A stretch of DNA of 36,881 nucleotides, from the NCBI GenBank assembly GCA_947453935.1, contig CANGJU010000012.1:1-36881 (forward strand), in the 5' to 3' direction. A program made the position numbers and the translations under genes. The notes under the pieces are model-generated. The model had not been told where the DNA came from and made no database searches. It saw only the letters and a list, made by a program, of their open reading frames with translations. The stretch is from Bacteroidota bacterium. Lineage in GTDB: Bacteria > Bacteroidota > Bacteroidia > AKYH767-A > OLB10. Positions 1 through 36,881 of this stretch are shown piece by piece. Position 1 is the stretch's first letter; each line of letters begins with the position of its first letter.

Positions 1-3000
1 ACGACCTATCATATCATTTACTAAAACTGTAAATGATTTTTCACTTCCCAATTCTATCGTTGCGTTTCCATTATTCGGATTAGGAAATAAAGTTATTTCG
101 TCATTTATCAAATCACTTGTTCTACATGTAACACTTACTGCTTGGTATTTGATAGCCTGTGCTCCGCAGGTATTACTTGCTGTTACACGAATACTACCGC
201 TAACTGTTCCCCATTTAACAATTACTGTTGAGGTGCCTTGTCCTGAAAGAATACTTCCCCCAGTAGGAACTCCCCAAGTATAAGTTACTCCAGGTTCTGC
301 GGTAATGCTATACGTTAGGTTTGTTTGTCCTGCACACACACTTAATGGTCCTGTAACTTTTACAGGCTTTAATGGTAAAGTAGAAATACCTGTTAAGCAT
401 TTAGCTAAACTACTTCCGCATGCATTGTTCGCAGTTACACAAATAGATTGTGATGATAAAGAAGTAGCTGGCCATAATACTGAAATGGAGGTAGTGCCTT
501 GACCAGAAAGAATTGTTGCTCCAGCAGGTACAGACCAAGTGTAGGATGTTGCACCTAAAACCGATGTTATATAGTATGTGGTAGTTGCGCCACAAACATT
601 ACTTATCGGTCCCTTAATTATTCCAGGTATTGAAGGGGTACTCTTTAAGGCCGTAGAAACAGTACTTGTACTTACACAAGAATTATTTGCTATTACAGTT
701 AAATTGCCGCTTGTAAAACTTGATCCAAATAATACTTTTATACTATTCGTTCCTTGTCCGCTAATGATACTTGAATTACCAGGTGTTGTCCATGTATAAG
801 ACGTAGCATTAGTAACGGCTGTTATAGAATATGTTTTTGTTGATCCAGCACATACACCATTTTTTGTCCCTGTAATAGTTCCAATCGTTCCGATTGTACC
901 AACACCCGAATTTGTTAATGTAACAGTGTTCAATAATACACAACCATTCGCATCTGTTACTGTTGCCTGATAGGTGCCTGCTGGTAGATTTGTAATAGAC
1001 GAACCTGTTCCTCCATTATTCCATAAAATGCTATACGGTGAAACACCGCCTGATACTGATATGCTGCATACTCCGTTTGATGCACCACAAGTTTCATTAA
1101 TAAAATCGAGTGGACCTGATAAAGAAGTATTAGGTTGTGTAATCACTACTTGCTGTGATGAAGTACATCCGTTCCCGTTAGTAACAGTGCAAGTATATTG
1201 CCCAGCCACCAAGTTGTTAATGTTAGATGTTGTTTCTCCATTACTCCATAAATAGGATACAGTACCTGATATATTTCCTGAAACATTGATTGAAGCACTT
1301 CCCGTAGATGTTCCATTACAAGCAACGTCTGTATGGTTTTCTGATAATGTTAATGTCCCGATATCAACAGTTGTTGTACCAGATGCAGTACATCCGTTTA
1401 AATCGGTTGTAACACCAGTATAAGTTGTTGCTTGCGCAGGACTAGCAGTAGGATTTGCAACTGCTGCATTGTTCAAGCCTGTGCTCGGAGACCAATTATA
1501 AGAAGTAATAGTGTTCGCTGGTAATTCAATTGACCATTTGTATAATGTGCCAACATCAACAGCGCCTAAGTCGGTTACTTTCAACGACCATGTACCATTT
1601 GCAGAACCAGTAAGTGATGAGAAAGTTTGTGATGGTGCAAACGATCCTGTAAAAGGAGCAGTGCCATTATTAATAGAAGTGCCTACTGGAACAAATTTCG
1701 TTCTGATGAAATTGTCACCACTTGTACCAACAGCACTTGCTAAAATAATCGAGGATCCAGAAGGAGAAATCAATTCGATTTTTAAATCTTCATCGTAAGT
1801 GTGTATCAAGGAATCAATAGTAACAGATATAATTGAACTTGCATTTGTACTTCCTCCAATAACTATTGATGATGATGCACCTGTTGTAGGGTAATCAGGA
1901 ATTGCGGTAGCTGTAGAATTACTTCCTGTGCTTTGTCCTTGCCCATATACACTACCGTTAGCACTTAATTGTACTGATGAACCATTGCAAATTAATCCGC
2001 CTCCTGAAACAATTATTGAAGGAGCATTATTTAAATTTACCTTAGTACTTGAAGAACCACTACATCCATTCGCATCCGTAACAATACACGTATAAGTACC
2101 ATTATTGCTGTTCGATGTATTACTAATTACAGGATTTTGCGAAGTCGACGAAAATCCATTTGGGCCCGTCCAGCTAAACGTGGTTCCGCCACTTGCACTT
2201 AATTGTAATGGAGCTCCTAAACAACTTCCACCAACAACAGCAGTTGTAGCTAATGAGTTTAATGAATTAGAATATACCCCAACCGCATCCCATGCATTTT
2301 TTACTTGTTGTGATTTAAATGAGCAGTTTCCAAAAATATCATTCGCCGATTTAATTGCATAATAAGCAGCATCTGCATATTGCGCTCCGCTGGTTAAATA
2401 ATAACAGTTATTACGGTAAGCAACCAAACGTGCATCGTTAATTCCAATTCCACTTACATTATAAACAAATCCTTTGTCGTTAGTTCCACTGCCACCTGTA
2501 CTTAATAAGTAATACCAGAAATTCTGCACACCACTATTATAATGTACACCGCCATTATCAGCAGTACCTGTGTACCAATGTGTACCTAAATAAGTATCTG
2601 GATCACCTTCTAAGTTCGGATTATTCATATAACGAATGCCATCTCCTGGTGTTGCAGGTGTATATGATTTATCTCCAATTGTCCAGTTAGCATTTGCAGG
2701 GTTAGTATAGAAATCTACCGAAACTCCAAAGATGTCAGAGAAGGATTCATTCAATGCACCTGATTCATAAGAGTAAATTAAGTTCGAAGTAAATTCTGTA
2801 ACACCATGTGATAATTCATGAGCAGCAATATCTAATTCCGTCAATGGGGAAAACGTAGTTCCATTACCGTCGCCATACGTCATAACACTTCCATTCCAGA
2901 ATGCATTGTTGTAAGCATTACTGTAGTGGACATACGATTTTAATACGCTTCCAAGATTATCGTAGCTATTACGATTATGAATATTAAAGTAATAGTCATA

Positions 3001-3933
3001 TGTTTTTTCTGCACCGAAATGAGCATCTAATGCAGCATCATCCTGGTTAGTTGTTGTATTCCAAAAGTTATCAGCATCTGTAAAATCAACTGCCGATGTG
3101 TAGGTTGTCCCTTTTAGCATGTTGTAGGTTTCTACTCCAGAACCTCTCGAATATTCGCGCAAACGGTAACTCGTCGATGATAAACTATCTACTTGTATAG
3201 TTTGTGTACCACTGTATTTAGTTACTGCCGTACCGTTAGTAGTAATTGTGCAGATTCTATTTTCTTTAAAAACAATATTACCCGTATTCGCATCTACGTA
3301 TACATTATATCTTGCATGTGGAGCAGTTGCATACACATCTAACTTCCAGCATAAAATAGCCTTTTGCTTTTTGTCTCCGTTAATGGAAGGAAGAATAACT
3401 AGTTCTCCATTTGGACTATAAACTTTTCCTGTCAAAGCAATTTGCTCAGCATCTGAACATTCCCATAAATATTTTGAAGCACCAATATCTTTCTTTGCCT
3501 GATCTAATGCCTCTTGAGCACTGATATTTGCAGTTGTAGAAATAGTGAGTTGACTATAAAATACACCGTTAGCTGAAACCAAACGATTTCCCTTTTGATG
3601 TAAAATATACTCTCCTGTTACCACTTTTATGTTTTGATAATATTGCTGATAACGGCTATGCGTAAACCCTAAATCATCTTTCTCGTTTTTTGTCATTTGC
3701 CATGTATCAGACGCTTTCATTCCCAAAATGCTTGCAACACTTCCAAAACCATCAGAAGCTACAACATTAGAGCTTGGTGAAAATTCCATGTATAATGGTG
3801 CGGCAGTTCGTTGATCATATCGAACTTCGGTAAGGTTGTTATTGATTGCTTTCGCTTTTTCGCCTGATAAAACCTGAGCATTTAATGAGCATGACAGCAC
3901 TAATGCTGTGATAAGAGAGTAGATTCTTAACAT
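1..3933 (-). CDS. Secreted M4 (thermolysin-like) metalloprotease with P domain, SprB and PKD-like modules and T9SS tail; C-terminus cut by window edge
   Basis: The frame is open from the ATG at 3933 to the first base of the window (1311 codons, no stop seen). It starts with a signal peptide (MLRIYSLITALVLSCSLNAQ). An FTP/PepSY-like propeptide follows to about residue 220. The catalytic domain carries HELSH with zinc ligands H372 and H376, catalytic E373, the third ligand E396 in GALNESFSD, and a later active-site His464 in GVHYNSG. Together these are the M4 signature. After an Ig-like segment (about 565-640) comes a proprotein-convertase P domain (about 680-810), then SprB-like repeats, three PKD-like repeats, and LFPNPNNGNATIEL near 1284, the start of a T9SS type A sorting domain. 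The protein is probably exported by T9SS and either anchored at the surface or released. The precise substrate is unknown. The missing 3' end should be only the rest of the sorting domain. Confidence 0.95.
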   Translation of the reverse strand, partial: MLRIYSLITALVLSCSLNAQVLSGEKAKAINNNLTEVRYDQRTAAPLYMEFSPSSNVVASDGFGSVASILGMKASDTWQMTKNEKDDLGFTHSRYQQYYQNIKVVTGEYILHQKGNRLVSANGVFYSQLTISTTANISAQEALDQAKKDIGASKYLWECSDAEQIALTGKVYSPNGELVILPSINGDKKQKAILCWKLDVYATAPHARYNVYVDANTGNIVFKENRICTITTNGTAVTKYSGTQTIQVDSLSSTSYRLREYSRGSGVETYNMLKGTTYTSAVDFTDADNFWNTTTNQDDAALDAHFGAEKTYDYYFNIHNRNSYDNLGSVLKSYVHYSNAYNNAFWNGSVMTYGDGNGTTFSPLTELDIAAHELSHGVTEFTSNLIYSYESGALNESFSDIFGVSVDFYTNPANANWTIGDKSYTPATPGDGIRYMNNPNLEGDPDTYLGTHWYTGTADNGGVHYNSGVQNFWYYLLSTGGSGTNDKGFVYNVSGIGINDARLVAYRNNCYYLTSGAQYADAAYYAIKSANDIFGNCSFKSQQVKNAWDAVGVYSNSLNSLATTAVVGGSCLGAPLQLSASGGTTFSWTGPNGFSSTSQNPVISNTSNSNNGTYTCIVTDANGCSGSSSTKVNLNNAPSIIVSGGGLICNGSSVQLSANGSVYGQGQSTGSNSTATAIPDYPTTGASSSIVIGGSTNASSIISVTIDSLIHTYDEDLKIELISPSGSSIILASAVGTSGDNFIRTKFVPVGTSINNGTAPFTGSFAPSQTFSSLTGSANGTWSLKVTDLGAVDVGTLYKWSIELPANTITSYNWSPSTGLNNAAVANPTASPAQATTYTGVTTDLNGCTASGTTTVDIGTLTLSENHTDVACNGTSTGSASINVSGNISGTVSYLWSNGETTSNINNLVAGQYTCTVTNGNGCTSSQQVVITQPNTSLSGPLDFINETCGASNGVCSISVSGGVSPYSILWNNGGTGSSITNLPAGTYQATVTDANGCVLLNTVTLTNSGVGTIGTIGTITGTKNGVCAGSTKTYSITAVTNATSYTWTTPGNSSIISGQGTNSIKVLFGSSFTSGNLTVIANNSCVSTSTVSTALKSTPSIPGIIKGPISNVCGATTTYYITSVLGATSYTWSVPAGATILSGQGTTSISVLWPATSLSSQSICVTANNACGSSLAKCLTGISTLPLKPVKVTGPLSVCAGQTNLTYSITAEPGVTYTWGVPTGGSILSGQGTSTVIVKWGTVSGSIRVTASNTCGAQAIKYQAVSVTCRTSDLINDEITLFPNPNNGNATIELGSEKSFTVLVNDMIGR
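130..884 (-). repeat. Three tandem PKD-like protein repeats (about 84 codons each) inside the protease gene
   Basis: Three consecutive segments of about 250 bp encode the same pattern: a G(P/T) motif, a Cys, YSIT or YYIT, YTW, a small loop, LSGQGT, a short hydrophobic strand, then a conserved N-x-C. The repeat starts lie near 880, 628 and 372 on the minus strand. They are beta-sandwich stalk modules typical of Bacteroidota surface proteins. DNA identity between copies is moderate, so this looks like an old expansion. Confidence 0.8.
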
Positions 3934-4040
3934 TGTTTTTTAATAATAAGCGTTATAAGTTCTGAAGAAATTAAGTGGCGGCTTTGTAAATGGGAAACCT
4001 TAATTACTTTCGAACATAGTTGTTCTGTAAAATGATGACG

Positions 4041-4071
4041 CAAATTACGCTATTTTGGGGTAAAAGTCAAA
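4041..4071 (-). promoter_or_regulatory. Candidate Bacteroidota promoter for the M4 protease
   Basis: Read on the minus strand this is TTTG (4071-4068), a 20-bp spacer, then TAATTTG (4047-4041). That is one base short of the TAnnTTTG consensus. It would leave a leader of about 100 nt before the protease ATG. It lies in the 369-bp divergent gap 3934-4302, where I see no gene. Confidence 0.4.
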
Positions 4072-4219
4072 TAAAAATCAATCAATTAAGCCACCAATAA
4101 GCAAAAAGACAACTAGTGATTTAAAACAACTTTTAATTTTAAAGGTAAAATCTCATTTTAGGTCTAAAAACTTTAATAATTTACTTCGCTGCAAGATCAA
4201 CGAATAACAAGGAAATAAA

Positions 4220-4227
4220 TACATTTG
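4220..4227 (+). promoter_or_regulatory. Candidate -7 element for the adenylate cyclase gene
   Basis: TACATTTG matches the Bacteroidota TAnnTTTG -7 consensus, about 75 bp before the cyclase ATG. No convincing TTTG -33 element lies at the expected distance, so the call rests on one element. Confidence 0.35.
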
Positions 4228-4302
4228 AACTCGTTGTAGGATTGGGTAAATTGCCAAAATTATTTCTTTTTTTAACCACTGTTTATATCAAAAATTAATT
4301 GA

Positions 4303-6147
4303 ATGAAGTATATCGCATTGCTGACCTTGTTTTTATGTTCCTTTCAGATTAAAGCTCAGAATGATTTAAAACAATTCGTAAAAAAGGGTGATAATACATC
4401 CTTAGATATAAAGTCTCGTTTAGCATCATTACAAAAAGCCGCTGAAATTCTTACGAATATTAACCCCGATAGTGCGTTGATTGTTCTTGACGCTTCAAGT
4501 AAATTGATAGGTAAAATTATTTCTAACGATAGTTTAAAGTATTTACAAGAAAATAAGTTGGCTCGCGCAAGGGTGTATCTTATACAAGGTTTATATCCAA
4601 AGGCACTTGAGTATTCGCAATATGCTTTAACTATCAGTGAGAAGTTTAAGGATAATAAATTAATCGCCGATTGTTTCAGTGTAATTGGGCAGATTTATGA
4701 ACGACAAGAAAATAATATTAAAGCGGAGGAGTATCATCAAAAGGCGTTAAAATTAAATCGAGTTATTGGTGATTCGGTTCGAATAGCAACATCGTTGAGT
4801 TTGCTTGGAAATATTTATGGAGCTACAAAACGACATGTTAAATCGTTGGATTTTTATAATGAAAGTTTGAAGTTTATTAACCCAGCTAAAAATCCTGCGC
4901 AGGCAGCAGTTGCCTACGGAAATATAGGATACGTTTATTATGAATTAGGAACGATAGAAGCGAATAAGCAAGTAGCTGATGAGCAATTAAAGTCTGATTA
5001 TTTTGAAAAATCACTTATAGCAACTAATAGTGCCCTCTCAATTTTTAAAAAAATCGGAAACAAACGATTTCAAATTATTGCTGGATTAAATAATGGTCTA
5101 GTGTATAATGCAATGGGTGATTATGTCACTGCAAAAAAATGGTGTCAGTCGGCGTATGATGATGCAGTAGATTTAAAAATTCCGCCGTTGCGAAGCGATG
5201 CTTGCGAATGTTTGTATAAGAGCAATAAGGCAATGGGAAATGCTAATGAAGCTCTAAGGTATTTTGAGATTTATAAGCAGGTAAGTGATTCGATAAAGAA
5301 TACGGATAACGAAAGATCAATGGTTGAAAAGGAGCTCAATTTTAACTATGAAAAAGAAAAATTATCGGATAGTTTACAGTATGCGCAAAAAGAAGCAATC
5401 GCTGATTCGCAAATACAAAAGCAACGTATTGGTTTAATTTCAGCTTCTGGAATTGTAGTGCTTATTGTGCTTTTAATGGTCGTGTTAATTAAAGGTAAAA
5501 AACGATCCGAAGAGTTATTACTAAACATTCTTCCATTTGATACCGCTCAAGAACTGAAAAAAAATGGGATGGCCGAAACAAAAAACTTTGATAGCGTAAC
5601 AGTATTGTTTACTGATTTTAAAGGTTTCACTACAATATCTGAAATACTATCACCCAAAGAACTCGTAACAGAAATTGATACTTGTTTTAAAGGCATTGAT
5701 AAAATAATGGGCAAATACAATATTGAAAAAATAAAAACAATAGGTGATGCTTATATGGCTGCTGGTGGTTTACCAACTACAAATACTACGCATCCAATTG
5801 ATGTTGTAATGGCGGCTCAGGAAATTATTTTGTTTATGGAAAGTTTAAAACAAGAACGAATAAAAAATAACAAACCGTTTTTTGAAATACGCATTGGAAT
5901 TCACACAGGCCCTGTGATTGCAGGAATTGTAGGAATAAAAAAATTCTCGTACGATATCTGGGGCGATACTGTAAATACAGCTTCACGTTTAGAGAGTAGC
6001 GGTGAAGTCAATAAAATTAATTTGTCGGGTGCTACCTATGAATTGATAAAAGACAAGTATCAATGCGAACACCGGGGTAAGATAGAAGCAAAAAATAAAG
6101 GTAAGATTGATATGTACTTTCTGGTTGGTAAAATTCAACATAGCTAA
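4303..6147 (+). CDS. TPR-repeat, membrane-anchored class III adenylate cyclase
   Basis: The 614-residue protein starts with a signal peptide (MKYIALLTLFLCSFQIKAQ). A TPR array covers about residues 60-330, a short charged coiled coil about 335-372 and one transmembrane helix about 376-398. A class III cyclase homology domain covers about 430-610. Both metal-binding aspartates are present: D438 in FTDFKGF and D482 in IGDAYM. The purine-selecting pair is K478 and D551 (YDIW), the adenylate-cyclase rather than guanylate-cyclase combination. The transition-state residues N558 and R562 (NTASR) are also present, so the enzyme should be active. The topology puts the TPR region in the periplasm and the catalytic domain in the cytoplasm, which suggests that a periplasmic protein or peptide signal controls cAMP synthesis. 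The gene stands alone between a divergent protease and an aldo/keto reductase. Confidence 0.9.
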   Translation: MKYIALLTLFLCSFQIKAQNDLKQFVKKGDNTSLDIKSRLASLQKAAEILTNINPDSALIVLDASSKLIGKIISNDSLKYLQENKLARARVYLIQGLYPKALEYSQYALTISEKFKDNKLIADCFSVIGQIYERQENNIKAEEYHQKALKLNRVIGDSVRIATSLSLLGNIYGATKRHVKSLDFYNESLKFINPAKNPAQAAVAYGNIGYVYYELGTIEANKQVADEQLKSDYFEKSLIATNSALSIFKKIGNKRFQIIAGLNNGLVYNAMGDYVTAKKWCQSAYDDAVDLKIPPLRSDACECLYKSNKAMGNANEALRYFEIYKQVSDSIKNTDNERSMVEKELNFNYEKEKLSDSLQYAQKEAIADSQIQKQRIGLISASGIVVLIVLLMVVLIKGKKRSEELLLNILPFDTAQELKKNGMAETKNFDSVTVLFTDFKGFTTISEILSPKELVTEIDTCFKGIDKIMGKYNIEKIKTIGDAYMAAGGLPTTNTTHPIDVVMAAQEIILFMESLKQERIKNNKPFFEIRIGIHTGPVIAGIVGIKKFSYDIWGDTVNTASRLESSGEVNKINLSGATYELIKDKYQCEHRGKIEAKNKGKIDMYFLVGKIQHS

Positions 6148-6243
6148 TCGATTAAACCTTAATAGTAGAAGTTGTAGTTTTCATTTACATCAAACGATAT
6201 TTAGTCGTTTGTAAGTTGTATTTTTACCTAAAATTTTAAGAAC

Positions 6244-7227
6244 ATGGAATACAGAAAATTTGGTAGCACAGGTCTGCAAGTAAGCGCACTTTCATTCGGA
6301 ACCTGGTTAACTTTCGGAAAGCAAATAGCAGATACAACTGCAGAAGAATTAATGATAAAAGCCTATGAAGCAGGCATTAACTTTTTTGATAATGCAGAAA
6401 TCTACGCTCGTGGAAAAAGCGAAGAGGTAATGGGAAATATCCTTAGTAAAGTAAAATGGACGCGCAGTTCTTATATGGTTTCGAGTAAGGTTTTCTTCGG
6501 ATTTGAAGAGAATAAACCCAACCAACGCGGATTAAGTCGTAAGCATATTATTGAAGGATGCGACGCAGCATTAAAACGTTTACAAGTTGATTACATCGAT
6601 TTATATTATTGCCATCGTCCTGATAAAAACACGCCGATTTTAGAAACGGTGTTGGCGATGAATCATTTGATTCAGCAAGGTAAGATTTTATATTGGGGAA
6701 CTTCTGAATGGAGCGCTCAGGAAATTTTACAAGCTCATTTAGAAGCAGCACGTCACAATTTAATTCCGCCAGTAATGGAACAGCCACAGTACAATATGCT
6801 GGAGCGTAAAAAAATGGAAGATGATTATTTGCATTTGTTCAAGCATCAAGGACTAGCAACTACTATCTGGTCGCCATTAGCAAGTGGAGTGTTATCGGGA
6901 AAATATTTGTTTGATAATCCTACGGATACGCGTTTGTCTATCGAAGGATTAGAATGGTTGAAAGAAAGAAATCTGACTGAAGAGCGTATCAATAAAGTAA
7001 AAGCGATTAAGAAAATTGCGGATGATATTAATGTGTCGCTTCCTGTTTTCGGTATTGCATGGTGCTTGAAAAATCCGAATGTCAGCACCGTAATTTTAGG
7101 TGCAAGTAAGGTCACTCAGTTAGAAGAAAATTTAAAAGCCATTGATGCACTTCCATTATTAACTTCGGAGGTGATGGACAATGTGGATCTTGTACTAAAC
7201 AATAAACCTGTATTACCTGATTTTTAA
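6244..7227 (+). CDS. Aldo/keto reductase (Kv-beta-like / AKR family)
   Basis: This 327-residue cytoplasmic NADPH-dependent oxidoreductase has a TIM-barrel fold. The N-terminus MEYRKFGSTGLQVSALSFG is typical of the group related to potassium-channel beta subunits and YghZ. The catalytic tetrad is visible as D49 (FFDNAE), Y54, K82 (VSSKVFF) and H124 (YYCHRP). The C-terminal segment VILGASKVTQLEENLKAID is the NADP-binding region. Length is normal for the family. The stop codon overlaps the start of the next gene (TAATG), so the two are probably translated together. The substrate cannot be read from the sequence; small aldehydes or ketones are likely. Confidence 0.92.
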   Translation: MEYRKFGSTGLQVSALSFGTWLTFGKQIADTTAEELMIKAYEAGINFFDNAEIYARGKSEEVMGNILSKVKWTRSSYMVSSKVFFGFEENKPNQRGLSRKHIIEGCDAALKRLQVDYIDLYYCHRPDKNTPILETVLAMNHLIQQGKILYWGTSEWSAQEILQAHLEAARHNLIPPVMEQPQYNMLERKKMEDDYLHLFKHQGLATTIWSPLASGVLSGKYLFDNPTDTRLSIEGLEWLKERNLTEERINKVKAIKKIADDINVSLPVFGIAWCLKNPNVSTVILGASKVTQLEENLKAIDALPLLTSEVMDNVDLVLNNKPVLPDF

Positions 7228-8048
7228 TGTCGCGATTAAAATCGATTGCTGTTAATGATACCATCCTGCATTATGCTGATGCAGGTCCTTCGAGTGCCCC
7301 AACATTTTTATTTGTTCATGGAGCAGCAGGCAGTTGTAACCATGTAGCATTTTTACGTGATTACCTGATTCGCGATTTTCGTGTGATCAGTTATTCGCAG
7401 CGATTTCATTTGCCAAATCATCCAAATCCTACTGGTGAGTATGGAGCGGATATGCATGGCCGCGACCTTGTTGCGTTGATGGAGGCGCTGGAGTTGAAGG
7501 ATGTAGTTTTATTAGGACATTCCTATGGTGGATTAGTTGCAGCGAGTGCAGCTATCCTGGCGCCGCATTTAATCAAGCATTTATTTCTTGCAGAAGCAAC
7601 GCTGCCTTCGTTGGTAAATGACAATCCAATTTATCAGGAAATTATCAATATCAGAATAAACGCTTTTGAAAATATTAAAGCGGCATTTGAATCAGGAGAT
7701 CCCGCTCTTGCTGTTAAATTGTTATTAGATTATGCAATTGGTGGCAAAGGATTTAATACACTTCCGGAGGAGATAAAAAAAGACATGATTGCAAATGCGA
7801 GTTCACTCTTTCATTTAGTGTATCAGCAAGCACCACCAACAATCGCATCAGCAGAAGCACTAAAAAAATTAGCAATGCCTGTTACATTGTTGATAGGCGA
7901 AAAGTGTACTCCAATGTATAAAGCAGTTGCAGAGGAATTACAAAAAATACTTCCAACGGCACAACAAAAAATATTTGCAGGCGTAGCGCACGATTTAATT
8001 TTTGAAGCTGCAGAAGATTGCGCATTTGAAATAAAAAATACAATTTGA
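7227..8048 (+). CDS. Alpha/beta hydrolase-fold protein
   Basis: The 273-residue protein has no signal peptide. It shows the oxyanion-region motif FLFVHGAAGS near residue 27, the nucleophile elbow GHSYGG with Ser99, and a late GVAHD motif that supplies the catalytic His. At the strand where many relatives have GExD, this protein reads GEKC, so the acidic triad member is either moved (for example to the neighbouring Glu) or absent. The start overlaps the stop of the upstream aldo/keto reductase by one base, implying one operon and perhaps consecutive steps on one substrate. Esterase, lactonase or C-C hydrolase activity are all possible; sequence alone cannot choose. Confidence 0.85.
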   Translation: MSRLKSIAVNDTILHYADAGPSSAPTFLFVHGAAGSCNHVAFLRDYLIRDFRVISYSQRFHLPNHPNPTGEYGADMHGRDLVALMEALELKDVVLLGHSYGGLVAASAAILAPHLIKHLFLAEATLPSLVNDNPIYQEIINIRINAFENIKAAFESGDPALAVKLLLDYAIGGKGFNTLPEEIKKDMIANASSLFHLVYQQAPPTIASAEALKKLAMPVTLLIGEKCTPMYKAVAEELQKILPTAQQKIFAGVAHDLIFEAAEDCAFEIKNTI

Positions 8049-8086
8049 TTGCCTTTCTAACGTTAAGTATATACGAAAGAAAAGGG

Positions 8087-8122
8087 GCAACTGGATGGAT
8101 TAAAAGTTGCTTTCTTTTTTTC
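8087..8122 (+). terminator. Intrinsic terminator after the hydrolase gene
   Basis: GCAACT (8087-8092) pairs with AGTTGC (8105-8110) across a 12-nt loop and is followed by TTTCTTTTTTTC. G-U pairs can extend the stem. It sits about 40 bp after the hydrolase stop and separates this operon from the nrdA leader. Confidence 0.7.
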
Positions 8123-8240
8123 TAAATAAGATAATTTTTCAAGTAAAAAAGCTTTTTCGCGAATAAATTTTGCAACCGCTATTTTGTTGAAAAATGCAGT
8201 CAATTGTGGATAAATAGGGCTTGGGAATGAGCATATCTTT

Positions 8241-8374
8241 AACTTGATTTGTAACCGGCTACAGCAGTCGGACCCGGAAACGGGAAAGCGCTGGTTTTCA
8301 AACTCAAATCAGTTTCTAGAACACTTAAATAAGGCAATAAATAGTTGTCAGCGGAGTCGTCGCCTCTTTTAAGT
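8241..8374 (+). promoter_or_regulatory. Structured 5' leader of nrdA (candidate cis-regulatory RNA)
   Basis: Two clear fold units lie 60-200 nt before nrdA. In unit 1 the nested stems are TGATTTG (8245-8251) with CAAATCA (8305-8311), extendable past one bulge by AAC/GTT; ACCGGC (8254-8259) with GCTGGT (8290-8295, one G-U); and CCCG/CGGG (8273-8284) closed by a GAAA tetraloop. In unit 2, ACTTAAA (8323-8329) pairs with TTTAAGT (8368-8374) and AGGC (8332-8335) with GCCT (8362-8365). The rest of the leader, to 8437, is A-rich and looks unstructured. Arms this consistent argue for selection on RNA structure. I could not match it to a riboswitch class I know. Ribonucleotide reductase control is the natural role. 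Confidence 0.55.
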
Positions 8375-8437
8375 CCGGAAAAAACAAAAGAGTTTAGTTA
8401 AACAACAATAACCACAATCTAAAAACGCTTTAAACGT

Positions 8438-10903
8438 ATGTTCGTAATTAAAAGAGATGGTAAACAGGAAACAGTAAAGTTTGACAAAATTACTGCCCGT
8501 ATTCAGAAACTTTGCTATGGTCTTTCACCAGACCATGTTAGTGCACAAATAGTTGCACAAAAAGTAATTGAAGGGGTATTTAATGGTGTTACCACTACTG
8601 AGCTGGATAACCTTGCTGCTGAAACAGCTGCCTCTTTAACTACGCGTCACCCTGATTTTGCGCAACTTGCATCGCGCATCGCGGTATCGAACCTACATAA
8701 GAATACTAAAAAAGGATTCACGGAAACAATGCGTGACCTTTATACTTTCATCGATCCAAAAACTGGAAAGAATGCTTCATTAATTGCAGAAGACGTGATG
8801 CAAATAATTGAGAACAATTCAGATCTTTTAGATTCAAGTATCATTTACGATCGTGATTTTGGATATGATTATTTCGGTTTCAAGACTTTAGAAAAATCTT
8901 ACCTATTAAGAATCAACGGAAAAGTAGTTGAGCGTCCGCAACATATGTTAATGCGCGTTTCAGTAGGTATTCATAAAACGGATGTAGAATCAGCTATTCA
9001 TACTTATAACTTAATGAGTGAGCGCTGGTTCACACATGCAACACCAACTTTATTCAATTCTGGTACTCCAAAACCTCAACTAAGTTCTTGCTTCTTATTA
9101 CAGATGCAAAATGATAGTATCGATGGAATCTACAATACATTAAAACAAACAGCTCAGATTTCACAATCGGCTGGTGGTATCGGACTAAGCTTACATAATA
9201 TCCGCGCTACGGGTTCTTATATCCGTGGAACAAACGGAACAAGTAACGGAATCGTACCGATGTTACGCGTGTTCAATGATACTGCTCGTTACGTAGATCA
9301 AGGTGGTGGAAAGCGTAAAGGTTCTTTCGCAGTTTACTTAGAGCCTTGGCATGCAGATATTTTCGAATTCCTTGAGTTAAAGAAAAACCATGGTAAAGAA
9401 GAATTACGTGCGCGTGATTTATTCTATGCTCTTTGGATCTGCGATTTATTCATGAAGCGTGTGAAAGCAGAAGACCAATGGAGTTTGTTCTGTCCGAATG
9501 AAGCACCAGGATTAGATGAGTGCTATGGAGCAGAGTTCGAAGCTTTATATACGCGTTATGAATCAGAAGGCCGTGCAAGAAAAACAATTCCTGCTCGTGA
9601 ACTTTGGACAGCTATCTTAGAATCGCAAATTGAAACGGGTACTCCTTATATGTTATACAAGGATGCTTGTAACGAAAAGAGCAATCAGAAAAATTTAGGT
9701 ACAATCAAGAGTTCAAACTTATGTACGGAGATTGTTGAATATACAGCACCAGACGAAGTTGCAGTTTGTAACTTAGCTTCTATTGCTTTACCTCGCTTCG
9801 TTATTAACGGAAAGTTTGATCACCAAAAGTTATTTGAAATTACTTACACTGCTACGAAGAATTTAAATCGTATCATTGATGAGAACTATTACCCAGTTGT
9901 TGAAGCTCGTAATAGTAATATGCGTCATCGTCCTATCGGATTAGGTGTGCAAGGATTAGCAGATGCATTTATCATGATGCGTTATCCTTTTGAAAGTGAA
10001 GAAGCAAGAACGTTGAATCGTGAAATTTTTGAAACGATTTACTACGCAGCTATGACCGCTTCTAAAGATTTAGCGAAAGTAGAAGGAACGTATTCAACGT
10101 ATGAAGGATCTCCAATATCTCAAGGTATCTTCCAATTTGATATGTGGAATGTAAAACCAACAGATCGTTGGGAGTGGGATGTACTTCGTGAAGAAGTGAA
10201 GAAATATGGTGTGCGTAATTCATTGTTACTTGCTCCAATGCCAACAGCATCTACTTCTCAAATCTTAGGTAATAACGAATGTTTCGAACCATATACAACG
10301 AATATTTATAACCGTCGTGTGTTAAGCGGTGAGTTCATTGTGGTGAACAAGCATTTATTAATGGATTTAGTGCGTTTAGGATTATGGGATAATTCAATGA
10401 AGAACAAAATCATTTCTGCAAATGGTTCAATTCAAAATATCCCTGAAATTCCTCAAGACATTAAAGAGCTTTACAAAACTGTTTGGGAAATTAAACAACG
10501 TACCATCATCGATATGGCTGCCGACCGTGGTGCTTATATCTGCCAAAGTCAGTCGTTGAATTTATTTATCGCTGAGCCAAACTTCGCTAAGCTTACATCA
10601 ATGCATTTCTACGGATGGGAGCGCGGCTTGAAAACAGGTATGTACTATTTAAGAACAAAACCTGCTGCATCAGCAATTAAGTTTACTGTCGATAAACAAT
10701 ACGAAGCAGCGCCAGTTGCTGCTGAAGTAGCATCGATAAATACAGAAGCAATGGTTGTTACTGCAACAAGTACAGTTCCTGAAACTCCATCATCAACAGC
10801 AAAACCAGTAGCAGATGATTTCACAACTGACTATGTAAATGCTGCTAGTGAGATCTCTTGTTCATTAGATAATCCAGAAGGTTGCATTAGCTGCAGCGGA
10901 TAA
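8438..10903 (+). CDS. nrdA: Ribonucleoside-diphosphate reductase, class Ia alpha subunit
   Basis: This 821-residue enzyme makes dNDPs from NDPs. Residues 1 to about 90 are an ATP-cone, the allosteric activity site. The active-site cysteines are C218 (LSSCFL) and C615 (NECFEPY), which form the redox pair, and C429 (SNLCTE), the thiyl radical site, with N427 and E431 beside it. The C-terminus ends in a flexible Ala/Thr/Pro-rich tail carrying CISCSG, the thioredoxin-exchange CxxC. Length fits the NrdA family. The beta subunit gene nrdB, usually adjacent, is not present on either side, so it must lie elsewhere. The gene is preceded by a folded leader and followed by a strong terminator, so it is probably monocistronic. 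Confidence 0.97.
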
Positions 10904-10930
10904 AAATACAATCTAACCATAAACCAACCC

Positions 10931-10965
10931 AGTCCTGAGTGTAATTTACTCGGGACTTTTTTTAT
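10931..10965 (+). terminator. Intrinsic terminator of nrdA
   Basis: AGTCCTGAGT (10931-10940) pairs with ACTCGGGACT (10948-10957) with one G-U pair and a 7-nt loop. A run of eight T follows directly. Confidence 0.9.
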
Positions 10966-10979
10966 ACATTAAAAATAAA

Positions 10980-11507
10980 TTACTCCTGAAAATATAATTT
11001 TCCGTCTTTACTCATCCCCACTGGAAAATCGATTCGTTGTTTCCAACCTTCTTCGTTGAGTTCAGGAATTACTTCGTCTGTCATGCGTTTTTCAAATAGC
11101 GCACGACATTTATCAATCACGGTTTGCTCTAAGTTGGAATTGGTAATTTTAAAAAAATCGACAGCCTGCGATGGGATATGTAAGAGTAACACCTGCGTAT
11201 AGCCGTCAATTTCATACACGTCGAGTACTTTAAAAAACGAGCCAGCGTTAATCACCATCATTCCGTATTTAGCCACTTCGGGTTGCAAACGACCTAAGTC
11301 CGCAGCTTTATTGCTTGCAATTAAATATCGTGTATTCCCTGTTGGATATCCGCCCATATGCGAGCAATCAATAAATGCAGGTTCTAAAAGTATTTGCTTC
11401 GGTTGATAGTTGGAAATTAATTCCGATGACAACTCTGTATCACGATAATACAGTGTTAATCCTGGGAATACTTCGTTGATTATTTTTTCTATTTCTTCGT
11501 TCGTCAT
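10980..11507 (-). CDS. Conserved-looking protein of unknown function
   Basis: I do not recognise a domain. From the ATG at 11507 the protein is about 175 residues, soluble, with no signal peptide or membrane segment, and has mixed alpha/beta character. It begins MTNEEIEKIINEVFPGLTLY. An in-frame ATG at 11603 would add 32 basic residues. I prefer 11507 because those residues look non-conserved and because TAAATTTG (minus strand, 11523-11516), a perfect -7 element, lies just before it. That would give an almost leaderless mRNA. The gene converges with nrdA and is isolated. Confidence 0.6.
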   Translation of the reverse strand: MTNEEIEKIINEVFPGLTLYYRDTELSSELISNYQPKQILLEPAFIDCSHMGGYPTGNTRYLIASNKAADLGRLQPEVAKYGMMVINAGSFFKVLDVYEIDGYTQVLLLHIPSQAVDFFKITNSNLEQTVIDKCRALFEKRMTDEVIPELNEEGWKQRIDFPVGMSKDGKLYFQE

Positions 11508-11663
11508 TGCTTTTGCAAATTTAATGTTATTAAATATTTTAATCACCTTAACCTTCGTCAAAAACCGAATAATCGGAGGCCGTTTACTATACGTATCATT
11601 CAATTTTAATTTTTAAATAAGGTCCGCATTAAAGTTATTGAGGAGATGCCGACTTTTTTTGAA

Positions 11664-11686
11664 GTGCCTGAGGTGTCTCGAAGGCC
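11664..11686. repeat. Degenerate copy of the CCTGAGG/CTCGAAGG dispersed repeat
   Basis: GTGCCTGAGG followed by TGTCTCGAAGGCC resembles the arms of the inverted repeat at 28534-28620 and the copy at 31766-31789. It lies in the gene-free stretch 11604-11921, which otherwise holds a perfect hairpin and a promoter. Confidence 0.4.
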
Positions 11687-11778
11687 AAAAAAAGTTGTGA
11701 CTTGCCATAAGGTTTTATACTTTAAGGTCTATACGGCTCGATTTTAAAATAGTAGTCTTGTATTAAAGACATACATCA

Positions 11779-11808
11779 AAAAGGGAGAAATATAAATTTC
11801 TCCCTTTT
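11779..11808. terminator. Perfect 12-bp inverted repeat, bidirectional terminator-like
   Basis: AAAAGGGAGAAA (11779-11790) and TTTCTCCCTTTT (11797-11808) are perfectly complementary around a 6-nt loop. A-rich and T-rich ends make it look like a terminator on either strand. No recognised gene ends here: the upstream gene points away and the downstream gene starts at 11922. It may insulate the next promoter or end an unseen short transcript. Confidence 0.5.
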
Positions 11809-11879
11809 AAAGAATGCTCTTATTATATGAATACGGCAATTTGTAAATCTTAAATCCAACCGTTTAATAAAACCATTAG

Positions 11880-11910
11880 TTTGTTATTTTAAAAATATTA
11901 ATTAATATTG
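11880..11910 (+). promoter_or_regulatory. Candidate promoter for the surface protein/GH5 pair
   Basis: TTTG (11880-11883), a 19-bp spacer and TAATATTG (11903-11910) give one mismatch to TTTG-N19-TAnnTTTG. The ATG at 11922 lies about 12 bp after the -7 element, implying a very short leader. Confidence 0.5.
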
Positions 11911-11921
11911 TAAAATACAAT

Positions 11922-13211
11922 ATGAAAAAACTGATATTCCTATTAATTCTTTTCATTTCAAGTTCGGCCTATTCTTTTGCACTATTAGGTGGTGAAATTA
12001 TATGTCGCAATATTAATGGGTTAAAGTATGAAACAACGCTTACGATTTATAGAGATACTATTGCAGGTAATATGCCGCTGAGTTATACTATTACCTATCA
12101 AGATTCTTCAAATACGATTATAGCATCACATATAGTAATTACGCCACAAATGATTTTAGGGCCTAATGGGTTTAAATCTTATAAATATATCGATACAATT
12201 ATTTTTCCTTTTACTGGTTCATTTAAAGCTGCCGCTTGGGATTGTTGCAGAGATAGTGTTAATAATATTTCCAGTGCTAATAATTTTGGAATGTACATCG
12301 ACTGTATGGTTTTAGTAGACGGAAACAACTCCACCCCCAAATTTTTATCAATGCCAATTACCTTAGCGCAAAATAATAAGTTGTTTTCCTATAACACAAC
12401 TCCTTTTGATTCGAATGGAGATTCTCTTTCATGGGAACTTTCTATCCCTTCTGATGCATCAATAGATAGTGCAAATGGCATCATAACTATTTTTCCACTT
12501 TCTTATGTGCTCCCACCCGCTGATTCATCCTTCCCTGTTAAAATGGATTCATTGACTGGCGATATTACATTTAAGCCTAATCAATCAGGCAAGTTTCAAA
12601 TTGTGGTAAAGATCAATGAATGGAGGAATGGGCAATTAATTGGATATATAACAAGAGACATGGAATTAGTTGTTATTCAGAGTATGAATGTAACACCCAA
12701 CGCAAATGCGCTAATTACAATTTTGCCTCAAGTAAATAACACAACATGGATTCAAGGTACCCCAACGCCAACAATAAATTTAAGTCCAGTTGAAAATTTA
12801 ACAATTGAATTTCATAGTGTAGATTCAACTAATTTTAATGGTCCATGGGCATTATATTATGGCTCTTCACTACAAAATACTTCTGCATATCACTATGAAT
12901 TCGTTTCGACTTATTGGTATGATGGATGGTTTGTTTGGTATCCAACCTCAAATAATATAAGTAACAATCCGTATTTTACGACACTAAGAGTTGCGGATGA
13001 ATATGGTTGGAACACCTTTTACAATGATTACACTTTCCGAATATTCGTATCAAACACCGCAACAAGCGTTAATGAAATCAGTAATGAAAGTAAATCGGTG
13101 TATATAAAATCTATTGATATATTAGGTCGAGATATAGACCCCAATCAAGCAGGATTTAGAATAGATGTTTATAGTGATGGTAAAACAAGAAAGGTGTTTC
13201 GAGGAGAATAA
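11922..13211 (+). CDS. Secreted surface protein of the GGEI...YRD type, unknown function
   Basis: This 429-residue protein has a signal peptide (MKKLIFLLILFISSSAYSFA). The mature N-terminus, GGEIICRNINGLKYETTLTIYRD, split as GGEI..., a Cys, KYE, and TIYRD, matches the opening of a family of large Bacteroidota surface proteins (SHLMGGEI-type). WDCCRD near residue 106 is also characteristic. The C-terminus, with DILGRD, then FRIDVYSDGKTRKV, resembles a shortened T9SS sorting domain. Export to the cell surface is therefore likely; the ligand is unknown. The gene is AT-rich and probably co-transcribed with the glycoside hydrolase 47 bp downstream. Confidence 0.75.
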   Translation: MKKLIFLLILFISSSAYSFALLGGEIICRNINGLKYETTLTIYRDTIAGNMPLSYTITYQDSSNTIIASHIVITPQMILGPNGFKSYKYIDTIIFPFTGSFKAAAWDCCRDSVNNISSANNFGMYIDCMVLVDGNNSTPKFLSMPITLAQNNKLFSYNTTPFDSNGDSLSWELSIPSDASIDSANGIITIFPLSYVLPPADSSFPVKMDSLTGDITFKPNQSGKFQIVVKINEWRNGQLIGYITRDMELVVIQSMNVTPNANALITILPQVNNTTWIQGTPTPTINLSPVENLTIEFHSVDSTNFNGPWALYYGSSLQNTSAYHYEFVSTYWYDGWFVWYPTSNNISNNPYFTTLRVADEYGWNTFYNDYTFRIFVSNTATSVNEISNESKSVYIKSIDILGRDIDPNQAGFRIDVYSDGKTRKVFRGE

Positions 13212-13258
13212 AAAATTAAAACAAAATAATAAATTAAAAATATTTTCAAATTAACTTT

Positions 13259-14287
13259 ATGGGATATAGTGGAATTAGTATTCAATCACAGGGCCAAGGT
13301 GGAAGTGGCTCAGCAACATTTTTAGATATTCCATTTCTTCGAAATTCGGGCATCGAAACATTAGGTGTTCAAATAAAACCAACTCAGAGGCGAAAATTCA
13401 GTAATAATACAATTTCTTGGCAGCAAGCATTAGACGATGAACTTAATTGGGCATTAGCGATAATTCAAGCATGTAATAATCCAATTTTAAGGCAAATAAA
13501 AGTCATAATTAGATTTAACGACTTATCACCAACAGGCATTCCAAATACAATAGAGATGAATACAGAGGATTGGTGGAATAGTAATGATGCCCAGAATCTG
13601 GCGTTGGAATATTGGCGGCAAGTCTGTCAAAAGTTTTATGGACAAGATATATTTATGTTCGAGATTTTAAGTGAGCCGATAAGCATTGATTCGAGTGGGA
13701 CTGCTAATACTCCAGATCGGACTATATTAGGCGATTTTTATCAAAAGGCTTTAAACATCGTAAGAAGTTATAATAGCAATGCTTATTTTCTTTTATCCCC
13801 TGGACCTTATGGTCGTTTTGTTGACTATACGAATGGTCAATTTTCACCATTTACAATCTATGATTCAGCACCAAGACACTTACTAATGTATGGGTTTCAC
13901 ATGTATGAACAGCATAAATATACACACCAAGGAATTAATCAAACGTTTAGACCTGAATTTTATTCATCAACAACAGGATATGGACTTAATATGATTAATG
14001 ATTTTATAAGTATTTCTGCTTGGTCTCAACAGTATGGTTATCCAATATATATGGGCGAGTTCAATGCAGTGAGATATAGTCCTAACGCATTAGATTGGGT
14101 GAGAGATGTTATTACATATGCCAAACAATTTGATTTTCATTGGTCATTTTTTGCATACAAACCAAATTATGAATTATGGGACCCTTTTTATGATGTCCAA
14201 AATCCTTCTGCACCAGTGGTTAATTGGCAAGTTGGCTATGTAGGTAAAGCCACCTCATTATGGCAGTATTTAGTCACACAATTTTAA
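13259..14287 (+). CDS. Glycoside hydrolase, GH5 (clan A) cellulase-like
   Basis: The 342-residue protein appears to be only a TIM-barrel catalytic domain. The acid/base glutamate is probably E139 in FEILSEP, where the usual NEP of GH5 is SEP. The nucleophile is probably E267 in IYMGEFNA. HMYEQH near 218 and the Trp-rich end FHWSFFAYK also fit GH5. There is no signal peptide, and an in-frame stop only 8 codons upstream rules out a longer N-terminus. Either it acts in the cytoplasm or it is exported in an unusual way. Polysaccharide or oligosaccharide cleavage is likely; the exact substrate is not visible. It follows the surface protein by 47 bp and probably shares its mRNA. Confidence 0.75.
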   Translation: MGYSGISIQSQGQGGSGSATFLDIPFLRNSGIETLGVQIKPTQRRKFSNNTISWQQALDDELNWALAIIQACNNPILRQIKVIIRFNDLSPTGIPNTIEMNTEDWWNSNDAQNLALEYWRQVCQKFYGQDIFMFEILSEPISIDSSGTANTPDRTILGDFYQKALNIVRSYNSNAYFLLSPGPYGRFVDYTNGQFSPFTIYDSAPRHLLMYGFHMYEQHKYTHQGINQTFRPEFYSSTTGYGLNMINDFISISAWSQQYGYPIYMGEFNAVRYSPNALDWVRDVITYAKQFDFHWSFFAYKPNYELWDPFYDVQNPSAPVVNWQVGYVGKATSLWQYLVTQF

Positions 14288-14349
14288 AGTTTATTATAGT
14301 TTTTTCAGAAAAGTATAATTACTGTTAAATTGATTTTAAATAATTAATT

Positions 14350-14386
14350 AATAGGTTATTTCAAATGATTAGACCTATTTTATTTT
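14350..14386 (+). terminator. Terminator after the GH5 gene
   Basis: AATAGGT (14350-14356) pairs with ACCTATT (14373-14379), followed by TTATTTTG. The stem is only 7 bp and AT-rich. It lies between convergent genes. Confidence 0.45.
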
Positions 14387-14397
14387 GCCTTAAACTC

Positions 14398-16077
14398 TTA
14401 AAAAGTAACACTCACTAAACTCTCTACTTTATCCCTAACAATCTTCACTTGCACGGTATCTCCTTTAGAGAATTTACCAAGCGCTTTCATGTAACTCATC
14501 ATATCCACTACTTTTTCTTCTCCTATTTGCGTTACAATATCACCTGCTTTTAATCCTGCTTTTGCAGCTGGTTTGTTTTCGCTCACACCATCAATGCGCA
14601 TTCCTGCTCCATCAAAGGCATAATCCGGAACAACACCTAATGTTACTTTAAATCGTGGAGCATCTTCGTTGTTCTCTTCTTTCGTCTTGATGAAATTTAA
14701 TTTTCCTTTATCATCTAATCGCTGTACTAATTGAACAATGTAATTCATGATGGCTACTTCTCCAGGATAGTTGATTAAATTTTCATCATCGCTTGGCTTA
14801 TGATAATCGTTGTGTGTACCACTGAAAAAATGTAGCACCGGAATATCTTTCAAATAAAAAGAAGTATGATCCGAAGGACCAACACCTGATTCAGTTGTTT
14901 TTGTTTTTAAACTATCTACTTTAATATAGTTCATCGTAATCTTCCAAGCATCAGAAGTTCCAACTCCGTTTATCAAAACAGTCGGTTCTTCTTTTTTCAA
15001 ACGACCAACCATATCCATGTTTAACATGTAGTTCATCTTGTTTAAAGCGAGTGTAGGATTCTTCACAAAATAACCAGAGCCTAATAATCCTTTCTCTTCT
15101 CCCGAATAAGCCATGATTAAATAATTGTTCCCTTTCGGTCCGTTTGCTTTTAAATAACGCGCTAATTCAATCAATGCTGCTGTACCGCTTGCATTATCAT
15201 CTGCGCCATTATGCACTGCTGGTTCTCCTCTGTAAAGCGATTCTTGTCCGCCCATACCTAAATGATCGTAATGCGCACCAATCACAACCGTGTTTTCAGC
15301 TTTATTATCTATGAACCCAATAATATTATGTCCACTGACTTCCTCTTTGTGAAGTTTTGTCGTCATACTTACATTACAACTTCCATTCTTTAATTGCGTT
15401 GCCATTGCACCTTTCACAAACGCAACGGGAATGCTACTCACGGTAATGCGTTTACTAAAATCAATTTCAGGATCTTGTTCAGCTGTACTGCTGTTGATGA
15501 AAATAACTCCCATTGCTCCGAATTTAATCGCATTGTTAATTCGCGTACGGATATCTGCGTCATCGCTATACTTACTATGCGGACCAGCGTGATCAGGAGT
15601 TCCATATTCCATTACCAGAATAAATGGTAAGCGGTCGGTAGCTTGTAGCTCTGCATAATCATTAAAATTATTTTTGGTAGAAATAATTCCGTAGTTCATA
15701 TACTTGGTTTTACCACTGATGCTTGTATCATTCGAATAAGGAAGCAAGAAAAAATCATCATTTGCTTTCGCTGCTTGATTGTTTATTGTCATAGCACAAG
15801 AAGCATCCATGCTCACCGACTTTACAAACTTGAATTCCTGTAAGTAGCCGTTCGTACCTTTTTCTTTCAAGCCAATTTCTTTGAATTGTTTACTGATGTA
15901 AGTATAAGCTAACACTTCACCCTTAGTACCAGGCTCTCGTCCGCCAAACTCATCCGACGCAAGCGTAGAAATGTGCTTTTTCAGATTAGGAATTACTTTC
16001 GCATCGTTCAGCTGTGCATACCCGTTAGTAATGGTAATTGTTGCAACAGCAATCAGTAATAAAATTCTTTTTTTCAT
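14398..16077 (-). CDS. Secreted M28 family zinc peptidase with PA insert and C-terminal PDZ domain
   Basis: Starting at 16077 the protein has 559 residues and a signal peptide (MKKRILLLIAVATITITNGYAQ). An upstream ATG at 16095 would overlap the lysS terminator, so I reject it. A PA-like insert precedes the M28 domain. All metal ligands are visible: His in VIGAHYDH, Asp in NGADDN, catalytic Glu and ligand Glu in YSGEEKG, Asp in LNMDMVGR, and His in YHKPSDD. This arrangement fits a two-zinc aminopeptidase. The last 85 residues form a PDZ domain (GVSENKPAAKAGLKAGD) that may bind substrate C-termini. It probably degrades peptides in the periplasm or outside the cell. It lies downstream of lysS but has its own transcription signals. 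Confidence 0.92.
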   Translation of the reverse strand: MKKRILLLIAVATITITNGYAQLNDAKVIPNLKKHISTLASDEFGGREPGTKGEVLAYTYISKQFKEIGLKEKGTNGYLQEFKFVKSVSMDASCAMTINNQAAKANDDFFLLPYSNDTSISGKTKYMNYGIISTKNNFNDYAELQATDRLPFILVMEYGTPDHAGPHSKYSDDADIRTRINNAIKFGAMGVIFINSSTAEQDPEIDFSKRITVSSIPVAFVKGAMATQLKNGSCNVSMTTKLHKEEVSGHNIIGFIDNKAENTVVIGAHYDHLGMGGQESLYRGEPAVHNGADDNASGTAALIELARYLKANGPKGNNYLIMAYSGEEKGLLGSGYFVKNPTLALNKMNYMLNMDMVGRLKKEEPTVLINGVGTSDAWKITMNYIKVDSLKTKTTESGVGPSDHTSFYLKDIPVLHFFSGTHNDYHKPSDDENLINYPGEVAIMNYIVQLVQRLDDKGKLNFIKTKEENNEDAPRFKVTLGVVPDYAFDGAGMRIDGVSENKPAAKAGLKAGDIVTQIGEEKVVDMMSYMKALGKFSKGDTVQVKIVRDKVESLVSVTF

Positions 16078-16089
16078 AAAATTCAGTTT

Positions 16090-16119
16090 AAACAAAAAGA
16101 CCGGAATTAACCGGCCTTT
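16090..16119 (-). terminator. Intrinsic terminator of lysS
   Basis: Read on the minus strand, AAAGGCCGG pairs with CCGGTCTTT (plus coordinates 16111-16119 and 16096-16104; one G-U) around a 6-nt loop, followed by TTGTTT. It starts 5 bp after the lysS stop. Confidence 0.85.
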
Positions 16120-16123
16120 CTTA

Positions 16124-17842
16124 TTACGACATCCAACTCTTCACATCGTCTAAAGAAGGAAGAGATGATTCAATTTTTAATTTCTTTCGCATTCCGCCTA
16201 AATCGTTAAACAACTTATTAGGGTTCATTGTTTTTAATTGCTGACTGGTTGTGATGCCCATCTTCATCAACACTTCGTCCCAAGGAGAAGGAACACCATC
16301 TAATACTGCCTCTTCTTTCACAACGCCTGCACCTGTTAATTCAGGGCGCATCTGAGGGAAGAATAATACATCTTGAATAGAAGGAGAGTTCGTCATAATC
16401 ATCGATAGACGATCAATACCAATTCCTAATCCTGAGGTAGGAGGCATCCCGAATTCAATTGCACGAAGGAAATCTTCATCTAGCATCATCGCTTCTTCGT
16501 CGCCACGCTTACCAAGCTCTAATTGCTCTTCAAAACGCTTACGTTGATCGATAGGGTCATTTAACTCAGAGTACGCATTACAAATTTCTTTACCGTTACA
16601 AATTGCTTCAAAGCGTTCTACTAAACCTTCTTTGCTACGGTGCTTCTTCGCCAGCGGACTCATCTCAACAGGATAATCTGTAATGAATGTGGGCTGTATT
16701 AATTTCGGCTCACAAAATTCTCCGAAGATCTCATCAATAATTTTTCCTCTACCTAGTGATGCATCAACTTCAACACCTAACTTCTTCGCTGCTTCACGCA
16801 TCTCTGCTTCATTCATTTCAGAAATATCTACTCCTGTAAAATGTTGAATCGCTTCATACATTGTAAAACGTTTCCAAGGACGAGCGAAGTTAATCATGTG
16901 CTCACCAACCTGTACTTCTGTTTTACCGTGTAAGTCTAAAGCAATTTTCTCTACCATTGCTTCTACAGTTTCCATCATCCAGTTATAATCTTTGTACGCA
17001 ACATACAATTCCATTTGCGTAAACTCTGGATTATGAAAACGCGACATTCCTTCGTTGCGGAAATCTTTTGCAAATTCAAATACACCATCGTAACCACCAA
17101 CAATCAAACGCTTCAAGTAAAGCTCATTCGCAATACGTAAGTAAAGCGTCATGTCGAGTGTATTATGATGTGTTTTAAACGGACGAGCAGCAGCACCACC
17201 ATATAACGGTTGAAGAATAGGCGTTTCTACTTCTAAATATCCTTTCTCATTCAAGAATGAACGCATGCTGTTTACTAGCTTCGAACGCTTCACAAATGTT
17301 TCGCGTACATGTGGGTTCACAATTAAATCCACATAACGCTGACGATAACGTTGCTCAGGATCACTGAATGCATCGAACACTTCTCCGTCTTTTTCTTTCA
17401 CCGTTGGCAAAGGATGCAACGACTTAGAAAGAATCGTAAATTCAGAAACGTGAATAGAAAGTTCTCCCATTTGCGTGCGGAAAGCGTATCCCTTTGCACC
17501 TATGATATCACCCGTATCAATTAATTTTTTGAAAACAGTATTGTATAACGTCTTGTCTTCACCCGGACAAATTTCATCACGTTTAAAGTAAAGTTGAATT
17601 CTTCCTTGCGCATCTTGCAATTCAGCAAACGAAGCATTACCCATAATGCGGCGCGACATAATACGGCCAGCAACTACAACTTCTTTAAACGCATCCGGAT
17701 TAGCATCAAAGCCTGCATGAATTTGTTCTGAATAACAATTCACAGGATATAATGCAGCAGGGTAAGGATTAATACCCATGCTTAATAATTCTTCGAGACT
17801 CTTACGACGAAAAATCTCTTGTTCTGATAAATGTTGCGACAT
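16124..17842 (-). CDS. lysS: Lysyl-tRNA synthetase, class II
   Basis: This 572-residue enzyme charges tRNA-Lys. The N-terminal OB fold (about 60-165) binds the anticodon. The class II catalytic core includes motif 2 ([18 protein letters not shown], near residue 262) and motif 3 ([13 protein letters not shown]). The last 65 residues, from about [19 protein letters not shown] to KSWMS, extend beyond the E. coli enzyme. Such a tail with a predicted helical repeat is common in Bacteroidota LysRS. It has its own promoter and terminator. Confidence 0.97.
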
Positions 17843-17869
17843 ATTTCTTTTCCTTCACAAAGTAGTTTG

Positions 17870-17901
17870 CAAAGGTAAGAGATTTACCCTATTTTCTAGA
17901 A
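17870..17901 (-). promoter_or_regulatory. Candidate lysS promoter
   Basis: On the minus strand TACCTTTG (17877-17870) is a perfect TAnnTTTG element. TTCT 20 bp further upstream is only a weak -33. The predicted start of transcription is about 20 nt before the lysS ATG. Confidence 0.5.
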
Positions 17902-17932
17902 TGCCGATAAAGTAATAACCGTAAATTTTCTG

Positions 17933-19423
17933 TTATACTTCTTTACGAAGTCGTGCTACCGGAATATTCAGTTGTTCACGGTATTTTGCCACTGTACGGC
18001 GAGCAATGTTATAGCCTTTGCTATTTAGTAACTCAGCCAGTTTTTCGTCTGGTAAAGGCTTGCGTTTATCCTCTCCACCAATGGCATCTTCCAGAATTTT
18101 TTTAATCTCACGACTCGATGCTTCTTCGCCGGAATCAGTTTGTAATCCTTCAGAGAAAAAATATTTCAGCAAAAAAGTACCATACGGTGTTTCCACATAT
18201 TTACTATTTGCTACTCTCGATACCGTTGAAATATCCATCTGTACCATCTCTGCAATATCCTTTAAAATCATGGGCTTCAACTGACGCTCATCACCACTCA
18301 AAAAATAATCTTTCTGATGCTCCATGATAGCTTGCATGGTAGTGTATAATGTAATTTGTCGCTGACGAATAGCATCAATAAACCAACGTGCAGAATCAAT
18401 CTTCGATTTAATAAATACAATAGCTTCTTTGTTTACACTTTTCTTATCACGCGAATATGCTTGCAACATCTCTTGAAAATGGCGACTCACTTTTAAATCG
18501 GGTTCATTGCGCGAATTGAGTGAAAGCTCCATCTCGCCGTTATTCACCATCAAAATAAAATCAGGAATAATTTGTTGAGAGCTGCGTGTCTCCTCTGCTG
18601 AACCACCACCTGGACGAGGATTTAAAGCAACAATATCATGAATTGCTTCTTTCAGTTGCTCGTCGGTGAGCTCTAGATTTTTCTGAATTTTCTCGTAATG
18701 CTTTTTGCTGAACTCATCGAAATAATCATGAATAATGCGATAGGCAATTTCATGCGGATGATTTTCTTTTTTCTTACGATCTAACTGTAATAACAAACAC
18801 TCACGTAAATCGCGTGCGGCAATACCAGCAGGATCTAATGTCTGAATTACTTTTAACGTTTCTTCTAACTCTTCACGTGTAGTTTGAATATTTTGCGAGA
18901 ACGATAAATCATCTACAATCGAATTCAAATCACGACGTAAATAACCATCGTCATCTAAACTACCAATTAAATGTTGCGCAATTATGTAATGATGATTATC
19001 GAGTGGTAATAAGCCTAAAGAAGAAAGTAAAATATCCTGAAAAGAAACACTTACTGTAATAGGAGTTTCTCTTTTTTCATCGTCGGGAGAAGAATTGTTT
19101 GCATTGGTTTTGTAATACGGAATATCATCATCGTCGATGTAATCTTCAATATCAACATCCTCATCTTTATCAATCAAATCTTCTTCTTTCTCATCTTCAA
19201 AATCATCTTTTTCCTCTTGCTCCTCTTCGGTTGTTTCCTCCTCTTCGGAATTATCTAATTCAAGTTCTTCCTCGGCTCCTTCCTCTAAGGCAGGATTAAT
19301 TTCTAATTCTTCTTTAATGCGTTGCTCCATCGATGCAGCAGGCACCTGCAACAATTTCATCAACTGAATTTGCTGAGGCGATAACTTCTGTAGAAGTTTC
19401 TGATGGAGTCCTAATTTTTGCAT
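17933..19423 (-). CDS. rpoN: RNA polymerase sigma-54 factor
   Basis: The 496-residue protein has the usual RpoN order. The Gln/Leu-rich region I (LHQKLLQKLSPQQIQLMKLL, residues 5-24) is the target of enhancer-binding AAA+ activators. A very acidic linker runs from about 50 to 100. The core-binding domain and a helix-turn-helix follow. The RpoN box ARRTVAKYRE at about 474-483 reads the -24 element. The protein ends normally in VARLRKEV. No activator or sigma-54 modulation gene is adjacent. It is flanked upstream by a palindrome array. Confidence 0.97.
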   Translation of the reverse strand: MQKLGLHQKLLQKLSPQQIQLMKLLQVPAASMEQRIKEELEINPALEEGAEEELELDNSEEEETTEEEQEEKDDFEDEKEEDLIDKDEDVDIEDYIDDDDIPYYKTNANNSSPDDEKRETPITVSVSFQDILLSSLGLLPLDNHHYIIAQHLIGSLDDDGYLRRDLNSIVDDLSFSQNIQTTREELEETLKVIQTLDPAGIAARDLRECLLLQLDRKKKENHPHEIAYRIIHDYFDEFSKKHYEKIQKNLELTDEQLKEAIHDIVALNPRPGGGSAEETRSSQQIIPDFILMVNNGEMELSLNSRNEPDLKVSRHFQEMLQAYSRDKKSVNKEAIVFIKSKIDSARWFIDAIRQRQITLYTTMQAIMEHQKDYFLSGDERQLKPMILKDIAEMVQMDISTVSRVANSKYVETPYGTFLLKYFFSEGLQTDSGEEASSREIKKILEDAIGGEDKRKPLPDEKLAELLNSKGYNIARRTVAKYREQLNIPVARLRKEV

Positions 19424-19434
19424 AGAAGAGAATA

Positions 19435-19465
19435 CAAATATAGTCGAATAGGGAAGCGAATAAAA
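19435..19465 (-). promoter_or_regulatory. rpoN promoter, nearly leaderless
   Basis: On the minus strand TTTT (19465-19462), a 19-bp spacer and TATATTTG (19442-19435) match the Bacteroidota promoter with one -33 mismatch. The ATG at 19423 lies only about 12 bp beyond the -7 element, so the 5' UTR would be a few bases long. Confidence 0.6.
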
Positions 19466-19493
19466 GGGTTTTTGTAATGTACGGGATAAAAAA

Positions 19494-19708
19494 TAGGTGC
19501 GGGTTTAAACAGGTTCTGGTTAAAACAGGTGTGGGTTTAAACCCACACCTGTTTGTTGATCATCAATTTTATTTGTCCCGCAATAAAAAACAGGGTGGGG
19601 TTTATATAGGTGCGGGTTTAAACCCGCACCTATTTGTCGATCATCAATTTTTATTTATCTCATACGCAATAAAAAAACAGGTGTGGGTTTAAACCCGCAC
19701 CTGTTTTT
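19494..19708. repeat. Array of palindromic GGGTTTAAACCC-core repeats
   Basis: Three full palindromes share the core GGGTTTAAACCC flanked by AGGTGYG/CRCACCT. They are 19523-19554 (32 bp, perfect), 19606-19633 (28 bp, perfect) and 19673-19708 (36 bp, one mismatch). Half-copies lie at 19494-19510 and about 19588-19605. The two intervening spacers are near-copies of each other, both containing GATCATCAATTTT and GCAATAAAAAACAGG, so the unit duplicated in tandem. The outer A and T runs of the last copy could also terminate transcription. Related palindromes occur at 28147-28509. This fills the whole rpoN-asnS gap; no gene is seen. Confidence 0.85.
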
Positions 19709-19754
19709 ATCGAATTAAATAATTAGCACATTAACCCATTAACTCATTATCTCA

Positions 19755-21140
19755 TTAGAATTCCGCATTCTTCGGTGTCCTCGGGAAAGGAATCACATCG
19801 CGGATATTGCTCATGCCTGTTACGAATAAAACTAAACGCTCGAAACCTAATCCGAAGCCAGCATGCGGACAAGCACCGAACTTACGAGTATCTAAATACC
19901 ACCATAATTCGTGCTCGGGAATATTCATCTCCGCCATACGCGTTGTTAACTTCGAATAATCTTCTTCACGCTGCGAACCACCAATGATTTCTCCAATCCA
20001 TGGGAATAAAACATCCATCGCTCTTACCGTTTTACCATCGTCGTTTTGCTTCATGTAAAACGCTTTGATATGCTTAGGATAATCGGTTAAAATTACAGGA
20101 CCGCCAAAGTGAGACACTAAAAAGTTCTCATGCTCTTTTTGTAAATCAGTTCCCCATTCTGTTTTAAATTCAAACTGGTTGTTATGCGGAATTAATACAT
20201 CAATTGCCTCTGTATAACTCATACGCTTGAATGGTTTTTCTACCACCGATTGTAAACGAGCTAGCAATTCTTTGTCGTACATGTTATTCAAAAACTCCAC
20301 ATCATCCTTGCAGTTATCCAAGGCATATTGAATTAAATACTTCAACATGTCCTCTGCTAAATCCATGTTATCATGAATATCATAAAAAGCCATCTCTGGT
20401 TCTATCATCCAGAACTCTGCTAAGTGACGAGGGGTGTTTGAGTTCTCTGCACGGAAGGTAGGACCAAACGTGTAAATTTTTCCAAGCGCCATCGCACCTA
20501 ACTCACCTTCTAGCTGACCAGATACGGTAAGGTTTGTTTCCTTTCCGAAGAAATCTTGTGTATAATCAATCTTTCCTTCTTCGTTACGAGGAGGATTCTC
20601 TGCATTCAATACCGACACACGAAACATCTCACCTGCACCTTCTGCATCCGAACCTGTGATGATAGGCGTATGCAAATAGAAAAATCCGCGATCGTTAAAA
20701 TATTTGTTGATTGCGTAAGCCATATTATGACGGATACGCAATACCGCTCCGAACGTATTTGTCCTCGGACGTAAATGCGCAATCTCACGAAGGAACTCTA
20801 AAGTATGACCTTTCTTTTGTAAAGGATACGTCTCTGCATCTGCCTCTCCATAAACCGATAATTCCGTCACCTGCATCTCTGTTGCTTGTCCGGAACCTTG
20901 CGAAGCCACAATATTTCCAGCGGCACGAATACAAGCTCCTGTGCTGATACGCTTTAATAACTCTTCGCCCATCTGATTTGGGTCTATAACCAACTGTAAA
21001 TTATGAATCGTGCTGCCATCATTCAGCGCCACGAAAGCCACATTCTTATTTCCTCTCTTAGTGCGCACCCAGCCTTTCGCAATAGCGTGTTTGCCTATCG
21101 ATGCTGCATTTAATAATTCCTTTACCAGTGTATGTTCCAT
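19755..21140 (-). CDS. asnS: Asparaginyl-tRNA synthetase
   Basis: This 461-residue class IIb synthetase charges tRNA-Asn. The N-terminal OB fold covers about 15-100. Motif 2 is [20 protein letters not shown] near residue 230. Motif 3 is [15 protein letters not shown], followed by the family ending [14 protein letters not shown]. The [12 protein letters not shown] form of motif 2 marks AsnRS rather than AspRS. Length is standard. It is transcribed toward the palindrome array and rpoN and is divergent from dxs. Confidence 0.97.
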
Positions 21141-21328
21141 AATTCAAATAACAGTCAATTAAACTGCGGTGCAAAGAAACTGCTTTTCCCTCACAAATTC
21201 AACCTTTCAGGGCTTTTAGGGGGCTTCAAAAAACAATCTGACTAAAAAATTGTTAATTTTACGACGACGAATACAAAACGCAGGACATGTCCGTTCATAC
21301 ATCTGTTTTGTATTATCAACTATCTGCT

Positions 21329-23260
21329 ATGCCTAAAGAAATTCAAGCCGGACCCCTTTTGTCTACTATTCAGACCCCTCACGATTTACGTAAGTTAAAA
21401 AAACCGCAATTAGAACAGGTTTGTAAAGAGCTTCGCGAATACATTATCGATGTAGTATCTGTCAATGGTGGGCACTTTGGAGCGAGCTTAGGAGTAGTGG
21501 AGTTAACCGTTGCTTTGCATTATGTGATGAACACGCCCGACGATCAGTTAATCTGGGATGTGGGACATCAGGCTTACGGACATAAAATTTTAACAGGTCG
21601 CAGAAATGTATTTCATACCAACCGAATTTATCAAGGCATCAGTGGTTTTCCTAAGCGTTCCGAAAGTGAATACGATACGTTTGGGGTAGGTCACTCATCA
21701 ACATCAATTTCTGCTGCATTAGGTATGTCGGTTGCTTCGCGATTGAAAGGCGACAAAAAACGTCAACACGTAGCCGTTATAGGTGATGGAGCAATGACAG
21801 CAGGGATGGCTTTCGAAGCATTGAACCACGCTGGTATTGAAGATTCAAATGTGTTGGTAGTACTGAATGATAATTGCATGAGCATCGACCCTAACGTTGG
21901 TGCTTTAAAAGAATATTTAACTGACATTACAACGTCTGAAACTTATAACAAAGTAAAAGACGAGGTATGGAAGATGTTAGGCGCCATCAGTAAATTTGGA
22001 CCTAACGCTCAGGCAGTAGCGCAAAAGGTAGAGAACGCTATGAAGAGCGCTTTGTTGAAGCAAAGCAATCTGTTTGAATCGTTGAAGTTCCGTTATTTTG
22101 GTCCTATTGACGGACATGATGTGGACCACTTGGCGAAAGTGTTAAATGATTTAAAGAAAATTCCTGGTCCGAAAATTTTACACTGTGTAACGGTGAAGGG
22201 TAAGGGCTATGAATTAGCAGAGAAAGATCAGACCAAATGGCATGCACCAGGTTTGTTCGATAAAATTACAGGAGAGATTTTTAAACCGGCGGATAATGGT
22301 CCTAAGCCACCACGTTACCAAGATGTATTCGGACATACCATTGTGGAGTTAGCTGAGATGAATAATAAAATTGTTGGTGTTACACCAGCAATGCCTTCGG
22401 GATGTTCGTTAAACATCATGATGAAAGCAATTCCAGATCGTGCGTTTGATGTAGGTATTGCAGAGCAGCATGCAGTTACGTTCTCTGCGGGTATGGCTAC
22501 GCAAGGAATGATTCCGTATTGCAATATCTATTCATCGTTTATGCAGCGCGCTTACGATCAGGTGGTGCACGATGTAGCCTTACAAAAACTAAACGTTGTT
22601 TTCTGTTTAGATCGTGGAGGATTAGCAGGTGCTGATGGACCTACTCACCATGGAAATTTCGATTATGCCTTTTTCCGTTGCATACCAAATATGATTGTAT
22701 CGGCTCCTATGAACGAGCAGGAGTTACGTAACTTGATGTACACAGCTCAGCATCCGAACATGGGTCCGTTTAGCATACGTTATCCGAGAGGTAATGGTGT
22801 TATGGTTGACTGGCGCAAGCCTTTTGAAGCCATTCCTGTTGGAAAGGGCCGTAAGTTAAGAGGGGGCGAAGGCGTTGCGATATTAACTATTGGACATCCA
22901 GGGAATTTTGCAGTAGAAGCTTGTGATCAGTTAGCGCAAGAGGGATTATATCCTGCGCATTACGATTTACGTTTTGTGAAGCCGTTAGATGAAGCTTTGT
23001 TGCACGAAGTCTTTAACGAATACAAGAAAGTAATTACCGTAGAAGACGGTTGCTTACAAGGAGGCTTTGGAAGCGCGGTAGCGGAGTTTATGCTCGACCA
23101 CGGCTATTCATCGCAGTTAGTGCGTTTAGGCATCCCAGACCGCTTTATAGAGCACGGCGAACAAAAAGAACTATACGACGAATGCCACTTCGACACCAAC
23201 GCCATCAAGCAAACGGTAAGAGGGTTGATGGAGAAGAGTACAGCAAGTATTAAAAGTTAA
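21329..23260 (+). CDS. dxs: 1-deoxy-D-xylulose-5-phosphate synthase
   Basis: This thiamine-diphosphate enzyme condenses pyruvate and glyceraldehyde 3-phosphate, the first step of the MEP isoprenoid pathway. The ThDP-binding motif is GDGAMTAGMAFEAL...NDN, and GGHFGASLGVVELT carries an active-site His. AEQHAVTFSAGMA carries the catalytic Glu of the second domain. The transketolase C-terminal domain is complete. I use the ATG at 21329 (643 residues), because family members usually begin a few residues before LLSTIQTPHDLRKL. An in-frame ATG at 21287 would add 14 residues. Confidence 0.96.
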   Translation: MPKEIQAGPLLSTIQTPHDLRKLKKPQLEQVCKELREYIIDVVSVNGGHFGASLGVVELTVALHYVMNTPDDQLIWDVGHQAYGHKILTGRRNVFHTNRIYQGISGFPKRSESEYDTFGVGHSSTSISAALGMSVASRLKGDKKRQHVAVIGDGAMTAGMAFEALNHAGIEDSNVLVVLNDNCMSIDPNVGALKEYLTDITTSETYNKVKDEVWKMLGAISKFGPNAQAVAQKVENAMKSALLKQSNLFESLKFRYFGPIDGHDVDHLAKVLNDLKKIPGPKILHCVTVKGKGYELAEKDQTKWHAPGLFDKITGEIFKPADNGPKPPRYQDVFGHTIVELAEMNNKIVGVTPAMPSGCSLNIMMKAIPDRAFDVGIAEQHAVTFSAGMATQGMIPYCNIYSSFMQRAYDQVVHDVALQKLNVVFCLDRGGLAGADGPTHHGNFDYAFFRCIPNMIVSAPMNEQELRNLMYTAQHPNMGPFSIRYPRGNGVMVDWRKPFEAIPVGKGRKLRGGEGVAILTIGHPGNFAVEACDQLAQEGLYPAHYDLRFVKPLDEALLHEVFNEYKKVITVEDGCLQGGFGSAVAEFMLDHGYSSQLVRLGIPDRFIEHGEQKELYDECHFDTNAIKQTVRGLMEKSTASIKS

Positions 23261-23279
23261 AAACGGCGCCCTTGCTTAG

Positions 23280-23480
23280 TTAGATAATTTATTAACGAAA
23301 GTTTCAAAGAAACTTGAGTGTTCTGACATAAGTATCCAAAGAATTAAAAACTTTTTCAAAAATGATAAATTCAAAGGTAAGGCTATGGCAAAACTCATTA
23401 TTAAAAGCACCTATCGTACGCTCATGACTCGTGGTATGAAGGCCTGTATTGATTTTAGTACGGAAAAAGAGACGAGGTAG
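23280..23480 (+). pseudogene. Remnant of the C-terminus of a DUF2075 helicase-like gene
   Basis: This short open frame contains AKLIIKSTYRTLMTRGMKAC near its end. The pattern (I)IKNTYRTLMTRGMKGC is characteristic of the C-terminal helicase motif VI region of DUF2075 (Schlafen group 3-like) P-loop proteins. The rest of a roughly 600-residue protein is missing, and the dxs stop lies only 20 bp upstream. So this looks like the residue of a deletion. It lies 22 bp before an HNH endonuclease gene. The match is from memory of the family motif, not from a search. Confidence 0.5.
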
Positions 23481-23502
23481 TAGTTGAAGAAACAGATTTA
23501 GG

Positions 23503-24465
23503 ATGGAGCACGAATTAGAGAAATTTTGTAGATTGTTTAAGAAATTGAAACGTGCCTCGAGCAATGGAGGTGCGCCACACAAACCAATTTTGTTATTGGC
23601 GGTTTTAGAAGGTGTTCGAAGAGGAGAAATTACATCAAATCGAATTTACATTACGCCAGAATTAATTCTATGTTTTAGGGAAATATGGTCAAAACTTGTA
23701 TTGACGCAACACAATCTTAATTTTGCTTTACCTTTTTTTCATATGCGAACAGAACCATTTTGGAAACTAGTTTGTAAGCCAAATATGGAAATTGCTGTTA
23801 CTTCTTCTAATAGTATTAAAAGTTTTAAGACTTTAAATGAAGCTTTGGCATATGCAGAAATAGATTTGAAGTTGTTTTTATTACTGGTCGATCCGGTTAC
23901 CAATGGAGTTTTAAATATTACTTTGTTAAAAGAATATTTTTCAAAACAAGATAATTTAACAGTCGATTATTCTTTATTTAAAAATATCGAATCGGAAATT
24001 TTAAATGAGGAGCAAAGTGAATATGCTCTTCGTATTAAGCAACTCGAACAAACTTTAACGAAAGAAGAAGTTGAAGAAGAATTTTTTGTTCGTGGGAGCT
24101 TATTTAAAAGAGAGGTACCTAAAATTTATAATTATACTTGTGCTATTACGGGTATGCAAGTCATTTCCAATTCAAATGCGCAAATGGTAGATGCATGTCA
24201 TATTGTGCCATTTTCAATTTCAAAAGATGATACAATAGGAAATGGAATATCATTAAGTCCCACAATGCATAGGGCATTTGATCGTGGATTAATCACAATA
24301 AATGAAAATTATGTTGTTAGGGTTTCTCCAATAATAAAAGAAGATCATAATCCATACTCATTGAAAAAATTAGAAGGCAAAAAAATTAATCTTCCTGAGA
24401 ATAATAAGTATTATCCATTAATAGAAAATCTGATTTGGCATCGGAAAGAAAGGTGGTTGGTTTGA
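23503..24465 (+). CDS. HNH restriction-type endonuclease (COG3440-like)
   Basis: The 320-residue protein has an N-terminal domain with GGAPHKPILLLAVLEGV, typical of predicted HNH restriction endonucleases. The C-terminal HNH domain has CAITGMQV, the catalytic-strand motif DACHIVPF, and GISLSPTMHRAFDRGLI carrying the later Asn/His positions. All core residues look present, so it may be active. Comparable proteins include modification-dependent (type IV) nucleases, but no SRA or methyl-binding domain is evident. There is no methyltransferase next to it. It follows a helicase remnant and may itself be what is left of a larger defence locus. It converges with the next gene only 8 bp away. Confidence 0.8.
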   Translation: MEHELEKFCRLFKKLKRASSNGGAPHKPILLLAVLEGVRRGEITSNRIYITPELILCFREIWSKLVLTQHNLNFALPFFHMRTEPFWKLVCKPNMEIAVTSSNSIKSFKTLNEALAYAEIDLKLFLLLVDPVTNGVLNITLLKEYFSKQDNLTVDYSLFKNIESEILNEEQSEYALRIKQLEQTLTKEEVEEEFFVRGSLFKREVPKIYNYTCAITGMQVISNSNAQMVDACHIVPFSISKDDTIGNGISLSPTMHRAFDRGLITINENYVVRVSPIIKEDHNPYSLKKLEGKKINLPENNKYYPLIENLIWHRKERWLV

Positions 24466-24473
24466 TGGTAAAA

Positions 24474-25034
24474 TCACCAATCATCTTTGTTGTCTATTCT
24501 ATTTTTTGGGTTTGTAATATATGCTTGTAAAGAACTAATAATATTTGGCATTTCCGATTTTATTCTTTTTTGCGTGTCTGCATTTACTTTTTCACGATAG
24601 CCTTTGTTGAAAACAATGCTATTGCCAATATAGTTTTCTCCCTCATTTATTAAACCTATACTTCCATTTTGACCATACTCATTGGTAGAGCCTTCATGAA
24701 TAAAGTCGTAAAATTCATATTTATAGCGTCCGTTTTTAAAGCTTAACTTGATTGTATAATTTATATAGCCAGTAGCAGGGACACTTGCAGAATAAAATGT
24801 TGGAGTATATTTTATAACTGCTTTGCCTAAAATTATTCCGGCGTTTTCATCTTCCATTTGGATTACATTTTTTCCGCTCCTATAAGTATCATTTAACCAT
24901 AGTTTTCCAACTTTAAATAAACTAGATTTTGATAGAGCACTATCAACTTGAACAACTTCTTCAAATTTTATTTCTTGAGCAAAGGCTAAATTATAGTTAA
25001 CTAAAAGTAGCAAAATTAAAAAACAGGTTTTCAT
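24474..25034 (-). CDS. DUF4468 domain-containing exported protein
   Basis: This 186-residue protein has a signal peptide (MKTCFLILLLLVNYNLAFAQ). The mature part matches the DUF4468 pattern: an opening VVQVDSALSKSSLF, WLNDTYRSGKNVIQMEDENA, then GIILGKAVIKY and a beta-rich middle with INYTIKLSFKNGRYKYEF. DUF4468 domains have a TBP-like fold and are very common in Bacteroidota. Their function is unknown. The protein is probably periplasmic. It lies 58 bp downstream of the beta-barrel gene on the same strand and may share its transcript. Confidence 0.75.
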   Translation of the reverse strand: MKTCFLILLLLVNYNLAFAQEIKFEEVVQVDSALSKSSLFKVGKLWLNDTYRSGKNVIQMEDENAGIILGKAVIKYTPTFYSASVPATGYINYTIKLSFKNGRYKYEFYDFIHEGSTNEYGQNGSIGLINEGENYIGNSIVFNKGYREKVNADTQKRIKSEMPNIISSLQAYITNPKNRIDNKDDW

Positions 25035-25092
25035 AGGGTATTGTTTCTATAATAATTGAATTTTTAATCTAATCTATTTTTGATGAATAAAC

Positions 25093-26016
25093 TCATTTAT
25101 TTTTTCTCCAAAAATATTTCTTTTGATATTTGAATATTAAACCCGCCTTTAATTCGTTTGATTGTGTAGTAAGCTCATATCGTACATCTAATTTAAGTCT
25201 GCCAGCTAATTTCATTTCTGCACCTATTATACCACCAAAACCAACGCCATCCTTTGAATTTATAGACGGCCCAATATAATATCTTAATCCCTCTTTGGTT
25301 TTGTTATAAAAAATATGATGTATAAAATTTAAATGCAGGCCAACTTGATTAAACAGGCGCTGGTCATAATATCCAAAGTAAGGGTCATTATAAGTGTAAT
25401 TGTAATTGAAATAACTTGCACCGTACTCTAATGCACAATTTTTAAATGTTTTTCTAAGCCCAAATGTAAAACCAGTTCCAGTTTTTGTTTTATAATTATT
25501 ATAGTAGTTACGATTATACTTTTGATTATTAAATGGCCTGTAAAAGGATATGGCCGGATAAAAGTATACATCATTCGATAAAATAATAGCACTAGATGCA
25601 ATCATTATTATACCCAAATATACATAAGCCTCTCCTGCACCACCACCACCACCACCTCCTCCTGCACCACCACCAGTATATGGATTATCATCTCCGCAAT
25701 TTCCGACCACATTTGACCAACATCTACAACATGGCTTTCTACCATAAGAGCTTCTTGCTGAATATTCATCTGTATAATTGATCTGGCCTTTGCAATTACT
25801 TAAACCTGGGCAGTTTGGTATACTATGGTAGGCATAAGCATATGGACCAGTACATATATAAACAGTTTGAGCTTTTGCTGCTATTTCATTGCTGTCTGAA
25901 ATAGTGTAATGAGCGTAGTAATCAATTTCGCCAATTAAGGGTTTGTATTCTGAATAACTAGACCTGCTTAGTAGGACTAAAAACAGGAATGCGATATACT
26001 TAATTATTTTTTTCAT
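25093..26016 (-). CDS. Exported protein: Cys-rich Ada-like motif, poly-Gly linker and outer-membrane beta-barrel
   Basis: The 307-residue protein has a signal peptide (about residues 1-22). A small Cys/His module covers about 53-99, with C55, H64, C69, C75, C96, C97 and C99 in the frame VYICTG...YHSIPNC...GRKPCCRC. This resembles the Ada-like zinc motif found at the ends of some secreted nucleases (Y-H-x-x-x-C...GYxPCxxC). Next are a Gly-rich linker (114-128) and a hydrophobic stretch. From about 150 to 307 come alternating aromatic beta strands that fit an eight-stranded outer-membrane barrel. The pairing of these two parts is unusual. A role in metal binding or a redox-sensitive surface function is possible, but I cannot assign one. 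Confidence 0.65.
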   Translation of the reverse strand: MKKIIKYIAFLFLVLLSRSSYSEYKPLIGEIDYYAHYTISDSNEIAAKAQTVYICTGPYAYAYHSIPNCPGLSNCKGQINYTDEYSARSSYGRKPCCRCWSNVVGNCGDDNPYTGGGAGGGGGGGGAGEAYVYLGIIMIASSAIILSNDVYFYPAISFYRPFNNQKYNRNYYNNYKTKTGTGFTFGLRKTFKNCALEYGASYFNYNYTYNDPYFGYYDQRLFNQVGLHLNFIHHIFYNKTKEGLRYYIGPSINSKDGVGFGGIIGAEMKLAGRLKLDVRYELTTQSNELKAGLIFKYQKKYFWRKNK

Positions 26017-26042
26017 TAAATATCTATTTGATTATATTAAAA

Positions 26043-26074
26043 CAAATTTAAATATTTAGGTAATGTAATGCAAT
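26043..26074 (-). promoter_or_regulatory. Promoter for the beta-barrel gene
   Basis: On the minus strand ATTG (26074-26071), a 20-bp spacer and TAAATTTG (26050-26043) match the Bacteroidota promoter with one -33 mismatch. The barrel ATG lies 26 bp beyond the -7 element. Confidence 0.6.
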
Positions 26075-26092
26075 AATAATTTAAATTAATAT

Positions 26093-27340
26093 TCAATTAA
26101 TACTAAATGAAAATAATCTTGAAGCAATTGCATCTTTCGATTTATATTTTGTTAAATCTCCTAAGTTGTCCCAGCCTAATCCCATAATTCCTTTGTTATA
26201 GAACTCCTCCCACATATCAGCTTGTTCACCTGGTGCATACACCCAATAATTGATTGATGATTTCTCGTTTGCCATATCTAATAATAATTGATATTCCTCT
26301 TTTGTTGCGGTGAAATTTGTTCCTTGTAAACCAACATTCATATTTTTTAATTCAGGAACTTTTTCAATTTCTTTTTTTGTAATAGGATTATTAACTAAAT
26401 TTTTATTGATTTTAATTTTGACTCTTTTTGCTGAAGTGTTTTTACTGTTATCGATATAATATTTATTCTGCTCTTCACTATCAACACTCTCGTAAATATC
26501 CGATGTGACTTCTCCTAAAGCATAGCATCCAGGATTATTTCCTGTAAGCCATAAAATAAATCTGTCACCAATTTTGACTTTATCTGCATGTGCTTTAATA
26601 TTCCATGTAGAAAGTAGATTATCGTTTAATGCTTCAACTACATTATAGATTTTAGGATTACCCTGAAAGATCCAATAATTTGCATTGTTCAACTCATCAT
26701 TCCATTTCCAAGAATTAAATGATAAATCATAAAAGGTTTGATTGGTTTTTTCTTGTATTTGCTTTAGAATATTTTGATATTCAGAAAAAGTATCGAACTC
26801 ATAATTAATATTAAGGACTTCTTCTAAATATGGTTTTGATGGTCAATTGATGGGGAAGTATTTTTCTGGTAGTATATTAAAAAGGCAAGCCGTTATTTTG
26901 CTTTTGCCAGTTCCATTAATAGTAAGTATATCTTCAAATTCTTCATCAGTAATTGAATCCTTCAATGCACTTTCAAAAAAGTCCCAAAGTCTATTGATTT
27001 CATTATTTACTCTCTTAGGTTCAAATGGGAATAAGCAAACTTTCTGTGCATTCACAGATGGAATTCCTAAATCATCATAAGGCATTGACAAATTCAGCTC
27101 CTTTGCAATATTCTGTAAAAATTGTAATCTTCTTTCGGGGCCATATTTATAGATAAAGCAGAAGAATGTAAAAGGATCGATTTCATTAAGATCAATACGT
27201 TTTCCTCTTTTATTCTGATCATGCAATCCAACAATTCCAACCTTATTTAAAATCTCAATTAAATGCGGCTGATTGTTTCTTTGGGTCCGTAAATAGTCAA
27301 CAATTTCTTTATGTGTTTTTACCCACGTAAATGTATTCAC
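26093..27340 (-). pseudogene. McrB-like gene with in-frame TGA and missing AAA+ domain
   Basis: The frame from the ATG at 27340 runs 165 codons, meets TGA at 26845-26843 (after KYFPIN), then stays open in the same frame for another 249 codons to 26093. Both halves match one family. The first half has EIDPFTFFCFIYKYGPE..., the N-terminal domain of McrB-like proteins. The second half is an EVE-type module (NYWIFQGNPKIY, GDRFILWLTGNNPGCYAL, GTNFTATKEEY), then YWVYAPGEQADMWEEFYNKG with GLGWDNLGDLTKYKS, which normally precedes the AAA+ GTPase/ATPase motor. That motor (Walker A and B) and the McrC nuclease are absent. It therefore looks like an inactivated type IV restriction or related defence gene. 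Translation could restart at 26692 to give the EVE part alone. Confidence 0.8.
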
Positions 27341-27398
27341 TTGAATCTAGGTTAAATGATTTATATCTGTTATTCTCCTACTAAAGAAAGATATTTTT

Positions 27399-27429
27399 CA
27401 AATATAAACCTTAAATACTTGCCGTCAAA
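27399..27429 (-). promoter_or_regulatory. Near-perfect promoter of the McrB-like gene
   Basis: On the minus strand TTTG (27429-27426), exactly 19 bp, then TATATTTG (27406-27399) match the full Bacteroidota consensus. It lies about 60 bp before the McrB-like ATG. It is among the best promoters in the window, although its gene is interrupted. Confidence 0.75.
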
Positions 27430-27517
27430 AACGAGAACAACGTATCTTAATATTTATAAGGAAAATTGACTTTAATTGTCGGGAATTTTTATTTACTACT
27501 GATGTGTTTAAAATTAA

Positions 27518-28090
27518 TTAGATAAATTTCTCCACCTCACCAACAATCACCTTCGCAAAAAACTCTTTTTCCAATCCTGCAATCTTTTCGGCTATGCGTT
27601 CGGGTGAGTCGGTGGGTTCAACTGATGTACGTGCCTGGAAAATAATTTTCCCTTCATCGTAGTGTTCGTTTACTTCGTGAATGGTAATGCCGGTTTCTGT
27701 TTCGCCAGCAGCTGCTACTGCACGATGCACATGCATGCCGTACATTCCTTTTCCTCCAAACTTCGGCAATAAGGCAGGATGTAAATTGAAAACCTTTCCA
27801 GGATAAGCTGCAATCCATTCTTTCGGCACTAACTTCAAATAACCTGCTAAGACCAACAAGTCAATGTGATGCTCTTTCAAAAGCGCCACCACCTGATCAG
27901 GATGAGTCAATAATTCTTTATTCAGATAAATCGCTTTCACACCATGTTTTTCCGCAACAGCAAAAACACCAGCTTCTTTACGATCGCTTAGTATCAGCTC
28001 CACTTTTATCGAAGCATGATTCACCAAATGCGTACACAAGCTATCGGCATTGCTTCCTTTCCCTGATGCAAAAATGGCGATTCGTTTCAT
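27518..28090 (-). CDS. purN: Phosphoribosylglycinamide formyltransferase
   Basis: Starting at 28090 the protein has 190 residues. It transfers a formyl group from 10-formyl-THF to GAR in purine synthesis. IFASGKGSNADSL is the phosphate-binding loop. The catalytic triad is N102 and H104 in FNLHPALLPKF, and D145 in HYDEGKIIFQ. An upstream in-frame ATG at 28102 would add four residues; the family start is MKRIAIF. In many Bacteroidota purN is divergent from acpP-fabF-rnc. Here that pairing is kept, but about 2 kb of repeats and small genes separates them. Confidence 0.95.
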   Translation of the reverse strand: MKRIAIFASGKGSNADSLCTHLVNHASIKVELILSDRKEAGVFAVAEKHGVKAIYLNKELLTHPDQVVALLKEHHIDLLVLAGYLKLVPKEWIAAYPGKVFNLHPALLPKFGGKGMYGMHVHRAVAAAGETETGITIHEVNEHYDEGKIIFQARTSVEPTDSPERIAEKIAGLEKEFFAKVIVGEVEKFI

Positions 28091-28121
28091 GTTGCAAAGC
28101 AAAGGATATGTGGAGAGATTG

Positions 28122-28129
28122 CAAAATTA
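28122..28129 (-). promoter_or_regulatory. Candidate -7 element of purN
   Basis: TAATTTTG on the minus strand is a perfect TAnnTTTG match, 31 bp before the purN ATG. The expected -33 position falls at the edge of the palindrome that begins at 28147. No TTTG is present there. Confidence 0.5.
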
Positions 28130-28146
28130 TTTGTCGGTTTATTTTC

Positions 28147-28230
28147 TCAGGTGTAGGATTAATCCTACACCTGATTGTGGATTATAAATATCATATTTAC
28201 AACAGGCATGGGTTTAAACCCGTGCCTGTT
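28147..28230. repeat. Composite palindromic repeat (two different palindromes plus spacer)
   Basis: A perfect 28-bp palindrome (28147-28174, core GGATTAATCC within AGGTGTA/TACACCT) is followed by a 26-nt AT-rich spacer. A second, 30-bp palindrome follows (28201-28230, core GGGTTTAAACCC, one mismatch). The second shares its core with the array at 19494-19708. The spacer and second palindrome recur at 28465-28509, so this pair behaves as one mobile or duplicated unit, like a bacterial interspersed mosaic element. Confidence 0.8.
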
Positions 28231-28293
28231 AATGTTGTGCTGTATTCATCGGATTACAATGAAAAATTTGAAAATTGAATGATATTATTTATT

Positions 28294-28316
28294 AGGTGTA
28301 AGATTATCCTACACCT
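28294..28316. repeat. Degenerate copy of the AGGTGTA palindrome
   Basis: AGGTGTA (28294-28300) and TACACCT (28310-28316) flank a 9-nt centre that has lost one base and changed another relative to the copy at 28147. The flanking CTGATTG after it matches the flank of the first copy. Confidence 0.6.
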
Positions 28317-28356
28317 GATTGATGATTAACCCTAATCAAATATCGACCTCTCCCAA

Positions 28357-28429
28357 CCTCTCCAAAGGAGAGGGGTAATAAATTTAAAGTCCCTCCTTTG
28401 TAGCGATACTTCGCTAGGATTTAGGGAGG
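28357..28429. repeat. Hairpin pair: CCTCTCC/GGAGAGG and TAGCGA/TCGCTA
   Basis: CCTCTCC-AAA-GGAGAGG (28357-28373) is a perfect 7-bp hairpin. About 27 nt later TAGCGA (28401-28406) pairs with TCGCTA (28411-28416), flanked by CCCTCC and GGGAGG. Neither is followed by a T-run. They look like another intergenic repeat type inserted among the palindromes. Confidence 0.55.
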
Positions 28430-28450
28430 TCATTCTAGGAAATATTATTT

Positions 28451-28509
28451 AATCCTACACCCGACTACAGATTATAAAATATCATATGTACAACAGGCAT
28501 GGGTTTAAA
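28451..28509. repeat. Second composite repeat, truncated at both ends
   Basis: It starts with the right half of the first palindrome (AATCCTACACCCGA). It keeps the spacer (ATTATAAA-ATATCATAT-GTACA, nearly identical to 28181-28200). It ends in the left half of the second palindrome (ACAGGCATGGGTTTAAA). Loss of the outer arm at each end is symmetrical. Confidence 0.75.
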
Positions 28510-28533
28510 TGGGGTGTTTGTTCGCCCAGGCTC

Positions 28534-28620
28534 CGGTCCCTGAGGCTCTCGAAGGGCGAAGCCAAATGGCCCGAATAATAAACCTTAGTAATAACGGCCC
28601 TTCGAGAGCCTCAGGGACCG
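28534..28620. repeat. Perfect 24-bp inverted repeat (CGGTCCCTGAGG...) around a 39-bp spacer
   Basis: The left arm 28534-28557 (CGGTCCCTGAGG then CTCTCGAAGGGC) is exactly complementary to the right arm 28597-28620. The right arm touches the stop codon of the small minus-strand gene at 28621, so the hairpin could also end that transcript. Related arms occur at 31766-31789 and, more divergent, at 11664-11686. Sequences of this kind are widespread intergenic repeats in bacteria. Confidence 0.8.
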
Positions 28621-28785
28621 TTATTTTTTATAATTCGCTGATATCTCCCCTCTACCACCAACACTCTTCATATTACCTGCTGGCATCATCAACATGCTGA
28701 TAATCGTAATTAATCCTACAATTAATACCAGTGCTTTGCTAAGCGGACTTAATCGGTCGTTGTGTTTGCGTTTTGTTTTTTTCAT
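28621..28785 (-). CDS. Small single-helix membrane protein (54 residues), hypothetical
   Basis: ATG at 28785 opens 54 codons: a basic start (MKKTKRKHNDRLSPLSKA), one hydrophobic helix (LVLIVGLITIISMLMM, about 19-34) and a short polar tail ending in SANYKK. The charge pattern predicts N-in topology. I recognise no family and see no consensus promoter upstream. Its plausible composition and its position between two conserved loci support it. Its 3' end meets an inverted repeat. Confidence 0.45.
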   Translation of the reverse strand: MKKTKRKHNDRLSPLSKALVLIVGLITIISMLMMPAGNMKSVGGRGEISANYKK

Positions 28786-29135
28786 CGTATACGGGGGCCG
28801 TTAGAATTGTTCGACTTAATAGTTATTGGCTTTAATGCCGGAATTTTAAAGATGAACCTCCGAATGAAATTCAACGATTGCTGAACTTTATAATTTCGGA
28901 AGTAACGATCGCTTTTGCGAGATGGATAGCCTGAGTTGTACATAATGTTGTTGTTAGTTTCTACAATTTACAAAAGTGGTGTATGCATGCTATAAGTCTT
29001 GGATAAAGCGCTTAGATAATCGGGTGAAAGCACAGGATTACGAGGGGAAAGGGCACGTTATAACGAAATAATCAAAAAAATTTGGGTCTTATATAGTTTT
29101 TTTCAATAATTTAGATTCTTATTAAAACAAAACCT
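28786..29135. other. Gene-free stretch with one long imperfect hairpin
   Basis: I see no credible gene here. TCCGAA (28859-28864) pairs with TTCGGA (28895-28900). Inside it TGAAATTCA and TGAACTTTA pair with one mismatch around an 8-nt loop. No T-run follows, so it is not a standard terminator. The remaining sequence, to the NUMOD4 gene, contains no recognisable tRNA or promoter. Confidence 0.35.
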
Positions 29136-29687
29136 ATGATTAAGTCATTGAAAAATGAAAAATGGAAAGCTATTAAATTAGATAGTGGCGACTTCCGTTT
29201 CAAGTATGCTGTTTCCGACCGTGGTCGTTTAGCAAGTTTTAAAACTAATGTAATGGAAGGAACACTTCTGCGTGGTACGCTGATGGGTGGATATCCTACA
29301 TTGAAGTTAAAACCAGCAGGTGAAAACCTTACGTTGTTTCTTCATCGCTTAGTAGCAGAAGCTTTTATTGCTAATAGAAGCAGCAAAAAGGTTTATGTTA
29401 TTCACTTAAACTATAACAAAGAAGATAATTCAGTAAAGAATCTTCGCTGGGCTACCAAAGAAGAAATGGAAGCACATCAGCAAAAGAGTCCTGCTGTATT
29501 AGCTTACCGTTCTATCAACCGTAAGAAAGGTCATAAGTTAACGGAAGGTGTTGTTCGTAAGATCAAAGAAATGATCAACAGCAAAAACCGTAAGAAAACA
29601 ATGCGTGAAATCGCGGAGCATTTTGAAATCAGTGAAATGCAGTTATACCGTATTAAAAGCGGAGAAAACTGGGGTCACGTTAAATAA
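29136..29687 (+). CDS. NUMOD4/HNH-like DNA-binding protein with C-terminal HTH
   Basis: The 183-residue protein starts with a NUMOD4-like module (WKAIKLDSG..., YAVSDRGRLASF). An HNH-type region follows: LFLHRLVAEAFI, then VYVIHLNYNKEDNSVKNLRWAT. Homing-type enzymes usually read VNHIDGNKTNN at this point; here the Asn before His is Ile and the Asp is Asn. Cleavage activity may therefore be lost. Residues about 135-180 (KLTEGVVRKIKEM...MREIAEHFEISEMQLYRIKSG) form a helix-turn-helix like those that guide homing endonucleases. There is no intron, intein or phage gene around it. Codon use resembles well-expressed host genes. A host regulator derived from a homing endonuclease is a reasonable reading. 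Confidence 0.75.
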   Translation: MIKSLKNEKWKAIKLDSGDFRFKYAVSDRGRLASFKTNVMEGTLLRGTLMGGYPTLKLKPAGENLTLFLHRLVAEAFIANRSSKKVYVIHLNYNKEDNSVKNLRWATKEEMEAHQQKSPAVLAYRSINRKKGHKLTEGVVRKIKEMINSKNRKKTMREIAEHFEISEMQLYRIKSGENWGHVK

Positions 29688-29708
29688 GCTTCAGCATAGC
29701 AATAAAGA

Positions 29709-29737
29709 AAAGGTCGCCAAAAGGTGGCCTTTTTTTA
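29709..29737 (+). terminator. Terminator of the NUMOD4 gene
   Basis: AAAGGTCGCC (29709-29718) pairs with GGTGGCCTTT (29723-29732) over 10 bp including two G-U pairs, with a 4-nt AAAA loop, followed by a T-run. Confidence 0.85.
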
Positions 29738-29744
29738 TGGGAAT

Positions 29745-29860
29745 TATATTGCGGCAGTCAAAAAGGAATCGTAGCTTTGAAACAGCATCGGGGCTTCGGC
29801 CTAATCCATTCCCATTCTATTTGGATTGATGTGAAGGGCCTCAAAAGGGCCCTTTTTGCT
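29745..29860 (+). ncRNA. Possible small RNA ending in its own terminator
   Basis: Between two strong terminators there is about 100 bp with no open frame of note but with local structure. GGCTTCGGCC (29791-29800) is a UUCG-loop hairpin, AATCC (29802-29806) pairs with GGATT (29823-29827), and AAGGGCC (29834-29840) pairs with GGCCCTT (29848-29854) followed by TTTGCTTTTTTT. A terminator needs a transcript, and none is otherwise evident. No good promoter is visible, so this is tentative. The last hairpin alone could be a backup terminator. Confidence 0.3.
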
Positions 29861-29963
29861 TTTTTTCGATGCAATTAAGCCTATTTGTGATAAACTTTTT
29901 TGAAAAAAAATAGTTTGCTATGTTTTGGTTTTCAGCAGTTTGGCTATTAATCATAGGGTATTG

Positions 29964-29990
29964 TTGAAGGTATTCGTGCAATTCCTTCAA
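29964..29990. promoter_or_regulatory. Operator-like palindrome upstream of acpP
   Basis: TTGAAGGTATT (29964-29974) and AATTCCTTCAA (29980-29990) are inverted repeats with one mismatch around CGTGC. The element ends 5 bp before the -33 box of the acpP promoter, and no T-run follows. A dimeric activator or repressor of the fatty-acid genes could bind here. Confidence 0.4.
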
Positions 29991-29995
29991 TATAT

Positions 29996-30028
29996 TTTGA
30001 AGTTTAAAGTCCTTTTTTTTTACTTTTG
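29996..30028 (+). promoter_or_regulatory. acpP-fabF promoter
   Basis: TTTG (29996-29999), a 21-bp spacer and TACTTTTG (30021-30028) match the Bacteroidota consensus. The acpP ATG follows 30 bp later. Confidence 0.65.
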
Positions 30029-30058
30029 CCCCCTATCTTAACCAAATAACCCACTACA

Positions 30059-30295
30059 ATGTCAGACATTGCAGCACGCGTAAAAGCGATTATCGTTGAC
30101 AAATTAGGAGTTGACGAAAACGAAGTAACCAATGAAGCTAGTTTTACTAACGATCTTGGTGCAGATTCACTGGATACAGTTGAATTAATCATGGAATTCG
30201 AAAAAGAATTCAGCATTTCAATCCCAGACGACCAAGCAGAGAAAATTGCGACTGTAGGTCAGGCGGTTGATTACATTACAGCTAACGCAAAGTAA
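30059..30295 (+). CDS. acpP: Acyl carrier protein
   Basis: This acidic 78-residue protein carries growing fatty-acyl chains. S37 in [11 protein letters not shown] is the attachment site for 4'-phosphopantetheine. Length and the four-helix pattern are normal. It is followed by fabF after 21 bp, forming the standard acpP-fabF operon. Confidence 0.98.
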
Positions 30296-30316
30296 TTAAT
30301 CAGTTTAGTTCGCGCA

Positions 30317-31570
30317 ATGGAGCTTAAACGAGTAGTTATAACAGGATTAGGTGCTATTACACCATTAGGTAATAACGTTGCCGATTATTGGCAAGGTTTG
30401 CTCGATGGTAAGAGTGGTGCAGCTCCTATAACCTTGTTTGATGCATCCAAATTTAAGACGCAATTTGCTTGTGAGGTCAAAGATTTTGATCCAGGTAAAT
30501 ATCTAGACCGAAAAGAAGCCCGGAAACTTGATCGTTTCTCTCAATTGGCAATCGCTAGTTCAGAGGAAGCTGTTCAGGATGCCGGGCTTTTAAATGCCGG
30601 CCTTGATCCCGATCGCATAGGCGTTATCTGGGGTTCTGGTATTGGCGGCTTGCGTACGTTTTTAGATGAAGTTTCAAACTTCGCAAAGGGAGATGGTACT
30701 CCACGTTTTAATCCTTTCTTTATTCCGAAAATGATTGCAGATATCGCCTCAGGCCATATCTCGATGCGTTATGGATTCAGAGGACCAAACTACACCACCG
30801 TTTCTGCTTGCGCTTCTTCTACAAACGCACTGATTGATGCATTTAATACAATTCGTTTAGGTCAAGCGGATGTTATCCTTTCAGGTGGTAGTGAGGCAGC
30901 AGTGAATGAAGCCGGTATCGGTGGATTCAATGCGATGCACGCTTTATCAGAAAGAAATGACTCGCCTGAAACTGCTTCTCGTCCGTTCGATGTAGATCGT
31001 GATGGATTCGTTTTAGGAGAAGGCTCAGCTTGTTTGATTCTTGAAGAGTATGAACATGCTATTAAGCGTGGAGCTAAAATTTATGCGGAAGTTGCTGGCG
31101 GTGGACTAAGTGCAGATGCTTACCATTTAACTGCTACTCATCCAGAAGGATTAGGAGCATTCAATGTAATGCGTAACGCGCTTAAAGATGCGCAAATGCA
31201 GCCTTCGGATATTGATTACATCAATGTGCATGGAACGTCAACACCAGTTGGTGATCCGAGTGAAGCAAAAGCAATTTTAAAATTGTTTGGCGACAGTGCA
31301 TACGATTTAAATATCAGCTCTACTAAATCGATGACTGGCCACTTGTTGGGTGCTGCTGGCGCTATCGAATCAGTTGCAACAGTCCTTTCTGTTGTGAATG
31401 ATGTTATTCCTCCAACAATTAATCACTTCACCGACGATCCTGCTTTTGATCCGAAGTTGAATTTCACTTTTAATAAACTTCAACATCGTACAGTTCGCGC
31501 TGCATTATGTAACACCTTCGGTTTCGGTGGACATAACGCTTCTATCATCATTAAAAAATACAAGGCGTAG
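30317..31570 (+). CDS. fabF: 3-oxoacyl-[acyl-carrier-protein] synthase II
   Basis: This 417-residue condensing enzyme elongates acyl-ACP with malonyl-ACP. The catalytic triad is C165 in VSACASSTNA, H305 in VHGTSTPVGD and H342 in TKSMTGHLLGAAGA. The N-terminus MELKRVVITGLGAITPLGN is typical of KAS II. It is complete, and co-transcribed with acpP. rnc follows on the same strand after about 420 bp that contain repeats. Confidence 0.97.
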   Translation: MELKRVVITGLGAITPLGNNVADYWQGLLDGKSGAAPITLFDASKFKTQFACEVKDFDPGKYLDRKEARKLDRFSQLAIASSEEAVQDAGLLNAGLDPDRIGVIWGSGIGGLRTFLDEVSNFAKGDGTPRFNPFFIPKMIADIASGHISMRYGFRGPNYTTVSACASSTNALIDAFNTIRLGQADVILSGGSEAAVNEAGIGGFNAMHALSERNDSPETASRPFDVDRDGFVLGEGSACLILEEYEHAIKRGAKIYAEVAGGGLSADAYHLTATHPEGLGAFNVMRNALKDAQMQPSDIDYINVHGTSTPVGDPSEAKAILKLFGDSAYDLNISSTKSMTGHLLGAAGAIESVATVLSVVNDVIPPTINHFTDDPAFDPKLNFTFNKLQHRTVRAALCNTFGFGGHNASIIIKKYKA

Positions 31571-31707
31571 TTTTACGTTTGTTTCTCCAGTTATTTAAGA
31601 AAAAATTAATTCACCATAGGGTGGTTTTTGTATTATGTTATCGATGGAATTATATTTCATTCAATATAGCTATTCAGCGATTCTGTTAATGAAGGTGCGG
31701 TGGTTGA

Positions 31708-31793
31708 TCCCGAAGCCTCGGGACTCGAAACCAACTGCCCTTCTATTGACTGCACTTAAAGCTTCGCCCTTCGAGGGCCTCAGGGACCGAAGC
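31708..31793. repeat. Repeat-derived hairpins between fabF and rnc
   Basis: TCCCGA-AGCC-TCGGGA (31708-31723) is a perfect hairpin. 31766-31789 is a copy of the arm found at 28597-28620 with two or so changes. It is framed by GCTTCG (31761-31766) and CGAAGC (31788-31793). The rest of the gene-free stretch 31571-31990 is AT-rich, includes the run AGCAAATTGGCAAATCATC, and holds a possible -7 element TATTTTTG at 31881-31888. Confidence 0.55.
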
Positions 31794-31990
31794 GACCATG
31801 TCTTCATCAGCTCATTTTCAAATTAGCAAATTGGCAAATCATCAAATTAACCATCATTTTTTTATTCCGACTATTAATTTTATTTTTGATAATGATTATA
31901 AAAGCAACATCAGCAGTAAAAACTTTTTTCAAGATTCATTTTGGATTGATGGTAAATAGAAAAAAGTTAAAGTAATTTCCCTTCTAATTC

Positions 31991-32713
31991 ATGTTGCTAA
32001 ATTCCTTATTCAAGTTAGTATTTTCATCCGATAAACAAGAGAAAGATCTTATTCGTTCGCTGCGTAATCTACTCGGATTTTATCCCAATAATATTTCCGT
32101 TTATCAGTTGGCATTTAGTCATCGTTCTATCTCTCGTGAAACAGATAATGGTGTTCCCCTTAGTAACGAACGTCTGGAATATCTCGGTGATGCTGTTCTC
32201 GGAGCAGTCGTAGCGGATATGCTTTTTAAAAAATTTCCATATCGCGATGAAGGCTTTCTAACGGAGATGCGTAGCCGTATTGTGAGTCGTGAGAATTTGA
32301 AAAACCTGGCTGTTAAAATTGGTGTTGATGAATTGCTGCAAAAAGAAGCAGCAATAGGTACATATCGTTCCATGTATGGCGATGCTTTTGAAGCACTCAT
32401 TGGTGCAATTTACCTCGATAAAGGCTATGCGAAAACGCAAAATTTTATTCTTGAGCGCATCATTCGCATTCATGTCGACTTACACGAAATAGAACAAACA
32501 GAAAAGAATTTTAAAAGCTTAATTCTGAATTGGGGTCAGCGAGAGAAGCATTCAATTGTTTTCGAAACGGTAGAGGAAGAACAAAAAGATCGTTTGATAA
32601 AAGTTCGGTTATTAGTCGATGATAAAGAAATCGCAGTGGGTGTCGACTTTGTAAAAAAGAAAGCAGAGCAAATCGCTGCGCAAGCCGCTTGTACAACATT
32701 AGGTCTACTATAA
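31991..32713 (+). CDS. rnc: Ribonuclease III
   Basis: This 240-residue double-strand RNA endonuclease processes rRNA and mRNA. The signature NERLEYLGDAVLG gives catalytic E60 and D67; YGDAFEALIGAIYLDKG gives D131 and E134. The C-terminal double-strand RNA-binding domain (about 165-238) ends with KKKAEQIAAQAACTTLG. Length is normal. Its place after acpP-fabF is conserved in Bacteroidota. Confidence 0.97.
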   Translation: MLLNSLFKLVFSSDKQEKDLIRSLRNLLGFYPNNISVYQLAFSHRSISRETDNGVPLSNERLEYLGDAVLGAVVADMLFKKFPYRDEGFLTEMRSRIVSRENLKNLAVKIGVDELLQKEAAIGTYRSMYGDAFEALIGAIYLDKGYAKTQNFILERIIRIHVDLHEIEQTEKNFKSLILNWGQREKHSIVFETVEEEQKDRLIKVRLLVDDKEIAVGVDFVKKKAEQIAAQAACTTLGLL

Positions 32714-32785
32714 TTTATTTCACCTGCATTTTTTCATTGCAAAAGATTTAGTAATATTACCCTTCAAACCTTAAACAAATTTAGA

Positions 32786-34048
32786 ATGGAACGTTTTACC
32801 GGACTCATTGGGATGATTGTGATATTGGGTATCGCCTACCTCTTATCGAATAACCGAAAAGCAATTAATCTCCGTTTGGTGTTTAGTGGTATCGCATTAC
32901 AAATTGTAATTGCAGTACTCGTATTAAAAATCCCTCCTGTAACTGCGTTCTTTCAGCAGCTGGGCCACGGAATGGAAAAGATTGAACAGTTCGCTCGTAA
33001 AGGTGCTGAGTTCGTATACGGTGGTGTTGCAGTGCAACAATTTAATGGAACCGTTGCGTCGTTCATGAGTGGAGGATTCGTATTTGCTTTCAACATTACT
33101 GCAACAATTATTTTAGTTTGTGTGCTAGTAGCTATTTTGTATCACATTGGATTTATGCAACGCGTTGTAGCCATCGTAGCGAAAGCAATGAATTTTATTA
33201 TGCGCGTGAGTGGAGCAGAAGCATTGAGTAATGTAGCAAGTGCATTCGTAGGTCAGATTGAAGCGCAAGTAATGATTCGTCCGTATTTGAAAAACATGAC
33301 CAAGAGTGAATTACTTGCAAGTATGGCTGGAAGTATGGCTTGTATTGCAGGTGGAATATTAGTAGTGTATGTGAATATGGGTGCGCAAGCAGGATTAGAT
33401 CTTGCACCGAAATTAATTGCTGCGAGTTTAATGGCTGCTCCAGGGGCATTGGTGATCTCAAAAATTTTATATCCTGAAACAGAGCAAAGCCAAACAATGG
33501 GCGAAGTGAAGTTAGAAGTGAAAAGTAATTATGTAAATATCATTGATGCAATTTCTCACGGCGCAAGTGATGGTTTTAAAATCTCGATGAACGTAATTGC
33601 TATGTTAATCGGATTTATCGCTTTAATTGCAATGGTTGATTGGATGCTGGTTCACGTTGGACATTGGTTTAGTCCTGATTTAAATTTAAGTCTGAACTGG
33701 ATCTTCGGAAAAGTATTTTATCCTTTAGCATGGACAATGGGCGTACCTCAACAAGATGTACAAAACGTAGCAACCTTACTTGGACAAAAATTAACCGTGA
33801 ACGAATTTGTAGCGTTCCAGAATTTATCGACGAAAGCAGTTCCTATTTTGACAGAGAAAGGATTATTGATTGTATCAATTGCTATCTGCGGATTCGCGAA
33901 TTTTGCGAGTGTAGGAATGCAGATTGGCGGAATTGGAGAGTTAGCACCAGAAAGAAGAAATGAATTAGCAAAGCTCGGATTAAAAGCGCTGTTAGCTGGA
34001 ACATTAGCTTCTTATTTATCAGCTACTATTGCAGGAATTCTAGTTTAA
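32786..34048 (+). CDS. Concentrative nucleoside transporter (CNT/NupC family)
   Basis: The 420-residue inner-membrane protein has about 8-10 hydrophobic helices. CNT features include an N-terminal helix (GLIGMIVILGIAYLLSN), the pore region around VGQIEAQVMIRPYLKNMTKSE, the repeat GSMACIAGGILVVYV, and the later SHGASDGFKISMNVIAMLIGF. It most likely imports nucleosides with Na+ or H+. Length fits bacterial NupC. It ends at a strong terminator, and is probably transcribed separately from rnc. Confidence 0.92.
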   Translation: MERFTGLIGMIVILGIAYLLSNNRKAINLRLVFSGIALQIVIAVLVLKIPPVTAFFQQLGHGMEKIEQFARKGAEFVYGGVAVQQFNGTVASFMSGGFVFAFNITATIILVCVLVAILYHIGFMQRVVAIVAKAMNFIMRVSGAEALSNVASAFVGQIEAQVMIRPYLKNMTKSELLASMAGSMACIAGGILVVYVNMGAQAGLDLAPKLIAASLMAAPGALVISKILYPETEQSQTMGEVKLEVKSNYVNIIDAISHGASDGFKISMNVIAMLIGFIALIAMVDWMLVHVGHWFSPDLNLSLNWIFGKVFYPLAWTMGVPQQDVQNVATLLGQKLTVNEFVAFQNLSTKAVPILTEKGLLIVSIAICGFANFASVGMQIGGIGELAPERRNELAKLGLKALLAGTLASYLSATIAGILV

Positions 34049-34070
34049 TAAGTAATACAGAGTGGGGTAA

Positions 34071-34098
34071 AGGAGCGTAACAAACGCTCCTTTTTTTT
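34071..34098 (+). terminator. Terminator of the nucleoside transporter gene
   Basis: AGGAGCGT (34071-34078) pairs perfectly with ACGCTCCT (34084-34091) across a 5-nt loop. A run of T follows and just reaches the stop codon of the convergent gene. Confidence 0.9.
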
Positions 34099-35401
34099 AT
34101 TGTTTGATAAAGCGAATGACTTGTCTGCTTGATTCAGAATTTATTGTTAAAAAGTAAATCCCATTGTTTAAACCTGAAACATCAATTGAATTACTATTAA
34201 TGAAATTCAAAATTATTTTATCATCAAGTCCACTAACGGTACCGCTGTAACGTAATTGATTTGCAGATTGAATAAATAAAATATCATTCGCAGGATTAGG
34301 ATAAAGCATAATTGAGTTGATCTCACTATTTTCAGTAATTCCGGTAGATGCACACATAGCATCATTCAATTTTCTCCAGATAGAATCAAGTAATGCGATA
34401 GAAACCTCTCCTGTATTCGGATTGTTTCCCATACGTACCATCACCAATCCTTTACTCTTCGCAACACTCACTAATTGTCCGTTTTTACCAATACCAGAAA
34501 ACATATCGCTTGGTGCATTCGGACAAATACTTCCAGGAAAAACAGTTTGTAAGGTAGGAACCATGAATGAACTCTTTCCATTTAACCACCACAAATAACC
34601 ATACGATTGATTTAAATTCTGAGAAGTATTTACCATTTGATGTCGGTAGGTAGTATCATTCATCAACGGAGTTGTATTCCATACAAAATCATTCTGTGCT
34701 AATAAACCAAATCTTGCCATACTACGTGGCGTACTCGCAAATACATTATCATAACCGCTCGTAAACCAAAATCCATCCATACCTGTTGGCGACTTCAATT
34801 TTGCCTGCGAGTAATTATTGATGGATAAATTAGTGGCATTCACAATCACATCTTCCAATAAAGTATAAGGAGCATTGTGATAGGCCCAGCGACTTCCTGC
34901 ATCTGCTTGATAAACTAAGCATGAATCAATTGTACAATGATTATCTGGAACGCCATCGTCTAATCCGCTTGTCATCATTAATTGATTTTTAATTTTGATG
35001 AGTGCTTCTTTTTGTGGAGGACAATTTGTCCAGCCAACACCTAAATAGTTGGAAGTTGTATCGTTAATTGATAGATAATTTTCTTCTTGTGCTTTACCCA
35101 CTAAAAATGAAGTAAGTGTTTTTCCTGCAGAAGCCCAATACCACAAACTATCCTTCGTAAAAGTTCCGAAGTATTTTTCTAAAACAATCTTTCCATCTTT
35201 TAAAACAATAAATCCTTTTGTATCCTGATTGCTGAGATAGGAATACAAAGAATCAATTTTATCAGGGCACCAGTTTAATGCAAGAGGAGAAATAGTATCC
35301 CAAGGCAAATTATTATTTGTTGGTGGAAAATATAACGGCTGTGAATAGCTGTTTACAAATCCAATGGTGAATAATAAAATAACTAAAACTAATTTTTTCA
35401 T
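34097..35401 (-). CDS. T9SS-exported serine hydrolase (beta-lactamase/class C PBP-like)
   Basis: The 434-residue protein has a signal peptide (MKKLVLVILLFTIGFVNSYS). The serine hydrolase domain shows S91-A-G-K94 (WASAGKT, the SxxK motif) and Y174-H-N176 (the YxN motif). The third motif is probably around GIGKNGQLV rather than a canonical KTG. After about residue 365 comes a T9SS type A sorting domain (LYPNPANDILFIQS ... GLNNGIYFLTI). It should be exported across the outer membrane. Such enzymes cleave esters, D-amino-acid peptides or beta-lactams; which one is unclear. It lies 48 bp downstream of the efflux adaptor on the same strand and could be in its operon. Confidence 0.88.
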   Translation of the reverse strand: MKKLVLVILLFTIGFVNSYSQPLYFPPTNNNLPWDTISPLALNWCPDKIDSLYSYLSNQDTKGFIVLKDGKIVLEKYFGTFTKDSLWYWASAGKTLTSFLVGKAQEENYLSINDTTSNYLGVGWTNCPPQKEALIKIKNQLMMTSGLDDGVPDNHCTIDSCLVYQADAGSRWAYHNAPYTLLEDVIVNATNLSINNYSQAKLKSPTGMDGFWFTSGYDNVFASTPRSMARFGLLAQNDFVWNTTPLMNDTTYRHQMVNTSQNLNQSYGYLWWLNGKSSFMVPTLQTVFPGSICPNAPSDMFSGIGKNGQLVSVAKSKGLVMVRMGNNPNTGEVSIALLDSIWRKLNDAMCASTGITENSEINSIMLYPNPANDILFIQSANQLRYSGTVSGLDDKIILNFINSNSIDVSGLNNGIYFLTINSESSRQVIRFIKQ

Positions 35402-35449
35402 TTGTATTTCGAATTTAAGAATAATAATCGATTAAATTATTTACTAAAA

Positions 35450-36577
35450 TCATTCTTCGGTATTTTTACTTTTCATTAAAATGCTGTAAGCTCCTTTTGT
35501 TACAAATTGTTTCGCTTCCGGATTAAAATTATTCATGAAGATAATTTGTGTACTACCATTCTCGCTATTACCAGTTTCAACTTCTGTCATCTCAAATTTA
35601 TTTTTACCATTTTCGTAAAAAACATAATGCTTGCCTTCAAACGTTACAATACTCTCATCCGAAATCACATAATCATTTTTACTAGCAACTTCTATTTCGG
35701 CATTCATGTACATCCCCGGAATTAATAGCTTGTCGTACTGATCAAAATGACAATGAATTTCAACACTTCTGTTTTCGGAGATATCTTTTCCAATTAAAAT
35801 AATTTCACACGGATATTTTTTATCAGGTTGCGTATTGGTGTAAGCTAAAAGTTTTTGTCCTATTTGTAAATCATCTATGTCTTTTTCAAATATATCCAGC
35901 GCTAAATGTATATCCTCAGGATTTACTAATTCAAAAAGCACATCTGTCGGATTCGCATATTTACCAATGTTTACATTCACCTTTGATACGTATCCATCAA
36001 TAGGCGAATGAATAGCAATTGACCTGGAAATTGTATTCTCATTTAAGTTTTCAGGATTAATACCTATCAATAATAATTTTTCACTTAATGATTTAACTAA
36101 AACTTTCTGTGAAGCATAATTCATGCTCGCTTCTTGAAAAACTTTATCACTTGCTGCAGCACTTTTATTAAGGGTCTCCTGTCGACTAAATTCATTCTGT
36201 AAAAATGTAAGTTTCGATTTTGCAGTTAGGTATTCTTGTTGCAAGGTGATGTATTGCTGATCTTCCATCAAAGCAATGCTTTCTCCTTTGTTGATATGCA
36301 TGCCTGGCAATAGTTTAGTATATTTCAAATAGCCACCTAAAGGAGCTGAGATGCTGACCATGTTTTGTGGCGGCACATCAATAACACCATTAACTTTTAA
36401 TAAGCTAGAGATGGATTTTTTTTCAATTGTCGAAAGTTGAATGCCTGCATTTTTAATTTGCGCATCTGAAAATACAATGGTCGTTTCATTAATTGCAGTT
36501 TCTTTCTCTGATTCTTTATTGCTGCTGCAAGATGAAATTGTAAGCAGAAAAAATATTGGGAGGATATAATTTTTCAT
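35450..36577 (-). CDS. RND efflux membrane-fusion lipoprotein (CusB/CzcB-like)
   Basis: The 375-residue protein begins with a lipoprotein signal whose lipobox cysteine is C17 (LLTISSC). The adaptor layout follows: a beta-barrel/lipoyl half (PQNMVSISAPLGGYLKY, then LLPGMHINKGESI), an alpha-helical hairpin (about 105-175), the second lipoyl half (IHSPIDGYVSKVNVNIG) and a beta-barrel domain with LIPGMYMNAEIEV. Such proteins bridge an RND pump and an outer-membrane channel. The CusB/CzcB type handles Cu, Ag, Zn, Co or Cd. The gene starts 7 bp after the preceding TolC-like end, so one operon is very likely. Confidence 0.9.
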   Translation of the reverse strand: MKNYILPIFFLLTISSCSSNKESEKETAINETTIVFSDAQIKNAGIQLSTIEKKSISSLLKVNGVIDVPPQNMVSISAPLGGYLKYTKLLPGMHINKGESIALMEDQQYITLQQEYLTAKSKLTFLQNEFSRQETLNKSAAASDKVFQEASMNYASQKVLVKSLSEKLLLIGINPENLNENTISRSIAIHSPIDGYVSKVNVNIGKYANPTDVLFELVNPEDIHLALDIFEKDIDDLQIGQKLLAYTNTQPDKKYPCEIILIGKDISENRSVEIHCHFDQYDKLLIPGMYMNAEIEVASKNDYVISDESIVTFEGKHYVFYENGKNKFEMTEVETGNSENGSTQIIFMNNFNPEAKQFVTKGAYSILMKSKNTEE

Positions 36578-36584
36578 GATGATT

Positions 36585-36881
36585 TTATTTTGATGTTAAA
36601 TAATTTAATTCATTGATGCAACGATTGAGTTCATAGCAAGCATCTGTATAATTACTTCTGATTTCGATAGAGTGATGAATAAGCATGGCCCATTCGATGT
36701 AATTTATTTCTCCTGAAGCAAACTTTTTATTTGCACTCGAAATGAGTTGTTCATTATCTGTCAAAGCATTTTTTTCGAAGTAATTCACTTTTGCATAAAT
36801 GAATTTATAGTTATCGATGCATGTATTTAGTTGAGCATTCAAAGTGTTTTTTTCGAAATCAAATTGTTCCTGATATTGTAA
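36585..36881 (-). CDS. C-terminus of TolC-like efflux protein or CusA-TolC fusion; 5' part outside window
   Basis: The frame enters from the right edge and ends in TAA at 36585, giving the last 98 residues. The helical segment with YFEKNALTDNEQLISSANKK, GEINYIEWAMLIHHSIEIR and the ending NELNYLTSK matches the last coiled-coil hairpin of TolC-family channels. In many Bacteroidota this region is fused to the C-terminus of a CusA/CzcA pump, which would fit the CusB-like gene 7 bp downstream. The window cannot decide between a separate channel and a fusion. Confidence 0.8.
   Translation of the reverse strand, partial: LQYQEQFDFEKNTLNAQLNTCIDNYKFIYAKVNYFEKNALTDNEQLISSANKKFASGEINYIEWAMLIHHSIEIRSNYTDACYELNRCINELNYLTSK

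Follow-up and report, generated by a model that had tools for sequence, protein, structure and literature searches.

The supply of dNTPs for DNA synthesis is set by ribonucleotide reductase, the genes for which are controlled in many bacteria by NrdR. In Mesoplasma florum a 2'-deoxyguanosine-I riboswitch is reportedly the RNA leader upstream of ribonucleotide reductase, a placement shared by the leader described here. A search of the literature on nrd leader RNA or NrdR in Bacteroidota returned nothing specific, and NrdR itself (TIGR00244) was found in 0 of 42 genomes of the order studied here, with nine control genomes positive and the assembly containing our locus only ~80% complete. An nrd promoter under NrdR control, which supposes that the genome encodes NrdR, is thus unsupported in all 42. 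On comparison with relatives, nrdA at this locus is preceded by a conserved, nrd-specific and structured leader, which we read as a new cis-regulatory leader confined, within this group of Bacteroidota, to the genes for class I ribonucleotide reductase.

The window (the whole stretch of DNA analysed, 36,881 nucleotides) is contig C12 of a 2.23-Mb assembly, ~80% complete, from an uncultured Bacteroidota lineage, for which the nearest named relatives were assembled from lake and groundwater metagenomes. The preceding open reading frame ends at 8048, leaving a 389-base intergenic gap before the gene:

8438-10903, forward strand: nrdA, large subunit of class I ribonucleotide reductase with an ATP-cone (Pfam PF02867, PF00317, PF03477)

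The genes nrdA and nrdB are separated in genera g1, g2 and g7. In the rest of the family nrdB immediately precedes nrdA, so that the leader is to be sought there upstream of nrdB. Inspected by eye, the separate nrdB of the three genera (L045-L050, L053, L054) appears to come after the end of an rpoD-like (sigma-70) gene, and its leader is short and lacks the nrdA RNA element. Three genomes with nrdA gave no match to PF00268 (nrdB): G000 and G002, and G004, which is estimated to be 99% complete; an assembly gap is possible.

Upstream of nrdA, positions 8220-8251 read CTTG-N20-TTGATTTG, a predicted Bacteroidota promoter that can be set against the sigma-A consensus of the phylum, TTTG / TAnnTTTG (PMC7366714):

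8220-8223, forward strand: predicted -33 element CTTG, fitting the TTTG / TAnnTTTG consensus with a 20-nt spacer
8244-8251, forward strand: predicted -7 element TTGATTTG, which the first-pass annotation drew as the 5' arm of an outer stem

Before nrdA, each of the three genera keeps the -33 region as CTTGGG. The identical -7 sequence occurs upstream of nrdB in G023 and G011, where the leaders are unrelated, and the promoter therefore accounts for its conservation. The -7 box of Flavobacterium psychrophilum spans -12 to -5 (PMC9723704); by analogy, the nrdA transcript is predicted to start near 8256. The annotation had placed a multi-stem RNA at 8241-8378 and closed it with the pairing UGAUUUG/CAAAUCA. 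Because the 5' arm of that stem is the -7 box, it is probably not transcribed, and the stem is abandoned here; the conserved RNA, 8254-8372, does fall inside the proposed interval, but 8241-8251 belongs to the predicted promoter and is probably not RNA.

Close to the promoter, on its 5' side, is a direct repeat with a 20-bp period, TGTTGAAAA-N11-TGTGGATAA (8185-8213):

8185-8193, forward strand: putative paired upstream operator, copy 1, TGTTGAAAA, in direct repeat with copy 2
8205-8213, forward strand: putative paired upstream operator, copy 2, TGTGGATAA, in direct repeat with copy 1

The window has one occurrence of the pattern, where 0.02 would be expected. Of 125 nrd upstream regions from Bacteroidia, a set that contains close relatives, 60 had paired TGTTNAWAA repeats with a period of ~20 bp, against 0.25 expected in shuffles. 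The strict pair has one copy in the window's whole assembly and a single copy in three of the four other genomes searched; it adjoins nrdA or nrdB, on the upstream side, in two genomes of the same genus and in G015. We regard the repeat as a strong candidate site for binding by an nrd transcription factor. Read from the opposite strand, copy 2 gives TTATCCACA, which matches a DnaA-type box; we take this to be a resemblance only. The nrd-specific RNA leader and this separate, putatively nrd-specific DNA operator offer two testable candidates for the control of dNTP synthesis.

For the RNA itself, ten distinct nrdA leaders from the three genera were aligned by hand (alignment A3), and RNAalifold recovered four helices, P2, P3, PX and P4. 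The elements of the leader, in order, are as follows:

8252-8372, forward strand: whole leader element, matched by covariance model R1 (83.6 bits, E = 7e-17; the window is among the training sequences)
8254-8259, forward strand: P2, 5' arm ACCGGC, pairing with 8290-8295, at the predicted 5' end of the transcript
8273-8276, forward strand: P3, 5' arm CCCG, the GNRA-capped stem of the first-pass annotation
8281-8284, forward strand: P3, 3' arm CGGG, with the same support as the 5' arm
8290-8295, forward strand: P2, 3' arm GCUGGU, opening the conserved stretch GCUGGUUUUCAAACUCA (8290-8306)
8296-8306, forward strand: linker UUUCAAACUCA, unpaired in the consensus fold and nearly invariant in A3
8312-8322, forward strand: PX hairpin GUUU-CUA-GAAC, from pairing in A3
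8323-8329, forward strand: conserved ACUUAAA, whose counterpart in order-level leaders is UUUAAGGA
8333-8338, forward strand: P4, 5' arm GGCAAU, part of an order-wide 3' module
8344-8349, forward strand: P4, 3' arm GUUGUC, with the same support as the 5' arm
8353-8367, forward strand: box GGAG-UCGUC-GCCUCU, 12-13 nt 3' of P4

The A3 fold paired 88.1% of cells against 71.1% when shuffled, with covariation of 0.575 against 0.229 +/- 0.029 shuffled and at most 0.157 in slid registers, and 11 of 21 pairs changed on both sides; these pair counts are inflated, as A3 (like A4 and A5) was made by hand around the helices, and the full element is carried by only about seven independent lineages. Since A3 was fitted in this way, positional tests that need no alignment were added. 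The spacing between P4 and the box is fixed (Fisher p = 2e-9 over 25 leaders, three of them mis-anchored, an error that biases against this result). P3 was paired in 97.5% of A3 cells with double changes in all four of its pairs, and its positional test gave a modest p = 0.005; the corresponding values for PX were 95%, all four pairs and a weak p = 0.013. P2, the 5' arm of which straddles the predicted transcript start, was paired in 90% of cells, but its changes within A3 were one-sided only; among 24 leaders, hairpins directly 3' of the -7 box are commoner than expected (Fisher p = 3.7e-4). Judged by these comparisons, P4 is the best supported helix, P3 comes next, and P2 and PX are likely.

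The claim of a structured leader upstream of nrdA is therefore borne out by conserved helices with covariation, and the check that had been proposed for it came out positive: in relatives the leader of nrdA is conserved and carries compensatory changes. The five-helix fold as first drawn gives way to a different one when the ten leaders are compared, and three helices missing from the original list, P2, PX and above all P4, are better supported. Two of the helices first drawn, the hairpins CCGGCU/AGUCGG and GAAAGC/GUUUUC, showed covariation of 0.120 in the ten relatives against 0.123 when shuffled, the first being paired in only 62% of cells, and we drop both. The GNRA-capped CCCG-GAAA-CGGG fared better as a stem (P3), which is kept through complete sequence change, but its GAAA loop is not conserved. 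A seven-base-pair stem ACUUAAA/UUUAAGU holds in the window's own genus (7/7 and 6/7 pairs) but shrinks to 1-4 of 7 in the other two genera. A kissing pairing of a CAGC loop with GCUG is visible by eye in the window but was set aside, as the CAGC loop is not conserved. The complementarity noted at the outset is present in the sequence, but folding of the single sequence is nothing unusual: 8241-8378 reaches -33.1 kcal/mol (z = -0.98), a stability matched by 28 of 200 shuffles.

Of 61 genomes searched at the DNA level, 11, counting that of the window, had a match upstream of nrdA, and a protein search for nrdA confirmed the leader in g1, g2 and g7. Model R1, like the other covariance models calibrated only briefly, matched all 12 genomes of these genera, each of them strongly and at a single place (E 5e-16 to 3e-9), always upstream of nrdA. 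It had no credible match in 30 further genomes of the order or, the window's own apart, in 295 genomes drawn from the class, and it found the leader in no further genus. Weaker R1 matches were set aside: L155/L156 overlap the start of an alkaline-phosphatase-like open reading frame, and L153, L154, L157 and L158 (E > 0.1 per genome) and L209-L211 (class-wide) are at chance level for the number of genomes.

A simpler leader of the same layout was found upstream of nrdB or nrdBA in family f3 of the same order: a 5'-terminal hairpin, UUUAAGGA, hairpin P4, 12-13 nt, and AAUCGUC-RCCUCUAA. Leaders built in this simpler way stand before nrdBA operons throughout the order; in them the 5' half shows no sequence conservation and is just a plain hairpin. 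Ten of these nrdB leaders, taken without the window's family, were used to build the order-level model R3, in which covariation was 0.933 against 0.294 shuffled. Among the order genomes R3 gave ten matches at E < 0.01, all of them nrdB leaders, and its best held-out matches in 232 kb all lay in nrd leaders (L174, L077, L048/L074, L044, the window and L185). The match in the window, at 8323-8369, scored 14.1 bits with an E-value of 2. No single E-value thus ties the two leader types together; what does so is their position, their layout and the way the matches rank. Weak class-wide R3 matches (L212-L226) have no nrd gene nearby and are at chance level, and a further model of mixed 3' modules, R2, was too weak for new members and mostly returned its own training sequences. 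As expected of an orphan cis-regulatory leader, compensatory changes occur in the helices of the hand-made alignments, and within the order the matches fall on one gene class, R1 finding nrdA only and R3 nrdB leaders only.

Taking these data together, we consider it reasonably probable that the nrdA mRNA begins with a structured, untranslated cis-regulatory leader, encoded by 8254-8372, in which control is exerted at P4 and the box. Transcription would start near 8256, and P2 would thereby form the 5' end of the message. Some signal would then alter pausing, read-through, or the access of a protein or ribosome before polymerase or ribosomes reach nrdA. Least certain is the site of control, which we place at P4 together with the box that follows it after 12-13 nt; pausing, attenuation or protein binding might each act there. 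The geometry here resembles that of a hairpin-stabilised transcriptional pause, with 12-13 nt from the hairpin to UYGUC, GG at -11/-10, a pyrimidine (C) at -1 and G at +1. A terminator stands at the same spot in other families, which favours a role in transcription elongation, and the presence of either an AdoCbl riboswitch or a terminator in the nrd leaders of other families suggests that these leaders have repeatedly been used for control.

Protein binding fits almost as well as a role in elongation, and we hold it as a tentative possibility that the leader is a protein-binding site, recognised at P4 and the box loop by NrdA itself, acting autogenously, by an RNA-binding regulator, or by a ribosomal or elongation factor. 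The short hairpin with a conserved flank, AUCGUC-RCCUCU, at fixed spacing and the restriction of the module to nrd genes would suit such a site; against this, no candidate protein was identified, and the box is less conserved in several families.

It is unlikely that the leader is a metabolite riboswitch of an undescribed class, with P2/P3 and GCUGGUUUUCAAACUCA as the aptamer for a dNTP, deoxynucleoside or related compound and P4/box as the expression platform. The gene context is fixed, relatives use an AdoCbl riboswitch in their nrd leaders, and the three-genus set has nearly invariant unpaired and helix-adjacent stretches; for that form, with its nearly invariant GCUGGUUUUCAAACUCA and ACUUAAA, a riboswitch is possible. 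However, the sequence of the 5' half is not shared across the rest of the order, where it is only a plain hairpin, which argues against an order-wide aptamer; there is no terminator or anti-terminator, the scan for intrinsic terminators giving 0 terminator-like sites at 8000-8500; and the leader is found at nrd genes only, with no transporter or salvage gene among its contexts. Nor does it belong to a described class. Rfam 15 (purine/2'-dG, SAM, TPP, Flavo-1 and others) gave 0 matches in the window at gathering thresholds, a permissive scan of 8050-8460 at E <= 10 returned only unrelated chance families, and the cobalamin riboswitches RF00174 and RF01689 matched neither the window at gathering score nor the leader at E <= 10, the same scan finding a cobalamin riboswitch in L088, L118, L089 and L095; the earlier statement that the leader fits no known class thus stands. 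The more ambitious proposal, that a new riboswitch class sensing a deoxynucleotide or related signal replaces NrdR in an order that lacks it, we regard as more doubtful still.

Ribonucleotide reductase messages might alternatively carry this leader for stability, P2 shielding the 5' end from 5'-end-dependent decay in the manner of the 5'-terminal hairpin of ompA-type stabilisers and the remainder being passive. P2 does lie at the predicted 5' end in most leaders although the sequences are unrelated, but the conserved linker, ACUUAAA, P4 and the box are left unexplained, and we think this improbable as the whole account. Conservation at the DNA level only, with promoter and operators under selection, a neutral leader and helices arising by chance, would accord with the strongly conserved upstream operator and promoter and with the ordinary single-sequence fold; given the compensatory changes, the fixed P4-box spacing and the held-out R3 matches, we give it little credence. 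Leader-peptide attenuation, reported in flavobacteria (PMC9723704) and suggested here by a long leader before a biosynthetic gene, is most improbable, as 8255-8437 contains no ATG or GTG, most relatives have none, the relatives show no conserved open reading frame, and a terminator is lacking. A reading frame through the box (I/V-V-A-P) was rejected, as it has no start codon, its frames end soon, and it is not kept in L020, L023 or the window.

Returning to the favoured reading of a structured leader controlled at P4 and the box, its closest counterparts in gene context and leader position are the cobalamin and AdoCbl-II riboswitches (RF00174, RF01689) at nrdBA of related Bacteroidota. AdoCbl riboswitches lie upstream of nrdB in the nrdBA leaders L088, L118, L089 and L095, and in L101, by eye, the aptamer is lost and the 3' part kept. 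Both these riboswitches and the leader of the window would control class I ribonucleotide reductase by RNA, but the latter is quite different in fold and size and has no Rfam match. It likewise differs from the 2'-deoxyguanosine-I riboswitch, being without the purine/2'-dG three-way junction and, again, a match in Rfam. Flavo-1 (RF01705) and the unnamed structured 5' leaders of flavobacteria (PMC9723704) are, like the present one, Bacteroidota leaders of unknown function; our leader, unlike Flavo-1, matches no Rfam family, and the leaders named in the accessible portion of that study include no nrd gene.

Five nrdBA leaders from other Bacteroidia families (L078, L085, L188, L181, L184) carry a terminator-like hairpin followed by U5-U6, 53-80 nt before nrdB, and on this evidence are likely transcription attenuators. 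Their hairpin is G+C-rich, occupies the position of P4 and is followed by CGCC or RCCUCU; in place of the U5-U6 that comes after it there, leaders of the window and its order contain a spacer of 12-13 nt and AUCGUC. In pause sites of the his/trp type, a stabilising hairpin stands 11-13 nt upstream of GG...YG, as P4 does relative to the box, but such sites are without the wider conserved box RCCUCUAA of the window leader, and the likeness is one of geometry alone. The nrd leaders of Bacteroidia would thus seem to hold different RNA devices at the same place: an AdoCbl riboswitch, a terminator, or a hairpin with its box.
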